From Ahrensia sp. (GTDB taxonomy: Bacteria > Pseudomonadota > Alphaproteobacteria > Rhizobiales > Rhizobiaceae), in NCBI GenBank assembly GCA_002706335.1, contig PAKZ01000005.1, positions 1-64,000 of the forward strand: a DNA stretch of 64,000 nt. The letters are read 5' to 3'. Position 1 is the first letter of the stretch; each line of letters starts with the position of its first letter. Below the pieces are notes generated by a model that saw nothing but the letters and a program-made list of their open reading frames with translations, had not been told where the DNA came from and did not search any database. The position numbers were made by a program, and so were the translations under genes. Positions 1 to 64,000 of the stretch are shown here, in pieces.

Positions 1-182
1 CGCAACCTCTGCGCGAACACCAGGAACCGTCCCTTTCCCAGGCTGTCGGTTCTAGACCCGGCTTCCAATGAAAGGACACGAAAAGGGTAAGCGATGGCGG
101 AGGAAGGTGGACAGGATTTGTGTGGATTGGCCGGATTTCGGGGATTTGCGGCGGGGGCTATCCAACGCTGAGCCATGCGTGG

Positions 183-203
183 TCCTCGGGATTAACCCGA
201 GGA
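183..203. repeat. REP-like palindrome, isolated copy
   Basis: Eight-base arms TCCTCGGG and CCCGAGGA around a 5-nt loop (attaa). The arms are the same as in the palindromes that flank the GIY-YIG genes further right, but the loop and flanks differ. No gene is seen in 1-243; short frames there are judged to be shadows. Confidence 0.75.
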
Positions 204-243
204 TCAACGGCCAGAAGGCGCCGGACGCAACAGCCGCTCGGTC

Positions 244-519
244 TCACTTTTTGCCGTGGCCGAAGCCGGAGCGGCCCTTGAGGAATTTCTCCATGTCCTT
301 CTTCTCGATCGCCTTGTCGCGCGAGATGAGCCAGGCCCCGGCGCACAGGCCGATCAGCGCGGCCGCGCCGACGCCGATGGCGAGCGTGGTGTCGGTATTC
401 TGGCGGCGGCGGTCGAACAGGCCAAGCGAGGGGAGGCTGGAGCGGGACGGCAGGTAATCGGCGAATGTGTCGCGGTCCGGGAGATGGTCGCGGTACTTGC
501 GGGGCAGGTTCCAGTTCAT
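244..519 (-). CDS. Small single-pass membrane protein of unknown function
   Basis: A 91-residue protein with a strong ribosome binding site (AGGAGG, 5 bases before the ATG). Residues 1-40 are polar and rich in Arg, Asp, Ser and Pro. A hydrophobic segment at about 46-65 (LAIGVGAAALIGLCAGAWLI) should form one membrane helix, followed by a Lys-rich tail ending in a Gly/Lys stretch (GHGKK). The basic tail suggests the C-terminus is cytoplasmic. Small proteins of this shape are common in Hyphomicrobiales, but I do not recognise a named family and give no function. The neighbours are repeats on the right, so no operon context helps. The start is well supported by the RBS. Confidence 0.7.
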   Translation of the reverse strand: MNWNLPRKYRDHLPDRDTFADYLPSRSSLPSLGLFDRRRQNTDTTLAIGVGAAALIGLCAGAWLISRDKAIEKKDMEKFLKGRSGFGHGKK

Positions 520-721
520 GAGGGCCTCCTGGGTTTTTGGGTCTCGAACGGAGAATGTTCGGGGAGGCGAAGGGGTTCCCGGTGGTGGGGGATAGGTTTG
601 CGATTGGCGGTGATGCTCATACCACCCGCTGGCATTCTCGCGTTCCGGCCGGCAAACGATTCACTGGATCGTTTGCTTTTCGGCCTCCTCACCCGAGGAC
701 CCATTCCGTGAAGCTCGAACG

Positions 722-1012
722 ATGGGCGGTTATATCTACATGCCGGCGAGCAAGAAAGGCGGCACGATCTATATCGGCGTCACCGCCGACCTGTTGCAGC
801 GGGTGTACGACCACAAGCAACGCATCAACAAGAAGGCCTTCACCTCGCAATATGGCGCTGTCCGGCTCGTCTGGTACGAGGAATATGACGACATCACCGA
901 CGCGATCCAGCGCGAGAAATCGCTGAAGCGCTGGCGGCGGCAATGGAAGATCGAGCTGATCGAGGCGATGAACCCGGACTGGAGCGAGCTTTACGGCGGA
1001 ATGGGGTGGTGA
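722..1012 (+). CDS. GIY-YIG family small endonuclease (copy 1)
   Basis: A 96-residue single-domain GIY-YIG protein of the YhbQ/UPF0213 type. The paired motif reads GGYIYM (residues 2-7) and IYIGVT (16-21), followed by QRVYDHK with the conserved Arg, a YGAVRLVWYEE segment, a helix DAIQREKSLKRWRR with the likely metal-binding Glu, and NPDW near the end. Family members cut or nick DNA; many are uncharacterised. The coding sequence starts inside the repeated flank (gaagctcgaacgATGGGCGG), so gene and repeat move together. No clear Shine-Dalgarno is seen. It is 94% identical to the copy at 1245, with 6 substitutions. This copy keeps the first-motif Tyr (Y4), so it is the better candidate for an active enzyme. 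Confidence 0.85.
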   Translation: MGGYIYMPASKKGGTIYIGVTADLLQRVYDHKQRINKKAFTSQYGAVRLVWYEEYDDITDAIQREKSLKRWRRQWKIELIEAMNPDWSELYGGMGW

Positions 1013-1045
1013 GTGGTCTGCGTTATCGCGCGCGGCGCGGACACT

Positions 1046-1080
1046 ACGGAATGGATCCTCGGGTCAAGCCCGAGGATGAC
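1046..1080 (-). repeat. 35-bp terminal repeat, right end of unit 1
   Basis: Contains the palindrome ATCCTCGGG-tcaag-CCCGAGGAT (1055-1077). As its reverse complement it matches 1198-1232 at 34 of 35 positions. The partner at the left of unit 1 survives only as its inner 19 bases (691-709). Confidence 0.85.
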
Positions 1081-1197
1081 GGAGGAGGGGATGGGCTTTG
1101 AGGCTAGTCTCGGACTTTGGCGATTTACCCCATCAACTTTCCATGGTTCGCGGCCGGTCACCGATATCGGCGATTAGCGCTATACGCCCCCCAAGTC

Positions 1198-1232
1198 GTC
1201 ATCCTCGGGCTTGACCCGAGGACCCATTCCGT
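1198..1232 (+). repeat. 35-bp terminal inverted repeat, left end of unit 2
   Basis: Perfect 35/35 inverted partner of 1569-1603. The core is a REP-like palindrome TCCTCGGG-cttga-CCCGAGGA at 1202-1222, followed by an asymmetric inner part (CCCATTCCGT) that runs into the leader of the nuclease gene. Confidence 0.9.
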
Positions 1233-1244
1233 GAAGCTCGAACG

Positions 1245-1535
1245 ATGGGCGGTAATGTCTACATGCTGGCGAGCAAGAAAGGCGGCACGATCTATATCGG
1301 CGTCACCGCCGACCTGTCGCAGCGCGTTTTCGACCACAAGCAACGCATCAACAAGAAGGCCTTCACCTCTCAATATGGCGCGGTTCGGCTGGTCTGGTAC
1401 GAGGAATATGACGACATCACCGACGCGATCCAGCGCGAGAAATCGCTGAAACGCTGGCGGCGGCAATGGAAGATCGAGCTGATCGAGGCGACGAATCCGG
1501 ACTGGAGCGAGCTTTACGGCGGAATGGGGTGGTGA
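1245..1535 (+). CDS. GIY-YIG family small endonuclease (copy 2)
   Basis: A 96-residue paralogue of the protein at 722. Differences are Y4N, I5V, P8L, L25S, Y29F and M83T. The rest is identical, including IYIGVT and NPDW. The first motif reads GGNVYM, so the first aromatic residue of the GIY half is Asn; the second Tyr of that motif (Y6) remains. Loss of the first aromatic may weaken activity, but that is inference. The gene sits between perfect 35-bp inverted repeats (1198-1232 and 1569-1603), an arrangement like a tiny mobile unit or like a REP with its associated transposase, though the protein is not a Y1/HUH transposase. Confidence 0.85.
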   Translation: MGGNVYMLASKKGGTIYIGVTADLSQRVFDHKQRINKKAFTSQYGAVRLVWYEEYDDITDAIQREKSLKRWRRQWKIELIEATNPDWSELYGGMGW

Positions 1536-1568
1536 GTGGTCTGCGTTATCGCGTGCGGCGCGACCACT

Positions 1569-1603
1569 ACGGAATGGGTCCTCGGGTCAAGCCCGAGGAT
1601 GAC
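1569..1603 (-). repeat. 35-bp terminal inverted repeat, right end of unit 2
   Basis: Reverse complement of 1198-1232 with no mismatch. Contains the palindrome TCCTCGGG-tcaag-CCCGAGGA (1579-1599). The distance between the outer ends of the pair is 406 bp. Confidence 0.9.
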
Positions 1604-1714
1604 GGAGGAGGGGATGGGCTTTGAGGCTAGTCTCGGACTTTGGCGATCCGCCGGATTGCTTTCGCCGCTTCCGGTTTGCCACGGATATCGGCGATTAGCG
1701 CTTTGCGCTCAAGG

Positions 1715-1740
1715 TCATCATTCTCGGGCTTGACCCGAGC
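1715..1740 (+). repeat. Truncated REP-like palindrome next to the HEPN gene
   Basis: CTCGGG-cttga-CCCGAG at 1723-1739, preceded by tcatcat. It resembles a left terminal repeat cut off after CCCGAG. Ten bases later the stop codon of the leftward HEPN gene begins, so the HEPN/DUF5343 pair abuts the repeat. Confidence 0.7.
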
Positions 1741-1749
1741 AAGACGAAA

Positions 1750-2340
1750 CTAGAATCCCACCTGTTTCCTCCAGTCGGAAACGTACTGTTCGAGGCGTGC
1801 AAACTCGCTTTGGAGGAGCAGCCGATTGTGCGCAACGAAGTTTCGCGCCTGTTCAATTTCGTCAAAGCGCTGCTTAAGCCAGTGCTGCGAAGGTACTAGA
1901 TCTGAGAAGCTCTCCCAGTTCGCGATTATGATATCGGATAGGTGGCCGAGTTCAACGTATTGAAGAAGATCGCCTTTTTCGCCTTCTAACCACGTATTCC
2001 TAATTGCCTTTTCCATACGGCCATCAGCAAAAGAACGAATTTTCGGTGGTACCACTTTATCCCACCAGTTTATCCCTTCATTCTCGGTCAAACGCTCCTT
2101 AATGAGTTGCCTCACAGAGTTTTCAAAGCAAAACAGCAATCCATAAAGTCGTAGCATCCGCATCGCATTGTTACGTAGTTCAATAGGAAATGGAGCTAGG
2201 TTTTCTTCTAACAGGCTTCGCTCTGCACTTGATTGGTCTGCGCCGACACGAATTCCTGATCTTCGAAAGCGCTCTGCATCGGCTTCAAACATTATTGTCT
2301 TGAAAAGCCATTCCCTCAGATTACCATCCGTGTCATTCAC
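1750..2340 (-). CDS. Swt1-like HEPN domain protein, putative RNase
   Basis: About 196 residues. The C-terminal half is helical and ends with QARNFVAHNRLLL, where R167 and H172 (numbered from the TTG at 2343) form the Rx4H motif of HEPN ribonucleases, with the usual polar residue right after Arg. The overall pattern (a WDKVVPPKI segment, then an LGHLSDIIIANW helix) fits the Swt1-type HEPN proteins. HEPN proteins of this kind act as RNases in toxin-antitoxin and phage defence systems; the role here is inferred. The gene overlaps the end of the upstream DUF5343-like gene by 8 bases (GTG start at 2340; TTG at 2343 is possible), so the two are surely co-transcribed. Base composition is visibly more AT-rich than the flanks, pointing to transfer. 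Confidence 0.75.
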   Translation of the reverse strand: MNDTDGNLREWLFKTIMFEADAERFRRSGIRVGADQSSAERSLLEENLAPFPIELRNNAMRMLRLYGLLFCFENSVRQLIKERLTENEGINWWDKVVPPKIRSFADGRMEKAIRNTWLEGEKGDLLQYVELGHLSDIIIANWESFSDLVPSQHWLKQRFDEIEQARNFVAHNRLLLQSEFARLEQYVSDWRKQVGF

Positions 2341-2962
2341 CAAGATTTTCCCGAATTGATCTGAAAATTGCGTGATAAACCTCGATATCCTTCGTTGCTG
2401 GTAGGTGGATTTCGATGTTGTAGCGAAGCGGGATCGCTATCCCGTGTCCGGGTGTGGCGTTTTGGACATTATTTTGAGCTGGGGCTATTTCAGGCTTCTC
2501 AATATCTTTGACAGACGGAACTTCCGCTAATGATTCTTTGCGGGCGGCATCTAGATCAGCCTGTTTTAGGAGAGTGTAGAACGTGGACGCTTGAAGTTGA
2601 GCAACTTTATCGGTCACATTGTGGGTCGCTTTGAATTTTCCTTCAATAGCTCCCCGATCGGCGTCCGTTGGGTTCGCGCTTACATGAAATAGATCGCCAT
2701 ATGCCTCCAGAAGAGCTTCTCCTAATACCTTTGGGCCGTCTTGACTGCTTCGAAATAACTTATAACGCTGAGTTGGCGACCCGTTTTCATTGAGAAAACC
2801 TAAATCCTTAAGCAAAGGTATGACGCCCCGGTCATTGCTACTAGTGAATCCCAATGATTTTAGGTGATTATGGTCGAAGACTTCGGGTGCCGTGCCTTTC
2901 TGAATTTGCTGCAATATATGAGGCAAATTCTTGACGCTGACTAGATATCGTTTAGTTAGCAC
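2333..2962 (-). CDS. DUF5343-like protein, partner of the HEPN gene
   Basis: 209 residues, GTG start at 2962 with GAGG seven bases upstream. The N-terminal 130 residues (YLVSVKNLPHILQQIQKGTAPEVF, then SLGFTSSNDRGVIPLLKDLGFLNENG and TQRY) look like the winged-helix-like DUF5343 domain. The middle (about 131-180) is a low-complexity linker, and the end (IEIHLPATKDIEVYHAIFRSIRENL) is a short conserved tail. I know of no proven function for DUF5343. Proteins with this domain often sit next to HEPN or other effector genes in variable loci, so a sensor or inhibitor of the HEPN partner is a fair guess. AT-rich composition matches the HEPN gene and contrasts with nrdJ beside it. Confidence 0.7.
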   Translation of the reverse strand: MLTKRYLVSVKNLPHILQQIQKGTAPEVFDHNHLKSLGFTSSNDRGVIPLLKDLGFLNENGSPTQRYKLFRSSQDGPKVLGEALLEAYGDLFHVSANPTDADRGAIEGKFKATHNVTDKVAQLQASTFYTLLKQADLDAARKESLAEVPSVKDIEKPEIAPAQNNVQNATPGHGIAIPLRYNIEIHLPATKDIEVYHAIFRSIRENLGE

Positions 2963-3001
2963 ATTGCGCCCTCATTGTTGTTCCTTATATGTTCTATAAT
3001 G

Positions 3002-3037
3002 AATTTTTCCGCGAAGCAATAACTTCGCGGAAAAATT
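3002..3037. terminator. Bidirectional-looking stem-loop between nrdJ and the DUF5343 gene
   Basis: A perfect 15-bp stem (AATTTTTCCGCGAAG / CTTCGCGGAAAAATT) with a 6-nt loop. It lies 21 bases past the nrdJ stop. The A/T ends of the stem supply a U-run for nrdJ transcripts; for rightward transcripts there is also a U/A-rich end. Confidence 0.85.
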
Positions 3038-3057
3038 GTAAGCTATGTAATTACGCC

Positions 3058-6000
3058 TCAGCTACACCCAGACGTGCTCCCACACGTGTCGCACTTCAGG
3101 CACGTGCCGTTCCGCACCATGGTGAAGTTCGAGCATTCCGGGCACATGTCGCCGGTGTAGCCCTGCATCATTGCCTTCATGCGGCGGTCGGCTTCGAGTT
3201 TCTTCTGGTCGACGCTGGCCTCCTTTTGGGCGAGCGGCGAGAGGCCGGTGGCTTCGGCCTTGGCCTGGTCGGCCGCGGCGTCCGCTTCGGTCTCGGCCTG
3301 GAAGTCGGCCTGGCGGTCGGCATAGTCGCGCTTGAAGGCGGAGGCTTCCTCGAAGAGTTCGCCGACCGGCTTGGCCGCCGTTGCCAGCGAGGTCTTGCCG
3401 GAGGCCGACGCGATCGCCGTCACATTGGCGTTCGAGGCCTTGGGCGCGGTGGCGCGGGCAGGGGCGCCGCCGGCAGAACCGGCGGGGACATCCGACTTGC
3501 CGGAGACGACCGAGAGCTTGTGGCCGCGCGTCCAGCCGGTCGAGACGGGCTGCGTCTTGCCTTCGGAGATGCCGCGTCCGAGCGCCGTCGAGGAGAATTC
3601 CGACTGGTCGACATGGGCGAGATCGTGGCGGCCGAGATAGGAGACCGCCAGTTCGCGGAAGACATAGTCGAGGATCGACGTCGCCGACTTGATGGCGTCG
3701 TTGCCCTGGACCATGCCGGCCGGCTCGAACTTGGTGAAGACGAAGGCGTCGACATATTCCTCGAGCGGCACGCCATACTGCAGCCCGAGGGATACAGAGA
3801 TGGCGAAGTTGTTGATCAGCGCGCGGAGCGTCGACCCTTCCTTGTTCATGTCGAGGAAGATCTCGCCGAGACGGCCGTCGTCATATTCGCCGGTGCGCAG
3901 GAAGACGGTGTGGCCGCCGATCTTGGCCTTCTGGGTGTAACCCTTGCGCCGCGTCGGCAGTTTTTCCTGTTCGCGCGACACCTTCTCGATGATCCGCTCG
4001 ACGATGCGCTCGGTCACCTCGACCGCGCGGGCGGCGGCCGGGGCCTCGACGATCGCCTCGATCGCATCGTCCTCGTCGTCACTGTCCTCGATCAGCGAGG
4101 CGTTGAGCGGCTGCGAAAGCTTGGAACCGTCGCGGTAGAGGGCGTTGGCTTTCAGCGCCAGCTTCCAGGACAGCATGTAGGCCTGCTTGCAGTCATCGAC
4201 GGTGGCGTCGTTGGGCATGTTGATCGTCTTGGAGATCGCGCCCGAGATGAAGGGCTGGGCGGCGGCCATCATGCGGATGTGGCTGTCGACCGAGAGATAG
4301 CGCTTGCCGATCTTGCCGCAGGGATTGGCGCAATCGAACACAGCGTAATGCTCTTCCTTCAGGAAGGGGGCGCCTTCCAGCGTCATCGCGCCGCAAATGT
4401 GGATGTTGGCGGCCTCGATGTCAGCCTTGGAGAAGCCGATATGGGTCAGGAGGTCGAAGGCCGGATCGGAGAGCTTCTCCTCGGGCACTTCGAATTTGGC
4501 CATCTGCTCGTCGCCGACCGTCCAGCGGTTGAAGACGAACTTGATGTCGAAGGCGGATTTCAGCGCCTTGTTGATCGTGTCGATGGTTTCTTCCGAGAAG
4601 CCTTTGGCGCGCAAGGAACCCGGGTTGATGGCCGGGGCCTGGTCGAGCGTGCCGTGGCCGACGGCGTAAGCCTCGATCTCGGCGATCTCATGCTCGGAGT
4701 AACCCAGCGTGCGCAGCGCTTCCGGCACGGCGCGGTTGATGATCTTGAAGTAGCCGCCGCCGGCGAGCTTCTTGAACTTCACAAGAGCGAAGTCGGGCTC
4801 GATGCCGGTGGTGTCGCAATCCATGACGAGGCCGATCGTGCCGGTCGGCGCGATGACGGTGGCCTGGGCGTTGCGGTAGCCGTTCTTCTCGCCGAGCGCG
4901 ATCGCCTTGTCCCAGGCGGCCTTCGCACGCGCGATCATCTCGGGGTCCGGGCAGTCCTCGGCCTTGAGCGGCACGGGATTGACGGCCAGCGCCTCGTAGC
5001 CCTGCGCCTCGCCATAGGCCGCGCGGCGATGGTTCTTCATGACGCGCAGCATGTTCTTCGCGTTCGGCTTGTAGCCGGGGAAGGGGCCGAGCTCGCCGGC
5101 CATCTCGGCCGAGGTCGCATAGGCGACGCCGGTCATGACGGCGGTGAGCGCACCGCAGATGGCGCGGCCTTCGTCCGAGTCATAGGAGATGCCGGAGGTC
5201 ATCAGCAGGCCGCCGATATTGGCGTAGCCGAGGCCGAGCGTGCGGTATTTGTAGGAGAGTTCCGCGATGCGCTTCGAGGGGAACTGCGCCATCATGACGG
5301 AGACTTCCAGCACGATGGTCCACAGGCGCACGGTGTGCTCGTAGCGGTCGATGTCGAACTTGCCGGTCGCCACGTCGCGGTACTGCAGCAGGTTGATCGA
5401 CGCCAGGTTGCAGGCCGTGTCGTCGAGGAACATGTATTCCGAGCACGGGTTGGACGCCCGGATCCGGCCCTCGGCGGGGCAGGTGTGCCAGTCGTTCATC
5501 GTCGTGTTGAAATGGATGCCCGGATCGGCGGACGCCCATGCGGCGTAGCCGACGCGCTCCCACAGTTCCTTGGCCTTGACGGTCTTGGCGACCTTGCCGT
5601 CGATGCGGTTCATCAGGTTCCAATCGCCGTCGGATTCGACCGCGCGCAGGAACTCGTCCTTGACCGAGATGGAGTTGTTGGAGTTCTGGCCGGAGACGGT
5701 CAGGTAGGCTTCCGAATCCCAGTCGGTGTCGTAGGTCCTGAACTCGATGTCGGTGTAGCCCTGCTTCGCAAACTGAATCACACGCTTGATGTAATTCTCC
5801 GGAACCATTGCCTTTTTCGCCGCCTTGATCTCGCGCTTGAGGGCGGTGTTCAGCTTCGGATCGTAGCAGTCGTCATTGTCGGCCTCGCAATTGACGCAGG
5901 CTTTCATGACGGCGGTCATGTGCTTCTTGACGGTCTTGGAGCCGGTGACGAGCGCGGCGACTTTCTGCTCCTCGTTCACCTTCCAGTCGATATATTGCTC

Positions 6001-6870
6001 GATATCCGGGTGATCGATGTCGACGACGACCATCTTGGCGGCGCGGCGGGTGGTGCCGCCCGACTTGATGGCGCCGGCGGCGCGGTCGCCGATCTTCAGG
6101 AAGGACATGAGGCCCGAGGACTTGCCGCCGCCGGAAAGCTTCTCGCCTTCGCCGCGCAGTTCGGAGAAGTTGGAGCCGGTGCCCGAGCCGTATTTGAACA
6201 GGCGCGCCTCGCGCACCCACAAATCCATGATGCCGCCGTCATTGACGAGGTCGTCGCCGACGGACTGGATGAAGCAGGCATGCGGCTGCGGATGCTCGTA
6301 GGCGGAATCGGACTTCTTCAGCTTGGCCGTGAAGGGGTCGACATAGAAATGGCCCTGGCCGGGGCCGTCGATGCCATAGGCCCAATGCAGGCCGGTGTTG
6401 AACCATTGCGGGGAGTTCGGGGCGACGCGCTGGGTGGCGAGCATGTAGCAGAGCTCGTCGAAGAAGGCGCGGGCGTCTTCCTCGCCGTCGAAATAGCCGC
6501 CCTTCCAGCCCCAGTAGGTCCAGGTGCCGGCGAGACGGTCGAAGACCTGGCGGGCGTCGGTCTCGGAGCCGAAGCGCTCATCCTCGGGCAGATCGGCCAA
6601 AGCGGCCTCGTCGGGCACGGAGCGCCACAGCCATGAGGGAACGGAATTCTCCTCGACCTTCTTGAGAACGGCGGGAACGCCGGCCTTGCGGAAATATTTC
6701 TGGGCGAGGATGTCGGCTGCGACCTGTGAAAACTGCGAGGGCACATCGATGTCGTCGAGACGGAACACGATGGAGCCGTTCGGATTCTTGATCTCGCTCG
6801 TCGCCTTGCGGAAAGCGATTTCCGCGTAGGGTGACTGATCTTGCTTGGTGAAGCGGCGTTCTATGCGCAT
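3058..6870 (-). CDS. nrdJ: Adenosylcobalamin-dependent (class II) ribonucleoside-diphosphate reductase
   Basis: 1270 residues, the usual size in Hyphomicrobiales. It reduces ribonucleotides to deoxyribonucleotides using B12, without an oxygen-dependent radical subunit. Visible motifs: an N-terminal redox Cys in [11 protein letters not shown] (about residue 199), the active-site NPCSE (about 473-477) followed by [14 protein letters not shown] and CDTTGIEP (about 673-693), and a Cys-rich C-terminus with CPEC and CLKCDTCG that reads as a zinc-ribbon or redox tail. The region around 1100-1200 is a low-complexity Ala-rich linker. The ATG at 6870 gives the family's usual N-terminus. Upstream lie candidate NrdR boxes, so the gene should respond to the dNTP state. 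No nrdAB or nrdEF genes are in the window, so this may be the main aerobic reductase. No cobalamin riboswitch was recognised upstream. Confidence 0.98.
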
Positions 6871-6890
6871 GGTCTTCTAACCTTCGTCCC

Positions 6891-6906
6891 TCAATATATA
6901 GTGTGC
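6891..6906 (-). promoter_or_regulatory. Possible third NrdR-like box near the nrdJ start
   Basis: Read leftward this is acactatatattga (consensus acaCWATATWTTGtgt): the left half and core match, the right end does not. It lies about 20 bases before the nrdJ ATG and may be a degenerate site or chance. Confidence 0.4.
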
Positions 6907-7083
6907 CGGCCTGTTTGGCCAAAGCCGATTTCGCGGCGCACGATTTTCCATTCGGCCCGTAATGACGGCCCGTCCCACTCCGATTGCGCAGACGATTTCC
7001 CGCGGGAAACCCGCTCCGCACTCAACCCGTACAAATCTGATTGCCGCCCGGCTTGGTCGGTGACCTGATTCCGTTTGGTCTGG

Positions 7084-7099
7084 TCACTCTATCTTGTGT
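7084..7099. promoter_or_regulatory. NrdR box 1 (distal pair member)
   Basis: tcactctatcttgtgt, a recognisable match to the NrdR box. Its start is exactly 31 bases from the start of the second box, i.e. three helical turns, the spacing known for paired NrdR boxes. Confidence 0.65.
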
Positions 7100-7114
7100 T
7101 CAAATTAGCCGCAA

Positions 7115-7130
7115 ACACTAAATATTGTGT
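7115..7130. promoter_or_regulatory. NrdR box 2
   Basis: acactaaatattgtgt, a near-perfect NrdR box with dyad ends ACAC/GTGT. Together with 7084-7099 it makes a canonical pair about 215-260 bases upstream of nrdJ. NrdR is the ATP/dATP-sensing repressor of ribonucleotide reductase genes. Confidence 0.8.
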
Positions 7131-7544
7131 TAACCCTCATTTTCACACACTTTCAACCGAACGATCTACCCCCTGACGCGCACGCAGATTTCATGACTTG
7201 CGGTGAGCGAAATCCGCCCGGCCGCAAGGCCGAAGACTGTTACAAGTTATGGAATCGCCGGCGAGTTGTGGACATTCCGGCTGCGCGACCCCCGTCACGT
7301 ATCGGTCATAAAAAGCGACTCGGCGGGGCCGGTCAAGAGTTAGGATTCGGCAAAAGCATTAACGCAACATGTAGTGTGTGGAGATGTGGAAGACGGGGAT
7401 AACGCACAGGCGGGGTTTTCCGGCTTTCCGCAATATGCAGGGCCGCCGAAACCGGCGCGGCACGCCCCCGAAAAAAACCTGCTTGCCGGGACACGCGGCC
7501 GCTCATTAGATGCGATTTCCCGCATGTCGCGCCGTGGAGGAAAG

Positions 7545-9107
7545 ATGGACGAGGGCGAATCGGTCGGTTCCGGGGCAGGGGAATCGGCGGGAGAATCGAA
7601 GCTGCCGTCCGTTGCGCTGCTGGTGTTCGTCCAGGCAGCCGTCTCGGCGGCGAGCCTGGTTGTGGAAATCGTCGCCGGCCGCATGCTCGCGCCCTATCTC
7701 GGCATGTCTCTTTATACATGGACCTCGGTCATCGCCGTGGTGCTGGCCGGGTTCTCGGCCGGGCACTGGGCGGGCGGGCTCATCGCGGAGGCGAAACCGG
7801 GCCGTGCGCTTCGCCTGACCGCATGGTCGATGGCCGGCGCGGCGCTGACGGCGGCAGGCGCGACATTCATATTGCGGTGGAGCGCCGGCCCGGTGATCGG
7901 CGGCTTTGGCCATCCCATCGCCTCGATCGCCGTGCTGACGATGCTCGCCTTCTTCCCGCCCTCCTTCTTTGCCGGCATTCCCGCGCCGGTACTGGCGCAT
8001 GTGGCGGTTGCCGCGCAGCCGAACCGGTCGGGAAGGGCGCTGGGCGCGATGTTCGCCGCCAGCGCAATCGGCGCGATCGCCGGAACGCTCGCAGCCGGCT
8101 TCCTGTTCATCTCCTGGCTCGGCTCCACCGGCACGCTGGCGACGGTCACGGCGGTCTATGCGCTGCTGGCGGCGCTTCTTTTCCTGACCGCACGGCAGGC
8201 GGGCGGGGCGAAGGCGACGGTTTCGGCCCTTGCCGTAGCGGTTCTGCCGGTCGGGGTCGCGGCGCTGGCGCTCGTGCAGCCCGATCCCTGCACGCGCGAA
8301 AGCGATTATTTCTGCATCCGTGTCATCGATGTCGCGGACGATATGGGCGAACCGGCCCGGCTGATGGTGCTCGACCATCTCGGTCACGGCATTGCGGTGC
8401 GCGACAATCCACAACGGCTCGGTACGCCTCATGCGGCGATGCTCGACATGCTGGCACGGATGCGCGCGCCCCGCGATGGATTCTCGGCTTTCTTCATCGG
8501 CGGCGGTTCCTATTCGGTGCCGCGCGCCTGGGCCGAAAATGGCGTTCCGGCAGAGATCACGGTCGCGGAGATCGATCCGGCGGTGACCGAAGTTGCGCAA
8601 AAGGACTTCTGGTTCGACCCCGCCGGCGTCGACATTCGCAGCATGGATGCAAGGCTGGCGCTGGCAGCCGATCCGACGCGGCATGACGTCATCATTGGCG
8701 ACGCCTTCACGGATATCGCAGTTCCGGCGCATCTGGTGACGCGGGAGTTCTTCAGGCTGGTTTCCGAACGGCTGACCGATGACGGCGTCTATCTGATGAA
8801 TGTGGTCGACCATGCCGACGGGCTTCGGGCACTGGCCGCGATCACGCGTACGCTTCGCACTGTCTTTCCGGTGGTCGAAATCTGGGCTGAGCCGAACCCG
8901 GTCGGCGCGGACGAACGCCTGGTCTTCATCGTACTGGCTGGACGGACGATGTCTCCGTTATCCGCCGTCACAGGACCTGCTCCCGATTTCATCCGCGCGG
9001 CGCGCCTTTCGCCCGGCGCTGTCGATGCACTGGTCGCCCGGCTCGATCCGCCACTATTGTCCGATGACTATGCGCCGATCGACAGGTTGATGGCGCGGTT
9101 CGACTGA
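7545..9107 (+). CDS. Membrane-fused spermidine-synthase-like protein
   Basis: 520 residues from the ATG at 7545, which follows a good GGAGG; a longer frame from 7374 has no RBS. The N-terminal half has six to eight membrane segments, starting with ALLVFVQAAVSAASLVVEIV and the conserved EIVAGRMLAPYLG, as in the fused MFS/spermidine synthase family. The C-terminal half resembles the spermidine-synthase Rossmann fold: FFIGGGSYSVPRAW (nucleotide-binding loop), EITVAEIDPAV (acidic residue that binds the cosubstrate ribose), DVIIGDAF and a YLMNVVD strand. The typical gatekeeping and aminopropyl-acceptor residues cannot be confirmed by eye, and many proteins of this class do not make polyamines, so the product is uncertain. 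It stands alone, divergent from nrdJ. Confidence 0.85.
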   Translation: MDEGESVGSGAGESAGESKLPSVALLVFVQAAVSAASLVVEIVAGRMLAPYLGMSLYTWTSVIAVVLAGFSAGHWAGGLIAEAKPGRALRLTAWSMAGAALTAAGATFILRWSAGPVIGGFGHPIASIAVLTMLAFFPPSFFAGIPAPVLAHVAVAAQPNRSGRALGAMFAASAIGAIAGTLAAGFLFISWLGSTGTLATVTAVYALLAALLFLTARQAGGAKATVSALAVAVLPVGVAALALVQPDPCTRESDYFCIRVIDVADDMGEPARLMVLDHLGHGIAVRDNPQRLGTPHAAMLDMLARMRAPRDGFSAFFIGGGSYSVPRAWAENGVPAEITVAEIDPAVTEVAQKDFWFDPAGVDIRSMDARLALAADPTRHDVIIGDAFTDIAVPAHLVTREFFRLVSERLTDDGVYLMNVVDHADGLRALAAITRTLRTVFPVVEIWAEPNPVGADERLVFIVLAGRTMSPLSAVTGPAPDFIRAARLSPGAVDALVARLDPPLLSDDYAPIDRLMARFD

Positions 9108-9396
9108 AGCATCCGCGTTCACTCATCACGCGATAAGTTGCATCGGGAATTTTTTACTTTGCGGAACAAATTGCCAAATACCTAAGGCGATACTGCGCAA
9201 AATCGCTCCCGCGAACTTTAAGTCTATCTAAACGGTCCCGTGGTTACGTAGGGGAGCGCGGACCGACCTCCGGGAGGGGTCGCGAGGACATGATTGCCCT
9301 CCAGTCTATCCGTGCAATGTCCACGAAGCCGAACGACGGGTCCATCCGCGAGCATGCTCGCGTCGAGCGACCGCGCGGGAGGGGTTTTTCCGGCTG
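9108..9396. other. Intergenic region upstream of the chemoreceptor
   Basis: 289 bases with no gene. AT-rich runs (gggaattttttactttgcgg around 9148) suggest the chemoreceptor promoter lies here; no sigma-28 type motif was recognised with confidence. Confidence 0.5.
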
Positions 9397-11271
9397 ATGT
9401 TCACAAAAATCAAAAATATGTCGCTTATCGCCAAAATCGCGGCCGTCATGATTGCCGTCAACCTGACGGGCATCGCCGCGCTTGCTGGTTACACCTGGAC
9501 GACGGAAACGCGCACCGCCGTTGCCGCCGAGATGCAGAAGTGGACGCTCAACACCGAGCAGTTCGCCTCCATCGCCGCCGGCGGCATCAAGTGGAACAAG
9601 GCGGATGTCGTCCGCGAAGCCTACGCGCTTTACCGCGACGACCCATCCCTGAACATGGTGCAGTTCTACGCGTTCAACCGCGACAACGAGGTTGTGGACC
9701 GCTGGACGCGCGAGAATGCCGAAGCGGCGATGAACGAAGCCGCAATCAAGGCTTTGGCCGAAAAGACCGCCAACGCGGACGAGGCCGTCAGCAATTACAC
9801 GGGCGGGCTGGCGACGATCGTCATGCCGCTGCCGAAGAACGCCGCGGGTCAGTATAGCGGCGAGGTGATCACCGTCTGGTCGACCGCGCCCATCTATGCG
9901 GCGGCCGAGAAGAACGCCGTGATGCTGTTCGCCATACAGGCGGTCATGATGGCGGCGGCATTCGGCCTGTTGCTTCTGGTCATGCGTCGGCTGATCGCCC
10001 GGCCGCTCAACGAGATGACGCAGAGCATCGGCCGCATGCAGGAAGGCGATTTCGCCACCGAAGTGCCGATGCAGGACAAGGGCGACGAGATCGGCGTCGT
10101 GGCGCGGGCTCTGGAAACCTTCCGAGGCGAGTTCATCGCCAAGCAGGAGGAAAGCAAGCTCGCCGAAGAGCAGCGCCAGAATTTCGAGACCGAGCGCTCC
10201 GAGAACGCCAAGCGCAGCGTCCAGGCGGCCGAGAGCCAGGCGCAGGCCGTCGCGCGGATCGCCCAATCCCTCGAAAAGCTCGCGGATGGCGACTTTACGG
10301 CCCATCTCGACGATCTCGGTCCGGATTTCGAAAAACTCGTCACCGACTTCAACCGGATGGTGGATTCGGTCGCAGCGACCATCGCCGATGTGAAATCGGC
10401 CTCGATATCGGTCGAAGAGGGCTCCGTGGAACTTGCCAATTCCGCCGACACGCTGGCGAGCCGCACCGAGCAGACCGCCGCGTCGCTGGAAGAGACAGCC
10501 GCCGCGCTGCACCAGATGACGTCGACGGTGAAGGAATCCTCCGAGCGCGCCGCCGAGGCCGGCTCGATGGTGAGCCAGACGAAAGCCGATGCCGCCAATT
10601 CCGCCGCCGTCGTCCGCGAGGCGATCTCGGCGATGGACCGGATCCAGAAATCCTCGGCGCAGATCAGCCAGATCATCTCTGTGATCGACGAGATAGCCTT
10701 CCAGACGAACCTCCTTGCGCTGAATGCCGGCGTCGAGGCGGCGCGGGCGGGCGAGGCGGGCGCCGGGTTTGCGGTGGTCGCCCAGGAGGTCCGCGAACTT
10801 GCACAGCGTTCGGCTGCCGCCGCGAAGGAAATCTCGGCGCTGATCGGCGACTCCGGCAGGGAAGTCGAGGGTGGCGTCAAGCTGGTCAACCAGACGGCGG
10901 AATCGCTGTTGGGTATCGAGAGCCAGGTCAATGAGATCACCTCGCGTATCGAGACGATCATCAGCGGCTATCGCGAGCAGTCGACCGGTCTCGACGAGAT
11001 CAACACCGCTGTCGTCAGCATGGACCAGGCTACGCAGCAAAACGCAGCCATGGTCGAGGAGACCAATGCGGCCTGCCAGGAGCTGCGCGCCCAGGGCTCG
11101 CGCCTGAACAAGGTCATCGCGCATTTCCATGTCGCCGGCGGCGCGACCGCCACGACCGCTCCGGCGCCGCAGCCGGCCGCACCGGCAAAGGCGAAGGTGC
11201 GTCAAGCCATTCCGAAAGTCTCCGGAAACACCGCGCTGGCGGCCGATCCGGGCGACTGGGAAGAATTCTGA
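9397..11271 (+). CDS. Methyl-accepting chemotaxis protein
   Basis: 624 residues. TM1 lies at about 9-31, a periplasmic ligand domain at about 32-172, TM2 at about 173-196, a first HAMP at about 197-250, a second HAMP-like segment at about 290-330 (LADGDFTAHLDDLG), then the coiled-coil signalling domain. The hairpin tip starts at residue 431 (DEIAFQTNLLALNAG, then VEAARAGEAGAGFAVVA) and is the CheA/CheW contact region. The C-terminus ends in DWEEF, close to the NWETF pentapeptide that tethers CheR/CheB, so this receptor can probably recruit its own methyltransferase. An Ala/Pro/Thr-rich flexible linker precedes it. An ATG at 9418 is an alternative start, because no strong RBS precedes 9397. 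The gene downstream encodes a free periplasmic sensor that may be its partner. Confidence 0.95.
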   Translation: MFTKIKNMSLIAKIAAVMIAVNLTGIAALAGYTWTTETRTAVAAEMQKWTLNTEQFASIAAGGIKWNKADVVREAYALYRDDPSLNMVQFYAFNRDNEVVDRWTRENAEAAMNEAAIKALAEKTANADEAVSNYTGGLATIVMPLPKNAAGQYSGEVITVWSTAPIYAAAEKNAVMLFAIQAVMMAAAFGLLLLVMRRLIARPLNEMTQSIGRMQEGDFATEVPMQDKGDEIGVVARALETFRGEFIAKQEESKLAEEQRQNFETERSENAKRSVQAAESQAQAVARIAQSLEKLADGDFTAHLDDLGPDFEKLVTDFNRMVDSVAATIADVKSASISVEEGSVELANSADTLASRTEQTAASLEETAAALHQMTSTVKESSERAAEAGSMVSQTKADAANSAAVVREAISAMDRIQKSSAQISQIISVIDEIAFQTNLLALNAGVEAARAGEAGAGFAVVAQEVRELAQRSAAAAKEISALIGDSGREVEGGVKLVNQTAESLLGIESQVNEITSRIETIISGYREQSTGLDEINTAVVSMDQATQQNAAMVEETNAACQELRAQGSRLNKVIAHFHVAGGATATTAPAPQPAAPAKAKVRQAIPKVSGNTALAADPGDWEEF

Positions 11272-11320
11272 TCACAGCACAAAACCAAGAATGTCATGCA
11301 GCAACAGTGAGGAGTCACGC

Positions 11321-11902
11321 ATGAAGAATACCCTGAAATACGCAGTCGCAGCAGTGGCCCTGATGGTCGGCGTCAACGCAGCCACGGCTGCCGGAGAACA
11401 CATTCCGGCGGTGACGGACTACGCCAACGCCAATATCAAGACGTGGGTTTCCGACAAGACAGTCATCGAGGCGATCAAGGCCCAGAACGCCAAGAATGCC
11501 AGCCTTGCGCAGTCCGATATCGACGCGCTCGACCAGAAGTGGCGCGCCGGCGTCGACGGCGGTGACATGGCTATGATCGACGAGGTTCTCGCCAATCCGC
11601 TGTCGGGCTTCCTGCGCGACAAGCAGATGGCCTCGAACGGCGTCATCACCGAGATCTTCGTCACCGACGACAAGGGCCTCAATGTCGGCCAGTCGGACGT
11701 GACGTCGGATTACTGGCAGGGCGACGAGGCCAAGTGGCAGAAGACCTACGGCACCGGCGACGCGGCGGCGATCTTCGTGGACGAGGCCGAAAAGGACGAG
11801 TCGACGCAGATGCTGCAGAGCCAGGTCTCGATGACCATCGCCGATGAATCCGGCGCGCCGATTGGCGCGATCACGGTCGGCATCAATCTGAACGCGCTGT
11901 AA
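11321..11902 (+). CDS. Secreted PDC/Cache-like sensor protein next to the chemoreceptor
   Basis: 193 residues with a clear signal peptide (about 1-22, cleaved near NAATAA). The start has a good RBS (GTGAGGAG). The mature part has FVTDDKGLNVGQSDVTSDYWQGDEAKWQKTY and ends in a strand pair (MTIADESGAPIGAITVGIN). This is the signature of the ligand-binding half of PDC/Cache sensor domains, here without a membrane anchor or output domain. It follows the chemoreceptor by 49 bases, so it is likely co-expressed and may act as a soluble ligand-binding partner. Ligand unknown. Confidence 0.85.
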   Translation: MKNTLKYAVAAVALMVGVNAATAAGEHIPAVTDYANANIKTWVSDKTVIEAIKAQNAKNASLAQSDIDALDQKWRAGVDGGDMAMIDEVLANPLSGFLRDKQMASNGVITEIFVTDDKGLNVGQSDVTSDYWQGDEAKWQKTYGTGDAAAIFVDEAEKDESTQMLQSQVSMTIADESGAPIGAITVGINLNAL

Positions 11903-11924
11903 GGTTCGGTCTCCAGTCGAACGG

Positions 11925-11951
11925 AAAGGGCCCGCTTGCGGGCCCTTTTTT
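11925..11951 (+). terminator. Rho-independent terminator after the sensor gene
   Basis: Stem AAAGGGCCC / GGGCCCTTT with a 6-nt loop, followed by a T-run. It ends the chemoreceptor-sensor operon and lies just downstream of the gpt stop on the other strand, so it may serve both. Confidence 0.9.
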
Positions 11952-11957
11952 GTTCGA

Positions 11958-12455
11958 TCAGCCCTTGTGACCCTCGGAGATCGGCTCCTGATAGGTGAAG
12001 CCGAGATCCCACGGGAAATAGATCCAGGTGTCCTGCGAAACCTCGGTCACGAAGGTGTCGACCAGCGGGCGGCCCTTCGGCTTGGCGTAGACGGTGGCGA
12101 AATGCGCCTTCGGCAGCATGGCGCGCACGAGGCCCGCGGTCTTGCCGGTGTCGGTCAGGTCGTCGATGATCAGGATGCCTTCGCCGTCATTGGCCATCAG
12201 CTTGGGATCGACTTCCTTCAGAACCTCGATTTCGCCCTGGGTCGTGTAATCGTGATAGGAGGCGACGCAGACCGTCTCGATGACGCGGATGCCCAGTTCG
12301 CGGGCGATGATGGCGGCGGGAACGAGGCCGCCGCGCGTGATGCAGACGATGCCCTTCCAGCCATTGCCTGCGCCGGCGATGCGCCATGCGAGCGCGCGGG
12401 CGTCGCGGTGAAACTGATCCCATGAGACGGGAAACGCTTTTTCGGGCAGGGACAT
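11958..12455 (-). CDS. gpt: Xanthine phosphoribosyltransferase
   Basis: 165 residues from the ATG at 12455 (AAGGAA RBS eight bases upstream), giving the family's usual N-terminus [19 protein letters not shown]. An in-frame ATG at 12497 would add 14 residues. It salvages xanthine and guanine to XMP and GMP using PRPP in the cytoplasm. The PRPP-binding loop is clear ([14 protein letters not shown]), along with [17 protein letters not shown] and a C-terminal [15 protein letters not shown]. The gene lies convergent to the sensor operon; the gene upstream encodes the MoaB/Mog-type protein on the same strand. Confidence 0.95.
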
Positions 12456-12569
12456 CGGGCTCGTTCCTTGCGGGCTTTGGAGAGTGGACACGCTCATAGC
12501 CCCAAATGGCCGATTTCGGCAAGGCGAGGGCGGGTGCGCCTCGTGCAGGAAACTGTGGGTATCGCGCTA

Positions 12570-13346
12570 TCAGGGTGCGCCGGCGGGCGTCTGTAGCTCG
12601 GCGACGAGCTCGGCGACCGCCGCCTGCGCTTCCTCGAGCCGCGCCTCGTCGCTGCCGCGCAGCACGATTTCGGTCCAGAACTTGCCGGAATCGTGTTTCG
12701 GATAGGAGCCGATGGCGATGTCGGGCCAGGCGTCCTGAAGCTTCGCCAGCGGCTCGCCGATCGTGCCCTCGCCGAAGGGGCAATGGACGGAGCGCGACAG
12801 CAGCACGCGGCCGGTGCGCAGCGTCGGCACGACACTGTCGAGCATCGCCTGGAACACCGCCGGCACGCCGGCCATCACATGGACATTGCCGACAACAAAG
12901 CCGGGCGCGACCGAGACCGGGTTGTCGATATGGGCCGCGCCTTCCGGCATGCGCGCCATGCGCTTGCGCGAGGCGGTGAACTCGATGCCGCGACCGGCAT
13001 AGAAGTCGCCGAGGAGTTTCATCGCCGCCGGATCGTGGTCGCAGGGCAGGCCGAAGGCCTTGGCGACGGCGTCGGCGGTGATGTCGTCATGGGTCGGGCC
13101 GATGCCGCCGGAGGTGAAGACATAGGTGTAGCGGGCCCGCAGCGCGTTGACCGCCTCGATGATCGCCGCCTCGTCGTCGCCGACGATGCGGATCTCCTTC
13201 AGGTCGATGCCGATGGCGGTGACGACGGCGGCGAGATGACCGGCATTCTTCTCGCGGATACGGCCGGACAGGATCTCGTCGCCAATGATCAGCGCGGCGG
13301 CGGTAACGACCGTAAGATCCTGTGTATCGCTCGACTGGGAGGGCAT
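12570..13346 (-). CDS. Molybdopterin-binding (MoaB/Mog, CinA N-terminal type) protein
   Basis: 258 residues, the usual length of the stand-alone version of the domain found at the N-terminus of CinA. It has GDEILSGRI near the start (residues 22-30), FTSGGIGPTHDDITADAVA (the characteristic GGxGPTxDD motif), VSVAPGFVVGNVHVMAGVP and a C-terminal beta-rich part. The C-terminal nicotinamide-amidase domain of full CinA is absent. It is annotated in many alphaproteobacteria as competence/damage-inducible protein A. Its actual role is unclear; homologous domains bind molybdopterin or hydrolyse pyrophosphate bonds. It precedes gpt by about 110 bases on the same strand. Confidence 0.9.
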   Translation of the reverse strand: MPSQSSDTQDLTVVTAAALIIGDEILSGRIREKNAGHLAAVVTAIGIDLKEIRIVGDDEAAIIEAVNALRARYTYVFTSGGIGPTHDDITADAVAKAFGLPCDHDPAAMKLLGDFYAGRGIEFTASRKRMARMPEGAAHIDNPVSVAPGFVVGNVHVMAGVPAVFQAMLDSVVPTLRTGRVLLSRSVHCPFGEGTIGEPLAKLQDAWPDIAIGSYPKHDSGKFWTEIVLRGSDEARLEEAQAAVAELVAELQTPAGAP

Positions 13347-13742
13347 GCTGAGGCTCCGGATGACCAGCCCGTTCTAGGCGGGCGCGAAGCAATTGTGAAG
13401 CGGGGGAGTGTCAAGGAAGACGCCGGCGCGCGCCGCGTGCGGTTTTTGCCTGTCGATACGCGATTGCACCCTGTCGGCCGCCGGGCAGGCGATAGTAAGC
13501 AGCCGGTCAAAATTTACATTTTGAAAATATGTTGCCATTCTGCAACGACGCCGATCTGTGTGGAAAATTCCGTATTTTTTTCAATGGGTTGGCAAGCGCG
13601 CCACTTCGCCTGTGAGGCCACTTTCCGCAAATGAATGCGAGAAAACCGGCCCCGAGGCGGCGTTCGCAAACGTCTTGCCGTTTGGCACCTCTTGCGTCCG
13701 GAATGCCGCCATGGATCATCTGTCTATCGAACGGAGTGAGTC
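13347..13742. other. Intergenic region upstream of the outer-membrane protein gene
   Basis: 396 bases without a credible gene. AT-rich stretch 13508-13585 (aaaatttacattttgaaaat, then tattttttt) is the likely promoter area. A short inverted repeat GTTGC-cattct-GCAAC sits at 13531-13546. Weak frames here are judged to be noise. Confidence 0.5.
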
Positions 13743-14441
13743 ATGAAAAAGTATCTTCTGACGACCGCAGCCCTGGCGCTGCTTTCGAATACTGCCTTCG
13801 CGGCCGATCTGATGGGCGAAGCGGACAGGCCGGCCATAGACTGGACGGGTGCTTATGTGGGGCTGGATCTCGGTGGCGCGTGGCACGACGGCAGGTCCGA
13901 AACCCTCACGAACGTGGCGATTCACTCATTCGACGACTTCGACGATGTGCTGGGCGGCGGCGGCGGCCTCCTTGCCGGCATTCATGCCGGATACGATGTC
14001 CAGTATGGCAATCTCGTGATGGGCGGTGTGGTCGAGGCGGCGCTTGCGAATATCGACGAGACATTCGACGACGGTGCAAACGACGTCCTCGTGGAATCGC
14101 AGATCGACTACGTCGCGGCGGCGAAAGTGCGGTTCGGCTACGCGGTGGATCGCATGCTGTTCTACGGAACGGTCGGTGGCGCGATGACGAACTACGAGAT
14201 CGTCGTGACCGACCGTATCGACGACCGCACAGGGGCTATCGACCAGACACTTTACGGATATGTCCTCGGTGGCGGGGCGGAATACGCCATGACGGAGAAT
14301 GTGTCGGTGCGGCTGGGTTATTCATTTCACGACTTCGGTTCCCAGCGTTACGACTTCAACGATGTCAACATCGACTTCGAAGACGAGGATGTTGGCCTGA
14401 CGCTGCAGACCTTCAAGCTCGGAATAAGCTACAGGTTCTGA
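13743..14441 (+). CDS. Outer membrane beta-barrel protein, Omp25/Omp31 type
   Basis: 232 residues with a strong RBS (ACGGAG) and a signal peptide cleaved after TAFA (about residue 20). The mature N-terminus has the DWTGAYVGLDLGGAW motif that opens most rhizobial/brucellar 25-31 kDa barrel proteins. Alternating strands follow, with Gly-rich turns (LGGGGGLLAGIHAGYD). It ends in KLGISYRF, with a C-terminal Phe for BAM-dependent insertion. An eight-stranded barrel is likely. The acidic loops (DDFDDV, DFEDEDVG) are prominent. Function: structural or small-solute barrel; specific ligand unknown. Single gene; a weak stem-loop follows. Confidence 0.92.
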   Translation: MKKYLLTTAALALLSNTAFAADLMGEADRPAIDWTGAYVGLDLGGAWHDGRSETLTNVAIHSFDDFDDVLGGGGGLLAGIHAGYDVQYGNLVMGGVVEAALANIDETFDDGANDVLVESQIDYVAAAKVRFGYAVDRMLFYGTVGGAMTNYEIVVTDRIDDRTGAIDQTLYGYVLGGGAEYAMTENVSVRLGYSFHDFGSQRYDFNDVNIDFEDEDVGLTLQTFKLGISYRF

Positions 14442-14444
14442 TCC

Positions 14445-14492
14445 GGTGCCGCGGCGGCCAAAGGCGGCGAAGCCGCACGGCCCTGCGGCACC
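14445..14492 (+). terminator. GC-rich stem-loop after the barrel gene
   Basis: Outer arms GGTGCCGC / GCGGCACC enclose more GC-rich pairing. There is no T-run, so it may only stabilise the transcript end. Confidence 0.45.
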
Positions 14493-14556
14493 AGACACGT
14501 TCGCCCTCCATGAGACTTGATCGCTCCGTGCCGCTAGGCTAGCGCTTGAACCGGGC

Positions 14557-14641
14557 GCCCCCTTGGCGGAATGGTAGACGCAAGGGACTTAAAATCCCTC
14601 GGCCTTTGGCCGTGCCGGTTCGAGTCCGGCAGGGGGCACCA
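14557..14641 (+). tRNA. tRNA-Leu (anticodon TAA)
   Basis: 85 bases including a genome-encoded CCA. Acceptor arms GCCCCCT / AGGGGGC, anticodon stem AGGGA/TCCCT with loop cttaaaa giving anticodon TAA (14590-14592), a long variable arm (cggcctttggccg) typical of class II Leu tRNAs, and the T-arm GCCGGTTCGAGTCCGGC. The following 80 bases are strikingly AT-rich, and everything beyond is accessory-looking metabolism. Confidence 0.97.
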
Positions 14642-14780
14642 GTACTATTTATCAAAGTATTGATATTTATAGGTTATTTTTATATCGACTGAGAGTATCC
14701 ACCTTAACATCCACCTTTGTGAGACGGAAACGCTTTCGAACTCGTCCCGCGGGAATCTCGTGAATTGTGCTGGCGACCTG

Positions 14781-15599
14781 TCAGTTCGAGCGTGAACTTT
14801 CGTCCAGCAGCGATCGGGTTCGCGCCAGCGCCTCACGTGCGAATTCGGCCCGGCCCATCTTTTCTGCCAGCGGTCTGTCCGGAACTTCCACGCTCACTGT
14901 GATCCCCGGTGGCATCAAATGGAGAAAGCTGGCGAAATCGATGCCGCCGGCGCCGGGGAAGAGGCGTGCGGTGCGCGCGATACGGATCAGCTCCGAGTCG
15001 CTGCGCTCGTAGTCGGCGGGGCCATCGCAGAGCTGGATGTAGTTCATCTTGTGCGCCGGGATTTTCGCGATGTCGTCCGGCGTCGAGCCGCAGCGGTCGT
15101 AATGCAGCGTGTCGAAGAGGATCGCCGAAGAGGGCAGGTCAACGGCGCTCACGAATTCCAGTGCGTCGGGAACCGTCTTGCAGGCGGTCCAGGGCATGAA
15201 TTCGACATCCGCGGTCAGGCCGTAGCCTCCGACCAGTTCGCACAGCGCGCCATAGGTCTCGATCGCGCGGGCGCGGTCGGGATCGTCGATTGCCGTCAGG
15301 ATATGCTTCGCGCCCATCGCGGCGATGCGGTCGAGAAACGGCACAAAGCTTTGCGGATCGGTGTCGGGGCCGATCCGGATCATCTCCGCATCGGCCATGG
15401 TGATGCCCGTGTCCCTCATGGCCGCGACGGTTTCGCCAAACAGCGCATCGTCGTCCATCAACGGCGGCACACTGTCGCCGGGGCCGCCAGGAAGCAGGCG
15501 GAAAGAGATCATGTCGTAGCCCGCGGCGGCGGCGATTTCGACGGCTTCGACGGGTTCCGCGCCGTTGGCCGTCAGATAGGCCATGGAGAACTTACGCAT
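14781..15599 (-). CDS. Sugar phosphate isomerase/epimerase family TIM-barrel protein
   Basis: 272 residues of the AP-endonuclease-2-like TIM barrel fold (IolE, OtnI, DSD relatives). It opens with FSMAYLTANGAEPVEAVEIAAAAGYDMISFR. Likely metal ligands sit at strand ends: E in DVEFMPW, D in ILFDTLHYDRCG, Q in YIQLCDG, and E in VSVEVPD. This pattern (E-D-Q-E) is also that of 3-dehydroshikimate dehydratases and IolE-like enzymes, so it may act on a keto-hydroxy acid. It is the last gene of a leftward five-gene operon, 8 bases after the NIPSNAP gene. The substrate is unknown; linkage to an AroE-like gene and dehydrogenases suggests a hydroaromatic or polyol acid. Confidence 0.85.
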   Translation of the reverse strand: MRKFSMAYLTANGAEPVEAVEIAAAAGYDMISFRLLPGGPGDSVPPLMDDDALFGETVAAMRDTGITMADAEMIRIGPDTDPQSFVPFLDRIAAMGAKHILTAIDDPDRARAIETYGALCELVGGYGLTADVEFMPWTACKTVPDALEFVSAVDLPSSAILFDTLHYDRCGSTPDDIAKIPAHKMNYIQLCDGPADYERSDSELIRIARTARLFPGAGGIDFASFLHLMPPGITVSVEVPDRPLAEKMGRAEFAREALARTRSLLDESSRSN

Positions 15600-15607
15600 G
15601 GGTGGTC

Positions 15608-16225
15608 CTATTTCAGCGGGGAAAAGGCCATCGGCATCGCGATGGTCGAGCTCATGTCGGGCGTGAGCCAGTCCGGCCCGCCTTTCGGCGGCCAGTTGCC
15701 CTCAGCGACCGATTGGCCGCGAGCCTTGCCGCGTGCCTCCAGGCTCTCATAGGGCCAGATCTGGGTCAGCCGCGGAAAGCCATCGATACCGTACATGGCG
15801 ATGGTGCACGGCGAGTATTCCTCGCGCTTCGGCAGCGCGGCCTGCCACTTTTCCATCGTCGGCACCAGCCCGTTGGGTTTCATGACATAGGTTCTGATCT
15901 CGTAGAATGGGCCGTATGCGCCCGGCTCGACCTCGCCGATGAAATCGAGCTTGCGGTAGCTCTCCTGCGCGTAGGAAACGAGGTGGTCGAGGCATCCGAA
16001 CGGATTTGCGGAACGGTGCGTGCGCTCGCGCTCGCGCATGAGCGCGTCTACGTCGTCGAAACTGCGAAGCAGGTAGATCTCGTTCAGGGAGCCGATATCG
16101 GACGTCCATGCGCCGAGCAGGGTTCCCGAAGCATCAGGCGCGTGCAGCCATTTCTCGAGGTCGGGCGCGGCCTTTCCTGCGCCGAAAATAACGGTCTTGA
16201 GGGTCGCGAGTTCAAAATAGCTCAT
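15608..16225 (-). CDS. NIPSNAP family protein (1)
   Basis: 205 residues. It has two ferredoxin-like repeats; the second starts with FYEIRTYVMKPNGLVPTMEKW, the NIPSNAP signature, and contains RLTQIWPYESLEARGKAR. Such proteins form dimeric alpha-beta barrels. In bacteria their biochemical role is mostly unknown; they recur beside dehydrogenases and CoA enzymes of catabolic operons. The start codon overlaps the stop of the flavoprotein gene by 4 bases (ATGA), so translation is coupled. A second NIPSNAP gene lies at 32568, in an operon that may belong to the same pathway. Confidence 0.85.
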   Translation of the reverse strand: MSYFELATLKTVIFGAGKAAPDLEKWLHAPDASGTLLGAWTSDIGSLNEIYLLRSFDDVDALMRERERTHRSANPFGCLDHLVSYAQESYRKLDFIGEVEPGAYGPFYEIRTYVMKPNGLVPTMEKWQAALPKREEYSPCTIAMYGIDGFPRLTQIWPYESLEARGKARGQSVAEGNWPPKGGPDWLTPDMSSTIAMPMAFSPLK

Positions 16226-17964
16226 GCGTCGGTCCTTTCGTTCTGAAATTCTTCGTTCTCAAGCCCCGTAACCGGCAACCCGGCCAGCGTCCGCCCGGCG
16301 ACGTATCCGAATGTCATGGCAGGCCCCAGCGTGATGCCGCCGGACGGGTAATGGCCGCCCATGACGGACGCCATGTCGTTGCCGACGGCAAACAGGCCGG
16401 AAATCGGTTCGTTGTTTGCCGCCAGGACCCTGGCGCGGCCGTCGGTACGAAGGCCGGCGAAGGTGCCGAGGCTGCCGGGCCCGACCTTCACGGCGTAGAA
16501 GGGGCCTCGGTGTAGCGCGCCGAGCGCCGGATTGGGCCGGTGGCCGGCGTCGCCCTGCATGTGGTTGTAGGGAGAGCGTCCGCGCCCGAAATCGGGATCC
16601 TCGCCCGTTTCCGCATGGGCATTGAAGCGGGCAACGGTGTCCACCAAGGCGTCAACCGGCAGGCCGCATTTGCCTGCCAGCTCGGCAAGCGTCGCTCCAC
16701 GCAGGAGGTAGCCGTTCGCAAGATATGGCCGGAGCGGGAAGGGGAAGGGCTTCGCCCAGCCAAGACCGTAGCGGCGCTGGGCGCGGTGGTCGGCGATGAT
16801 CCATGCATGCGGCGTCGTCGTTCCGGGATCCGACTCAAGGAGGGCGCGCATGAAATCGTGGTAGGAATTGGCTTCGTTGACGAAGCGCTCTCCTTTGGCG
16901 TTCACCGCGATGATGCCGGGTTTGGCGCGCTCGACGAGGTGGGCAAAGTGGCCGGGCTCGCCTTTGCGACGCGGCACGATGGAGACCGGCGCCAACGCTG
17001 CGGGCGAGACAAGATCGTCGGCCACGCGCGCGCCGGCTTTCTCGGCGATGCGAAGACCGTCGCCGGTATTCGAGCGCGGTGCGGCGGAATGGTGCTCAGT
17101 GCCGTTCGGCGCGTGTTCAAACATTGCCGCAATGCGTTGATAATCATGCGGAAAACCGCCTGACGCCAGCACCACGCCGCGGCGGGCGATGATGGTTTCG
17201 CCGCCGCAGATCGCACCAGTCACAACACCGTCGCGGATTTGCAGATCCGTTGCCGGCGCGTCGCAGCGGAATTTCACGCCGAGATCGAGCGCGGAGCGCA
17301 GCAGCATCGCGCCAAGGGCGTTGCCGGCGACGAGATCCATGCCGCGGCCATGGCGGACCATGCCGGAAAAATGGCGTGTGAAGCGGCGCAGCACGTGAAC
17401 CAGCGACGCCGGCTTTCGCGTCGCGTTGAGGAAATGGTTCATGTCGGAGCCGCCGGCGATGCCCATCCCGGCCACGCTGGCAATGTCCAGCGGCGGGCGC
17501 AGCTTCCATATCCACTCGCCGAGCTTGCGCCCGTCGAACGGCGCCGCGGTGACTGACCTGCCGCCCTTGGCCGCGCCCGGCGATTCGTGAAAATCCGGGA
17601 TCGTGTTTCCGGCGATCCAGTCGACCGCCGTGTTATCGCGAAAGAACGATACCATTTCCGGGCCGTTTTTCAGAAAGACCTGCAAGCGCGGGTCGTTGAC
17701 GCGATTGCCGATTTCGGAGCGCAGATAGGTAAGAGGCTCGTCCTCGTCTTCGACGATCCCGGCTTCGACGGCGAGCGGATTGCGCGGGATCCAGAGCCAG
17801 CCACCTGACCAGGCAGTAGTCCCGCCGATCACGCCTTCCTTTTCCGCGACGATTACGCGTAATCCGTGAAACGCCGCGGTAACCGCGGCGGCCAGCCCGC
17901 CCGCGCCGGATCCGATTACCAGCACGTCGCAGTCATGGCCGGACGGCAAGGGATCATGGGTCAC
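16222..17964 (-). CDS. KstD-like FAD-dependent dehydrogenase (1)
   Basis: 580 residues from a GTG at 17964 that overlaps the end of the IclR gene and has AAAGG upstream; a longer frame reaches 18027. Features: dinucleotide-binding DVLVIGSGAGGLAAAVTAA, IGGTTAWSGGWLWIP, the second FAD segment GVVLASGGFPHD, and the C-terminal GNDMASVMGGHYPSGGITLG with PAMTFGYVAGR. The layout (FAD_binding_2) matches 3-ketosteroid delta1-dehydrogenases and fumarate-reductase-like flavoproteins. The conserved Tyr before SGG sits where KstD has its catalytic Tyr. It probably desaturates a ring ketone or reduces an enone. It is one of three such genes in this window (19966, 29721). The operon order is Gfo/Idh, IclR, this gene, NIPSNAP, isomerase. 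Confidence 0.88.
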   Translation of the reverse strand: MTHDPLPSGHDCDVLVIGSGAGGLAAAVTAAFHGLRVIVAEKEGVIGGTTAWSGGWLWIPRNPLAVEAGIVEDEDEPLTYLRSEIGNRVNDPRLQVFLKNGPEMVSFFRDNTAVDWIAGNTIPDFHESPGAAKGGRSVTAAPFDGRKLGEWIWKLRPPLDIASVAGMGIAGGSDMNHFLNATRKPASLVHVLRRFTRHFSGMVRHGRGMDLVAGNALGAMLLRSALDLGVKFRCDAPATDLQIRDGVVTGAICGGETIIARRGVVLASGGFPHDYQRIAAMFEHAPNGTEHHSAAPRSNTGDGLRIAEKAGARVADDLVSPAALAPVSIVPRRKGEPGHFAHLVERAKPGIIAVNAKGERFVNEANSYHDFMRALLESDPGTTTPHAWIIADHRAQRRYGLGWAKPFPFPLRPYLANGYLLRGATLAELAGKCGLPVDALVDTVARFNAHAETGEDPDFGRGRSPYNHMQGDAGHRPNPALGALHRGPFYAVKVGPGSLGTFAGLRTDGRARVLAANNEPISGLFAVGNDMASVMGGHYPSGGITLGPAMTFGYVAGRTLAGLPVTGLENEEFQNERTDA

Positions 17965-18778
17965 CACTTGCGCCTTTCGGTTCGTGGTGGAGGCTGTGGA
18001 AATATTGCGAGGCATGCGCCGCGGCACCCAGTTCGCCGGCGGCCTCGCTCAGGATTGGCGCGAATTCGGCGATCTTCGCGGCATTCATCCGCACGGACGG
18101 GCCGGCGACGGAGAGACAGCCGATGACTGTGTGCTGCGGGCCGTAGCGCACCGGGACCGCCATCGCCGCCATGCCTTCGAGGTAGCTATTGACGGAAACC
18201 GAGTAGCCGCGCCTGCGCGTCTCGGCGAGTTCCTCGAGGAGTTCCTTGATCGTCCTTGGCGCGCCGCTTCCCGGCACGAATGCAGTCGGCTTCATGCCTT
18301 GCTTCGAGACATAGGTGAGAGCTTCCTCGTCGGTCATGGCGGCAAGCAGCGCCTGCCCGCCGGCCGATGTGGCCAGATGCACGACAACACCCTGTTCGCG
18401 GCCCGGATCGTAGCGCAGCCCGCCGGTGGCGCCTTGCGCTACAGCGACCCAGATGAGATCGCCGCCGTCCAGGACCGAGAGGCGTATCAGTTCCTCGGTT
18501 TGCGCGGCCAGCCGGTCGAGGATCGGTTGAGCTATGTCGGTGACGCCCGAGCGGCCGAGAAAGCCGAGGCCCATGGCGGCGAGCTTGATCGTCAGAATAT
18601 AGCTGCCGTGGTTTCGCTCCTGGCGGACATAGCCGAGCCGGGCGAGTTCCTGAAGTTGCCGGTGCACGCCCGAAACCGGAATCTCCAGCGTCGAGGCGAT
18701 TGCGCTGACCTGCAGGCCCTCCGGGCTTTCGGCCAACAATTCGAGGATGGCCAGTGACTTTTCAAGCGCGCTGCTCAT
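17954..18778 (-). CDS. IclR family transcriptional regulator
   Basis: 274 residues. The N-terminal winged helix (about 1-65: SSALEKSLAILELLAESPEGLQVSAIASTLEIPVSGVHRQLQELARLGYV) is followed by the IclR effector domain (about 85-255), which has VVHLATSAGGQALLAAMTDEE, RGYSVSVNSYLEGMAAMAVPV and GCLSVAGPSVRM. Such regulators bind aromatic or small carboxylic acids. It is embedded in the operon: its ATG overlaps the stop of the Gfo/Idh gene by 4 bases (ATGA) and its end overlaps the flavoprotein start. It probably controls the divergent promoter at 19831-19965, where a dyad is seen. Confidence 0.95.
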   Translation of the reverse strand: MSSALEKSLAILELLAESPEGLQVSAIASTLEIPVSGVHRQLQELARLGYVRQERNHGSYILTIKLAAMGLGFLGRSGVTDIAQPILDRLAAQTEELIRLSVLDGGDLIWVAVAQGATGGLRYDPGREQGVVVHLATSAGGQALLAAMTDEEALTYVSKQGMKPTAFVPGSGAPRTIKELLEELAETRRRGYSVSVNSYLEGMAAMAVPVRYGPQHTVIGCLSVAGPSVRMNAAKIAEFAPILSEAAGELGAAAHASQYFHSLHHEPKGASGDP

Positions 18779-19830
18779 CTGAAAATCGCCTCCAATTCGA
18801 TACGGCGGCCCTCTTGCGCCGAGGATTTCACCGCCTCGACGACCTGCATGTTCGCCAGTCCGTCGCGGCAGGAGACCAGGGGCTCCGTTTCGCCGCGTAT
18901 CAGCGCCGCGAAATGCTCGAGCTGCGCGATGTATGGATCGGCATGGGTGCAGGGCAGCCGGTGGCTCGACATCTCATGCGCCCAATCGGGCGTGTCGGGA
19001 TGTTTCCAGAACGTCAGATCCGGCAGGCTCAATCCGGCCTTGGTGCCCGAATAGGCATGGGCGAAGACGTCGTGCGACGGGAAGCGGGCAGGATTCTCGT
19101 GGGCGGTCACGTCCCATGCCCACGGCCCGCATGCGGCATCCGTAATCGTGCAGGAGGCAATGCCGCCGGCTTCGAATTCAAGGATCGCGGCCGCGGTGTC
19201 CTCGACCTCTAAGTGTCTCCGAACATTGGATGTAAGCGCCGTGACGGCCGTCACGTCGCCGAAGAAGTGGCGCAACAGGTCGATCTCGTGAATGAGGTTG
19301 ATGAGCAGAGGGCCGCCCTGGCCGGGCTGCGTGCGCCAGGCAACGTCGAAATAGGCGGCCGGTTTGGTCAGCGTCACATTGACGTTGGCGGTGACAAGCT
19401 CACCGATCGCGCCCTCCGAGATGGCCTTCCGGGCGGCCTTGATGATGGGATTATGTCTGCGGTGATGTCCGACGAGCAGCGGAGCGGCGGCAGCCTTCAC
19501 GGCCATATCGAGTTCGAGCCCTTCCGCCACGGTGGTCGCGACCGGCTTTTCCAGAAGAACGGCGAGGCCAGCGTCGAGAAGCCGCCTGGCGATTTCCACA
19601 TGCGTGTTGTTGGGCGAGGCCACGATTACGCCCTTCGCCGCGCCGGATCCGATCAGGGCTTCGATATCACCAAAGAACGGCACGCCGTGGTTTTTCGCAA
19701 TTTCGGCAGTTGCGGGGGCCGGATCGACAATCGCGCACAGATGGATGCCGCCTGCCTGCGCAAGGGTATCAATGTGCGTGCGCCCGATAATGCCGGCGCC
19801 AACCACGGCCACAGCTATGCTTTCCATCAT
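18775..19830 (-). CDS. Gfo/Idh/MocA family NAD(P)-dependent oxidoreductase
   Basis: 351 residues. The start chosen is the first of two ATGs behind GGAGGA; a frame open further upstream runs into the opposite gene and is rejected. The N-terminal Rossmann fold starts AVAVVGAGIIGRTHIDTL, followed by VIVASPNNTHVEIARRLLDAGLAVLLEKP with the EKP motif (catalytic Lys), and HHRRHNPIIKAA plus LINLIHEIDLLRHFFGDV with the usual HEIDL motif. The family oxidises hydroxyls of sugars, inositols and similar polyols. It is the first gene of the leftward operon. Confidence 0.92.
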   Translation of the reverse strand: MMESIAVAVVGAGIIGRTHIDTLAQAGGIHLCAIVDPAPATAEIAKNHGVPFFGDIEALIGSGAAKGVIVASPNNTHVEIARRLLDAGLAVLLEKPVATTVAEGLELDMAVKAAAAPLLVGHHRRHNPIIKAARKAISEGAIGELVTANVNVTLTKPAAYFDVAWRTQPGQGGPLLINLIHEIDLLRHFFGDVTAVTALTSNVRRHLEVEDTAAAILEFEAGGIASCTITDAACGPWAWDVTAHENPARFPSHDVFAHAYSGTKAGLSLPDLTFWKHPDTPDWAHEMSSHRLPCTHADPYIAQLEHFAALIRGETEPLVSCRDGLANMQVVEAVKSSAQEGRRIELEAIFR

Positions 19831-19874
19831 GTCTCCTCCCGATGCCGGCAACTTAGCCGATGACCATAAAAAAA

Positions 19875-19905
19875 GAAAACAATTTCTAAAGTTGAAAATG
19901 TTTCC
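19875..19905. promoter_or_regulatory. Candidate operator in a divergent promoter
   Basis: Two 12-bp arms (gaaaacaatttc and gaaaatgtttcc) separated by 7 bases form a dyad with 10 of 12 pairs matching. It lies in the AT-rich 135-bp gap between the leftward Gfo/Idh-IclR operon and the rightward flavoprotein gene. The best-placed regulator to bind it is the IclR protein encoded in the operon (inference). Confidence 0.5.
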
Positions 19906-19965
19906 AATTGCTGCAATTGTGATTTCGCCAGTCCGCAGCGGGCCGGCCAGGGAGGGAAGCGGCCG

Positions 19966-21660
19966 ATGACCGGTCAAGGATCGCAAGATGGCAATCGCTA
20001 CGACATAGCCGTGCTTGGCGCGGGTGCGGCAGGTCTGTCGGCCGCCGTCTTCGCAGCCCTCGACGGTCGGCGTACGATCCTGATCGAAAAGACGGAATAT
20101 GTCGGCGGCACGTCTTCCTATTCGGCGGCCACGACATGGGTTCCGAATACCCGGCTGGCGAAAACGGTCGGAAGCGACGACACGCCGGAGCGCGCGAAGA
20201 CCTATCTCGACAATGCCGTCGGCAATCGCGCTCCCGCAGACTTGCGGGCGGCGTTCCTGAAAGCCGGGCCGGAAGCGATCCACGCCCTCATTGACAGGAC
20301 TGATGCAAAGTTTCGCGCGCGGCCCTTTCATCCGGATTATCTTTACGAACTGGAGGGCTCGACCTCTTGCGGACGCGCGCTCGAGCCTCTGCCTTTCGAC
20401 GGCAAGCCGCTGGGCGACGATCTGCGCCTGATTCGGCCGCCGATTCCCGAGTTCACGATCCTGGGCGGGCTGATGGTCGACCGTGACGACATCGCGCAAT
20501 TGCTCAACATGACGAAATCGGCGAAGTCGCTGGCCTATTCGGTCAGGCTGATCGGACGGTACATGCTCGATCGTCTTCGTTTCGGCCGCAGCACGCGGCT
20601 GGTGATGGGCAATGCGCTGATCGGCAGGCTGCTGCTCTCGGCGCGAAAGCTCGGCGTCGAGATCGTCACCGAGGCGAATGTGACCGACATCGGCGGCACG
20701 CCGGACGAGCGGATCGTAACCTACGAGAAATCCGGGCAAATGCGCGAAATCCGGGTCAGCGCCGGCGTCATCCTGGCCTCGGGCGGGTTTGCCCGTCATC
20801 CGGAACGCCGCGCCGAAATGCTGCCTTCACCGGCTCCCGAATACAGCCCCTCCGCGCCCGGCCATACCGGGGCTCTGCACGACATCGCGCTGAAACTTGG
20901 CGCCCATTACGGCGAGGGTGCCGACCAGAACGCCTTCCTCGCGCCGGTCTCGCTGCGCAGGCGTCCCGACGGGACGATGGCCGTGTTCCCGCATTTCGTC
21001 TTCGACCGGTCGAAACCCGGTATCATCTCTGTTGGAGCGGACGGGAAGCGATTTACCAATGAGGCGCGCTCCTACCACGAATTCGCCATCGCCATGTTCC
21101 GTACCGGTACGATCCCGGCCTTTCTCGTCACCGATGCGGCGGGCCTGAGGAAATACGGGCTCGGAATGGTGCGTCCCGGCGGGCGTGGCTGGGCGACGTT
21201 CCTCGCCGACGGTTATCTCACCGAGGGCGCGACGCTCCGCGAGCTCGCAGCGAAGCTCGGTGTCGATGCCGGCAATCTGGAAGAGACGGTGCGGCGCATG
21301 GGGGACTTCGCCAAGACGGGCGTAGACGAGGACTTCCACCGAGGCGAGACCATCTATGAATGCGGCAATGGCGATGCGACGCACGGGCCGAACCCGACGC
21401 TGGGCGCGCTTGCCGAAGCCCCGTTCTATGCGGTTCGCCTATATCCGAGCGACATCGGCTCGGCGACGGGCTTGCAGACGGATGCGGATGCCCAGGTCCT
21501 CGGTACGGACAACAAGCCGCTTGGCGGCATCTATGCCTGCGGAAACGACATGCATTCGATCATGGGCGGGGTCTATCCGGGGCCGGGCATCACAATCGGT
21601 CCGGGCATCACATTCGGATATGTCGCCGCGCGGCACGCCAGTGCGAGGATCGCGGCATGA
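19966..21660 (+). CDS. KstD-like FAD-dependent dehydrogenase (2)
   Basis: 564 residues, GGGAGG RBS ahead of the ATG. The FAD-binding start is DIAVLGAGAAGLSAAVFAA; GGTSSYSAATTWVP, VILASGGFARHPE and GKRFTNEARSYHEF follow. Near the C-terminus are GNDMHSIMGGVYPGPGITIG and PGITFGYVAARH, with the Tyr-Pro-Gly motif typical of KstD-like enzymes. It is clearly homologous to the proteins at 16222 and 29721 but distinct enough to act on another position or intermediate. The next gene starts within its stop codon (ATGA). It is the first gene of a rightward operon divergent from the IclR operon. Confidence 0.9.
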   Translation: MTGQGSQDGNRYDIAVLGAGAAGLSAAVFAALDGRRTILIEKTEYVGGTSSYSAATTWVPNTRLAKTVGSDDTPERAKTYLDNAVGNRAPADLRAAFLKAGPEAIHALIDRTDAKFRARPFHPDYLYELEGSTSCGRALEPLPFDGKPLGDDLRLIRPPIPEFTILGGLMVDRDDIAQLLNMTKSAKSLAYSVRLIGRYMLDRLRFGRSTRLVMGNALIGRLLLSARKLGVEIVTEANVTDIGGTPDERIVTYEKSGQMREIRVSAGVILASGGFARHPERRAEMLPSPAPEYSPSAPGHTGALHDIALKLGAHYGEGADQNAFLAPVSLRRRPDGTMAVFPHFVFDRSKPGIISVGADGKRFTNEARSYHEFAIAMFRTGTIPAFLVTDAAGLRKYGLGMVRPGGRGWATFLADGYLTEGATLRELAAKLGVDAGNLEETVRRMGDFAKTGVDEDFHRGETIYECGNGDATHGPNPTLGALAEAPFYAVRLYPSDIGSATGLQTDADAQVLGTDNKPLGGIYACGNDMHSIMGGVYPGPGITIGPGITFGYVAARHASARIAA

Positions 21661-22562
21661 CGCGTGTTCTCGTCACCGGCGGAACGGGTTTCCTCGGCCG
21701 GGTCGTGGTCGCGGCGCTGTTGCGCGACGGCCATGAAGTCACCGTGTTCGACCTGAGACCGAACCGGGATGTGCTGGACGAGATCGAGCCCGGGCTGTCG
21801 AACCGCATTTCCTGTGTCGAAGGCGACATCACCGACGGCAGCGTGCGCGACGCGGCGAAAGGGTGCGACGCGATCATCCACCTGGCCGGCGTCATGACCG
21901 TGGAATGCGCGCGCGATCCGGTGCGCGGGGCACAGATCAACGTGATCGGCAGCCTGCATGTCTTCGAGGCCGCGCGGATACACGGGATCGACCGGATCGC
22001 CTATGTCTCGTCCGCCGGCGTGTTCGGGCCGGACGACGAAGTCCATCCTTACCCGATGACCCATTACGGCGCGCAGAAGCTGGCCATTGAGGGGGCGGCG
22101 CGCGCCTATCTGCTCGATCACGGTATCCCCAGCATCGGCTTCAGGCCCTATATCGTCTACGGGCCTGGACAGAGTTCGGGTATCGCCGCCGGGCCGTCGA
22201 TTGCCTGCGACGCGGCGTTTCGCGGGGAGCCGGCCACTATCCGGTTTTCCGGACGCGCCGGCTTCGTGCTGGTGACCGACGTGGCGGAAATCATGGTGCG
22301 GGCTATATCGAGCCCGGTCGAGGGCGCGGATGCCTACACGCTGTGTGGCGAGACCGCGGAGATGGACGAATTCGTCCAGGCGTTGAAGAGGGAAATTCCC
22401 GACGCGGACATCACCATCGAGGGGACGCCGCTGCGCATACCAGGCGATCTCGCCAGTAGCACCCTGCCGCCGCATCTTGCGGCCTTGCCCGTCACCGGCG
22501 TTCGCGAGGGTATCGCTGCGACATTGCGATTCTACCGTTATCGTCAAACGGGGCCGGTGTGA
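21657..22562 (+). CDS. NAD-dependent epimerase/dehydratase family protein
   Basis: 301 residues starting at the ATG that overlaps the preceding stop by 4 bases; a longer frame upstream is a shadow in the flavoprotein gene. It is an extended SDR: TGGTGFLGRVV (TGxxGxxG), DLAG-type AGVMTVECA, YVSSAGVFGP, and the catalytic pair in THYGAQK (YxxxK), then GFRPYIVYGPGQ. It acts on a hydroxyl of an unknown substrate, possibly the product of the flavoprotein it is coupled to. The C-terminal TLCGETAEMDEFVQALKREIP fits the substrate-binding part. Confidence 0.9.
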   Translation: MTRVLVTGGTGFLGRVVVAALLRDGHEVTVFDLRPNRDVLDEIEPGLSNRISCVEGDITDGSVRDAAKGCDAIIHLAGVMTVECARDPVRGAQINVIGSLHVFEAARIHGIDRIAYVSSAGVFGPDDEVHPYPMTHYGAQKLAIEGAARAYLLDHGIPSIGFRPYIVYGPGQSSGIAAGPSIACDAAFRGEPATIRFSGRAGFVLVTDVAEIMVRAISSPVEGADAYTLCGETAEMDEFVQALKREIPDADITIEGTPLRIPGDLASSTLPPHLAALPVTGVREGIAATLRFYRYRQTGPV

Positions 22563-22638
22563 TGACGCGGCATAGGACGAACGTTTCCCGGACTGTATTC
22601 ATTTGTCCAAGCATTCGGCCCTTTAATCCATTCCAAAG

Positions 22639-22656
22639 ATGGGCGGACTTGCCCAT
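22639..22656. promoter_or_regulatory. Short dyad upstream of the AroE-like gene
   Basis: ATGGGC-ggactt-GCCCAT, perfect 6-bp arms, 80 bases before the start. It could be an operator for the transport/dehydrogenase operon. The 22563-22736 gap otherwise shows only an AT-rich patch (aattttttag) near 22694. Confidence 0.35.
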
Positions 22657-22736
22657 AAATCTGCAAGGAAACATGGGTGTGTGCTGCATTGCAGAATTTT
22701 TTAGCATCAATCGAGCCGTGCAGGGAGGCAGTTGAT

Positions 22737-23570
22737 ATGTCCAACTCGCCAGCCGGCCAGCCCGTCCGATCCATGCCTTCGCTCAACGGCGAAACAAAGC
22801 TCTTCATCATCATCGGCGACCCGATCGCCCAAGTGAAATCGCCGGCATTGCTAACCGCGAACATGCATCAGCGCGGGATCAATGCAGTGGTCGTGCCCGG
22901 CCATGTGCTTGCCGCAGACATTGAGGTGTTCATGGCGGGTTGCGACGCTCTGGTAAACCTCGAAGGTATCGTCGCTACTATCCCGCACAAACAGGCGATG
23001 CTCGGCCATTGCGCCACGATTACCGAGCGCGCGCGCTATGCCAATTCGGTGAACGTGATGCGGCGCACCGGCGCCGGCTGGTCGGGCGATAATACCGATG
23101 GCATGGGCTACGTTTCGGGGATCAAGGCAGCCGGCGGAACTATCGAGGGCAAGCGCGTCCTGCTGATCGGCGCGGGCGGGGCAGGGTCGGCCATTGCCTA
23201 TGAATTCCTCGCTCAGGGCGCGGCGCATCTGGATATCCACGATGTCGATATAGCGCGCCGCGATGCGCTGATCGCGCGGCTGGAGGACAAGTTCGCAGGC
23301 AAGGTCGCGGCCGGGAGCAACGATCCGCGCGGTTATGACATCGTCGGCAACGCGACGCCGCTCGGCATGAAGGAGGGTGACCCGCTTCCCGTTCTTTGCG
23401 AGCATCTCGATGCGGGCCAATTCGTCGCCGACGTCATCACAAAGCCCGAGATCTCGCCGCTAATCGCGGCGGCCCGGTCCAAGGGCTGCAACACCATGCC
23501 GGGCCTCGGCATGTTCAAGGCTCAGGAGGGTTTGCTGGTCGATGCCCTTCTTGGAAATCCTTACGAATGA
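22737..23570 (+). CDS. Divergent shikimate/quinate dehydrogenase-like protein
   Basis: 277 residues from the ATG at 22737 behind GGGAGG. It has the AroE layout: N-terminal substrate domain with GDPIAQVKSP, then IPHK with the conserved Lys (K85), GDNTDGMGY with the conserved Asp (D121), and an NADP-domain GAGGAGSAIAYEFL, VGNATPLGM. In true shikimate dehydrogenases the substrate loop is S-x-S-P; here the first Ser is Val (V33) and only S35 is kept. That Ser binds the carboxylate in AroE, so the substrate is probably not shikimate itself. It leads into the ABC transporter genes, so its substrate is probably what that transporter imports. A second, canonical aroE lies at 54989. Confidence 0.85.
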   Translation: MSNSPAGQPVRSMPSLNGETKLFIIIGDPIAQVKSPALLTANMHQRGINAVVVPGHVLAADIEVFMAGCDALVNLEGIVATIPHKQAMLGHCATITERARYANSVNVMRRTGAGWSGDNTDGMGYVSGIKAAGGTIEGKRVLLIGAGGAGSAIAYEFLAQGAAHLDIHDVDIARRDALIARLEDKFAGKVAAGSNDPRGYDIVGNATPLGMKEGDPLPVLCEHLDAGQFVADVITKPEISPLIAAARSKGCNTMPGLGMFKAQEGLLVDALLGNPYE

Positions 23571-23594
23571 CCAACTGATCTGGGAGGAAACCAA

Positions 23595-24722
23595 ATGATC
23601 AAATCACTGACTGCTTCCACAGCTATCGCGCTGGCTCTGATGGCCGGAGCTGCCAATGCTGATGTCACGATCGCCGACGTGGCCGAATTGTCCGGTGCGG
23701 GCGCCGCAGCTGGCGCCGTCTGGCACGACGGCGTCGTCATGGGCTTCGACGAAATCAACGCAGATGGCGGCATTCTCGGCGAGAAGGTCAATCTGGTGGC
23801 CTATGACAGCCAGACGGACCCGCAGAATAGCCGCGCGATGGTTCAGAAGGCCATCGACGAAGGCACCTTCGTGCTGATGGGCACGGTTTATTCGTCATCG
23901 ACGGTGGTCAACATGCTGGTCGCCCAGCAGAACGGCATGCCGCAGTTCACCGGCTCGGAATCTCCGACGATTACCGCGAAGGGTAATCCGTACATCTTCC
24001 GCACGTCCTTCGGCGCGCAGAAATCCATGCCGAAAGTGGCCACCTACTATGCAGACGGTCTCGGCGCGAAGAAGGTTGCCGTCGTCTGGGCAAACACCGA
24101 GTTCGGCAAGGGCGGCCGTGACGCCTTCGTCGCCAACGCGGCCGAGAAGGGCATCGAGATCATCGCCGATATTCCCACCGAGCAGGCGCAGGTCGACTTT
24201 GCCGCTGACGTAGCAAAGATCAAGGCGGCAGGGGCAGATGCTATCTTCGCCTACATGACAGAAGAGGAAAGCGCCCGCTTCCTGATCGAAGCCGACAAGC
24301 AGGATGTCGGCGTGCCGATCGGCGGCGAGACGGTTCTCGTTTCCCAGAAGGTCATCGACCTTGCCGGAGAAGCCGCCAATGGCGCATTCGGCCATGTCGG
24401 CCTCAGCGCCGATGCGCCTGTGCCCGCCATCCAGGAAATGTCCAAGAAGTTCGAAGAGCGCTTCGGCTACAAGGCCGACCACAACGCGATCAAGGGCTAT
24501 ATCGGCGCCTGGACGGTCAAATACGTCACCGAGCAAATCGGCGAATTCGACCGCGAGAAGTTCGCCGAAACGATGCACGGTCTGTGCCTCGACGCGGCGT
24601 CGCATCCGAATATCCTGATGGATGTGTGCTGGGACGATACGGGCGAGGTGTCGCGCGAAAGCTTCCTCGTAGAAGTCATCGACGGCAAGCAGCAGATCAC
24701 CAAGACGCTTCCGGCGAACTGA
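23595..24722 (+). CDS. ABC transporter substrate-binding protein, LivJ/LivK type
   Basis: 375 residues with a signal peptide cleaved after GAANA (about residue 22). It has the periplasmic type I binding fold (Peripla_BP_6): VTIADVAELSGAGAAAGAVWHDGV, FDEINADGGILG, VNLVAYDSQTDPQ and FAYMTEEESARFL. This family binds branched-chain amino acids but also aromatic acids and other carboxylates; catabolic context argues for a ring acid. Strong RBS (GGGAGG). It is followed by a stem-loop and then the permease genes, so it probably is made in excess over the membrane components. Confidence 0.93.
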   Translation: MIKSLTASTAIALALMAGAANADVTIADVAELSGAGAAAGAVWHDGVVMGFDEINADGGILGEKVNLVAYDSQTDPQNSRAMVQKAIDEGTFVLMGTVYSSSTVVNMLVAQQNGMPQFTGSESPTITAKGNPYIFRTSFGAQKSMPKVATYYADGLGAKKVAVVWANTEFGKGGRDAFVANAAEKGIEIIADIPTEQAQVDFAADVAKIKAAGADAIFAYMTEEESARFLIEADKQDVGVPIGGETVLVSQKVIDLAGEAANGAFGHVGLSADAPVPAIQEMSKKFEERFGYKADHNAIKGYIGAWTVKYVTEQIGEFDREKFAETMHGLCLDAASHPNILMDVCWDDTGEVSRESFLVEVIDGKQQITKTLPAN

Positions 24723-24732
24723 TTGTGCATAC

Positions 24733-24763
24733 CGCGGGCGGCCCGGTCACGGCGTCGCCCGCG
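24733..24763 (+). promoter_or_regulatory. Intercistronic stem-loop after the binding-protein gene
   Basis: Arms CGCGGGCG / CGCCCGCG with a 15-nt loop between the binding-protein and permease genes. It may protect the upstream mRNA or attenuate read-through. Confidence 0.5.
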
Positions 24764-24792
24764 CCTCCGCTCCCGAAATCAGGTGAGGGCGC

Positions 24793-25671
24793 ATGTCCGA
24801 ATTCATCCAAATACTGGTCTCCGGGCTATCGGCCGGCGCGATCTACGCCCTGGCGGCAGTCGGCTTTACGCTGTTGTGGCAAGCCTCGCAGACGATCAAC
24901 TTCGCCCAGGGCGAGTTCGTCATGATACCGGCCTTCTTCGTACTGGCCTTCATGAACTGGGCCGGCATGCCGTTCTGGCTCTCCATCCTGTTCGCGATAG
25001 TCGTCTCGGTGATCGTGCTCGGCGCAGTGTTCAAGAAGCTGGTTGTCGATCCGATGATGCGGCACGGGACATTGCCGCTGGTCATCGCCACCATCGCGCT
25101 CGGACTGTTGATGAAGGAGAGCGTGAAGGAACTCTATTCGCCTCTCGGCCAACCGTTCCCAAGCCTGTTTCCCGCTGATGTACTGACCTTTCTGGGCGCA
25201 TCCATATCCGTGTCGGACATTGCCAATTTCGCCATCGCAATGGGGACGATCGTCGCGCTGCAGTTATTCCTCCAGAAGACGCGGACGGGGCGCTGCATGC
25301 AGGCGACCGCGCAGAACCCGGACGTCGCGCAGATCCTCGGCGTCGATATCAAGCGGATGGTGCTCTACACCTTTCTGATCAACGGGGCGCTGGCGGCGAT
25401 CGCCTCGGTCCTGATCACGCCGGTCTATCTGGCGAAATTCTCAAATGGCGAAGTGCTCGGTCTCGTCGCTTTCATCGCAGCGATCGTCGGCGGGTTCAAC
25501 CAGATCCGCGGCGCGCTCGTCGGCGGATTGCTGATCGGCGTGATCGACAATCTGTCGGCAACCTACGTGTCGTCGGAATACCGCCAGGCGATGCCGCTCA
25601 TCCTGCTGATCGTGATCATTCTCGTGCGTCCGCAGGGCATCATGGGCACTTCGGAAGGGCGCGCAGTATGA
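24793..25671 (+). CDS. livH: ABC transporter permease, LivH type
   Basis: 292 residues, inner membrane. About eight membrane helices are visible, from FIQILVSGLSAGAIYALAAVGFTLLW onward; the family's usual QTINFAQGEFVM motif sits at about 33-44, and GGFNQIRGALVGGLLIGVIDN is the coupling region near the C-terminus. It pairs with the LivM-type gene that overlaps it by 4 bases. Together with the two ATPases it forms a branched-chain-type (HAAT) importer of unknown substrate. Confidence 0.95.
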   Translation: MSEFIQILVSGLSAGAIYALAAVGFTLLWQASQTINFAQGEFVMIPAFFVLAFMNWAGMPFWLSILFAIVVSVIVLGAVFKKLVVDPMMRHGTLPLVIATIALGLLMKESVKELYSPLGQPFPSLFPADVLTFLGASISVSDIANFAIAMGTIVALQLFLQKTRTGRCMQATAQNPDVAQILGVDIKRMVLYTFLINGALAAIASVLITPVYLAKFSNGEVLGLVAFIAAIVGGFNQIRGALVGGLLIGVIDNLSATYVSSEYRQAMPLILLIVIILVRPQGIMGTSEGRAV

Positions 25672-26642
25672 CCCGGAAAACACTCATCTTCGCGGTCGTC
25701 GGGATCGTGCTCCTCGCGCTGGCTCCGATGGGGCAGAAGAACTACATCATCTATGTCCTGTGCTCCTGGCTGATGTTCTCCATTGGCGCGATGGGGCTGA
25801 ACCTGACTCTCGGCTACGCAGGCCAGGTCTCGCTGGCGCAGGCGTCCTTCATGGGCATCGGCGCCTATGTCACCGCTCTATTGACGCTGAACGGCTGGCA
25901 TTGGATGGCGGCCATGCCCCTTGCCGTGCTGACGACCTTCGTGATCGGGCTTCTGCTCGGCTACCCGGCATTGCGTGTCCAGCATCACTTCCTCGCCTTC
26001 GTGACACTCGCGTTCAACACGCTCGTCTTCCTCGTCCTACGCAACGAGGAATGGCTGACAGGCGGCTCGTTCGGTCTCGTCGGCATGCCGCGGCCCGATT
26101 TCGGTTTCTACGACACCGGCAAGCAGATCGATTTCTACTATTTCACGCTGGTTCTTTTCGTCCTATCGGCAGCCGTGCTGGCCTGGATCGTCCATTCGCC
26201 ATGGGGCAGGGCCTTCAAGGCTCTGCGCGAGAACCCGATCCGGGCAAACAGCCTCGGCGTCGACATCCGCCGCATGACGCTGCTCGCATTCGCCATCGGC
26301 TCCGCTTTCGGCGGCCTCGCCGGGGCGATCATGACGCCGCTCGTCCAGTTCATCGAGCCCGGTTCCTTCGGGCTCATCCATTCGCTGAAGATGCTGCTGA
26401 TGGTTGTCGTGGGCGGCGCGGGCTTCTTTTTCGGGCCGATCCTCGGCGCGGCGGTGGTCATCATTCTTCCCGAACTGCTGCGCTTCACCGAAGGCTATTA
26501 CCTGATGATCTACGCCTTCCTCGTCATCGTGTTGATGGTCTTCTCTCCGGGCGGCCTGATCGGCCTCGGCGAGAAGTTGTTGGCGAGGTTCCGCGGAAAG
26601 CCTGAGGTGCGCAAGGATATGGCACAGGGGGCGCAGCTATGA
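25668..26642 (+). CDS. livM: ABC transporter permease, LivM type
   Basis: 324 residues. Membrane helices run throughout. The LivM signature is visible: MGLNLTLGYAGQVSLAQASFMGIGAYV, VTLAFNTLVFLVLRNEEWLTGGSFGLVGMPRP and the ATPase-coupling SPWGRAFKALRENPIRANSLGVD. Start and stop both overlap the neighbours by 4 bases (ATGA). It forms the second half of the membrane channel with the LivH-type protein. Confidence 0.95.
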   Translation: MTRKTLIFAVVGIVLLALAPMGQKNYIIYVLCSWLMFSIGAMGLNLTLGYAGQVSLAQASFMGIGAYVTALLTLNGWHWMAAMPLAVLTTFVIGLLLGYPALRVQHHFLAFVTLAFNTLVFLVLRNEEWLTGGSFGLVGMPRPDFGFYDTGKQIDFYYFTLVLFVLSAAVLAWIVHSPWGRAFKALRENPIRANSLGVDIRRMTLLAFAIGSAFGGLAGAIMTPLVQFIEPGSFGLIHSLKMLLMVVVGGAGFFFGPILGAAVVIILPELLRFTEGYYLMIYAFLVIVLMVFSPGGLIGLGEKLLARFRGKPEVRKDMAQGAQL

Positions 26643-27382
26643 GCGTCGTTCTCAACGTCCAGGGGATTTCGAAATCTTTCGGTGGCATCCATGCCGTTCG
26701 AGATGTGAGCTTCGAGGTCCGAAAGGGCGAGATGCTCGGTCTTATCGGCCCGAACGGGTCCGGCAAGTCGACGCTGTTCAACTGCGTGCTCGGCCAGTTA
26801 AAGCCGAATACGGGGCGTGTCGAGGTGAACGGGCGCGATGTCAATGGCATGCGCGCCTGCGACCTAAACAAGCTCGGCGTCGGCCGCACCTTCCAGCAGC
26901 TCTCCGTCTTCCCGCAAATGTCGGTGATCGACAACATCATTTTGGCAGGGCAGGAGCATCACGGCTCGATGCTGAGCCGGCTCTTCGGCCCGTCGGACGC
27001 CGGATTGACCGCCGAAGCCGAGCAGATGATCGAGTTCTTCCGCCTCGGCCATCTGCGCGATGCGCTTGCCGGGTCGCTTTCCTATGGCCAGCAAAAACTG
27101 GTCGACGCGGCGATGGCATTCATGGCCGGTCCGTCGCTGGTGCTGCTGGACGAACCGGCAGGCGGTGTAAACCTGACCATGCTCGGCAATCTGAAGGATC
27201 GGCTCAGGGCCTATAACGAGACCCATGACACGACATTCGTGGTGATCGAACACAACATGGAATTCGTCATGTCCCTGTGCACCCGGATCATCGTGCTCGC
27301 GGAAGGCGCGATTATCGCCGAAGGGACGCCGGACGAGATCCGCGCGAACCAGCAGGTCATTGACGCGTATCTGGGAGGCTAA
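26639..27382 (+). CDS. livG: ABC transporter ATPase, LivG type
   Basis: 247 residues. Walker A is GPNGSGKST (about 36-44), the signature loop LSYGQQKLVDAA, Walker B LVLLDEPAGGVN, and the switch His in VVIEHNMEFV. It energises the importer in the cytoplasm with the LivF-type partner. Translationally coupled to the LivM-type gene (4-base overlap) and 2 bases from the next start. Confidence 0.96.
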   Translation: MSVVLNVQGISKSFGGIHAVRDVSFEVRKGEMLGLIGPNGSGKSTLFNCVLGQLKPNTGRVEVNGRDVNGMRACDLNKLGVGRTFQQLSVFPQMSVIDNIILAGQEHHGSMLSRLFGPSDAGLTAEAEQMIEFFRLGHLRDALAGSLSYGQQKLVDAAMAFMAGPSLVLLDEPAGGVNLTMLGNLKDRLRAYNETHDTTFVVIEHNMEFVMSLCTRIIVLAEGAIIAEGTPDEIRANQQVIDAYLGG

Positions 27383-27384
27383 CC

Positions 27385-28113
27385 ATGCTGGAAATCAAGG
27401 ACCTCTACGGCGGCTACGGCAAGATAACCATCCTCAATGGCGTCTCCTTCGAGATCCCGCCTGCCTCGATTACCACCGTGATCGGCCCCAACGGGGCCGG
27501 CAAGTCCACCGTCTTCAAAGCGATATTCGGGCTGCTCAATATCCATTCCGGGCAGATCCTGCTCGACGGCAAGGACGTGACGCGTCAGACCCCTAAGCAG
27601 ATGATCGACCACGGCGTGACCTATGTCCCGCAGGGACGCAACGTGGTGCCGCAGCTATCCGTCTATCACAACCTGGAACTCGGCGGGATCACCGCCAAGG
27701 ACCAGGACCTGCTGCGTCAGCGCATCGACAAGGTGATGGACCAGTTTCCGATGCTGCGGGAGTTCCGCAACCGCAAGGCGATCGAACTGTCAGGCGGTCA
27801 GCAGAAGCAACTCGAAGTGGCGCGCTCGCTGCTGCTCGACCCGAAGCTCATCCTGATCGACGAGCCGTCAATCGGCCTGTCGCCGAATCTCGTTCAGGAA
27901 GTCTTTCGGACGCTGCAGATGCTGCGCGATCAGGGTGTGACCATATTGATGGTGGAGCAGAACGCGAAGTCGGCGCTGGCGATGTCCGATTACGGACTTG
28001 TGCTCGAGCTCGGTCAGACGCGCATGCACGACAAGGCGCAGAAGCTTCTCGACGACCCGCGTGTCGGCCACCTGTTCCTCGGCGGCCATATCGAGGAGGA
28101 GGAGCACGCCTGA
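27385..28113 (+). CDS. livF: ABC transporter ATPase, LivF type
   Basis: 242 residues. Walker A GPNGAGKST (about 34-42), VTYVPQGRNVVPQLSVYHNLELG, signature loop LSGGQQKQLEVARSL, Walker B LILIDEPSIGLSP, and VEQN in the switch region. It is the last gene of the ABC operon. The region to the next gene (leftward SDR) is 65 bases, with no strong terminator seen. Confidence 0.96.
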   Translation: MLEIKDLYGGYGKITILNGVSFEIPPASITTVIGPNGAGKSTVFKAIFGLLNIHSGQILLDGKDVTRQTPKQMIDHGVTYVPQGRNVVPQLSVYHNLELGGITAKDQDLLRQRIDKVMDQFPMLREFRNRKAIELSGGQQKQLEVARSLLLDPKLILIDEPSIGLSPNLVQEVFRTLQMLRDQGVTILMVEQNAKSALAMSDYGLVLELGQTRMHDKAQKLLDDPRVGHLFLGGHIEEEEHA

Positions 28114-28178
28114 TCGGATCTTCCGGTCAAGGCCTTGCTGTTTCGGTGTGAGTGCTGCGTGAACCGAAGACCCCGAAC

Positions 28179-28940
28179 TCAGCCGGCGCTCGCATCGCCG
28201 GCGGCGCCGAATGCAGCCCAGCCGCAATCGACGCTGAGGGTTATGCCGGTGATGGCGCTGGCAGCGGGCGAGGCGAGAAACCATGCCGCCTCAGCCAGTT
28301 CGACGGGTTCCACCAGGCGCCCCATCGGGCTGCGCCGCCTTATCTTGCCGAGATCGAGTGCCCCGTCGGCGGCCAGCTTGTCCACCAGCGCGGTGCGCGT
28401 ATAGCCGGGCGCGATCGCGTTGACGCGCACGCCATGGGTTGCCCATTCGCAAGCCAGTGATTTCGTCATCATCGCGATGCCCGCCTTGGCAGCCCCGTAG
28501 GCGTTGCGACCGGGAATGCCGTCCAGCCCCGCAATCGAAGAGATGTTGACGATGGCGCCGGCGCCCTGCGCGATCATCAGGCGACCGATTTCGCGCGAGC
28601 ATAGGAATGTGCCCGCCAGATGCACGTCGAGCACCGCGCGGAAGTGGCCGATATCCTGTTCCAGGGTCGGCCGGGCGCTGTCGCCGATGCCGGCATTGTT
28701 GATCAGGACGTCACAGCGCGGCAGCGAAGCCGCCAGACGCTTCACGTCCTCCTCGCGCGTCACGTCGCATCCGATCCCGTTGCAATCCCGCCCGAGCTCT
28801 GCCGCACGGGCTTCGGCTTTCTCCGGGTCCAGATCGGCGACTACGACAAGGTGGCCGCGCTCCGCGAACAGCCGCGCCATCGCCCATCCGATGCCTTCAG
28901 CGCCTCCGGTGATGACGGTGGTTGGCCGGTCAGTCATCAT
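28179..28940 (-). CDS. Short-chain dehydrogenase/reductase (1)
   Basis: 253 residues. Classical SDR: TGGAEGIG (cofactor loop), NNAGIGD, NISSIAGL with the catalytic Ser, YGAAK (YxxxK) and NAIAPGYTRTALVDKL. An acidic residue in VVADLDPEKAE after strand 2 favours NAD(H). The start overlaps the end of the upstream SDR by 11 bases (two adjacent ATGs at 28940 and 28937). It is the last gene of the leftward flavoprotein-SDR-SDR operon. Likely reaction: oxidation of a ring hydroxyl or reduction of a ring ketone. Confidence 0.92.
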   Translation of the reverse strand: MMTDRPTTVITGGAEGIGWAMARLFAERGHLVVVADLDPEKAEARAAELGRDCNGIGCDVTREEDVKRLAASLPRCDVLINNAGIGDSARPTLEQDIGHFRAVLDVHLAGTFLCSREIGRLMIAQGAGAIVNISSIAGLDGIPGRNAYGAAKAGIAMMTKSLACEWATHGVRVNAIAPGYTRTALVDKLAADGALDLGKIRRRSPMGRLVEPVELAEAAWFLASPAASAITGITLSVDCGWAAFGAAGDASAG

Positions 28941-29721
28941 TGAAGCCGGGACGTGGAACGTGGCTCATCAGCGTCTGCGCGTAGCCTCCGTCGATGATGA
29001 TCTCCTCGCCGGTCACATAGGACGTGCGCTCGGAGGCGAAGTAGAGCACCGCATCGGCAATGTCATCCACCCGGCCGATTCGGCGCAGCGGAACGACTTT
29101 TTCGCGCGCGGCCCTGGTTTTCTCATCGGTATAGAACGCTTCCGACAGGGCTGTCCGCACCAGACCCGGGCTAACGACGTTGGAGCGCACGCCCCGCGGG
29201 CCCCATTCATAGGCCAGTTGTCGCGACAGCATAGAGACACCCGCTTTTGACGCCGAATAGGCGTTGGAGAACGCCTGCTGGTGATTGCCCGATATCGAGC
29301 CGATATGGACCAGCGCGCCGGAACCGCGCGCCAGCATCGGCGCGCCGAACGCCTGCGCGCAGCGCAGATAGCCGGTCAGATTGACGTCGAGCATCCTTTG
29401 CCAGGCCGCCACGTCCACTTCGTCCAGACTGCCCGGCGAGAGGTAGGCCGCGTTGTTGACGAGGATGTCCGCGTCGCCAAAGGCCTCCGCGACGACCGCC
29501 GCCGCCGCCGAAACGCTGTCGGCGCTGGTGACGTCACAGCCGATGGCGAGCGCGTCCTTGCCGAGTTCGGCGGCGACCGCGCGGGCCGCATCCCGGTTGA
29601 TGTCGAGGACGGCGACCTTGCAGCCCGCTTCGCGAAAGGCCGCAGCGATGGCCTTGCCGATACCGCCGGCGGCGCCCGTGACGACAGCGATCTTGCCGTC
29701 GATCCCAAGCCAGTCCGTCAT
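28930..29721 (-). CDS. Short-chain dehydrogenase/reductase (2)
   Basis: 263 residues. TGAAGGIGKAIAAAF, NNAAYLSPG, HIGSISGNHQQAF with the catalytic Ser, YSASK (YxxxK), SPGLVRTALSEAF, and the usual C-terminal YVTGEEIIIDGGYAQ. VLDINRDAAR after strand 2 points to NAD(H). The start codon shares one base with the stop of the flavoprotein gene (TGATG), so the three genes of this operon are tightly coupled and presumably act in sequence on one substrate. Confidence 0.92.
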   Translation of the reverse strand: MTDWLGIDGKIAVVTGAAGGIGKAIAAAFREAGCKVAVLDINRDAARAVAAELGKDALAIGCDVTSADSVSAAAAVVAEAFGDADILVNNAAYLSPGSLDEVDVAAWQRMLDVNLTGYLRCAQAFGAPMLARGSGALVHIGSISGNHQQAFSNAYSASKAGVSMLSRQLAYEWGPRGVRSNVVSPGLVRTALSEAFYTDEKTRAAREKVVPLRRIGRVDDIADAVLYFASERTSYVTGEEIIIDGGYAQTLMSHVPRPGFNDD

Positions 29722-31415
29722 CAGCTTTGCTCCGCGAGATGGCGGCCGGTTATGTAGCCGAAGGTCATGGCCGGTCCGAGCGTGATGCCGGCGCCCGGAT
29801 AGTTGCCGCCCATGATCGAGGCTCGGTCGTTGCCGGCAGCGTAGAGGCCCTCGATGGCCGTGCTGTCCTTCGTCAGGACTTGTCCGTTCACAGTGGTCTT
29901 CAGGCCGTCAAAAGTGCCGAGATCGCCCATAATGATCTTCAGCGCGTAGTAGGGGCCGTTCTCTATGGGGCCGACGCAGGGATTGGGCTTGTGTTCGGGA
30001 TCTGCCAGGTAGCGGTTGAACGCGGTGCGCCCGCGGCCGTATTCGGGGTCTTCGCCACGGACAGCATGTTCATTGTAGGCGGCAACGGTGGATTCGAGGT
30101 CGGCAGGGTCAATGCCGGCGCGTCCGGCGAGTTCAGCCAGCGTCGCGCCTTTCTGGATGTAACCATTGGCGATGTACTTCGACAGCGGCACGGGTGCGGG
30201 CTTGGCGAAACCGAGGCCGTATTTGCGGATCGTGGTGTGGTCGCAGATGAGCCAGGCCGCGGTTTCGGACTGGCCCTCGCAGGCCCTCGTCAATGCCGCG
30301 CCGACATCGTGGTAGCTTTCGCTCTCGTTGGTGAACCGCTTGCCGTTCTTCAGGACGGCGATGATGCCGGGCTTGTAGCGGTCGAGGAGATGCGGGAAGG
30401 CGCCGAACTTGCCGTTGCCCATTGGCACCTTGGATACTGGCATCCATGCGGACGTGTCCTTGAACTCTATCGGCGCATCGCCGCCTATGGCTTCGGCGAG
30501 ACGGATGCCGTCCCCCGTGTTGCCTTCAGGAACGGGGCTGAAATGCTCGCCTCCGCGCCTGAGATGCGGATAGGCTTTCTGCAGCTTTTCCACATCGTGC
30601 GCGAAACCGCCCGATGCCAGCACGACGGCCTTGCGCGCGGTCAGCGTCGCGCCGGGAACCCGGACGCCGGTGACCCGTCCGTCTTCGACGAGCAACTCCT
30701 CGGCCGGCGTATCGGTATAGACCCGGATGCCAAGATCGAAGGCGCTCTTGGCGAGGCGGGCCGCCAACGCATTGCCGGATGTCACCTGTACGCCGCGCCC
30801 GTAGCGTGCCACCTCGGCGAAATGGGCAAGTAACCGTTTCGCAACATAGACGAAGGATGTCAGCGATTTCGTCGCGTTGAAGAAATGCTTGATGTCGGCA
30901 TTGGACGAATTGAACATCATCCCCATGAAGGTGATGGTCGCCAGAGGCGGGCGCAGGCGCTTCAGGTTGTCGCCGAGCGCGGAGGTGTCGAACGGCGCGG
31001 CGAGCACGGCGCGCCCGACATCGACGCCGCCGGGCTGGTCGGGGTGGTAATCCGGATAGAGGGTCGGCACGAATTTGACCGCCGTTTCGCGCTCGAAGAA
31101 CTCGAGCATCTCCGGGCCGGTGTCGATGTAGGTTTCGACAGCGGCTGCATCGTAAAAATTGCCGGTCTCCTCCTTCATGTAGGTGATGGCTGCCTCGCGA
31201 TCGTCGTTAACGCCGGCATCTTTCGCGTGATGGTTCAGTGGTATCCACAGAACGCCGCCGGAGAAGGCGGTGGTGCCGCCGAACACCGGTTCCTTCTCGA
31301 TGATCGCGACGCTGGCGCCGAGTTTACTCGCGGTGATGGCGGTCGACATTCCGGCCGCGCCGGATCCGACGACGACGATGTCATAGGTTTCCGATTTCGT
31401 CGGTCGCGTGCTCAT
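29721..31415 (-). CDS. KstD-like FAD-dependent dehydrogenase (3)
   Basis: 564 residues from the ATG at 31415 with GGGGAGGA upstream; the frame is open to 31712, but that part is in the AraC gene region and was rejected. FAD-binding DIVVVGSGAAGMSTAITA, FGGTTAFSGGVLWIP, VVLASGGFAHD, then GNDRASIMGGNYPGAGITLG and AMTFGYITGRHLA. The Tyr-Pro-Gly-x-Gly motif is the KstD-like active-site end. It heads a leftward operon with two SDRs and is divergent from the AraC regulator, an arrangement expected for a ring-oxidation pathway. It differs from the other two flavoproteins in the active-site neighbour residues. Confidence 0.9.
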   Translation of the reverse strand: MSTRPTKSETYDIVVVGSGAAGMSTAITASKLGASVAIIEKEPVFGGTTAFSGGVLWIPLNHHAKDAGVNDDREAAITYMKEETGNFYDAAAVETYIDTGPEMLEFFERETAVKFVPTLYPDYHPDQPGGVDVGRAVLAAPFDTSALGDNLKRLRPPLATITFMGMMFNSSNADIKHFFNATKSLTSFVYVAKRLLAHFAEVARYGRGVQVTSGNALAARLAKSAFDLGIRVYTDTPAEELLVEDGRVTGVRVPGATLTARKAVVLASGGFAHDVEKLQKAYPHLRRGGEHFSPVPEGNTGDGIRLAEAIGGDAPIEFKDTSAWMPVSKVPMGNGKFGAFPHLLDRYKPGIIAVLKNGKRFTNESESYHDVGAALTRACEGQSETAAWLICDHTTIRKYGLGFAKPAPVPLSKYIANGYIQKGATLAELAGRAGIDPADLESTVAAYNEHAVRGEDPEYGRGRTAFNRYLADPEHKPNPCVGPIENGPYYALKIIMGDLGTFDGLKTTVNGQVLTKDSTAIEGLYAAGNDRASIMGGNYPGAGITLGPAMTFGYITGRHLAEQS

Positions 31416-31497
31416 GGTCCTCCCCAATTCGGCCTGGATGGCGTCGCCGATTAAGGTCGCCGAACGGTCTTCGCGCCAATGGACACGGACGGGAATT

Positions 31498-31506
31498 TGT
31501 TGGACA
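31498..31506 (+). promoter_or_regulatory. Candidate AraC operator half-site (left)
   Basis: TGTTGGACA in the gap between the flavoprotein-SDR operon and the AraC gene. The same 9-mer occurs inverted at 32480-32488, before the NIPSNAP operon. Placement at both promoters next to the AraC gene suggests regulator binding sites. Confidence 0.4.
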
Positions 31507-31559
31507 ATTCGTTGCAGGTGATCCCGCCGCGCGGAGATCGCCAACGGGAGGGGGAGCCC

Positions 31560-32468
31560 GTGAGCATGAACAAGATTATGCCGGTCCCGCACTTCTATCT
31601 CTACGGCGACGAGGAAAAGGACGTCGAGATCGACACGGTTCACATCGAGCCGATCCGTGTACGGTCCCTGAGGCATGATTGGATAATTCATCCGCATGTC
31701 CATCCCGATCATTTCCAGGTGCTATTCTTCACCGGCGGTGGAGCGACGATCGACATCGAGGGCGAAACCATTATCGCCGAACCCAGATGCCTGATGGTCC
31801 AGCCGGCCGGCATGGTGCACGGGATCCATTTCCTTCCGGGCACAGAGGGCAAGGTCGCGACAGTTGCCACGTCCTATCTCAGCAACATCGCCCGGGACGA
31901 TCCGCGCCTGATCGAGACGGTCAGCCACGCGGCCGCCTATCCATTGCGGGAAGGGGAGCACGACGACATCAATGCCGAGTTCGCGTTCGAGGAGATCATG
32001 CAGGAGGCGAACTGGACGGAGCCGGGTCGCCGCACTGCCATTCGCGCGCATCTCCTCTCGCTGCTTGTGGTGCTGCTTCGCCGACGGTCGGACAGCGGGA
32101 TCGACAGCCCGCGCTACCGCGATCGCAATTACGAGCTGGTCAGCCGCTACAAGGCGCTGCTTGAAGACAATTTCCGCGATCACAAGACGCTGTCCTTCTA
32201 TGCCCGGGAGCTCGGCGTTTCACCGCAACGGCTAAATGCTGCCTGCCGGGTGCGCGCGGGAAAGACCGCGTCGGAAGCTCTGCATGACCGGATCGTCGCC
32301 GAGGCTAAGCGCAACCTGATCTATACCGAGATGACTATCGCGGAGATCGGCCATTCGCTCGGGTATGACGATCCGGCCTATTTCAACCGCTTCTTTTCGC
32401 AGCGCGTCGGCGTGCCGCCCGGCACCTACCGCGCCAATGCCGCGGCGACCCAGCGTGTCAGCCGGTGA
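31560..32468 (+). CDS. AraC family transcriptional regulator, PobR-like
   Basis: 302 residues from a GTG (31560) seven bases behind GGAGG; ATG at 31566 is nearly as likely, and a GTG/ATG further up is not supported. The N-terminal cupin-like domain has HPHVHPDHFQVLFFTGGGATIDIEGE and MVQPAGMVHGIHF. The two helix-turn-helices are at about 215-300: LSFYARELGVSPQRLNAACR and TIAEIGHSLGYDDPAYFNRFF. This cupin-plus-HTH layout is seen in PobR-type regulators of 4-hydroxybenzoate and similar aromatic-acid genes. It is divergent from the flavoprotein-SDR-SDR operon and upstream of the NIPSNAP-ACAD-CoA transferase operon, and likely controls both. Confidence 0.92.
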   Translation: MSMNKIMPVPHFYLYGDEEKDVEIDTVHIEPIRVRSLRHDWIIHPHVHPDHFQVLFFTGGGATIDIEGETIIAEPRCLMVQPAGMVHGIHFLPGTEGKVATVATSYLSNIARDDPRLIETVSHAAAYPLREGEHDDINAEFAFEEIMQEANWTEPGRRTAIRAHLLSLLVVLLRRRSDSGIDSPRYRDRNYELVSRYKALLEDNFRDHKTLSFYARELGVSPQRLNAACRVRAGKTASEALHDRIVAEAKRNLIYTEMTIAEIGHSLGYDDPAYFNRFFSQRVGVPPGTYRANAAATQRVSR

Positions 32469-32479
32469 GCCGCGCGGAA

Positions 32480-32488
32480 TGTCCAACA
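32480..32488 (-). promoter_or_regulatory. Candidate AraC operator half-site (right)
   Basis: TGTCCAACA, the reverse complement of 31498-31506, within the 99-bp gap before the NIPSNAP gene. Confidence 0.4.
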
Positions 32489-32567
32489 CAATGCTCCGAT
32501 CGTCCATTTAACTGGATACGGCCTGTCGTAAATCTTCCCATACCGCAATCGGGAGGGCGGTGGGCAG

Positions 32568-33149
32568 ATGCTATTCGAGCTGCGAACCTATGACCTGAAG
32601 CCGGCCAAGGCACCTGTATATCTGGACAATTTCCGCAGAAACGGCGTCGGCCTCGTGACCGCGAGCCTGCCGCTTGGCGGTTACTGGATGACCGAAAGCG
32701 GGCGCCTCAACCGGATCCAGCATCTCTGGATCTACGACGATTTTGCCGATCGCGAGCGCTGCCGCGCCAACCTTTCCCGCGACGAGGCATGGATGACCGG
32801 TTTCATTCCGGGCGCCTTCGTCGATGTCGTCGGCCAGCAGAACCGGTTTCTCAAGATGGTGCATGGCAGCGGGTCGGTGGAGCGCGTCGTCGCCGAAAGG
32901 AGGACCGTCCATGCAAATCAGACGCCAGAGGCCGCGATGTTCGCCGACACGTTGCACGCGCTGGCGATCCATCGTGACAAGCCGGCCGCCAACGAGCGGA
33001 CAATCGCCCTTTTCGAGGTTCTGAGCGGTGCCGATACGGGCCATTACATCACCCTGTCGTCGGGGCTCGCCGACACACTCCTCGCCGGCGCGAGCGGGGC
33101 AGGGGAGCACGAGATCCTCAGGCCGTTGAGCCTTTCCCCGCTGCGCTGA
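32568..33149 (+). CDS. NIPSNAP family protein (2)
   Basis: 193 residues with a GGGAGGG RBS. It starts with MLFELRTYDLKPAKAPVYLDNF, the NIPSNAP opening strand and helix, followed by LGGYWMTESGRLNRIQHLWIYDDFADRERCRANLSRD. The second half is less conserved. Function unknown. It is the first gene of a rightward operon with acyl-CoA dehydrogenase and CoA-transferase genes, so a role in handling an acyl-CoA or its precursor is plausible. Confidence 0.85.
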   Translation: MLFELRTYDLKPAKAPVYLDNFRRNGVGLVTASLPLGGYWMTESGRLNRIQHLWIYDDFADRERCRANLSRDEAWMTGFIPGAFVDVVGQQNRFLKMVHGSGSVERVVAERRTVHANQTPEAAMFADTLHALAIHRDKPAANERTIALFEVLSGADTGHYITLSSGLADTLLAGASGAGEHEILRPLSLSPLR

Positions 33150-33175
33150 CACAACAAGCAAGAGAATATGCCCTC

Positions 33176-34351
33176 ATGGATTTTTCGCTGACCCACGAAC
33201 AACGCATGCTGGTCGAGACCGTGCGCGAGTTCATCAGGAACGAACTCACGCCGCTGGAAGACAAGCTCGAGGAAACTGGCGTCCTTACGCCCGAGACTGC
33301 GCGTGACATTTTCGAGAAATCGCGTGCGCTCGGCCTGTACGGTATGAACATCCCTGAAGAACATGGCGGCGGCGGCCTATCGATTCTGGAATCCATGCTG
33401 GTGGAGGAACAGTTCGGCCATACGACCGACATCCTGATCCGGCGCGCCTTCGGCAATGTCTACGAGGTGTTGCTGTCGTGTACGGGCGCCCAGGTGGATC
33501 GCTGGCTGGCGCCGGCGGTCAGCGGCGACCGCGTCTGTTCCATCGCCTTTACCGAGCCCGGAGCCGGGTCGGACGCCGCCGGCATCAAGACGCGCGCACG
33601 GCGCGACGGCGACAAGTGGATCCTCAACGGGATGAAGCACTTCATCTCCGACGGGGCCTTCTCAGACTTCTTCGTCGTGACCGCTGTGACCGATCCGGAG
33701 AAGGGCCATCGCGGCATCTCCATGTTCCTTGTCGACAAGGGCACGCCGGGCTTCACGGTCGGGCGCGACCAGCCGATGATGGGCATCCGCGGCACGTCGC
33801 ATCTGGAGCTGCATTTCGACGACGTGGAACTGACCGACGAGAACCTGCTCGGCGAGGAGGGCGGCGGGCTCAAGCTGGCGCTCTCCGTTTTGGGGCGCGT
33901 GCGGCTGGCGCAGGTTGCGGCGCGGTCCATCGGCAAGGCCACCAAGGTGCTGTCGATGACGCTCGACTATGCCCGCGACCGACGTCAGTTCGGCCAGGCC
34001 ATCGGTGAGTTCCAGATGGTGCAGCAAATGCTGGCTGATAGCGCCATCGAGATCAATGCCGCGCGCACGGCGCTGTGGGAATGCGCATGGCAGATGGACC
34101 AGGGCATGGATCCGCGCGCCAAGATCTCGATGCTCAAGGTCCAGGCATCCGAGACGCTAGGCCGCGTGGTCGACCGTGCCATGCAAATCTACGGCGGCAT
34201 GGGCTTTTCCAAAGACCTGCCGATCGAGCGCTATTACCGCGACGCGCGCATCTACCGTATTTTTGACGGTGCCAGCGAGATCCATCGCAGTGTCGTCGCG
34301 AAATCGTTGCTGAAGGGCGGTGCGTCCGCCTTCGATCCGTTCGGAGCCTGA
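33176..34351 (+). CDS. Acyl-CoA dehydrogenase
   Basis: 391 residues, FAD-dependent. N-terminal helices (DFSLTHEQRMLVETVREFIRNEL), the middle-domain motif SIAFTEPGAGSDAAGIKTRA, WILNGMKHFISDGAFSDF, and the C-terminal helical bundle with RQFGQAIGEFQMVQQMLADSA and QIYGGMGFSKDLPIERYYRDA. The position normally held by the catalytic Glu of many members (IYEGTxxI) reads IFDGASEI here, with Asp at residue 364, as in some branched-substrate or ACAD10/11-like members. The substrate is probably a carboxylic-acid CoA thioester made by the CoA-transferase that follows 2 bases later. Confidence 0.95.
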   Translation: MDFSLTHEQRMLVETVREFIRNELTPLEDKLEETGVLTPETARDIFEKSRALGLYGMNIPEEHGGGGLSILESMLVEEQFGHTTDILIRRAFGNVYEVLLSCTGAQVDRWLAPAVSGDRVCSIAFTEPGAGSDAAGIKTRARRDGDKWILNGMKHFISDGAFSDFFVVTAVTDPEKGHRGISMFLVDKGTPGFTVGRDQPMMGIRGTSHLELHFDDVELTDENLLGEEGGGLKLALSVLGRVRLAQVAARSIGKATKVLSMTLDYARDRRQFGQAIGEFQMVQQMLADSAIEINAARTALWECAWQMDQGMDPRAKISMLKVQASETLGRVVDRAMQIYGGMGFSKDLPIERYYRDARIYRIFDGASEIHRSVVAKSLLKGGASAFDPFGA

Positions 34352-34353
34352 CC

Positions 34354-35871
34354 ATGGCGCGTTTCGTGACGGCGGCCGAGGCCGTTTCACTCGTTCCCGA
34401 CGACGCGACGCTCGGTCTTGTCGGCGGGGGTGGCGGTCTTTGCGAAGCGATGCTGTTGCACGAACAGATCGAAAAGCGGTTCCTCGAGACCGGCCATCCG
34501 CGGAACCTGACTGTCGTGCATGCTCTCGGGATCGGCAACCGCAAGAAGACCGGCATGAACCGCTTCGCCCACAAGGGCATGGTCGCAGCGGTGATCGGCG
34601 GCCACTGGGTCTGGTCCCCCGAGATGCAGCGTATGGCGGCCGAAAACGAGATCGAGGCCTATGTGCTGCCCGGTGGCGTATCCATGCAGCTGATGCGCGA
34701 GATTGCTGCCGGTCGCCCCGGTCTCATCACCCATGTCGGCCTCGGCACCTTCGTCGATCCGCGCGTGGAAGGGGGGCGGATGAACGATGTCTCCCGGCGC
34801 GGTCTCAGCGAGATACTGGAAATTGATGGCAAGGAGTATCTCCGGTACCTGCCGTTCCCTGTTAATGCCTGCCTGCTGAAGGGGTCGATCGCCGACGAGG
34901 AGGGCAATATCAGCCTCGACGAGGAGCCGGCCAATGTCGACACCTATGCGATGGCCGCGGCTGTCCACAACAGTGGCGGCAAGGTGATTTTCCAAGTCCG
35001 CGAAAAGGTGCCCGCCGGCGCGCTTGGCGCACGCCAGGTGCGCATTCCGTCGGCCATCGTCGATGCAATCGTCGTCGATCCGGCCCAGCGCCAAGGATAT
35101 GACATCGTCTACGATCCGGCGATTTCCGGGCAGAAGCACGCCGCCGAAGCGCGTCCGCAGCCGCCGGCGCCGTCCGTGCGCCAGATCATCGCGCGGCGCG
35201 CCCGCCAGGAGCTGCTTGACGGCATGGTCGTCAATTACGGGTTCGGCATTCCCGACGAGATCGCCTCGCTCGTCGCCGCCGACGGTGACCAGCACCGCTA
35301 CTACCAGACGATCGAGCACGGGACCTATGGCGGGACGCTGCTGACAGGCAATCTGTTCGGCTATGCGCGCAATCCGTCCTGCATGATCGACGGACCGTCG
35401 CAGTTCGATTTCTATTCCGGTGGCGGGCTGGATATCGCCTTTCTCGGTTTCGGCGAGTTCGACGGCGAGGGCAATGTGAATGCTTCGAAGCTTGGTGGGT
35501 TACCGGTCGGGCCCGGCGGCTTCATCGATATTGCCCAAAATGCGCGCAAGGTCGTGTTCTGCGGCACGTTCGACGCCAAGGGCGCCGACATCGCCGCAAG
35601 CGGCGGCGAGCTCGTGATCTCTGCGCATGGCGCTGTCAGGAAGCTCGTCGAGCGCGTTCGCCAGATCACCTTCTCGGGCGCCCAGGCGATCCGGCAGGGC
35701 CAGGACATCCTCTATGTCACCGAACGCGCGGTCTTCGCCCTGAGGCACGACGGATTATGGCTGACCGAAGTCGCTCCGGGCATCGATCTGCGCGCCGATG
35801 TCCTGGATCGGATGGATTTCGAGGTGAAGCTGGACAATCCGAATACAATTCCTGGGTCATGCTTCGCCTGA
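34354..35871 (+). CDS. Family I CoA-transferase, alpha and beta halves fused
   Basis: 505 residues. Two CoA_trans domains lie at about 5-240 and 268-490. The first carries VGGGGGLCEAMLL, the second NYGFGIPDEIASL and the active-site strand QTIEHGTYGG, where E321 is the residue expected to form the glutamyl-CoA thioester. It moves CoA from a donor such as succinyl- or acetyl-CoA to an organic acid (YdiF/propionate CoA-transferase relatives). It follows the acyl-CoA dehydrogenase with a 2-base gap, so it probably activates the acid that the dehydrogenase then oxidises. Confidence 0.94.
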   Translation: MARFVTAAEAVSLVPDDATLGLVGGGGGLCEAMLLHEQIEKRFLETGHPRNLTVVHALGIGNRKKTGMNRFAHKGMVAAVIGGHWVWSPEMQRMAAENEIEAYVLPGGVSMQLMREIAAGRPGLITHVGLGTFVDPRVEGGRMNDVSRRGLSEILEIDGKEYLRYLPFPVNACLLKGSIADEEGNISLDEEPANVDTYAMAAAVHNSGGKVIFQVREKVPAGALGARQVRIPSAIVDAIVVDPAQRQGYDIVYDPAISGQKHAAEARPQPPAPSVRQIIARRARQELLDGMVVNYGFGIPDEIASLVAADGDQHRYYQTIEHGTYGGTLLTGNLFGYARNPSCMIDGPSQFDFYSGGGLDIAFLGFGEFDGEGNVNASKLGGLPVGPGGFIDIAQNARKVVFCGTFDAKGADIAASGGELVISAHGAVRKLVERVRQITFSGAQAIRQGQDILYVTERAVFALRHDGLWLTEVAPGIDLRADVLDRMDFEVKLDNPNTIPGSCFA

Positions 35872-36165
35872 TAGCGTATCGTCGCGCGAAATCTGGCCGG
35901 TGTCCGCCCTAGGCACGTGGCGGAAATGTCTCCTGGTCCTAAATGGTCGGCTTTGGGTTCATGGGCGGTTATCTGGGGATCGTCCGGAAATAGTCCGCTT
36001 TGTGCCATTAGCAGTCATGAAAGCCTCAACCGGCGAACGGTCGATTGGGCGCCGTTGACGGTCTGTCCGGTTTTCGATCACGTGTGATGATTAGCTGCCA
36101 TTTCTCAGGTTCGTTGGTCGATAGGTTTATCGAGCTCGTATTGCACCTCAGGCGAATCGTGACGG
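35872..36165. other. Convergent intergenic region between catabolic blocks A and B
   Basis: 294 bases with no credible gene and no strong terminator; an AT-richer patch runs 36060-36130. It separates the CoA-transferase operon from the convergent LysR gene. Confidence 0.5.
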
Positions 36166-37065
36166 TCAGGATCTTGCCGGGCGGTTGACGCCATGTTCCC
36201 CGCAGAGTTCCGCGAGAACGGCGTGCAGCCGCGCGATGATTTCAGCACGCGGCGCTGCGGTTCTTTCAATGATGCCGACCTGGCGATTCACCTGCGGGTT
36301 GCCGAATGGAAGGCGCGTGATGTTCTGATCCTCGGGTTCCTGAAGGGCAACATGAGGCACCACGGATATGCCCAGACCTTGTCGCACGCAGGTGACGATC
36401 GAACCTATCGTGTCGATTTCGGCCACATCGTTCGTCACCACCCCAAGACGGGAGAGTTCAGTGTCGATCAGGTTGGCTAGCGGCACGGGGCTTCGAAAGC
36501 GAATATATGGGCTCGTGTTCAACATTTCGATCGGGTCGCTTACTTTGATCTCGCTTGGCGCGATCAACATGAGCGGTTCTCGCAGGAAAGGACTCCACCT
36601 TAGTGTATCGGGGATTCCCAGGTGTTCTGCGACGATGGCGGCGTCGAGCCGGCCGCCGGCCACGTCTGCAATCAGCGGCGAGGACAGTGAAACCCGAAGG
36701 TTAGGTTTGAGATCAGGATAGCGTTGGCGCATTTGCACCAGCGCCCGCGGCAGCAGGTTCAGTGCGCTCGTCCGGACCGACCCCAGCATCAGCGTCCCGG
36801 CGATCTGGTCGCCGCGCAGGCTCGCCTTTGTGTCCTCTTCGCGCCGCAGGATATCCCGAGCCATTTCAATGACCTGAAGTCCCTCGGGCGTGGTCCGAGG
36901 CGGCCGGCTGCTGCGATCGAAGATGGTCACACGCAGCTCATCCTCCAGCGCGTGAACCTGCTGGCTGACGGCCGAAGGTGTCAGACCTACCACGTCCGCC
37001 GCCTGCGCAAAGGTGCCGTGGGATTGGATGGCCAAAAGGGTCTTCAGCTGTCGAGTGTCCATCAT
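36166..37065 (-). CDS. LysR family transcriptional regulator
   Basis: 299 residues from the ATG at 37065 (TTG at 37068 and ATG at 37062 are alternatives). The N-terminal winged helix (DTRQLKTLLAIQSHGTFAQAADVVGLTPSAVSQQVHALEDEL) is typical. The effector domain at about 90-290 has ALNLLPRALVQMRQRYPDLKPNL, VSLSSPLIADVAGGRLDAAIV and GLGISVVPHVAL. It is divergent from the hydroxyacid dehydrogenase-RraA-tct operon, which it probably controls with an acid intermediate as effector. Confidence 0.95.
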   Translation of the reverse strand: MMDTRQLKTLLAIQSHGTFAQAADVVGLTPSAVSQQVHALEDELRVTIFDRSSRPPRTTPEGLQVIEMARDILRREEDTKASLRGDQIAGTLMLGSVRTSALNLLPRALVQMRQRYPDLKPNLRVSLSSPLIADVAGGRLDAAIVAEHLGIPDTLRWSPFLREPLMLIAPSEIKVSDPIEMLNTSPYIRFRSPVPLANLIDTELSRLGVVTNDVAEIDTIGSIVTCVRQGLGISVVPHVALQEPEDQNITRLPFGNPQVNRQVGIIERTAAPRAEIIARLHAVLAELCGEHGVNRPARS

Positions 37066-37077
37066 CAAATCCAGTTT

Positions 37078-37098
37078 TTCTAAATATAATAACCAGAA
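37078..37098. promoter_or_regulatory. Candidate LysR site in the divergent promoter
   Basis: TTCT-N13-AGAA dyad in an AT-rich patch (taaatataataaccag), directly upstream of the LysR start. It fits the T-N11-A pattern of LysR proteins, but such short dyads arise by chance. Confidence 0.35.
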
Positions 37099-37252
37099 TT
37101 ACGCGTTTTTGTGAAGACATTCTTTGCGTTACGATCGCCATTAAGGAGGATACCCACAGTCCGGTTCGGGAGACCGCTGCGGGGCCAATTGACAGACGGA
37201 GACATGAAATGGCACGCCGCCGACGCTTCGGGGCGCTGTGGAGACACGCGCG

Positions 37253-38263
37253 ATGAGCAAGACAATCCTCGTCACGGGACCTGACCTCGATCCGGCGGCC
37301 GCCGGTCTGGTGGCAGATCGCGGCTATCGAACGGTGCATACCCCGGCCTACGCCGACAGCGCTGTAATTGCAGAGTTTCTGCAGCAGACTGGCGCCGTAG
37401 GCATCGTATCCCGTATGGGTCGACTGGATGCCGCCGTGATGGATGCGGCGCCGCAGCTCAAGGTGATCTCGAAACACGGGGTCGGGGTAGACAATATCGA
37501 CATTCAGGCCGCTGCCGACCGGGGCATTCCCGTGCTGGTCGCGACTGGCGCAAACGCGGTTTCCGTCGCCGAACACGCCATTGCGCTGCTGCTGGCAACG
37601 GTGAAGCGAGTCCTGCCGCTGGATGCGGGGCTGCGCGCCGGGCGCTGGGAAAAGCCGGGTTTCTCGGGGCACGAGATTGCCGGGTCAACCTTGGGGCTGA
37701 TGGGCATGGGCGCGATTGCGCAGGCCACGGGCCGCATGGCCAAGGGGCTGGGGCTGACCTTGGTGGGTTTTGACCCTTACGCGCCTGACAGTACCTTCGA
37801 GGCGTTGAGCGTCACCCGCTGCACCTCGGTCGAGGACATGCTGGCCCAGTCGGACATCCTCTCCCTGCATTGCCCGTTGAGCGACAAGACGCGCGGCCTC
37901 CTGAACACCGAAACCATCGAGCTGATGCCCAAAGGCGCCTACGTCATCAACACGGCACGCGGCGGTCTGATCGACGAGGCGGCTCTGGTCGCCGCGATCC
38001 GGTCCGGGCATTTGGCGGGCGCCGGTCTCGATACATTCGCCGTTGAACCGCCTGCGACCGACCATCCGTTTTTCGCCGTGCCGGAAATTGTGCTTACCCC
38101 GCATATCGGCGGCGTGACCCGTGAAGCAGGCGCGCGTGTCGGCGTCGATGCAGTGCGAGGGATCTTCCAGATTCTCGACGGCCAGCCCATAGCCTCTGAA
38201 CGAATCATCAATCGCAAATTGCTGGCTGCCGCCCAAGCTGAGCCGGCCGCTGTGGAGAAGTGA
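37253..38263 (+). CDS. D-isomer specific 2-hydroxyacid dehydrogenase
   Basis: 336 residues from the ATG at 37253 (GGAG upstream; GTG at 37238 is possible). It has VISKHGVGVDNIDIQAAADRGIPVLVATGANAVSVAEH near the start of the Rossmann part, GSTLGLMGMGAIAQATGRMAKGLG (NAD-binding), INTARGGLIDEAALV with the catalytic Arg, a Glu in VEPPATDHPFF, and LTPHIGGVT with the catalytic His. It oxidises or reduces a D-2-hydroxy acid with NAD(H). As the first gene of the operon with an RraA-like aldolase and tricarboxylate transporter genes, it probably acts on a hydroxy-dicarboxylate. Confidence 0.94.
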   Translation: MSKTILVTGPDLDPAAAGLVADRGYRTVHTPAYADSAVIAEFLQQTGAVGIVSRMGRLDAAVMDAAPQLKVISKHGVGVDNIDIQAAADRGIPVLVATGANAVSVAEHAIALLLATVKRVLPLDAGLRAGRWEKPGFSGHEIAGSTLGLMGMGAIAQATGRMAKGLGLTLVGFDPYAPDSTFEALSVTRCTSVEDMLAQSDILSLHCPLSDKTRGLLNTETIELMPKGAYVINTARGGLIDEAALVAAIRSGHLAGAGLDTFAVEPPATDHPFFAVPEIVLTPHIGGVTREAGARVGVDAVRGIFQILDGQPIASERIINRKLLAAAQAEPAAVEK

Positions 38264-38265
38264 CC

Positions 38266-38946
38266 ATGACCATCGGGTTCCGAATCCTCAAACGCGACCG
38301 CGTTGTACCCGACGATATCGTCGCCGAATTTGCCAAGCTGCCCGTGGCCAACGTGTCCGACAGCATGTCGCGCATGACCGCCGCCGGGACGACCCTGCGT
38401 CCGATGCACAGCTCGGGTGGTATGGCGGGGGTCGCACTGACGGTAAAGGCGCGCCCCGGCGACAACCTGATGCTGCACGCAGCGATCGACCGGGCCGTCC
38501 CTGGTGACGTGATCGTCGTCGATGCGGGCGGTGCGCTGGACAACGCGCTGATCGGCGAACTCATGCTAGCCTATGCGATCAAGAAAGGTGTCGTCGGCTT
38601 CGTCATCAACGGCGCGATCCGCGATCTGGACAACTTCCGGGAAACCAACCTGCCAACATGGGCGGCCGGTGTCACCCATCGCGGCCCGTACAAGGACGGC
38701 CCCGGCGAAGTCAACGTGCCAATTGCGATCGACGGCATGGTGATCCACCCGGGCGACATCATTATCGGCGACAGCGACGGCGTTCTGTGCGTGCCTTTCG
38801 ACGAGGCCGAGACGATCCTGAAAGCCACCCAGGCGAAATCCGCCGCCGAGATCAAGCAGATGGCCGATATCGAAGCAGGCACCAACGATCGGAGCTGGGT
38901 CGACCGCGCGCTCAAGGATCGCGGCTGCGCCCTGCCCGAAGACTGA
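38266..38946 (+). CDS. RraA family aldolase-like protein
   Basis: 226 residues from the ATG at 38266 (a GTG 6 bases upstream is too close to the GGAG). Motifs: LPVANVSDSMSRM, VKARPGDNLMLHAAIDRAVPGDVIVVDAGGA, GFVINGAIRDLDNFRETNLPTWAAGV with the conserved GAIRD-type motif (Arg and Asp), and IHPGDIIIGDSDGVLCVP. This family includes 4-carboxy-4-hydroxy-2-oxoadipate and HMG aldolases as well as RraA, a ribonuclease regulator. The catabolic context strongly favours an aldolase that splits a hydroxy-oxo-dicarboxylate into pyruvate and another acid. Confidence 0.9.
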   Translation: MTIGFRILKRDRVVPDDIVAEFAKLPVANVSDSMSRMTAAGTTLRPMHSSGGMAGVALTVKARPGDNLMLHAAIDRAVPGDVIVVDAGGALDNALIGELMLAYAIKKGVVGFVINGAIRDLDNFRETNLPTWAAGVTHRGPYKDGPGEVNVPIAIDGMVIHPGDIIIGDSDGVLCVPFDEAETILKATQAKSAAEIKQMADIEAGTNDRSWVDRALKDRGCALPED

Positions 38947-38972
38947 AAACTCATATCAAGAGGAGGAGTAAC

Positions 38973-39929
38973 ATGCACAACATCTTCAAGAAGACCGCCA
39001 TCGCAGGTGCGATGTGTCTCGCCGCAGGTGCGGCGCTCGCACAGGGCTACCCCGAAAAGCCAATCGAAGTGATAGTCGGATATTCTGCTGGCGGCGGCAC
39101 CGATGTGATGGCCCGTACCGCGGCGCCCTTCATCGAAAAATACCTAGGCGAAGGCGCAAGCGTCGTCGTAAAGAATGTGCCGGGCGCCTCCGGCCAGATC
39201 GGCGTGACCGAAGCGGCGAATGCCGCGCCGGATGGCTACACGCTGGGCACCTTCAACCTGCCGGGCATGATGGCACGCACCATCGACCGCAAGGCGGATT
39301 ACGACCGGGACAGCTTCACCTACCTCGCCAACGTGGTGAACGATCCCAACGTGATCGTGACGTCCAAGAAAAGCGGGCTCGATACCCTCGACAAGTTGCT
39401 GGAGGAGGCCAAGGCCAATCCCGGTGCGATCACCGTCGGCATGTCGAGCCTCGGCGGAGACGACCATTTCGCTCTCATCAAGCTGCAGAACGCCACCGGG
39501 ACCGAGTTCACGATCGTGCCCTTCAAGGGGTCTGCTCCGGCGCGTACCGCACTGCTGGGTGGCCATGTCGCCATGGGCATCCTGAACATCTCCGAGGTGG
39601 CCGAGTTCCAGGACCAACTGAACGTGCTGGGTGTCGCCACCAAGGAGCGTTCGCAATTCGCGCCCGACCTGCCGACCTTCCAGGAGCAGGGTCTCGATCT
39701 GGTGAACGGCTCGATGCGAGGCTTCATCGCCCCCGCCGGACTGCCTGACGATGTCCGTCAGAAGCTGATGAACGCCTTCTCCCAGCTGTCCGGCGATCAG
39801 GAATTCCTCGACGCGATGGCCGCGACCGCCAATCCGGTCGAAGTCGTGATCGGCGACGATTTCAAACAGCTGACGTCGGACCTGTATGACCTCGCGAAGG
39901 GTGTGTGGGAAACCACCCCCTGGAACTAA
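38973..39929 (+). CDS. tctC: Tripartite tricarboxylate transporter substrate-binding protein (TctC type, 1)
   Basis: 318 residues from an ATG right behind AGGAGGAG; a longer upstream frame lies inside the RraA gene and is rejected. Signal peptide about 1-23 (AAGAALAQ). It has the Bug/TctC opening YPEKPIEVIVGYSAGGGTDVMAR, PGASGQIGVTEAANAAPDGYTLG, and PFKGSAPARTALLGGHVAMG. It binds a carboxylate in the periplasm and delivers it to TctA/TctB. It is followed by a strong stem-loop, then tctB and tctA. It is closely similar to the extra binding protein at 42990. Confidence 0.95.
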   Translation: MHNIFKKTAIAGAMCLAAGAALAQGYPEKPIEVIVGYSAGGGTDVMARTAAPFIEKYLGEGASVVVKNVPGASGQIGVTEAANAAPDGYTLGTFNLPGMMARTIDRKADYDRDSFTYLANVVNDPNVIVTSKKSGLDTLDKLLEEAKANPGAITVGMSSLGGDDHFALIKLQNATGTEFTIVPFKGSAPARTALLGGHVAMGILNISEVAEFQDQLNVLGVATKERSQFAPDLPTFQEQGLDLVNGSMRGFIAPAGLPDDVRQKLMNAFSQLSGDQEFLDAMAATANPVEVVIGDDFKQLTSDLYDLAKGVWETTPWN

Positions 39930-39937
39930 GGCCGCGC

Positions 39938-39962
39938 GCGTGAGGGGGTTCGCCCCTCACGC
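39938..39962 (+). promoter_or_regulatory. Intercistronic stem-loop between tctC and tctB
   Basis: A 10-bp stem GCGTGAGGGG / CCCCTCACGC with a 5-nt loop. No strong T-run, so partial read-through is likely; this would keep the binding protein in excess over the membrane parts. Confidence 0.65.
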
Positions 39963-39991
39963 ACTCCTTTGCCGACATCAAGAGCCAACCC

Positions 39992-40453
39992 ATGCCCGAG
40001 AGCCGCAAATCCCGCCTTACCCGGCCCGAGACCCTGACTGCGCTCGGCATCATCGTGGTCGCCGCCGGGTTCCTCGTCCCGACCTCCGATCTGCGCGCGA
40101 TTTCGGCGCTGTTGCCCGCCGTCATGCTGATCGGCCTGATTGTTCTGTCGTCCCTGCTGCTGTTGGCCGATCAGCGCAGGGCCGGGGAGGGCGTTCCCGC
40201 AACGCCCATGACGCAATCGCCCAAGCGGGTGATCGGCGCCTTTCTACTGATCGTCGCCTATGCGCTGGCGACCGATTTCATTGGTTTTTACGTCAGTACC
40301 GCCGTAACCATCCCGCTGGTCGCGTGGATCTTTGGTTATCGCAGCCCTTTGGGCCTCCTGATCGCGACGGTGATCGTGGTCGGTACGATCTGGGCGATTT
40401 TCGATTTTGGGATGTCGCAGGATTTCCCCACCGGCCGTCTGTTGGGGCGCTGA
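39992..40453 (+). CDS. tctB: Tripartite tricarboxylate transporter small membrane subunit (TctB type)
   Basis: 153 residues with four membrane helices: ETLTALGIIVVAAGFLVP, LLPAVMLIGLIVLSSLLLLA, VIGAFLLIVAYALATDFIG and SPLGLLIATVIVVGTIWAIF. The TctB family is short and poorly conserved; assignment rests on the helix pattern and the place between tctC and tctA. The next gene begins after 3 bases. Confidence 0.9.
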   Translation: MPESRKSRLTRPETLTALGIIVVAAGFLVPTSDLRAISALLPAVMLIGLIVLSSLLLLADQRRAGEGVPATPMTQSPKRVIGAFLLIVAYALATDFIGFYVSTAVTIPLVAWIFGYRSPLGLLIATVIVVGTIWAIFDFGMSQDFPTGRLLGR

Positions 40454-40456
40454 GCC

Positions 40457-41956
40457 ATGTATAACGACCTTCTCCACGCCCTGCCGAACGTCTTTGCCCT
40501 GACGAACTTCATCGCCGTGGTGATCGGCGTGATCGCGGGCATCGTGGTCGGCGCGATGCCCGGCCTCTCCGCCACCATGGCAATCTCGGTGCTGGTGCCC
40601 TTCACCTTCGGGCTGGAGCCGCTGGTGGCGCTGGGCCTGATGGCCGGCATCTACAATGGCGCGATGTATGGAGGCGCGATCCCGGCCGTGCTGCTGCGCA
40701 TCCCCGGCACCCCCGCCGCCGTTGCCACCACCTTTGACGGTTACCCGATGGCGCAAAGGGGCGAGGGCGGCTTCGCGTTGCAGGTCGCGGTCGTGTCATC
40801 GTCCATCGGCGGCATCGCCTCGGCCTTTGCGCTGATGCTGCTGGCGCCGCCGCTGTCCAGAGTGACGCTGCTGTTCGGCCCCTCCGAGGTGTTCTGGGTT
40901 GCAGTCTTCGGCCTTGCTTCGATCATCTTCCTCCTGGGGGGTAACCCGGTGAAGGGCCTGATTTCGGCCTGTTTCGGCGTCTTCGTGTCGGTGATCGGCT
41001 CGGACCCGATCTTTGGAAATGACCGCTTTACATTTGGCCGACTGGAAATGCTGGACGGCATCAACATCGTGATCCTGCTGGTCGGCCTTTATGCGCTGCC
41101 GCCGGTGATAGACCTGCTCGAAACCCCGCTGAAAACCGATGGCGTCAACAGTTCCAAACTGGGGACAGAGTCAATTTGGAAGGCCCTGCCGCGCATGAAA
41201 TCCTATTGGAAGACATGGCTCCGCGGGTCGCTGATCGGCATCTGGATCGGCATCCTGCCCGGTGCGGGCGGGTCCATGGCGGCCTTCATGTCCTACAACG
41301 AGGCGCGCCGCACCTCGAAGACTCCCGAGACCTGGGGAGAAGGGGAGCCCGAGGGCGTAGCCGCGGCCGAGGTCGCAAACAATGCCGACACAGCTTCGGC
41401 GCTGATCCCAGCATTGACCCTCGGCATCCCGGGGACCGCCGTCGCGGCGGTCATGCTGGGCGGCCTGTTGGTGCATGGTTTGCAACCCGGCCCGATGCTG
41501 TTCCGGGACAATCCCGACATCGTTTTCGGCTTCATGTGGCAATTCCTGTTCGGCGCGATCCTCTTGGTCCTGCTCGGCGGGTCGCTGGCGACCAACTCCT
41601 TCGCGCGACTTCTGAACCTGCCGCGCCCACTGCTGGGGGCGGTCATTATTGTGCTCATGCTGATCGGCGTGTACACGATTCACGGCCGCATGTTCGACGT
41701 CTACCTTATGCTGGGCTTTGGCGCGATCGGGTGGGTCATGGACCGGCTCAAGTTTCCGCTGCCGCCGGTCGTTCTGGGGCTGATCCTGGGCGGCTTTGCC
41801 GAAGAAAACCTACGCCTTGCCCTGCGGATTGGACGCGGCGATCCGATGATCCTGTTCCAAAACACGACAAGTCTGATCCTTGTCGCCCTTACCATCGCCG
41901 TGATCGTCGGCCCGACGCTGAAAAGGCGCTATTTCGACAGCCGGATGAAGATGTGA
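40457..41956 (+). CDS. tctA: Tripartite tricarboxylate transporter large membrane subunit (TctA type)
   Basis: 499 residues with about 12 membrane helices. It has the TctA signatures GAMPGLSATMAISVLVPFTF, GIYNGAMYGGAIPAVLLRIPGTPAAVATTFDGYPMA, LPGAGGSMAAFMSYNEARR, and AAAEVANNADTASALIPALTLGIPG. It forms the carboxylate channel, driven by an ion gradient. Its stop shares a base with the next start codon (TGATG). A second, divergent TctA is on the other strand at 45881. Confidence 0.96.
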   Translation: MYNDLLHALPNVFALTNFIAVVIGVIAGIVVGAMPGLSATMAISVLVPFTFGLEPLVALGLMAGIYNGAMYGGAIPAVLLRIPGTPAAVATTFDGYPMAQRGEGGFALQVAVVSSSIGGIASAFALMLLAPPLSRVTLLFGPSEVFWVAVFGLASIIFLLGGNPVKGLISACFGVFVSVIGSDPIFGNDRFTFGRLEMLDGINIVILLVGLYALPPVIDLLETPLKTDGVNSSKLGTESIWKALPRMKSYWKTWLRGSLIGIWIGILPGAGGSMAAFMSYNEARRTSKTPETWGEGEPEGVAAAEVANNADTASALIPALTLGIPGTAVAAVMLGGLLVHGLQPGPMLFRDNPDIVFGFMWQFLFGAILLVLLGGSLATNSFARLLNLPRPLLGAVIIVLMLIGVYTIHGRMFDVYLMLGFGAIGWVMDRLKFPLPPVVLGLILGGFAEENLRLALRIGRGDPMILFQNTTSLILVALTIAVIVGPTLKRRYFDSRMKM

Positions 41957-42993
41957 TGGCCAGCCCGCATCACAGGGTCCGCGAGGACTGGCTGGCCCTG
42001 ATGCAAGAGGATGTTCTTGCGCCAGAGCAACCCGTTTTCGACTGCCACCATCACCTATGGGACCGCCCCGAGGGCCGGTATAAGTCCGAGGACCTGATGG
42101 CGGATATCGGCGCGGGTCATGACGTGCGCGCCAGTCTTTATGTTCAGTGCCGAACGGGGTATCGCGTAGATGGCCCCAAGGCCCTGCGCCCGGTTGGCGA
42201 GGTCGAAACCGTGCTGGACTGGATGCGCGAACATGACCGTTTCCCGGCGGGCATCGTCGCCATGGCGGACCTGCAACTGGGTGACGGCGTACGTCCGGTG
42301 CTGGAAGCCCTTGCCGAGGCGGGGCAAGGCCGGGTGAAGGGCATCCGCAACGCCACCGCATGGCACCCAGATAGGACTGTACGTTCAAATCCCAACCCGC
42401 CGCCCGATGGTTTGCTACGGACGGTCGCCTTTCGCGATGGTGCGCGGGCGGTCGCTGAACATGGATTCAGCCTCGATGTCTGGGCCTACCAGACCCAGTT
42501 GGACGAGGTCCGCGCTCTGGCCACGGCCGCGCCAGACGTGACCATCATCGTCGACCATTGCGGCGGACCGCTGGGTGTTGGCCCGCATGACCGCCTTGAC
42601 CCGGAGAATTTCCGCGCCTGGCGGGATGCTTTGGCCACCGTCGCAGCCATGCCCAACACGCGGATCAAGATCGGTGGCTTCGGCCTTGGCGTCTTTGGCT
42701 GGCGCTATGCTGACCAAGCCCTGCCGCCACACTCTGAAGCGCTCGCCGAAGACTGGCGCCCTTGGGTCGAGACCTGTCTCGACCTGTTCGGTCCGGGCCG
42801 CGCCATGTTCGAAAGCAACTTCCCCGTGGACAAGGGACAGGTCGGCTACCGGACGCTGTGGAACGCCTTCAAGCGCCTCGCGGCGGCGCTCGCACCAGAC
42901 GAACGGGATGCCGTTTTCTGGCGCAGCGCCGCGAGCACTTACGGCATCAACGAACAGATTTTCGCACATGACCAAAGGAGGATATTGTCATGA
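41956..42993 (+). CDS. Amidohydrolase (COG3618 / LigI-like) (1)
   Basis: 345 residues. The TIM-barrel metal-dependent hydrolase fold starts with VFDCHHHLWD (D29-H33, the HxH metal pair). VKGIRNATAWHPD, IIVDHCGGPLG and FESNFPVDKG (late Asp) follow. COG3618 includes 2-pyrone-4,6-dicarboxylate lactonase and L-fuconolactonase-like enzymes, so it probably opens a lactone of a dicarboxylate or sugar acid. The start overlaps the tctA stop by one base; a much longer frame starting inside tctA is a shadow. Its stop overlaps the next gene's ATG by 4 bases. Confidence 0.9.
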   Translation: MASPHHRVREDWLALMQEDVLAPEQPVFDCHHHLWDRPEGRYKSEDLMADIGAGHDVRASLYVQCRTGYRVDGPKALRPVGEVETVLDWMREHDRFPAGIVAMADLQLGDGVRPVLEALAEAGQGRVKGIRNATAWHPDRTVRSNPNPPPDGLLRTVAFRDGARAVAEHGFSLDVWAYQTQLDEVRALATAAPDVTIIVDHCGGPLGVGPHDRLDPENFRAWRDALATVAAMPNTRIKIGGFGLGVFGWRYADQALPPHSEALAEDWRPWVETCLDLFGPGRAMFESNFPVDKGQVGYRTLWNAFKRLAAALAPDERDAVFWRSAASTYGINEQIFAHDQRRILS

Positions 42994-43931
42994 AGAAAAC
43001 CCTTGCCGCTGTTGCGGTTTTCCTGTCGGCCACCGCTGCGCAGGCCGAATACCCCGAAAAGCCTATCGAGGTTATCGTCGGTTATTCCGCAGGCGGCGGC
43101 ACCGACGTCATGGCGCGCACCGTTGCGCAATTTCTTGAAAAGGAACTTGGAGATGGCGCGTCGGTCGTGGTCAAAAACATGCCCGGCGCTGGCGGGCAGA
43201 TCGGCTTTACGGAGGTGGCGAAAGCTGCGCCCGACGGCTATACGCTCGGCACGTTCAATCTGCCGGCGGCATTGGCGTTGACCAAGGATCGCGACGCCGA
43301 CTACAAGGTGAACAGCTTCACCTACCTTGCAAATTTTGTCGAGGATCCGAATACCGTCGTCGTAGCGGCTTCCTCAGAATTTCAGTCGCTGGGTGAACTG
43401 CTCGATGCGGCCAAGGCCGAGCCGGGCGCTATCACGGTCGGCTTGTCCAGCTTGGGCGGAAACGACCATTTCAGCGCCAATATGATCGCCGCCGCAAGCG
43501 GCGCGGAATTCACGCTTGTTCCGTTCAAGGGTGCGTCCATGGCACGCACGGCGATTATGGGCGGCCACGTCGCGGCCGGCACGATGGCCCTGAGCCAGAC
43601 CACAAGCTTCGGGGACGACCTGCGGGTGCTGGCGGTGCTAGCCGACGAGCGCTCGCCTTTCAGCCCTGATGTGCCGACCGCCAAGGAGCTGGGATTGGAT
43701 GTCGAGATGTCGTCACTGCGCGGCATTGTTGGGCCCGCGGGCATGGACCAAGCCGTTGCTGAACGGTTGCGCGCCGCGCTTTCCGCCGTGAACGAAAACC
43801 CCGAGTTTCAGAAGATGATGGCTGATCAGGGTAACCCGATGGTCTTCATGGTGGGTGACGACTTTGCCGCTACTTCAGCGGCACAGGATAGCGTTGCCGC
43901 AAAAATCTGGGAAGAAACCCCTTGGAAGTGA
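42990..43931 (+). CDS. tctC: Orphan TctC-type substrate-binding protein (2)
   Basis: 313 residues with signal peptide about 1-20 (TAAQA). YPEKPIEVIVGYSAGGGTDVMAR is identical to the protein at 38973, and TLGTFNLP, GLSSLGGNDHF and PFKGASMARTAIMGGHVAAG correspond segment by segment, so the two are paralogues from a duplication. It has no tctA/tctB of its own directly after it; it is translationally coupled to the amidohydrolase (ATGA). It probably feeds the TctA/B pair just upstream with a second, related substrate. Confidence 0.95.
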   Translation: MKKTLAAVAVFLSATAAQAEYPEKPIEVIVGYSAGGGTDVMARTVAQFLEKELGDGASVVVKNMPGAGGQIGFTEVAKAAPDGYTLGTFNLPAALALTKDRDADYKVNSFTYLANFVEDPNTVVVAASSEFQSLGELLDAAKAEPGAITVGLSSLGGNDHFSANMIAAASGAEFTLVPFKGASMARTAIMGGHVAAGTMALSQTTSFGDDLRVLAVLADERSPFSPDVPTAKELGLDVEMSSLRGIVGPAGMDQAVAERLRAALSAVNENPEFQKMMADQGNPMVFMVGDDFAATSAAQDSVAAKIWEETPWK

Positions 43932-43938
43932 TCAAAGC

Positions 43939-43958
43939 GCCGAGCCTCAGGGCTCGGC
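43939..43958. terminator. Shared terminator stem between convergent genes
   Basis: Stem GCCGAGCC / GGCTCGGC with a 4-nt loop (tcag). The loop holds the stop codon of the leftward FMN dehydrogenase gene, and the rightward tctC gene ends 8 bases before. The stem can end both transcripts. Confidence 0.7.
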
Positions 43959-45113
43959 GGACTTATAAACGGTCGCGCTCTGGACCGGATGCAGGACTTC
44001 GGTGCAGATCTCTGACAGGTCCCGAAGCCCCAGCAGGCCGAGATTGCGGTTAATTTCGGTCTTCAGGATTTCGGCGGCGCGTTCGACCATCGGCTGACCG
44101 CCCAGCGTGGCCGCATACAGAAAGGGCCGCCCGACCAGCACCATGTCCGCACCCAGGGCCATTGCCTTGATCACATCCGTCCCGCGCCGAATTCCTCCGT
44201 CGATCAGCAGCGCCATATCGCCCACCTGCGCTCGGGCTTCAGGCAGAATGCGCAGCGGCGAGATCGCGTGGTCCAGTTGTCGCCCACCATGGTTCGAGAG
44301 GATCACCGCGTCACAGCCAATCGCGCGGGCTTGCGCCACATCGCCAGAACTGATCACGCCCTTCAACACCAGCTTGCCGGGCCAGAGGTCGCGCATCAGC
44401 GCGAGGTGGTCCCAGTTCAGATGGTCCTTTCGCCCGAAATCCCGCGCCGCCTGTTTCGAGATGATCGGCGCGCCGCGTATGGCGTCGGAGTTCTCGAAAT
44501 GCGGCATGCCCTGCATCAGGGTCGGAAAGAAAGTCCCTAGCACCCAGCGCGGCTTGACGGCGAAGTCCCAGATCAGCCGGGGCGTGATCCTGAGCGGGGT
44601 CGAGAACCCGGCGCGCAAGTTGTTTTCGCGGTTGGCCAGCACTGCGGTGTCGGCGGTCAGCACCAGCGTCCCGAAGCCTGCGGTCCGCACACGGGCGATC
44701 AGGGCGCGGATGCGGTCCTCTTCGCCGGGCAGATAGGCCTGAAACCACGCATTGGGATTGGCCCCCACAACGTCTTCCATCGGGGTTAGGGACGATCCGG
44801 ACAGCACATAAATGATGCCGGCATCCGCCGCCACGCGAGCCATGACCACGTCGCCATGGCGGGCCATCAGCGCCGAAAGGCCCATCGGCGCAATTCCGAA
44901 GGGTGCGGCATAATCGGTGCCCATAAGGGTGCAGGCGATGGAGCGCCCTTCCACCCCCCGCAAAACTTTCGGCACCAGCCGCCAAGCGTCCAATGCGTCG
45001 CGGTTGTCCTGCCGCGCGGCGCCGGTTTCTGCCGCGCCCGAAACATAGCCGAACAGGGGACGAGGTAGCCTGCGTCTCGCGGCCGGCTCAAAATCGTCAA
45101 GGGGCAAAAGCAT
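43947..45113 (-). CDS. FMN-dependent alpha-hydroxyacid dehydrogenase
   Basis: 388 residues. N-terminal FEPAARRRLPRPLFGYVSGAAET, then GIAPMGLSALMARHGD, YVLSGSSLTPMEDV, the FMN-binding LKGVISSGDVAQARAIG and the catalytic SNHGGRQLD with H275, DGGIRRGTDVIKAMALGAD, and GRPFLYA. Relatives oxidise L-lactate, glycolate or mandelate at the membrane or in the cytoplasm. It is the first rather than last word on direction: it lies downstream of the amidohydrolase (3-bp gap) in the leftward tctCBA-amidohydrolase operon, so it is the terminal gene. It may oxidise the hydroxy acid released from a lactone by that enzyme. Confidence 0.94.
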   Translation of the reverse strand: MLLPLDDFEPAARRRLPRPLFGYVSGAAETGAARQDNRDALDAWRLVPKVLRGVEGRSIACTLMGTDYAAPFGIAPMGLSALMARHGDVVMARVAADAGIIYVLSGSSLTPMEDVVGANPNAWFQAYLPGEEDRIRALIARVRTAGFGTLVLTADTAVLANRENNLRAGFSTPLRITPRLIWDFAVKPRWVLGTFFPTLMQGMPHFENSDAIRGAPIISKQAARDFGRKDHLNWDHLALMRDLWPGKLVLKGVISSGDVAQARAIGCDAVILSNHGGRQLDHAISPLRILPEARAQVGDMALLIDGGIRRGTDVIKAMALGADMVLVGRPFLYAATLGGQPMVERAAEILKTEINRNLGLLGLRDLSEICTEVLHPVQSATVYKSAEP

Positions 45114-45116
45114 ACG

Positions 45117-45884
45117 TCAGAAACCGTAGAGCCGTTCGGGGTTGTCCCACATGCAGCGTTTGAAGGTGTCCGCGCTCAACGCCTCGCGGCACAAGTCCAG
45201 CATCGGCGGAATCTCCGGCACCGGGTCGGCGCTTAGGACATGCGGCCAGTCGCTACCCCAGATGATTTGGTCAGGGAAGGCTTTCCCGATGCGTTCGATC
45301 AGCGCCGCCAGGTCGGTATAGCGCCCGATATCCGAACTGATCCGGGTGGGCGAGAGCTTCACCCAGATGCGGTCCGTTTCCAGCAGGCGGAGGACTGGAT
45401 CGGGCGCAACGGGGTCGACATGGCCCACATGGTCCAGGATCAGCCGCATACCCGCAGGCAGATTGGGCAGCATCCCGGCGATCCGGTCAAAGCTGCGCGG
45501 CTCGGTATTCATCTCGATATGCCAGCCGACCTCGGCCGCCATGCGGGCCACCTCCGGCAACGTTTCCAGCGCGCTGTCGCCCAGCAGCGCCCGGTCCTGG
45601 ATGCGGGTCGCGCGGATGCCGGCGGCGTGCAGCGCGGGCAGGTCGGCGGCAGCGTCGATCACGGCCACGCCGCGCAGGGATACGGGGCCTTCGACACCCA
45701 GCACATCCACGAGGCGGCTGTTGTCCGTTCCATCGACCGAGGCCTGCACCACCACCGCGCGGCGCACGCCCAGCGGCGCGGCCTCGTCCATGTAGTCGCG
45801 GATGTCGCGGGTGGGCGGCACATAGGCGCCGGTCCGCGGGGCAGCGGTCTTGGAAAAAGAATGCAGGTGGCAATCGGTGATCAT
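45117..45884 (-). CDS. Amidohydrolase (COG3618 / LigI-like) (2)
   Basis: 255 residues. It starts with MITDCHLHSF (H6 and H8 as the HxH metal pair), then RAVVVQASVDGTDN, GVAVIDAAADLPAL, ILDHVGHVDP and IIWGSDWPHV, with the late Asp of the active site. The family includes 2-pyrone-4,6-dicarboxylate hydrolase, so a lactone or pyrone substrate is likely. Its ATG overlaps the stop of the tctA gene by 4 bases (ATGA), so it is co-expressed with the second tricarboxylate transporter. It is clearly distinct from the larger amidohydrolase at 41956. Confidence 0.9.
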   Translation of the reverse strand: MITDCHLHSFSKTAAPRTGAYVPPTRDIRDYMDEAAPLGVRRAVVVQASVDGTDNSRLVDVLGVEGPVSLRGVAVIDAAADLPALHAAGIRATRIQDRALLGDSALETLPEVARMAAEVGWHIEMNTEPRSFDRIAGMLPNLPAGMRLILDHVGHVDPVAPDPVLRLLETDRIWVKLSPTRISSDIGRYTDLAALIERIGKAFPDQIIWGSDWPHVLSADPVPEIPPMLDLCREALSADTFKRCMWDNPERLYGF

Positions 45885-47356
45885 GCGCGCGCCTTTCGCA
45901 AGTCGAGGGTTAGACTGATCGCAAGCGAGAGGAAGATCAGGGCGACCAGCCCGATAGTGATGGGAGATTCGACGAATATGTCATAGCCGCCACCCGAGGT
46001 TAGCAACGCCTGCCGCAGACTTTGCTCAAACGGTGCGCCAAGGATCAACCCGATCAACAGCGGCGGCAATGGGAAGTTGCTGCGCCGGAAAAGGAACCCC
46101 AGTACGCCCGCGCCCAGCATCACCCAGACGTCGAACAGGATGTTGTTCACGGAGAACGCGCCGAAGATGGCGAGGATCGCGATCGCCGGCAAAAGGTGGC
46201 GCGGCTGAATGCGCGTAACATGGATGGCGATACGAAAGAACAGCAGACCCAGGATCACCGTCGGGATGGACGAAAGCAGAAGTGCCTCGAAGATGGCGTA
46301 GACCTCCAGCCCGTGATCACGGAACAGGAACGGTCCTGGTGCCAGCCCGTGCAGCATGAATGCGCCCAAGATCACTGCCGTGACCGCGTCGCCGGGAATG
46401 CCGAGTGCCAGCGTCGGCACCAGCGCGCCGCCGGTAACGGCGTTGTTGGCGGCTTCGGGAGCGGCGACGCCCTCCGGCGCGCCCTTGCCGAATTGGTCCG
46501 CATCGGTGGCGCGGGAGCGGGCGAGGTTGTAGCTCATAAAAGCAGGAACGGTGGACCCGATTCCCGGCAGGATGCCGACGAAGGTTCCAATCGTCGACGA
46601 CAGCAGTAGCGTCACCCGCATCTGCCAAAGTTCGGCGAAGCGCACGACCGAACTCTTTAGCGGCGGCACCTCTGCATCGCCGACCAGTGGTTCACTGTCG
46701 AAGGCCTGCAACAGGACCTCCGACATGGCGAAGAGGCCGATCAGGACGGGGATTAGTTGGAATCCGTTTTCAAAGGCAAAGGAGTCGAAGGTGTAACGCG
46801 GTGTTCCGCTGATAGGGTCGAGCCCAACGACACCCGCGCAGGCGCCGACCAGTACCATGATGAGCGCGTCCAGCTTCGAACCGCCGCCGAACAGCACGAT
46901 GACCAAAAGCGCGAAGAGCATCAGCATGGCCATTTCCGCCGGGCCGAAATCCAGCGCGAAACGCGCCAGCGGCTCCGCCAATGCCATAAGCACAAGGCAG
47001 CTGAAGATGTTGCCGAAGACGCTGGCATAAAGGGCGAGCCGCAGAGCACGACCGCCTTCGCCACGCCGCGCCATGGCAAATCCGTCGATGGCGGTCGCCG
47101 CCGACGAGGGCGTGCCCGGCACGTTCAGCAGCACCGCCGAGATCGAGCCCCCGAAGATTGCGCCCTGATAGACGCCCAAAAGCAGGACGATTGCCGGGAT
47201 CGGCTCCATCGAGAAGGTGACGGGGATCAGCAGCGCGATGGCCATGGTCGGACCAAGGCCGGGGATCGCACCGATGATAATCCCAGATACGATCCCGGCC
47301 AGCGCCGCGACCAGCACCCAGAGATTCAGTAATTCGACAAAGGCATCGATGAGCAC
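45881..47356 (-). CDS. tctA: Tripartite tricarboxylate transporter large membrane subunit (TctA type, second)
   Basis: 491 residues from a GTG at 47356 with AGGAG nine bases upstream. About 12 helices; GAIPGLGPTMAIALLIPVTF, GVYQGAIFGGSISAVLLNVPGTPSSAATAIDGFAMA, LPGIGSTVPAFMSYNLARS and APEAANNAVTGGALVPTLALGIPG are TctA signatures. It lies after tctB, in the same leftward operon, and its stop is overlapped by the amidohydrolase start. The two TctA proteins are clearly different, so the two transporters were probably acquired separately. Confidence 0.96.
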   Translation of the reverse strand: MLIDAFVELLNLWVLVAALAGIVSGIIIGAIPGLGPTMAIALLIPVTFSMEPIPAIVLLLGVYQGAIFGGSISAVLLNVPGTPSSAATAIDGFAMARRGEGGRALRLALYASVFGNIFSCLVLMALAEPLARFALDFGPAEMAMLMLFALLVIVLFGGGSKLDALIMVLVGACAGVVGLDPISGTPRYTFDSFAFENGFQLIPVLIGLFAMSEVLLQAFDSEPLVGDAEVPPLKSSVVRFAELWQMRVTLLLSSTIGTFVGILPGIGSTVPAFMSYNLARSRATDADQFGKGAPEGVAAPEAANNAVTGGALVPTLALGIPGDAVTAVILGAFMLHGLAPGPFLFRDHGLEVYAIFEALLLSSIPTVILGLLFFRIAIHVTRIQPRHLLPAIAILAIFGAFSVNNILFDVWVMLGAGVLGFLFRRSNFPLPPLLIGLILGAPFEQSLRQALLTSGGGYDIFVESPITIGLVALIFLSLAISLTLDLRKARA

Positions 47357-47395
47357 GACGGGCGCTCCTTGGAGACTTGAACCGGTGGGACAGCG

Positions 47396-47860
47396 TCAGG
47401 GCAGCGGGATGCTGAGTCCGTGCCGCCCGCCATAGGCAACGATAGCCGCCACGATCAGCGGTAGGCCCAGCAACAGGGGGCGCCGTTCGCCGAGCACAAT
47501 CGCGACGACGAAGCCGGCGCCGGCGGCCCCGGCGAAGAACCCGAACTGCCGCATCGCCCAGAGCGCCAAAGCGGTGCTCGCCGTCACGGCCAGCACCCGG
47601 CCCAGGCGCGACATGTCGCCAAGTGGGGCGTCTTCGATGCGTAGGCTCAGGATCAAGCGGAGCGCCACAGCCCCTGCCAGCAGCCATAATACAAGGCGGG
47701 GAAAACTGCGCGCATCCGGTCCGGCATCACCGAAGCCGAAGACCTGGATCTGGCTGTTCAGAGCGAAGACCGCCCACAGCGCTGCCGTTAGCAAAAGTCC
47801 AGCGGTGAGCGTTCGAAAGCCGGGGCGGGCGAGCCCGCCCCCACGACCAGCCCTGTTCAA
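47396..47860 (-). CDS. tctB: Tripartite tricarboxylate transporter small membrane subunit (TctB type, second)
   Basis: 154 residues from a TTG at 47860 that overlaps the stop of tctC by 4 bases. Four membrane helices: LTAGLLLTAALWAVFAL, FPRLVLWLLAGAVALRLILSL, LAVTASTALALWAMRQFGFF and LLGLPLIVAAIVAYGGR. TctB sequences are weakly conserved, and the name rests mainly on position and helix pattern. The TTG start lacks an independent RBS, as expected for coupled translation. Confidence 0.88.
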   Translation of the reverse strand: MNRAGRGGGLARPGFRTLTAGLLLTAALWAVFALNSQIQVFGFGDAGPDARSFPRLVLWLLAGAVALRLILSLRIEDAPLGDMSRLGRVLAVTASTALALWAMRQFGFFAGAAGAGFVVAIVLGERRPLLLGLPLIVAAIVAYGGRHGLSIPLP

Positions 47861-48807
47861 TTGCCGAGATCCTTGGCGATTTCGCGATAGGCGTTCAGGT
47901 TTTCCTCAATCGTCTTGGCTAGTTCTTCACCCGACATGATCCGGACCGGCTGGCTGAGTTCTGTCATGAAGGTCTTGAAATCATCAGACGAGGCAACTTC
48001 GGTAAAGGCTGATTCCAGCATGGCGATGATCGTCGGATCCGTACCGGCAGGTGCTAGGATGCCCACAATCGAGGGGAATTCGGCGGCAAGCCCCGCCTCT
48101 TTCAGCGTCGGCGCATCCGGGAAGTCCGGGTCTTTGGTGCCGTCGAGAACGCCCAGCAACCGCAACTGCCCGTCCTTGACGAGGTCGCGATAGGCCGGCA
48201 CCAGCGCCGCGTTCACGTGCCCGCCTAGAACAGCCGCCGTCGCCTTGGCCGCTCCATCAAACGGCACATGCTGCAGCTTAGCACCGGTTTCCTTGGCGAC
48301 TGAGGCAAAGGCCAGATGCGCTCCGCCCATGGCGCCCGCGGTGCCATAGGTCACCGTACTGGACTTGGCGCCTTCGATCAGCGTGTCGAGCGAGTTATAG
48401 GGGGAATCCGCCGGAACGACGACACCGTGGAACGGGCCGGAATAGTTGAGGATCGGGATGAAGTCGCTCAACGTGTCATAACCGACGTCACGCAGTGCCG
48501 GGGTGACGAAGGACGGAGAGGAGGTCGTCGCGATCAGCGTGTAGCCATCCGCATCGGCCGCTGCGACGGTGCGCATCGCGTTGGTGCCGCTGGCACCGGG
48601 CTGGTTTTCCACCACGATCGGCTGGCCGAGGATCTTTTCCGCCATCGTCGCCATCTGGCGGGCCGAAATATCGGTAGTACCACCCGCCCCATACGGCACG
48701 ACTATTTTGATTGGACGGTTCGGATAATCCTGCTGCGCCATAGCTGAAACAGGCATAATTGCCATGCCGACCAAAAGGGCCAGGCTCGAACGGCGTGTGA
48801 ATTTCAT
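47857..48807 (-). CDS. tctC: Tripartite tricarboxylate transporter substrate-binding protein (TctC type, 3)
   Basis: 316 residues from the ATG at 48807 with GGGGAGGAAA upstream; a longer frame to 48867 is not supported. Signal peptide about 1-24 with a twin-Arg (MKFTRRSSLALLVGMAIMPV), followed by QDYPNRPIKIVVPYGAGGTTDISAR, PGASGTNAMRTVAAADADGYTLI and HVPFDGAAKATAAVLGGHVNAA, the Bug/TctC pattern. It is quite different from the two rightward TctC proteins. It is the first gene of the leftward tctCBA-amidohydrolase-FMN dehydrogenase operon. Confidence 0.95.
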   Translation of the reverse strand: MKFTRRSSLALLVGMAIMPVSAMAQQDYPNRPIKIVVPYGAGGTTDISARQMATMAEKILGQPIVVENQPGASGTNAMRTVAAADADGYTLIATTSSPSFVTPALRDVGYDTLSDFIPILNYSGPFHGVVVPADSPYNSLDTLIEGAKSSTVTYGTAGAMGGAHLAFASVAKETGAKLQHVPFDGAAKATAAVLGGHVNAALVPAYRDLVKDGQLRLLGVLDGTKDPDFPDAPTLKEAGLAAEFPSIVGILAPAGTDPTIIAMLESAFTEVASSDDFKTFMTELSQPVRIMSGEELAKTIEENLNAYREIAKDLGN

Positions 48808-49453
48808 GATTTCCTCCCCGTTGTAAGAAAATTGCTGGCCAATGGCCGCCGCAGTAGGCTGAAACACGTCGGCCGTCGCAGCCCCACGGTCCTCCTACCG
48901 GATGCGGGATCATGACATTTATAAATTCTTCACAAAAGCGAGAAATATTAAAACTCTAATGAAGATAAGCTTCATCTGTGTAATTTTCCCACACAGTTCT
49001 TGCGAGGCCATCCTCTCCTCTCCTCTCTGCGCCGCGGCAACCGGTGGAAAACTCGGCGCTGATCCACCGCCTTGTCGTCAGACCGCGTGATCAGCAATGT
49101 CCGGGTGCGCTCTTCGTCAGCGGCGATACTTGTGAGACCGGGAAGCTCACTATCTGCGGGTAGCTGCCAATCATGTCCAGCGGAGCAAACGACCGCTCTG
49201 CCCGTTCAAAGACCATTGTATCGACGTAACGAATGGTAGGTTTTGGGAATTCGAAGATTGACCGCGATCGGCCGAGTAGGGGCGCAAAGCTGCTGCTATA
49301 CCCGGCAAAACGTGTAGGTAGCTTAGGGTCAGAAGCAGACCCTTGACTGTCGAGAAGTTCTATCTGCAATCGATGCCTAAACAGACATGGCCGGCAGCGC
49401 GCGCGATGTCGGCATTGTGTTACAGGCAGGTTGATTTTTCGGCGGAGAGACTG
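48808..49453. other. Intergenic region with promoter for the leftward tct operon
   Basis: 646 bases with no convincing gene. AT-rich 48910-48990 (ttataaattcttcacaaaag, agaaatattaaaactctaat) should hold the tctC promoter; it carries the dyad at 48959-48975. A 92-codon leftward frame at 49091-49369 has no RBS and no recognisable features and is left out. Confidence 0.5.
48959..48975. promoter_or_regulatory. Dyad upstream of the leftward tct operon
   Basis: ATGAAG-ataag-CTTCAT, perfect 6-bp arms, about 150 bases before the tctC start in an AT-rich region. Candidate operator; no regulator gene is adjacent on this side. Confidence 0.4.
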
Positions 49454-49939
49454 TTATCGCCTTCGGCTGCTCTCGATCTCCGAGATCGCTTCACTGACCG
49501 CATCTACCAATGACCTTGGCCAACGGTCGGCTAACCCGCTGTCGATCCACCATTCGCGGCAGCCGGGGTAGGAGAACATACTACGAAAATTGCCTCTTGC
49601 GGCCAGCGTAAGGTCTTCGCGGCGGTGCGCGTTCGAGTGACGAAAAATCAGAAGTCCTTCCTGTGCCTGAAGCCATTCCTCCATCCAATGGCCGAAAAGA
49701 ATCTTTTCGCTGCCACTCAGCCCCTCGTAACTCTCGCGTCCCCTATATAGTACATCGCTTACAGACAAATCGTCGGTTCGCCGCTTGTGTTCGCGGAGCG
49801 CCGCGAGCACTGAATACCAATTCTGCAAGCGGGCTTGTTCACTGTTCTTGCGAAGCTCCCAAGCGAGAAAAAGCAGTGACGCGATCAGTCCAAACGCGGC
49901 GACGAGGTCAGCAATATCGGCGAATTCGGAAAGGGTCAC
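49454..49939 (-). CDS. Small membrane-anchored protein of unknown function
   Basis: 161 residues from a GTG at 49939. One membrane helix at about 10-28 (LVAAFGLIASLLFLAWEL) is followed by a helical cytoplasmic part: ARLQNWYSVLAALREHKRR, LSGSEKILFGHWMEEWLQAQEGL and FRSMFSYPGCREWW. Proteins with this plan (an N-terminal helix and a Trp-rich helical domain) are found scattered in proteobacteria without a known role. I do not recognise a named family. The RBS is weak. It stands alone between the tct and quinate/shikimate blocks and may be an island filler gene. Confidence 0.65.
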   Translation of the reverse strand: MTLSEFADIADLVAAFGLIASLLFLAWELRKNSEQARLQNWYSVLAALREHKRRTDDLSVSDVLYRGRESYEGLSGSEKILFGHWMEEWLQAQEGLLIFRHSNAHRREDLTLAARGNFRSMFSYPGCREWWIDSGLADRWPRSLVDAVSEAISEIESSRRR

Positions 49940-50059
49940 GCTCGCGTCTCTACTTCACCAGATGGCTCCAGTTTGGAGATTACCATTTGGTGGAAAGACT
50001 GTCGCTCTCGGATCAGAGGCGGCCGAAGGGACTTGGAGGGGAGACATGTATCAACGAAC

Positions 50060-50080
50060 AAGGGGGCCAGTGGCCCCCTT
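50060..50080 (-). terminator. Terminator stem after dctP (leftward)
   Basis: AAGGGGGC / GCCCCCTT with a 5-nt loop, 25 bases past the dctP stop, followed leftward by a modest U-rich stretch (TTGTTCGTTG). Confidence 0.75.
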
Positions 50081-50104
50081 GCCGCATTTAACGCGGCCCG
50101 TCCC

Positions 50105-51088
50105 TCAGAGCGCGTTGATCTTGTCGAGCATGCCTTCAGGCCAGGACTTGGAAAGCGGCGAGGACTTGTACTTTTCCTGCGCGAAATCCTGGAACGCCTT
50201 CACGTCCGGCTTGTAGATGTCGAGGCCTTCGCCCTTGAAGAAATCGACAAGCTCCTGTTCCTGCTTCAGATATTCCTCGGTGCTCGAGGCGAAGGCCTTG
50301 CGGGCAGCCGCCTTGACGCGATCTTTCTGTTCATCGGTGAGCTTGTCGAAGACGTCCGAGCTCATCACCAGAATACCGAAGCCGACATTGTGGCCGGTCA
50401 GCACGATCTGGTCGGTGACCTCGTAGAACTTCATCGCCTTGTCGTTGGGAAGCGGGTTGTCCTGACCGTCGATGACGCCGGTCTGCAAGGCGGTGTAGGT
50501 TTCAGTATAGGGGATCGGAACCGGATTGGCACCGAGCGACGCCCCGAGGAACTGCCAGCTTTCTCCGCCGGGCATGCGCAGCTTGATACCCTCCATGTCT
50601 TTCGGCGTATTGATTTTCTTGTCGCCGCGCAGATTGACGTGGCGTGTGCCGTAATAGGCAACCCCAAGGATCTCCACGCCGAGTTCCTTGCGCGCCATCT
50701 CGGCAAAGGCTTCTCCGACGTCGCTGTCGAACACATTCTGCAGGTGTTCGGCGTCACGGATGACATAGGCGGCGCCGAGAATGTCGAAGGCCGGCACCTG
50801 GTTGGCGAAGTCGGATGGTGGCAGGAGTGCGAGCTGCGCATTGCCGCGCTGGAGCGAGACAAGTTCCGTGCCCTGCTTTACCAGCGTGCCGCTGAAATAA
50901 GGCTTGAAGTCGAACTCGTCGCCGATCTCCTTGGCGAAGATTTCGGTCATCGCGACGGAACGCGGCACGTCCGGGGGATTTACGTCCGGAAAGATCAGTT
51001 CGATCTTGTCCTGGGCGAGGGCGCTCGCGCCGAGCCCGACGACCATCGCACCAGCGATGGTGAGGCTTTTCAGGTTCATCCAATTCAT
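50105..51088 (-). CDS. dctP: TRAP transporter substrate-binding protein (DctP type, 1)
   Basis: 327 residues, GGAGG seven bases before the ATG. Signal peptide about 1-25 (GASALAQ). Conserved DctP features: GTRHVNLRGDKKINTP, the R in KLRMPGGESWQFLG that grips the substrate carboxylate, TETYTALQTGVIDGQDNPL and MKFYEVTDQIVLTGH. It binds an organic acid in the periplasm. No dctQ/dctM genes follow; the nearest are at 56995-58804. It lies downstream of the lactonase-like gene on the same strand (39-bp gap), so the two are probably co-transcribed. Confidence 0.94.
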   Translation of the reverse strand: MNWMNLKSLTIAGAMVVGLGASALAQDKIELIFPDVNPPDVPRSVAMTEIFAKEIGDEFDFKPYFSGTLVKQGTELVSLQRGNAQLALLPPSDFANQVPAFDILGAAYVIRDAEHLQNVFDSDVGEAFAEMARKELGVEILGVAYYGTRHVNLRGDKKINTPKDMEGIKLRMPGGESWQFLGASLGANPVPIPYTETYTALQTGVIDGQDNPLPNDKAMKFYEVTDQIVLTGHNVGFGILVMSSDVFDKLTDEQKDRVKAAARKAFASSTEEYLKQEQELVDFFKGEGLDIYKPDVKAFQDFAQEKYKSSPLSKSWPEGMLDKINAL

Positions 51089-51127
51089 TTGGGTTCCTCC
51101 AGTTTTTCCTGTTTCGTGATGTGGTGT

Positions 51128-52027
51128 TCAGAGCCCGAACCGGTTTTCCGGCAATCCCTGCCCGGCGCCGGGGATGGCCAGCAGGCTCCCGGCAAGCGGT
51201 TCATCGGCCAGTTGGCGGTCGTCGAGAAACTTGCGCGCGGTGGTGACAAAGAGCGTCGAGAGATCCGACCCGCCGAAGCACAGGCAGGTCGGGTTGGTAA
51301 CCGGAAGCTCGATAGTACGGTCGATCCGTCCGTCCGGCGTGTAGCGGACGATGCGTGTACCCGCGAAGAATGCCGTCCAGATACAACCATCGACATCGAC
51401 GCAGGCGCCATCCGGGCGATCTCCCGAGTCGCTGTGGTCGGCGAAGACCCGCCTGTCGGTGACAGTTCCGTCTTCCGGGTCGAGTGTGAAGATGTAGCTG
51501 AGGTGGCGGCGCGTATCCGTGAAATGCATCCAGGTCCCGTCGGGTGAAAACGCGATGCCGTTCGAGACGATGACGCCGTCCATGATCTTGGCCGAACGGC
51601 CATCCGGGTCGACCCGGTAGAGTGCGCCGTTTGGTCGGTGAAGCTGATTGTCCATCGTGCCGATCCACAGGCTTCCCCTGGAATCGACGCGCCCATCATT
51701 GAGGCGGTTGTCCAGCCCGTATTCCAGTTCGAGAAGCACGTTTCCGGGATCGTCAGAGCTTTCGAGAATCTTTAGCGAGAGGGCTTCCGCAATGAGATGG
51801 CGCCCGGATTGGGTAAGGGCATGGCTTCCGAGGAATGTGCAGTCGCGTTCCCGGCTTTCGACCTGTTCGCTCGAAGGCGAGTAGGACTGGAGCTTCGGCT
51901 CTTCGATATCGACCCACCAGAGCTTCTGTTCGCGATCGCACCAGAGGGGCGTTTCGCCGAGCCGGTCATCGCCGCGTACGGCCACCTCCACGGCGGGATA
52001 TCGCAAATCAGATGCTGCGGCAGTCAT
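51128..52027 (-). CDS. SMP-30/gluconolactonase/LRE-like protein
   Basis: 299 residues from the ATG at 52027 (no strong RBS; the frame is open far upstream inside quiC and that part is rejected). Six-bladed propeller with the metal sites of the SMP-30 family: GETPLWCD (Glu ligand), YGLDNRLNDGRVDSRGSLWIGTM (Asn and Asp ligands), GVIVSNGIAFSPDG and DRPDGACVDVDG. The family hydrolyses lactones of sugar acids and similar compounds. In the quinate/shikimate setting it may open a lactone formed from a hydroxy acid. Transcribed away from quiC. Confidence 0.9.
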   Translation of the reverse strand: MTAAASDLRYPAVEVAVRGDDRLGETPLWCDREQKLWWVDIEEPKLQSYSPSSEQVESRERDCTFLGSHALTQSGRHLIAEALSLKILESSDDPGNVLLELEYGLDNRLNDGRVDSRGSLWIGTMDNQLHRPNGALYRVDPDGRSAKIMDGVIVSNGIAFSPDGTWMHFTDTRRHLSYIFTLDPEDGTVTDRRVFADHSDSGDRPDGACVDVDGCIWTAFFAGTRIVRYTPDGRIDRTIELPVTNPTCLCFGGSDLSTLFVTTARKFLDDRQLADEPLAGSLLAIPGAGQGLPENRFGL

Positions 52028-52140
52028 CGGCGGGGGCTCTTCGGCAGCGCTGACGCGCTTTCGCAGCGACTGGCGTCGATGGTCATGGTCGCGTTTTTCC
52101 TCCCCGCGCGGCGAGCTTTTTTCGCCTCCCGAATTGCGGT

Positions 52141-52168
52141 GTTGACAAATAAACGAACTGGATAGTTT
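52141..52168. promoter_or_regulatory. Candidate quiC promoter and operator
   Basis: GTTGACAAATAAAC at 52141-52154 contains a perfect -35 hexamer (TTGACA, 52142-52147) with a possible -10 near 52163-52168. The 14-mer differs by one base from 54921-54934, upstream of aroE. The 52028-52288 gap is divergent between the lactonase-like gene and quiC. Confidence 0.55.
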
Positions 52169-52288
52169 AGTCAAACGTGTCGTCGAATTTCCCTGCTTGT
52201 CGCGGACCGAGGGGCTTAGGGGCGCGCCTACCAGCCCAAGAGTTCTTCTGCTAAACGGCTCAGGCGCCGCAACGAATGAGGCCCCCGA

Positions 52289-54181
52289 ATGAAGACCGCC
52301 ATCGCCACTGTTTCGATCTCCGGGGACCTTACCGAGAAACTGGCTGCGATTGCGGCCGCCGGCTTCGACGGTGTCGAGATCTTCGAGAACGATTTCCTCG
52401 CTTTCGACGGCGGCCCAGGGGAGGTCGGTCGCATGGTGCGCGATCACGGCCTGGAGATTTCGCTGTTCCAGCCGTTCCGAGATTTCGAGGGCATGCCGGA
52501 ACCGCAGCGCACCCGAGCCTTCGACCGGGCGGAGCGCAAGTTCGACGTCATGCAGGAGCTCGGCACCGATCTTGTGCTGATCTGTTCCAACGTCTCGCCG
52601 ATCTCGCTCGGCGGCATCGATCGGGCGGCCGACGATTTCCGGGAACTGGGCGAGCGCGCGGCGAAACGCGGTATCCGCATCGGCTACGAGGCGCTGGCCT
52701 GGGGCCGGCACATCAATGACCATCGGGACGCCTGGGAGATCGTGCGCCGCGCCGACCACCCGAGTGTCGGCCTGATCCTGGACAGCTTCCACACGCTGGC
52801 CCGAAAGATCGACCCCGACACGATCCGTTCCATTCCCGGCGACCGCATCTTCTTCATCCAGCTCGCCGACGCGCCGAAAATCGATATGGACCTGCTCTAC
52901 TGGAGCCGACATTTCCGCAACATGCCCGGCGAGGGCGACCTCGATGTGTCCGGCTTCATGAGCGCCGTCGCTGCTACAGGCTATGACGGCATCCTGTCTC
53001 TCGAAATCTTCAACGACCAGTTCCGCGGCGGTTCGCCGAAATCGATCGCCGTCGATGGGCACCGTTCGCTCGTCTACCTGATGGACCAGGTCCGCCGGTC
53101 TGAGCCGGATATCAGCATCCCGGTTCCCGAGATGCCGGACCGCATTCCGGTCCACGGCGTCGAATTCGCGGAATTCGCGGCCGACGAGGAGGAGGCGGCG
53201 CAACTCGGCGCCATGCTGCATACGCTCGGTTTCCGGCGTGCCGGGAAGCATGTCTCCAAGGATGTCGGGCTGTGGCGTCAGGGCGAGATCAACATCGTCA
53301 TCAACACCGAGCGCGAGGGGTTCGCCCATTCCTCCTATGTCGTCCATGGCGCCAATGTCTGCGACATCGGTTTGAAGGTGGAAGACGCGGGCGCGACGGT
53401 TGAGCGCGCCAGGGCACTCGGCGCTGATCTCTTCGAGCAGCCGGTCGGTCCGGGTGAATTGAAGATCCCGGCGATCCGGGGCGTCGGCGGCGGCCTCGTG
53501 CATTTCATCGATGCGAAGAGCGATCTTGCCCGCGTCTGGGAGATCGAGTTCGAGCCGGTTGCCGATGCCGAAACGCCCGCCGATGCCGGCCTGACGCAGA
53601 TCGACCATATCGCCCAGACGATGAATTACGAGGAGATGCTGACCTGGCTGCTCTTCTACACCTCGATCTTCGAGACCGGGAAGTCGCCCATGGTTGACGT
53701 GGTCGACCCTGCCGGACTGGTCCGCAGCCAGGTGATCGAAAACGAGTCGGGATTGCTACGCATCACGCTGAACGGCGCAGAGAACAGGCGCACACTCGCC
53801 GGACACTTCCTGGCCGAAAGCTTCGGATCTTCCGTCCAGCATCTCGCCTTCGCGACCGCGGACATCTTCGCGACCGCCGCCGCGCTGGCGGCGAACGGCT
53901 TTTCGTCGCTGGTCATCTCGCCGAATTACTATGACGATCTCGATGCCCGCTTCGGACTGGACGAGGATTTCCTGAACCGCCTGCGCGACAACAACATTCT
54001 CTATGACCGGGACGATAACGGGGAATATTTCCAGCTCTACAGCCCCAATTACGGCGAGGGCTTCTTCTTCGAGATCGTCGAGAGGCGGAACGGTTACCGC
54101 GGCTACGGAGCGTCCAATGCGCAATTCCGTATCGCCGCCCAGAAGCGCCATCTCAGGCCGAAGGGAATGCCGAAGACCTAG
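52289..54181 (+). CDS. quiC: 3-dehydroshikimate dehydratase, fused to a HPPD-like domain
   Basis: 630 residues. The N-terminal TIM barrel (about 1-280) turns 3-dehydroshikimate into protocatechuate; the C-terminal half (about 295-620) is a 4-hydroxyphenylpyruvate-dioxygenase-like VOC domain (IDHIAQTMNYEEMLTWLLFYTSIF, VQHLAFATADIF). This two-domain form is the QuiC1 type known from Pseudomonas. The four metal ligands of QuiC1 are all present at the same numbers: E134 (IGYEALAWG), D165 (ILDSFHTLA), Q191 (FIQLADAP) and E239 (LSLEIFND). It probably makes protocatechuate for the beta-ketoadipate pathway, whose genes are not in the window. Its stop overlaps that of the convergent TetR gene by 3-4 bases (CTAG). 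Confidence 0.97.
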   Translation: MKTAIATVSISGDLTEKLAAIAAAGFDGVEIFENDFLAFDGGPGEVGRMVRDHGLEISLFQPFRDFEGMPEPQRTRAFDRAERKFDVMQELGTDLVLICSNVSPISLGGIDRAADDFRELGERAAKRGIRIGYEALAWGRHINDHRDAWEIVRRADHPSVGLILDSFHTLARKIDPDTIRSIPGDRIFFIQLADAPKIDMDLLYWSRHFRNMPGEGDLDVSGFMSAVAATGYDGILSLEIFNDQFRGGSPKSIAVDGHRSLVYLMDQVRRSEPDISIPVPEMPDRIPVHGVEFAEFAADEEEAAQLGAMLHTLGFRRAGKHVSKDVGLWRQGEINIVINTEREGFAHSSYVVHGANVCDIGLKVEDAGATVERARALGADLFEQPVGPGELKIPAIRGVGGGLVHFIDAKSDLARVWEIEFEPVADAETPADAGLTQIDHIAQTMNYEEMLTWLLFYTSIFETGKSPMVDVVDPAGLVRSQVIENESGLLRITLNGAENRRTLAGHFLAESFGSSVQHLAFATADIFATAAALAANGFSSLVISPNYYDDLDARFGLDEDFLNRLRDNNILYDRDDNGEYFQLYSPNYGEGFFFEIVERRNGYRGYGASNAQFRIAAQKRHLRPKGMPKT

Positions 54182-54855
54182 GCTACCGTTTCGCTGGAGA
54201 CGAAGCGGATGACGCTGTCGGCGATCTGCCGGCGCAGTTCGAGCTGTCCCTTGTCGTCGAAGAGGTCGTCGCCGAAAATTTGCGAGAACGTCATCCGGTT
54301 GGAGACATTGAAAAAGCTAAGCGCTGAGATCTCCCAATGGATCGCCACGGGCGCGATGCCTTTTCGAAAATGTCCGGTTTCGACGCCTTTCTTGTAGATC
54401 GCCTCGATCCGTGAGATCGCGGTCTGATTCAACTGGCGTATCAGCTCCGATTTTTTCAGATAGTCGCCATTGTGGATGTTTTCGATCATCACGAGGCGGA
54501 TAAAATCCGGGTTCCTTCGATGGTGCTCAAATGTGAACTCGACGAGTTGCCGCAATGCGTCGACCGGCGACAGATCCTCAAGGTTAAGCTCTTTTTCCCC
54601 GTCGCGGACATGCCTGTAGGTCTCTTCCAGCACCTTCTGGTAGAGGCCTTCCTTGTCGCCGAAATAGTAATAGATCATGCGCTTTGACGTGCGCGTCTTC
54701 GCCGCGATTTCGTCTATCCGCGCGCCGGAAAGGCCGTGTTCAGAGAACTCCTTGAGGGCCACGGCAAGAATATTCGCGCGAACGCCCTCCGGATCCTGCT
54801 TCCAGCGCGTGCGCTGCGATCCCTTGCCCGAATCTGTGTCCTGCCGCGAGTCCAT
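54178..54855 (-). CDS. TetR family transcriptional regulator
   Basis: 225 residues. The N-terminal DNA-binding domain (about 25-75) has ILAVALKEFSEHGLSGARIDEIAAKTRTSKRMIYYYFGDKEGLY, and the C-terminal helical part HRRNPDFIRLVMIENIHNG fits the TetR_C subfamily of catabolic repressors. It is convergent with quiC and divergent from aroE. Both promoters share GTTGACAAATWAAC, which may be its operator. The likely effector is a shikimate-pathway acid such as 3-dehydroshikimate, protocatechuate or shikimate (inference). Confidence 0.95.
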   Translation of the reverse strand: MDSRQDTDSGKGSQRTRWKQDPEGVRANILAVALKEFSEHGLSGARIDEIAAKTRTSKRMIYYYFGDKEGLYQKVLEETYRHVRDGEKELNLEDLSPVDALRQLVEFTFEHHRRNPDFIRLVMIENIHNGDYLKKSELIRQLNQTAISRIEAIYKKGVETGHFRKGIAPVAIHWEISALSFFNVSNRMTFSQIFGDDLFDDKGQLELRRQIADSVIRFVSSETVA

Positions 54856-54908
54856 TTGCTGTTCTTAGCGGCCCGCACCCGGCGTGCCAAGTATCACATT
54901 TAACCAAT

Positions 54909-54952
54909 CGGTACAAAGTGGTTGACAAATTAACAGCGCGGTACATAAGTGG
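54909..54952. promoter_or_regulatory. aroE promoter with repeat elements
   Basis: CGGTACAAAGTGG (54909-54921) and CGGTACATAAGTGG (54939-54952) are direct repeats 30 bases apart. They bracket GTTGACAAATTAAC (54921-54934), whose TTGACA is a perfect -35 hexamer; a -10-like TACATA/CATAAG lies at 54942-54949. GTTGA...TtAAC is an imperfect dyad, typical of TetR sites. Confidence 0.6.
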
Positions 54953-54988
54953 GAGGCCTCCGCGGATCGGCGGAGGCGGAGGACGGCT

Positions 54989-55900
54989 TTGAATTCTGAA
55001 ACGATTGTCGACAACGGGAAGGCTGAGGCCGGCGCGCAAGGGTCGCGCACCGTCTTGGTCGGGCTCTTGGGGCGCGGTATCCAGCTTTCGCGATCGCCGG
55101 CGATGCACGAGGCTGAAGGCGCGGCGCGGGGCATAAACTACCAATACAAGCTGTTCGACACCGCCAAGATGGATTCGGATGCCGACATCGGGGAAATCCT
55201 GAAGTCTGCAGAAGCCGCCGGATTTGCCGGACTCAACGTGACCTATCCCTACAAGGTTGAGGTTATCGACTATCTCGAAGACCTGTCGGACGCCGCACGC
55301 GCGCTTGGCGCGGTGAACACGGTCGTTTTCCGGGACGGCCGTCGCAGGGGGCACAATACGGATTGGTGGGGTTTCGCGGAGAGTTTTCGGCGCAACATGC
55401 CCGGCGCAAAGTGCGATACCGTATTACAGATCGGTGCGGGCGGTGCAGGGGCTGCCGTCGCGCATGCCCTTCTTGAGCAGGGTGTAGGCGAATTGCGCAT
55501 ATTCGACCGCGATCCCGACAAGTCGGGCGCCCTCGAAGGCCGTATCAATTCATCCGTGGCGCATGGGCGCGCGCGAGCCGTATCCAGCCTCGAAGAGGGC
55601 TTGAATGGCGTGATTGACGGCATCGTCAACACATCGCCTGTCGGCATGGCTTCGATGCCGGGTACGCCGGTTCCCGCCGATGCTATTCTGCCGGCCATGT
55701 GGGTCGCGGATATCGTCTATTTCCCGCTCGAAACCGAGCTGCTTCGGATCGCGCGGGAGAAGGGCTGTCGCGTACTGCCGGGATCCGGCATGGCCGTGTT
55801 CCAGGCCGTTCGCGCATTCGAGCATTTTACCGGGCTAGTACCGGACAGCGACAGAATGGAGGCGGCATTCAATCGGTTCGATTCCACGGATCGAGACTAG
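54989..55900 (+). CDS. aroE: Shikimate (quinate/shikimate) dehydrogenase
   Basis: 303 residues from a TTG at 54989 behind GGCGGAGGA. Canonical AroE: the substrate loop GIQLSRSP keeps both Ser (S34 and S36), NVTYPYK has the catalytic Lys (K89), GHNTDWWGF the catalytic Asp (D125), then GAGGAGAAVAHALL and VNTSPVGM. It oxidises shikimate (and perhaps quinate) to the 3-dehydro acid with NAD(P). In this cluster it feeds quiC and is likely catabolic; the biosynthetic copy should be elsewhere in the genome. It is followed by the TRAP genes in the same direction, divergent from the TetR gene. Confidence 0.93.
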   Translation: MNSETIVDNGKAEAGAQGSRTVLVGLLGRGIQLSRSPAMHEAEGAARGINYQYKLFDTAKMDSDADIGEILKSAEAAGFAGLNVTYPYKVEVIDYLEDLSDAARALGAVNTVVFRDGRRRGHNTDWWGFAESFRRNMPGAKCDTVLQIGAGGAGAAVAHALLEQGVGELRIFDRDPDKSGALEGRINSSVAHGRARAVSSLEEGLNGVIDGIVNTSPVGMASMPGTPVPADAILPAMWVADIVYFPLETELLRIAREKGCRVLPGSGMAVFQAVRAFEHFTGLVPDSDRMEAAFNRFDSTDRD

Positions 55901-55950
55901 CCGATACCGGCCGTGCCGGTGTCAACACTCGTGCAATCTGGGAGGAAAAA

Positions 55951-56937
55951 TTGCGCAACATCATGAAAACCCTCATGGGAGGCGTGGCCCTTGCGGTCAT
56001 GAGCCTTTCGACTTCCGCCGCCTTTGCGCAGGACAAGGTAGAACTGGTCTATTCCGACACGGTTCCGGAAAGCGACATTCGGTCAGAGACGCTTAAGAAG
56101 GAATTCGGCGAATGCCTCGGCGACCAGTTCGATTTCAAGCCCTATTTTGGCGCGACACTGTTCAAACAGGGAACCGAGTTGACCGCGATGCAGCGCGGCA
56201 ACCTCGATATGGGCTCTCTCGCCGTCTATGATTTCTACAATCAGGTGCCGCACACCGCGATCCTCGGCACGGCCTATCTCTTCAAGAGTTACGATCACAT
56301 GCGCCAGGTCTGGGCGTCCGGCGTGCTCGATGATCTCGCGCAGGAAGTCGCGGACATGGCCAAGGTGAAAATTCTCGCCAATCCCTATATCGGGACCCGC
56401 CACGTCAACATCAAAGGCGACAAGAAGGTCATGACACCGGCCGACCTCGACGGCGTGAAGCTGCGCATGCCGGGCGGCGAGGGCTGGCAGTTCGTTGGTG
56501 AGGCGCTTGGCGCAAACCCGACGCCGCTCGCTTTCACCGAAGTCTATACCGCGCTGCAGACCGGCGCGATCGACGGCCAAGACAATCCGCTTCCCGCCGA
56601 CAAGGCGATGAAATTCTACGAGGTGACCGATCAGATCATCCTGACCGGCCATCTGGTTGCCAACAACCAGTTCTCCATCTCGATGTCCAAGTGGAACTCG
56701 ATGAACGAAGAGCAGCAGGCGAAGGTCCAGGAATGCGCCATCAACTTCGAGAAGGCGCTCGACAAGGTCACGCTCGACCAGGAAGCCGAACTGGTCGACT
56801 TCTTCAAGGGCGAAAGCCTGCAAGTCTACGAGCCCGACAAGGATGCGTTCCGCAACCACGTGCTTGATGCCTACAAGGCATCCAAATACTCAGCCGACTG
56901 GCCGGAAGGCCTTCTGGAGAAGATCAACGAACTCTAA
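55951..56937 (+). CDS. dctP: TRAP transporter substrate-binding protein (DctP type, 2)
   Basis: 328 residues from a TTG at 55951 that sits five bases after GGGAGG; the first ATG (55963) is 18 bases from the SD. An open frame reaching back to 55699 lies inside aroE. Signal peptide about 1-27 (TSAAFAQ). Features: GTRHVNIKGDKKV, KLRMPGGEGWQFVG, TEVYTALQTGAIDGQDNP and MKFYEVTDQIILTGH. It is followed by a strong stem-loop and dctQ/dctM, so it is the cognate binding protein of that permease. Substrate: probably shikimate or quinate (context). Confidence 0.94.
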   Translation: MRNIMKTLMGGVALAVMSLSTSAAFAQDKVELVYSDTVPESDIRSETLKKEFGECLGDQFDFKPYFGATLFKQGTELTAMQRGNLDMGSLAVYDFYNQVPHTAILGTAYLFKSYDHMRQVWASGVLDDLAQEVADMAKVKILANPYIGTRHVNIKGDKKVMTPADLDGVKLRMPGGEGWQFVGEALGANPTPLAFTEVYTALQTGAIDGQDNPLPADKAMKFYEVTDQIILTGHLVANNQFSISMSKWNSMNEEQQAKVQECAINFEKALDKVTLDQEAELVDFFKGESLQVYEPDKDAFRNHVLDAYKASKYSADWPEGLLEKINEL

Positions 56938-56946
56938 TCGCCAATC

Positions 56947-56972
56947 CGTCCGGCGGCTTAGGCCGCCGGACG
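56947..56972 (+). promoter_or_regulatory. Intercistronic stem-loop between dctP and dctQ
   Basis: An 11-bp stem CGTCCGGCGGC / GCCGCCGGACG with a 4-nt loop (ttag). No T-run follows, so this is more likely an mRNA stabiliser or attenuator than a full stop. Confidence 0.75.
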
Positions 56973-56994
56973 CGAAGGCTGCCGGACAGACGAA

Positions 56995-57516
56995 ATGGAA
57001 GCATTCTCAACCATACGCGACTGGCTGGGACGTCGGGCGGAAGAATTGCTTGCCCTCATATTGGCAAGTCTCTTCATCACGTTCCTGATCCAGATCGTGT
57101 TTCGCTATTTCCTCAACCTGCCGCTCGGTTGGACGATCGAGTTCGTCTCGATCGCGTGGCTGTGGGGAATCCTGTTCGGCTATGCCTTCGTCACGCGCGA
57201 CGCGGAGATCATTCGTCTCGATATCGTCTATGGCGCGGTACCGGTCGGGGCGCAGCGGGTGATGGATGCTGTGACGGGGCTGGTTTGCGCCGGGATATTC
57301 CTTTGGTCGCTGCCCAATGTCTGGGAATACGTCACCTTCATGAAAATCGAGAAGACCGCCTATATGCGGATTCCATTCGACTATGTCTTTTCCATCTACA
57401 TCCCGTTCGCCATCGCCGTCGCCATTCGCTGCCTGATCAATGTCTGGCAGGCGATCCGCGGCGATCATCCGAAATATCAACCCGGCGACGGAGCGGAAGG
57501 CCACGACTATGACTGA
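56995..57516 (+). CDS. dctQ: TRAP transporter small membrane subunit (DctQ type)
   Basis: 173 residues with four membrane helices. The family signature is visible in the second half: helix 1 about 20-42 (LLALILASLFITFLIQIVFRYF), GWTIEFVSIAWLWGILFGYAF, RDAEIIRLDIVYGAVP and the last helix YVFSIYIPFAIAVAIRCLI. It bridges the binding protein and the large subunit. It ends 8 bases inside the start of dctM (overlap), so translation is coupled. Confidence 0.93.
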   Translation: MEAFSTIRDWLGRRAEELLALILASLFITFLIQIVFRYFLNLPLGWTIEFVSIAWLWGILFGYAFVTRDAEIIRLDIVYGAVPVGAQRVMDAVTGLVCAGIFLWSLPNVWEYVTFMKIEKTAYMRIPFDYVFSIYIPFAIAVAIRCLINVWQAIRGDHPKYQPGDGAEGHDYD

Positions 57517-58804
57517 TCCCTTCGTCGTTTCGCTCGTTCTCATTGTCGCGCTTTCGCTGGGAGGCCTGTCGATCGGCATCGCCATGATCTGCGGTTCGAC
57601 CGTCTATCTGGCGCTGAAAGGTTTCGATCCCTCCATCGCCGCCGAGACGCTTCTACAAGGGCTGCTCAACAGCTACACATTGCTGGCGATCCCGCTTTTC
57701 ATCCTCGCCGCGGACATCATGAATGTCGGCAGTCTCGCCGACCGGCTTCTGCGTTTCTGCCAGGCATTGGTCGGGCGCTTCCGCGGCGGGCTCGGCCACG
57801 TCAATGTCGTCTCGTCGCTGATCTTTTCCGGCATGTCCGGCTCCGCCGTCGCCGATGCAGTCGGCATGGGCCGCATCATCATCAACATGATGACCAAGGA
57901 CGGGAAATATTCGAAGAGTTACGCCGCCGCGATCACAGCCGCCACGGCCACGATCGGGCCGATCATCCCGCCATCCATTCCAATGGTGCTCTACGCACTC
58001 GTCTCCGACCAGTCGGTCGGCTACCTCTTTGCCGCAGGCATGGCGCCAGGACTATTGATGGGGCTGATGATGGGAGTGACCAACTTCCTCGTCGCCCGCA
58101 AGCGGGGCTTCCCGATCGACAACAGCGTCCCGCTCGCGGAGATGCCACGGGTTACGTTCCAGGCTTTTCCCGCTTTGATGCTGCCGGTCATCCTGCTCGG
58201 CGGCATCTATAGCGGCGTCGTAACGCCGACCGAGGCGGCCGCTGTCGCCGCCTTTTATGCGCTGGTGATTTCGGTCCTGTTCTATCGTTCGGTGTCGCTG
58301 GGCCAGTTCTATCGGACACTGGCCAGCAGTTCCCGCTCGACCGCGTCGGTCGGTATCCTGATCGCCGGTGCGCTGACCTTCAACTACGTGATTACGCGGG
58401 AGAACGTTCCCAATACGCTCGCGGATTTCCTTGCCCAGTTCGAACTGTCGAAATGGGGCTTCCTGATCGCGATCAACATCTTGATCCTGGGGCTCGGCTG
58501 CATTCTGGAAGGCGGCGCGATCCTGCTCATCATCGTGCCGATCTTCATTCCGACGGCACAGGCGCTGGGCGTCGACATGATCCATTTCGGCGTTGTCGTC
58601 GTGGTCAATGCCATGCTCGGCCTCGTCACACCGCCCTACGGATTGTTGCTCTTCATCGTCGCGAACATAACAGGGCAACCGATGGCGCGCATCGTCAGGG
58701 ATCTTTTTCCCTTCCTTGTCGCACTGTTTGCAGCGCTCGCCTTCATCACCTTCGTGCCGGACTTCGTGCTCTTCCTGCCGCGTCTGCTCGGCTACAACGG
58801 GTAA
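57509..58804 (+). CDS. dctM: TRAP transporter large membrane subunit (DctM type)
   Basis: 431 residues from the ATG at 57509; an upstream open frame overlaps dctQ and is rejected. About 12 helices. Signatures are LLAIPLFILAADIMNVG, SGMSGSAVADAVGMGRIIINMM, AAITAATATIGPIIPPSIPMVLY, VVTPTEAAAVAAFYAL and TPPYGLLLFIVA. It forms the sodium-driven channel of the TRAP system in the inner membrane. It is the only DctM in the window while there are three DctP proteins. Confidence 0.97.
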   Translation: MTDPFVVSLVLIVALSLGGLSIGIAMICGSTVYLALKGFDPSIAAETLLQGLLNSYTLLAIPLFILAADIMNVGSLADRLLRFCQALVGRFRGGLGHVNVVSSLIFSGMSGSAVADAVGMGRIIINMMTKDGKYSKSYAAAITAATATIGPIIPPSIPMVLYALVSDQSVGYLFAAGMAPGLLMGLMMGVTNFLVARKRGFPIDNSVPLAEMPRVTFQAFPALMLPVILLGGIYSGVVTPTEAAAVAAFYALVISVLFYRSVSLGQFYRTLASSSRSTASVGILIAGALTFNYVITRENVPNTLADFLAQFELSKWGFLIAINILILGLGCILEGGAILLIIVPIFIPTAQALGVDMIHFGVVVVVNAMLGLVTPPYGLLLFIVANITGQPMARIVRDLFPFLVALFAALAFITFVPDFVLFLPRLLGYNG

Positions 58805-58819
58805 AAAACTGGACAAACG

Positions 58820-59749
58820 ATGATCAACCCGGAACTCGAATCCTTCCTGAAAGTCTGGAACGAAGCCTGGACCGTTCTGCCGGCCGGCGCGACGCCGAAG
58901 GAGCGGCGAATCCTGTTTGAATACATCGCCGATGACATGGCATTGCCCCGCCCGGAGGGCATTCGCACGTCGGCTCGTTTCGTTCCGAGCGGCGAGCGTC
59001 TCGTCACCGTGCGCGTCGACCGCCATGAAGATGGCGGCACTCAGCCCTGCCTCGTCTACATGCATGGCGGCGCATGGATGCAGGGCAGCCCGATGACGCA
59101 TGCCGACATCACCATGCGGATCGCTGCCGCGAACCGGCAGACCGTAATCAGCGTAGACTATGCGTTGGCGCCGGAAGACCCGTTCCCGCGGGCCGTGCAT
59201 GAATGCCGCGACACTGTGCTCTGGCTGCACGAACATGCCGATGACCTCGGCATCGATTCATCGCGGATCGCGATTGGCGGCGACAGCGCGGGCGGCAATC
59301 TCGCAGCAGCCGTCACGCTCATGTTGCGCGGCACGCCGCATGCGCCGATGGCCCAACTTCTGATCTATCCCGGCACGACCTTCGACATGGACATGCCTTC
59401 CTATACCGAAAACGCCGATGCGCCGCTTCTAAATGTCCGCGGCATGCCGGCGGTCAACGCAATGTATGTTCCGGACGAAAACGAACGCCGCAACCCGCTG
59501 GCCGCGCCGCTGCATGCGGAAAGCCATGCCGGACTTCCGCCGGCGCTGATCTGCGTGGCACAGTACGATCCGCTGCGCGATGACGGCTACGCCTATGCCG
59601 ACAAGCTGCGCGAGGCCGGCGTGCCGGTGGAGTTCGACGCGGGCGAGGGTCTGATCCACGGCTATCTGCGGGCGATGGAATATTGCGCGGCATCGCGCGA
59701 GCGCCTTGAAAAAATGTGCCGCTGGCTGGCGGAGCGCTACGATACCTGA
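58820..59749 (+). CDS. Alpha/beta hydrolase, hormone-sensitive-lipase family
   Basis: 309 residues. The HGGAW oxyanion motif starts at residue 82, the nucleophile is S156 in GDSAGG, the acid is in YDPLRDDG, and the His is in LIHGYL. The family splits carboxyl esters. It follows dctM by 15 bases in the same operon and is followed immediately by the DUF3237 gene. Possible role: releasing shikimate or quinate from an ester, such as chlorogenate-like compounds, but it lacks a signal peptide, so it would act in the cytoplasm. The assignment to a substrate is inference. Confidence 0.92.
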   Translation: MINPELESFLKVWNEAWTVLPAGATPKERRILFEYIADDMALPRPEGIRTSARFVPSGERLVTVRVDRHEDGGTQPCLVYMHGGAWMQGSPMTHADITMRIAAANRQTVISVDYALAPEDPFPRAVHECRDTVLWLHEHADDLGIDSSRIAIGGDSAGGNLAAAVTLMLRGTPHAPMAQLLIYPGTTFDMDMPSYTENADAPLLNVRGMPAVNAMYVPDENERRNPLAAPLHAESHAGLPPALICVAQYDPLRDDGYAYADKLREAGVPVEFDAGEGLIHGYLRAMEYCAASRERLEKMCRWLAERYDT

Positions 59750-59750
59750 C

Positions 59751-60233
59751 ATGGGATCGCCCGCGGCAGTCACCTCCACCGAGCCTGGCCTGGAATACGC
59801 CTTCCTGATCCGGGCACAAATCGGCGCGGCGCGGTCTGGCGGGCAATCGCCCAAGGGCGAGCGGCTGCATATCCCGATCACCGGAGGCACGGTCAACGGG
59901 CCGATGCTGACCGGGACCATCGCGCCGGGCGGGTCGGATTGGCCACTCGTCCGCCGCGACGGCACTTCGGAGATCAGCGCGCGATACACGATTATTGCAT
60001 CGGATGGCACGCCGATCGAGGTTCGCAATGAAGGTCTGCGCGTATCATCGCCGGAGATCCTTGCCCGGCTGCGCGCAGGCGAGCCAGTGGATCCTTCGGA
60101 ATTCTATTTTCGCTCGGTTCCGTCCTTCGAGGCGCCCGACGGTCCGCATGGCTGGCTGAACAACACAGTGTTCGTTGCCAGCGTATGCCGCGATGGCGAC
60201 GATGTCCTGATCTCTGTCTATCGCGTGACCTGA
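59751..60233 (+). CDS. DUF3237 domain-containing protein
   Basis: 160 residues from the ATG at 59751, one base after the hydrolase stop. A small beta-barrel domain is visible: YAFLIRAQIG, ERLHIPITGGTVNGPMLTGTIAPGGSDW, ARYTIIASDGTPIEVRNEGLR and FEAPDGPHGWLNNTVFVASVCRDGDDVLISVYRV. DUF3237 proteins are common near ring-degradation and steroid-type operons, but their reaction is unproven. It is the last gene of the rightward operon before the convergent aroQ. Confidence 0.85.
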   Translation: MGSPAAVTSTEPGLEYAFLIRAQIGAARSGGQSPKGERLHIPITGGTVNGPMLTGTIAPGGSDWPLVRRDGTSEISARYTIIASDGTPIEVRNEGLRVSSPEILARLRAGEPVDPSEFYFRSVPSFEAPDGPHGWLNNTVFVASVCRDGDDVLISVYRVT

Positions 60234-60244
60234 AGCGCGACCGA

Positions 60245-60691
60245 TCACTTGCCGTCAAGCGACAGCATGTCGACCATGGCGCCCACGGCCATGCGGTATC
60301 CGGAAGGGCCGAACCCCGCAACGACACCCGTGGCGACGCGCGACACCAGCGAATTGTGATAGATCGCCTCACGGCGGTGGATATTGGAGATGTGCAGTTC
60401 GATGATCGGGCCCGGAAACATCTTCAGCGCATCCAGGATCGCGATCGAGGTGAAGGTGAAGGCGGCCGGGTTGATGACGATCCCGCCGGCCGATGCATCA
60501 ATCGCCTCATGGACCCATTCGATGATTTCGTATTCGCGGTTCGACTGGCGAAACTCCACCGGTATGGAGCCGGCGGCCTTGCGGCACATGGCTTCGACCT
60601 CGGCAAGCGTCGTGCGGCCGTAGATTTCGGGTTCGCGTGTCCCAAGTCTGTTCAGGTTAGGTCCGTTCAGGACGTAAATGGAATTTGCCAT
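60245..60691 (-). CDS. aroQ: Type II 3-dehydroquinate dehydratase-like protein
   Basis: 148 residues, the usual size. NGPNLNRLGTREPEIYG keeps N12, R19 and the catalytic Tyr Y24; INPAAFTFTSIAI corresponds to the canonical NPGAYTHTS motif, but the His of THTS is Phe (F80), and the preceding GAY is AAF; ELHISNIHRRE keeps the active-site His (H100) and Arg. The NREYEIIEW segment also differs from the common NHEGEL. The fold and likely chemistry (dehydroquinate to dehydroshikimate) fit the cluster, but the altered motif suggests changed rate or specificity. It lies convergent to the TRAP-hydrolase operon and may be co-transcribed with nothing else; its start is 148 bases from the dctP stop at 60840. 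Confidence 0.9.
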   Translation of the reverse strand: MANSIYVLNGPNLNRLGTREPEIYGRTTLAEVEAMCRKAAGSIPVEFRQSNREYEIIEWVHEAIDASAGGIVINPAAFTFTSIAILDALKMFPGPIIELHISNIHRREAIYHNSLVSRVATGVVAGFGPSGYRMAVGAMVDMLSLDGK

Positions 60692-60793
60692 CGATCGCTA
60701 CCGGGGTTGGGATGTCGACGTCCAGCCTGGCTCGCGCGCATCGCAATGCGGTGGAGCGGAGGTACAGGTTGTAGATTGATCCAGGATTGAAGA

Positions 60794-60817
60794 ACGGGCA
60801 GGTCGAGGCCTGCCCGT
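60794..60817 (-). terminator. Stem-loop between dctP (3) and aroQ
   Basis: ACGGGCAGG / CCTGCCCGT with a 6-nt loop, 23 bases past the dctP stop. The U-run is weak, so some read-through into aroQ on the same strand is possible; that would join the two genes. Confidence 0.6.
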
Positions 60818-60839
60818 CTGTTCGCGGCGCCTTGGGAGG

Positions 60840-61829
60840 TTATTCCACCGCGTTGATGCGGTCGACAATTCCCTCCGGCCAATCCTTTGCGAGATCGGAA
60901 TTGAGGTATTTGTCCTGTGCGAACGCCCGGAAAGCCTCGACGTCCGGCTTGTAGAGTTTCAGGCCTTCGCCTTCGAAGAACGCCGCCAGTTCGGCCTCGC
61001 GGTTGAGATGCTGTTCCGTGCTCCAGGCGATCGCGTCATCCGCGGCCTTCTGGACTTTTTCCTGCTGCTCGGGCGACAGCTTGTTCCACGTGTCGAGCGA
61101 TATGGTCAGCAGGTCGAAGCCGATCAGATGCGAAGTCAGCACGATCTGCTTCATGACCTCGTAGAACTTCATGTTCTGGACGTTGGGGAGCGGATTGTCC
61201 TGACCGTCGATCGCGCCTGTCTGCAAGGCCGTATAGACCTCGGCATAGGCGACCGGCACGGGATTCGCGCCAAGCGCGGAACCAAGGAACTGCCAAGCTT
61301 CGCCGCCCGGCATCCGGAGTTTCACGCCGGACATGTCTTCGGGCGTCTTGATTTCCTTGTCCAAGTTGAGACCGACCTGTCGCGTGCCGAAAAATGTCGG
61401 CCCGAGGATCTTCACGCCGAGCTGGTCTTCGACCATCTGCGTCATTTCCTTGCCGACGTCGCTGGCGAAGAAGGCGCGCAGATGGTCGGCGTCGCGGAAC
61501 AGATAGGCCGAGGTTACGACCGAAAATGCGGGAACCTGGTTGGCGATATCCTGCGGAGCAATGTTGCTCATCTCGAGGTTGCCGCGCTGCAAGGCCACAA
61601 GTTCGGTGCCCTGCTTGAACAACGTTCCGCCGTAATAGCCGTTGAAGGCGAAATCGTCGCCGATTGCGTCGGCGAACTTCTTCATCATCTCCGCGCGGAT
61701 GTCCTGCGGAGAGAAAACCGCCGAGAAGTTGATTTCGATCTTGTCCTGGGCAGCCGCGAAAGTCGCGGACCCCGCCAGCGCGGCGGTCATGCCGGCGGCC
61801 ATCAGTGCACGTCTGGTGAATTTCATCAT
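60840..61829 (-). CDS. dctP: TRAP transporter substrate-binding protein (DctP type, 3)
   Basis: 329 residues from the ATG at 61829 behind GGGAGGAA (61826 is the next ATG). Signal peptide with a twin-Arg (MKFTRRALMAAGMTAALAG), cleaved near FAAAQ. GTRQVGLNLDKEIKTP, KLRMPGGEAWQFLG, AEVYTALQTGAIDGQDNP and MKFYEVMKQIVLTSH. It has no membrane partners next to it and probably shares the DctQM pair at 56995-58804. Divergent from the GntR gene at 62010. Confidence 0.94.
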   Translation of the reverse strand: MMKFTRRALMAAGMTAALAGSATFAAAQDKIEINFSAVFSPQDIRAEMMKKFADAIGDDFAFNGYYGGTLFKQGTELVALQRGNLEMSNIAPQDIANQVPAFSVVTSAYLFRDADHLRAFFASDVGKEMTQMVEDQLGVKILGPTFFGTRQVGLNLDKEIKTPEDMSGVKLRMPGGEAWQFLGSALGANPVPVAYAEVYTALQTGAIDGQDNPLPNVQNMKFYEVMKQIVLTSHLIGFDLLTISLDTWNKLSPEQQEKVQKAADDAIAWSTEQHLNREAELAAFFEGEGLKLYKPDVEAFRAFAQDKYLNSDLAKDWPEGIVDRINAVE

Positions 61830-61927
61830 GGCATTCCTCCCGGGCCATTTAAGTTCTGAAACAGCGGATCCTTCTGACCGGCGCCGTTCAATGAAACTGC
61901 CATTCGACAATTTCCGGATCAATAGGT

Positions 61928-61939
61928 ATTTTTAAAAAT
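61928..61939. promoter_or_regulatory. AT palindrome in the dctP/gntR divergent promoter
   Basis: ATTTTTAAAAAT, a perfect 12-bp palindrome in an AT-rich gap (61830-62009) between the leftward dctP and the rightward GntR gene. Possible regulator site or simple promoter element. Confidence 0.3.
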
Positions 61940-62009
61940 CTCATATAAAAAGGCAAACATCATCATTTCTCGAGCTTGCCTGATAAGCGCTTGGCGGTAG
62001 AATGGATGC

Positions 62010-62699
62010 ATGAACACGGCGAATCCCGAAAAAATGGATCTGAGCGGCGAGACGGCCGGCGAAATCGCCTACCGCCAGATACGCCGGGATATCGTCTTCG
62101 GAACGCTTGCCCCGGGAGCGCGCCTTCGCCTTGACAGGCTGAAGGATCCCTATCTGGTCAGCGTCAGTACCTTGCGGGAGATATTCAACCGTCTCGCCTC
62201 GGAGCGCTTTGTCGTCGCGGAGGACCAGAGGGGATTTCGTGTTTCGCCCGTTTCGCAAGGCAATTTCCGAGAGGTCGCCGGAATGCGCGAACTTCTGGAA
62301 GCACATGCGCTGCGTCAATCTTTCGAGCGCGGCGACATCGAATGGGAAAGCCAGGTGGTGGCCGCCCATTACAAGCTTGCAAAGATGGAAGCGTTTATCG
62401 AAGCGGGGGATTCCGAACATATCGAAGCATGGAAACGCTACGACCGCGAGTTCCACGCCGCGCTGATCGCCGCATGCGGTTCCAAAGCGTTGATGGAGAC
62501 GCATCGCGGCATTTTCGATCACTATCTGCGATACCAGATCGTCGCGGTGATCTATCGCGGAGAAGCCGCGTCGCAGGAGCATCGGCAATTGATGGAATGC
62601 GCACTGTCACGTGATGCGGAAACAGCCGCCGGTATCCTCGCCCGCCACATTCGCGCCTGCGTAGACCACACGCTCGACAACGGGTTGCTCTCGGCGTGA
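62010..62699 (+). CDS. GntR family transcriptional regulator, FCD type (1)
   Basis: 229 residues. Winged helix at about 15-85 (AYRQIRRDIVFGTLAPGARL, VSVSTLREIFNRLASERFV) and the FCD ligand domain at about 95-225, with MRELLEAHALRQSF, KRYDREFHAALIAACGS and the metal-binding His pattern RHIRACVDHTL. FCD regulators respond to organic acids. It is divergent from dctP (3) and probably regulates it, possibly with the paralogue that follows. Confidence 0.94.
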   Translation: MNTANPEKMDLSGETAGEIAYRQIRRDIVFGTLAPGARLRLDRLKDPYLVSVSTLREIFNRLASERFVVAEDQRGFRVSPVSQGNFREVAGMRELLEAHALRQSFERGDIEWESQVVAAHYKLAKMEAFIEAGDSEHIEAWKRYDREFHAALIAACGSKALMETHRGIFDHYLRYQIVAVIYRGEAASQEHRQLMECALSRDAETAAGILARHIRACVDHTLDNGLLSA

Positions 62700-62742
62700 G
62701 TGTCCAGCCGTCATCCTCCGTTCGTGTGCCGGGAGTCCTCCG

Positions 62743-63465
62743 ATGAAGAGAGAAGCGCTGCCGATCGAACGCCCCGCCGTCCCGACCATTGCGGAGGGTG
62801 CTTATTCGAGAATACGCAAGGATATCATTTTCGGCATTCTGCCTCCTGGGCGGCGCCTCAAGCTCGAGAAACTCAAGAAGGATTACGGCGCCAGCGTCAG
62901 CACGTTACGGGAAATCCTGAACCGGCTGTCATCGGAAATGCTGGTCGTGGCCGAGGGACAGCGCGGATTCGAGGTCGCGCCCGTCTCCCCGGAAAATCTG
63001 CGCGAAGTCGCCGATCTCAGACTGCTGCTGGAAGGCCATGCAATCGAGCAGTCATTCGCCGTTGGTGGCGTAGAGTGGGAGGGGCGGGTCGTGGCCGCCC
63101 ATCACAAGCTGGCCGGCCTGGAGCGTCTGATTAGTGAAGGCGACAACAGCAAGGTCGAGTTGTGGAAGCGATACGATTGGGAGTTTCACCAGTCGCTGAT
63201 TTCCGCGTGCGGTTCCAATGTGCTCATCGATACTCATGCGTCCATCTTCGACCAGTACCTGCGTTACCAGCTTATCGCGTTGTCGTTTCGCGGAGAGATT
63301 GCTGCAGCCGAGCATTTGGCTCTTAGAGATTGTGCCCTCGCGAAGGATGCCGCCAAGGCCCGGGAAGTCCTCGCGCGTCATATTCTTGGCGGTGTCGAGC
63401 ACGCGTTGGACGGGGGGCTGAAACTCCGGGACGGGTCTCCGGAGTCGATACTTCGCGAGAGCTGA
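62743..63465 (+). CDS. GntR family transcriptional regulator, FCD type (2)
   Basis: 240 residues, clearly a paralogue of the preceding protein: YSRIRKDIIFGILPPGRRL, VSTLREILNRLSSEML, LRLLLEGHAIEQSFAVG, KRYDWEFHQSLISACGS, YLRYQLIALSFRGEI and ARHILGGVEHALDGGL line up with it from end to end. It follows with a 43-base gap, so a tandem duplication is likely, followed by divergence in the ligand-binding domain. Likely controls an adjacent catabolic promoter, such as the one before 63833. Confidence 0.94.
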   Translation: MKREALPIERPAVPTIAEGAYSRIRKDIIFGILPPGRRLKLEKLKKDYGASVSTLREILNRLSSEMLVVAEGQRGFEVAPVSPENLREVADLRLLLEGHAIEQSFAVGGVEWEGRVVAAHHKLAGLERLISEGDNSKVELWKRYDWEFHQSLISACGSNVLIDTHASIFDQYLRYQLIALSFRGEIAAAEHLALRDCALAKDAAKAREVLARHILGGVEHALDGGLKLRDGSPESILRES

Positions 63466-63832
63466 ACGATGACTCCGGAAAATATGGGGTCATTGGCCGT
63501 TCCGTTGTCCGGTCGGGCGACCCCTTGAGGGCTGGCGCCGAAAACCGGCGACAAATGTCGATTCCGGATTTTTGTTGAGGAGCCAGCGGTACGCACCGTG
63601 TGCTGTGCATCGTGGGTCGCGAACGCCAGTACAAGGATATCATCGTGCATTGACATACAGTATGCCACATGATTTGTGGCTTCGGTCCAATAATTTGGCG
63701 CAAGCGAAACAGACGCGCGCGTAACGCAACATCTGATGTGCGGATTGGGGCTGCTACTGGAAACGGGTCGTGCAAGCGCCTCGGCTTCGCAGGTCCGCCA
63801 AGGCGCATTGATTGCAGTAGGGAGACGACAGG
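63466..63832. other. Intergenic region before the last gene
   Basis: 367 bases without a gene. It carries two adjacent dyads at 63652-63680 (next entry). No terminator was recognised after the second GntR gene. Confidence 0.5.
63652..63680. promoter_or_regulatory. Two overlapping dyads, candidate GntR operators
   Basis: GACATAC-a-GTATGCC (63652-63666, 6 of 7 pairs) and GCCACA-tgatt-TGTGGC (63664-63680, perfect). They lie between the tandem GntR genes and the last gene. FCD regulators often bind short dyads of this kind. Confidence 0.45.
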
Positions 63833-64000
63833 ATGAGCCTGCCAGGAAATGCATTTTTGGCCATGTGGCATGACATCGAGCCGGACGCCTGGACCGAGTA
63901 TATGGAATGGCACACTCGCGAACACATGCCTGAGCGCCTCTCAATTCCGGGCTTTCTCGTCGGCAAGCGGCTGATCAACCATACGGTGGAACGCTATCGC
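63833..64000 (+). CDS. Partial CDS, dimeric alpha-beta-barrel-like protein, runs off the window
   Basis: 56 codons are present with no stop; the gene continues beyond 64000. GGGAGACGACAGG precedes the ATG. The protein begins MSLPGNAFLAMWHDI, then WTEYMEWHTREHMPERLS, IPGFLVGKRLINH. The WHxxEHMPERxxIPGF pattern is that of small dimeric alpha-beta-barrel proteins of the DUF4286/EthD-like group seen in degradation clusters. Function unproven. It lies downstream of the GntR pair and its dyads, so it may be the first gene of another catabolic operon. Confidence 0.75.
   Translation, partial: MSLPGNAFLAMWHDIEPDAWTEYMEWHTREHMPERLSIPGFLVGKRLINHTVERYR

Follow-up and report, generated by a model that had tools for sequence, protein, structure and literature searches.

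This locus raises the question of what a small GIY-YIG nuclease gene is doing between two inverted copies of one palindromic repeat, and whether such a nuclease could be to its repeats what the RAYT transposase is to other REPs. In the RAYT/REPtron system, it is a HUH tyrosine transposase that acts on the REPs. The DNA analysed here, referred to as the window, comprises the initial 64 kb of contig C5; the genome, 5.1 Mb in 46 contigs, was placed among Oricola relatives by its nearest named relatives. A preliminary description, made from sequence alone, had reported perfect 35-bp inverted repeats at 1198-1232 and 1569-1603, each holding its own REP-like palindrome, with the start codon of the nuclease right inside the left flank. 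It had proposed that this unit of about 406 bp is a minimal mobile or domesticated element, in which the nuclease plays a RAYT-like part.

The observations held, and the length of the repeats had been understated. The two arms are complementary in 36 of 36 positions, one base more at each outer end, and simple arithmetic gives a chance of the order of 1e-12 for a perfect 36-bp inverted pair in 64 kb. The palindrome CCTCGGG-5 nt-CCCGAGG is present in each arm, with an unpaired CGTC on the outside and a CCATTCCG-like tail on the inside (the layout is CGTC-A-TCCTCGGG-CTTGA-CCCGAGGA-CCCATT). Hence, the arms are CGTC-tagged REPs in the sense of Di Nocera 2013 (PMC3733652). They meet the criteria of that family (unpaired CGTC or TGTC tag, 8-9 bp stem, 4-5 nt loop and CCA-type tail), as do the REPs flanking the genes of relatives, and further common features are the AT at the stem base, the inverted dimers and the alphaproteobacterial bias. 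The 5.1-Mb genome holds 13 exact matches to the CCTCGGGNNNNNCCCGAGG pattern and none to the reversed pattern used as a control. The ATG of copy 2 lies 12 nt past the end of the left arm.

The preliminary description had missed a tandem copy upstream and a third relative on contig C1. The gene of copy 1 is 523 bp upstream of that of copy 2 (Table 1), and the two proteins are 94% identical. When the 523-bp period is divided into steps of 50 bp, the likeness of the copies is 92-98% in every one of the first eight; in the spacer it falls to 80% and then to below 30%. The dS between the copies is 0.16, and that of either copy versus Oricola indica is 0.37-0.55. Copy 2 is likely to be a tandem duplicate of copy 1 with breakpoints in the palindromes, and not a fresh transposition. 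At the duplication junction, the left half of a solo palindrome would have been joined to the right half of the left REP of copy 1. The perfect match between the arms of copy 2 would follow from duplication ends that fell in palindromes. The relative on contig C1 has 59% identity and carries CGTC palindromes with a ATCCCTGTG stem on both sides, so the genome contains two gene types, each between its own matched REP pair.

Table 1. Features of the REP-bounded nuclease locus in the window.
Feature	Position	Strand	Remark
Left REP, copy 1	629..709 (limits approximate)	+	hairpin-forming insert within the loop; decay of the left half, which reads CGTCATCCTCG in the O. indica orthologue; read against locus L242
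GIY-YIG nuclease gene, copy 1 (96 aa)	722..1012	+	orthologue at the same locus in O. indica
Right CGTC REP, copy 1	1046..1081	-	repeat search
Spacer between the copies	1082..1196	.	single imperfect symmetric palindrome at the far end of the spacer in O. indica
Left CGTC REP, copy 2, tag outward	1197..1232	+	inverted-repeat search
GIY-YIG nuclease gene, copy 2 (96 aa)	1245..1535	+	dN/dS 0.07-0.20 versus other Oricola-type copies
Right CGTC REP, copy 2	1569..1604	-	perfect inverted copy of 1197-1232
Second, diverged copy of the spacer	1605..1739	.	ends in a decayed REP (about 1713-1739); 523-bp period

Several further features of the locus were observed. Downstream, at 1750-2962 on the minus strand, two overlapping genes encode a Swt1-like HEPN protein and a DUF5343 protein, possibly a pair that acts as a toxin system or in defence. 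Sequences with 80-94% identity to the first 126-204 bases of the window lie at, or close to, the ends of contigs C31, C45 and C12, and therefore another repeat family breaks the assembly near REPs. REP loops with inserts, some of them hairpin-forming, were seen at 629-709 of the window and at 7270-7350 and 7421-7500 of locus L183; palindrome centers are possible insertion spots.

The protein of copy 2 matches the Pfam GIY-YIG family (PF01541, E 1.6e-16) and no other Pfam family at E ≤ 0.01; the Y1 transposase family PF01797 was not matched. Residues Y17, R27, E65 and N84, which we take to be catalytic, are conserved in 98%, 100%, 99% and 99% of 113 proteins, respectively. The gene is under purifying selection (dN/dS among five Oricola-type copies is 0.07-0.23). 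A profile search against solved structures matched 1zg2 and 1ywl. An AlphaFold model with a mean pLDDT of 93 gave a single Foldseek match at E ≤ 0.001, UPF0213 protein BH0048 (1zg2, E 1.7e-4), and the next matches were At-HIGLE and Slx1-Slx4 with E of about 0.03 and weaker. The fold predicted by the model is UPF0213/Slx1-like. Slx1-type enzymes cut branched DNA (PMC9071465, PMC10287932), and we infer that such an activity would fit a palindrome extruded as a cruciform or hairpin.

The Pfam domain, the fold and the single-domain size of about 96 aa are common to this nuclease and the bacterial Slx1-like/UPF0213 GIY-YIG proteins (1zg2, 1ywl; PMC1564403). A C-terminal Asn may set them apart, as N84 is almost invariant here whereas PMC1564403 lists none for the Slx1 cluster, although the structural equivalence of N84 to the UvrC Asn is not established. 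The same paper predicts a role of these bacterial proteins in DNA repair and contains no words beginning with palindrom or inverted.

Relatives of the gene were sought in 387 genomes of the class and found in 164 of them at E ≤ 1e-3, including 135 at E ≤ 1e-10. The class sample comprised 80 stretches taken in roughly rank order, with many on short contigs or near contig ends left out. With the addition of ten plasmid loci picked from 33 records, it amounted to 92 matches, one of which is a gene fragment. The density of hairpins with a GTC tag is 9-11 per kb in the 50 bp next to the gene versus 0.13-0.15 per kb at 2-6 kb, and those near the gene mostly point outward (33/43 upstream and 41/52 downstream). 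An outward REP lies within 200 bp, with one mismatch allowed, on at least one side in 70 of the 92 matches and on both sides in 45. By ORF coordinates, REPs bound 29 of 90 gene ORFs on both sides; among the remaining ORFs of these loci the count is 3 of 549, and the decoy tags CGA, TAC and ACT gave both-side counts of 1, 0 and 0 of 90. The left stem is the same as the right in 24 of the 45 pairs, with a maximum of 5 in 2000 shuffles. A further decoy tag, CTG, was dropped: it is itself enriched, and we read it as the complement of the CCAG tail. In a named set, made up of the 80 top-ranking loci among 587 named ones from GTDB and hence of the closest relatives, REPs were found on both sides of 34 of 85 genes and on either side of 49, the stems were identical in 21 of 34 pairs, and the far-flank hairpin density was 0.58 per kb.

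The Mesorhizobium group first seemed to be free of REPs. On reading three loci we found the same REPs, which the detector had missed because of their long loops, and a widened detector (stricter tag and stem, longer loop) found REPs on both sides of 11 of 14 Mesorhizobium genes. With this detector, outward REPs with the same stem were present on both sides of 18/81 genes of the class sample and 36/84 genes of the named set versus 0/521 and 0/457 control ORFs, respectively. A decoy tag [AG]CAG gave 0/81 and 0/84. No REP was detected within 200 bp on either side of 22 of the 92 genes, or of 28 of 81 with the widened detector. Similarity of the proteins was related to loop class (p 0.0004, 78 genes) only when the host was not controlled for; by swapping within genomes, protein clade and loop class were not significantly associated (p 0.19, 5 genomes).

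Outside Alphaproteobacteria, copies with CGTC REPs on both sides were found in Thiobacillus, Gallionellaceae, Nevskia, Omnitrophota and Parcubacteria bins, which are metagenome bins of uncertain placement. A gene copy in Neisseria gonorrhoeae (L049 3800-4450) has CGTC repeats on both sides at 161-187 bp that look dRS3-like by eye. A copy on a Planktothrix plasmid (L051 3986-4270) lies between an MmeI-type restriction gene and the DISARM gene drmA, and no CGTC REP was detected near it.

We then compared the abundance of the repeats with the presence of the gene by counting the pattern CGTCATN{16,19}ATCCA. The reversed-pattern control understates the background of chance matches, and hence the counts are noisy. 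The median density was 5.7 per Mb in 135 gene-positive genomes versus 3.0 per Mb in 223 gene-negative ones (p 3e-13; 29 genomes with weak matches were left out), and 14 of the 17 genomes with at least 20 patterns per Mb have the gene. The relation persists within families, where a permutation of labels gave p 2e-4 and a Wilcoxon test p 0.007 (41 families, 160 genomes), although a per-family sign test was not significant (25:16, p 0.21). When family effects were included in a regression (n 358, 151 families), the coefficient of the GIY-YIG gene was 0.394 (p 0.0005), whereas that of Y1_Tnp was 0.047 (p 0.71). Y1_Tnp, which is matched in 80 of 387 genomes but not in the window genome, goes with a higher density only when family effects are omitted (p 0.029; p 0.009 in gene-negative genomes). 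Pattern-rich genomes without the small gene do exist. Twelve of 15 that were examined hold only long GIY-YIG proteins, and the remaining three have small GIY-YIG genes without a flanking REP. The preliminary description had held that its proposal would be refuted if homologous genes elsewhere lacked the repeats, or if the palindromes were equally numerous in genomes without the gene. Neither is the case: homologues elsewhere often carry repeats, and the density is higher with the gene, also within families.

A comparison of loci shows that the whole unit is mobile. The window locus, next to a gene that we take from its translation to be ribonucleotide reductase-like, is common to O. indica, which has one copy. 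In a congener (G443) and in O. nitratireducens the unit is found at other loci, and its homology to the window starts at 1196/1197 and stops within about 35 bp of the right REP. Fourteen copies from 12 genomes of Mesorhizobium and one neighbor were compared pairwise. The element aligns in 91 of 91 pairs with 75-91% identity, and most alignments span about 510-580 bp and stop close to the CGTC tags; with the copy L257, only a shorter core aligns. In 82 of the 91 pairs no alignment of the flanks was found on the same strand within a 1.5 kb offset, and in the other 9 pairs 48-325 flank bases aligned. There are at least 41 near-full-length copies in 11 of the 12 genomes searched, and the frame is open in all 11 loci that were opened. 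The element is about 0.41 kb long in Oricola-type genomes, as first described, and about 0.51-0.54 kb in Mesorhizobium. The reading as a minimal mobile element is supported, and that as a domesticated one is not supported for the window. Target duplications, which the preliminary description had proposed to look for at empty sites, were not detected in 13 Mesorhizobium-group copies: the longest flank repeat had a mean of 3.2 versus 2.9 for swapped flanks, and a share of 0.20 of the swapped-flank controls reached the observed mean. In one Mesorhizobium-group locus (L245 5840-6420) the flanks of the element themselves form a long inverted repeat, which places the unit inside a larger palindrome.

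The unit occurs in several states. One orthologous site is readable in 10 of 12 Mesorhizobium-group genomes. Three of them have the full unit in the same orientation, one has it inverted, one has a gene-less form with two palindromes, one has a solo palindrome tagged on both sides, and four are without any REP. Sphingobium TomTYG64 and TomTYG74 have a solo palindrome at a site that is filled with a REP-bounded unit in four aligned strains and has another repeat or none in two further strains. Similarly, a solo palindrome in Sinorhizobium K101 lies where S. meliloti Ak57 has a unit whose gene is truncated, and O. indica has an imperfect solo palindrome at the left border of window copy 2. Gene-less dimers were found as well, five of exactly 84 bp in the fetched G443 stretches and one of 143 bp in the window genome, and they meet the inverted (head-to-head) dimer criterion of CGTC-tagged REPs. 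In Shinella and Novosphingobium, the flanks of element-free sites were too rearranged or diverged to fix the exact ends. For the O. nitratireducens copy and one G443 dimer, the orthologous neighborhoods in the window genome were rearranged or not found. Homing may have produced the solo-palindrome and REP-bounded alleles, which are compatible with it, but neither the direction of change, nor cutting, nor the order of solo, dimer and full states is established. Deletion between the two palindromes accounts for the solo state with no enzyme at all, and slippage between palindromes could give it too. Several of the 84-bp G443 dimers (L204, L205, L206, L207, L186) have partly conserved flanks past their CGTC ends, which suggests a preferred target or a larger mosaic.

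The likely explanation is that the unit is a minimal mobile element made of one Slx1-like GIY-YIG nuclease gene between two outward CGTC REPs, with a RAYT-like role and a different chemistry. It is shown that the unit occurs at different loci, that its ends lie at or near the CGTC tags and are shared by gene-less dimers and solo palindromes, and that the density of the REP pattern follows the gene. The RAYT-like part proposed in the preliminary description is supported by this association and density, whereas the enzyme activity, the cutting of palindromes and a homing-like route are inferred only. The nuclease would be the dedicated enzyme of CGTC REPs. It would recognize its own stem as a hairpin or cruciform and cut at the palindrome, for which there are no cleavage data. 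The break would then be repaired from another copy, and the element or a gene-less dimer would be copied in, similar to homing. Insertion could occur in either orientation because the target is symmetric, and solo palindromes would be either targets or deletion products. Cutting at the palindrome center followed by recombination is consistent with the symmetry of the solo palindrome, the presence of both orientations at one site, the lack of detected target duplications and the REP-loop inserts (window 629-709; L183).

Of the alternatives, passive hitch-hiking survives best, but we consider it unlikely. It would have another, unidentified enzyme or the host spread the CGTC REPs, with the GIY-YIG gene as caught cargo or a DNA-repair gene. 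The REP-pattern-rich genomes without the small gene speak for it, and a gene between two REPs does resemble a composite element. However, the same gene family lies between matched REPs in distant lineages, with stems that differ between elements, whereas none of the 521 and 457 other ORFs of the same loci is so bounded. Furthermore, the nuclease is under purifying selection, and the window genome has no match to a Y1 transposase.

A host benefit is a very unlikely alternative. In this case, the Slx1-like nuclease would resolve cruciforms or stalled forks at REPs, it would be retained close to them as its substrate or operator, and movement would occur only by general recombination between palindromes. 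The UPF0213/Slx1-like fold is in its favor, and recombination or slippage between palindromes can yield both the duplication in the window and the solo states. However, the patchy presence of the gene (164/387 genomes) fits a selfish element better than a housekeeping repair gene, as do several copies at different places per genome with unrelated flanks in 82/91 pairs. A strict RAYT/REPtron, in which a HUH Y1 transposase mobilizes the window-type REPs in trans, would likewise combine REPs, inverted dimers and an associated nuclease gene, and without control for families the density is higher where Y1 is present. It is, however, all but excluded by the lack of a Y1_Tnp match in the window genome, the lack of a Y1 effect within families and the report that no tyrosine transposase gene is flanked by CGTC REPs (PMC3733652).

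The mobile GIY-YIG element that we favor resembles several known systems in part. Like RAYT/REPtrons and REPINs (PMC2817692, PMC3116915, PMC3733652), it has a single nuclease gene flanked by inverted REPs, and gene-less dimers. Unlike them, its enzyme is a GIY-YIG nuclease and not a HUH tyrosine transposase, its tag is CGTC and not GTAG, and in Mesorhizobium there are several gene copies per genome. Strict RAYT identity was rejected, as the gene matches PF01541 and not PF01797 and the tag is not GTAG. GIY-YIG homing endonucleases are free-standing or intron-borne. As in their case, a GIY-YIG nuclease is the sole gene of a selfish element, for which a cognate palindromic site is plausible, but here no intron or intein was seen, the 96 aa hold only the catalytic domain, and the unit is REP-bounded and present at many loci. 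In the Sphingobium, Shinella and Azospirillum records, the only ones in which this was looked at, the unit lies between annotated genes and an intron or intein setting was not found. An insertion sequence with target duplication was also rejected, since direct flank repeats were not detected in the 13 Mesorhizobium-group copies.

CGTC REPs occur in species of all alphaproteobacterial orders and include Neisseria dRS3 and two Rickettsia palindromic elements, and no dedicated enzyme was found for them (PMC3733652, where GIY-YIG is mentioned 0 times). Unlike in that account, a gene family is here bounded by CGTC REPs and some palindromes have long loops. A link of GIY-YIG to CGTC REPs was not found in the open-access literature that we searched, which covered top-ranked results only and no preprints. 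In summary, units of REPs plus a nuclease are a known kind, and what is new is one with a GIY-YIG enzyme; it is not a RAYT, as it has neither a HUH enzyme nor GTAG-tagged REPs. A matched nuclease would make the spread of CGTC REPs directly testable. If the explanation is true, REP palindromes became linked to a nuclease more than once, independently, in the unrelated HUH and GIY-YIG folds; it also bears on the question of PMC1564403 whether further GIY-YIG members are molecular parasites. With about 0.4-0.5 kb and one 96-aa protein, such units would be among the smallest candidate autonomous mobile elements.

A bolder reading, against which we lean slightly, is that the CGTC REPs and the gene together make up a selfish system that moves in a way of its own. 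The 96-aa structure-specific nuclease would cut the symmetric CGTC-palindrome-GACG as a cruciform or hairpin, and repair from an element copy would turn the solo palindrome into REP-gene-REP in either orientation. The REPs of the element itself, with a tag on one side only, would be poorer targets. If true, prokaryotes would have a class of autonomous mobile element that contains neither a transposase nor a recombinase. This class would range over Alphaproteobacteria, with members in Neisseria and bins of other phyla, and would answer what mobilizes CGTC REPs.

Also of note are two observations on GIY-YIG genes in other settings. The Caulobacter GIY-YIG nuclease genes CCNA_00744 and CCNA_01405, whose membership in the small GIY-YIG family is not established, are controlled by XRE regulators and a phage homologue (PMC10688885). 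Among copies of the gene on IMG/VR contigs (L322-L372), 14 of 51 have REPs on both sides, so virus-labelled contigs may carry the element.
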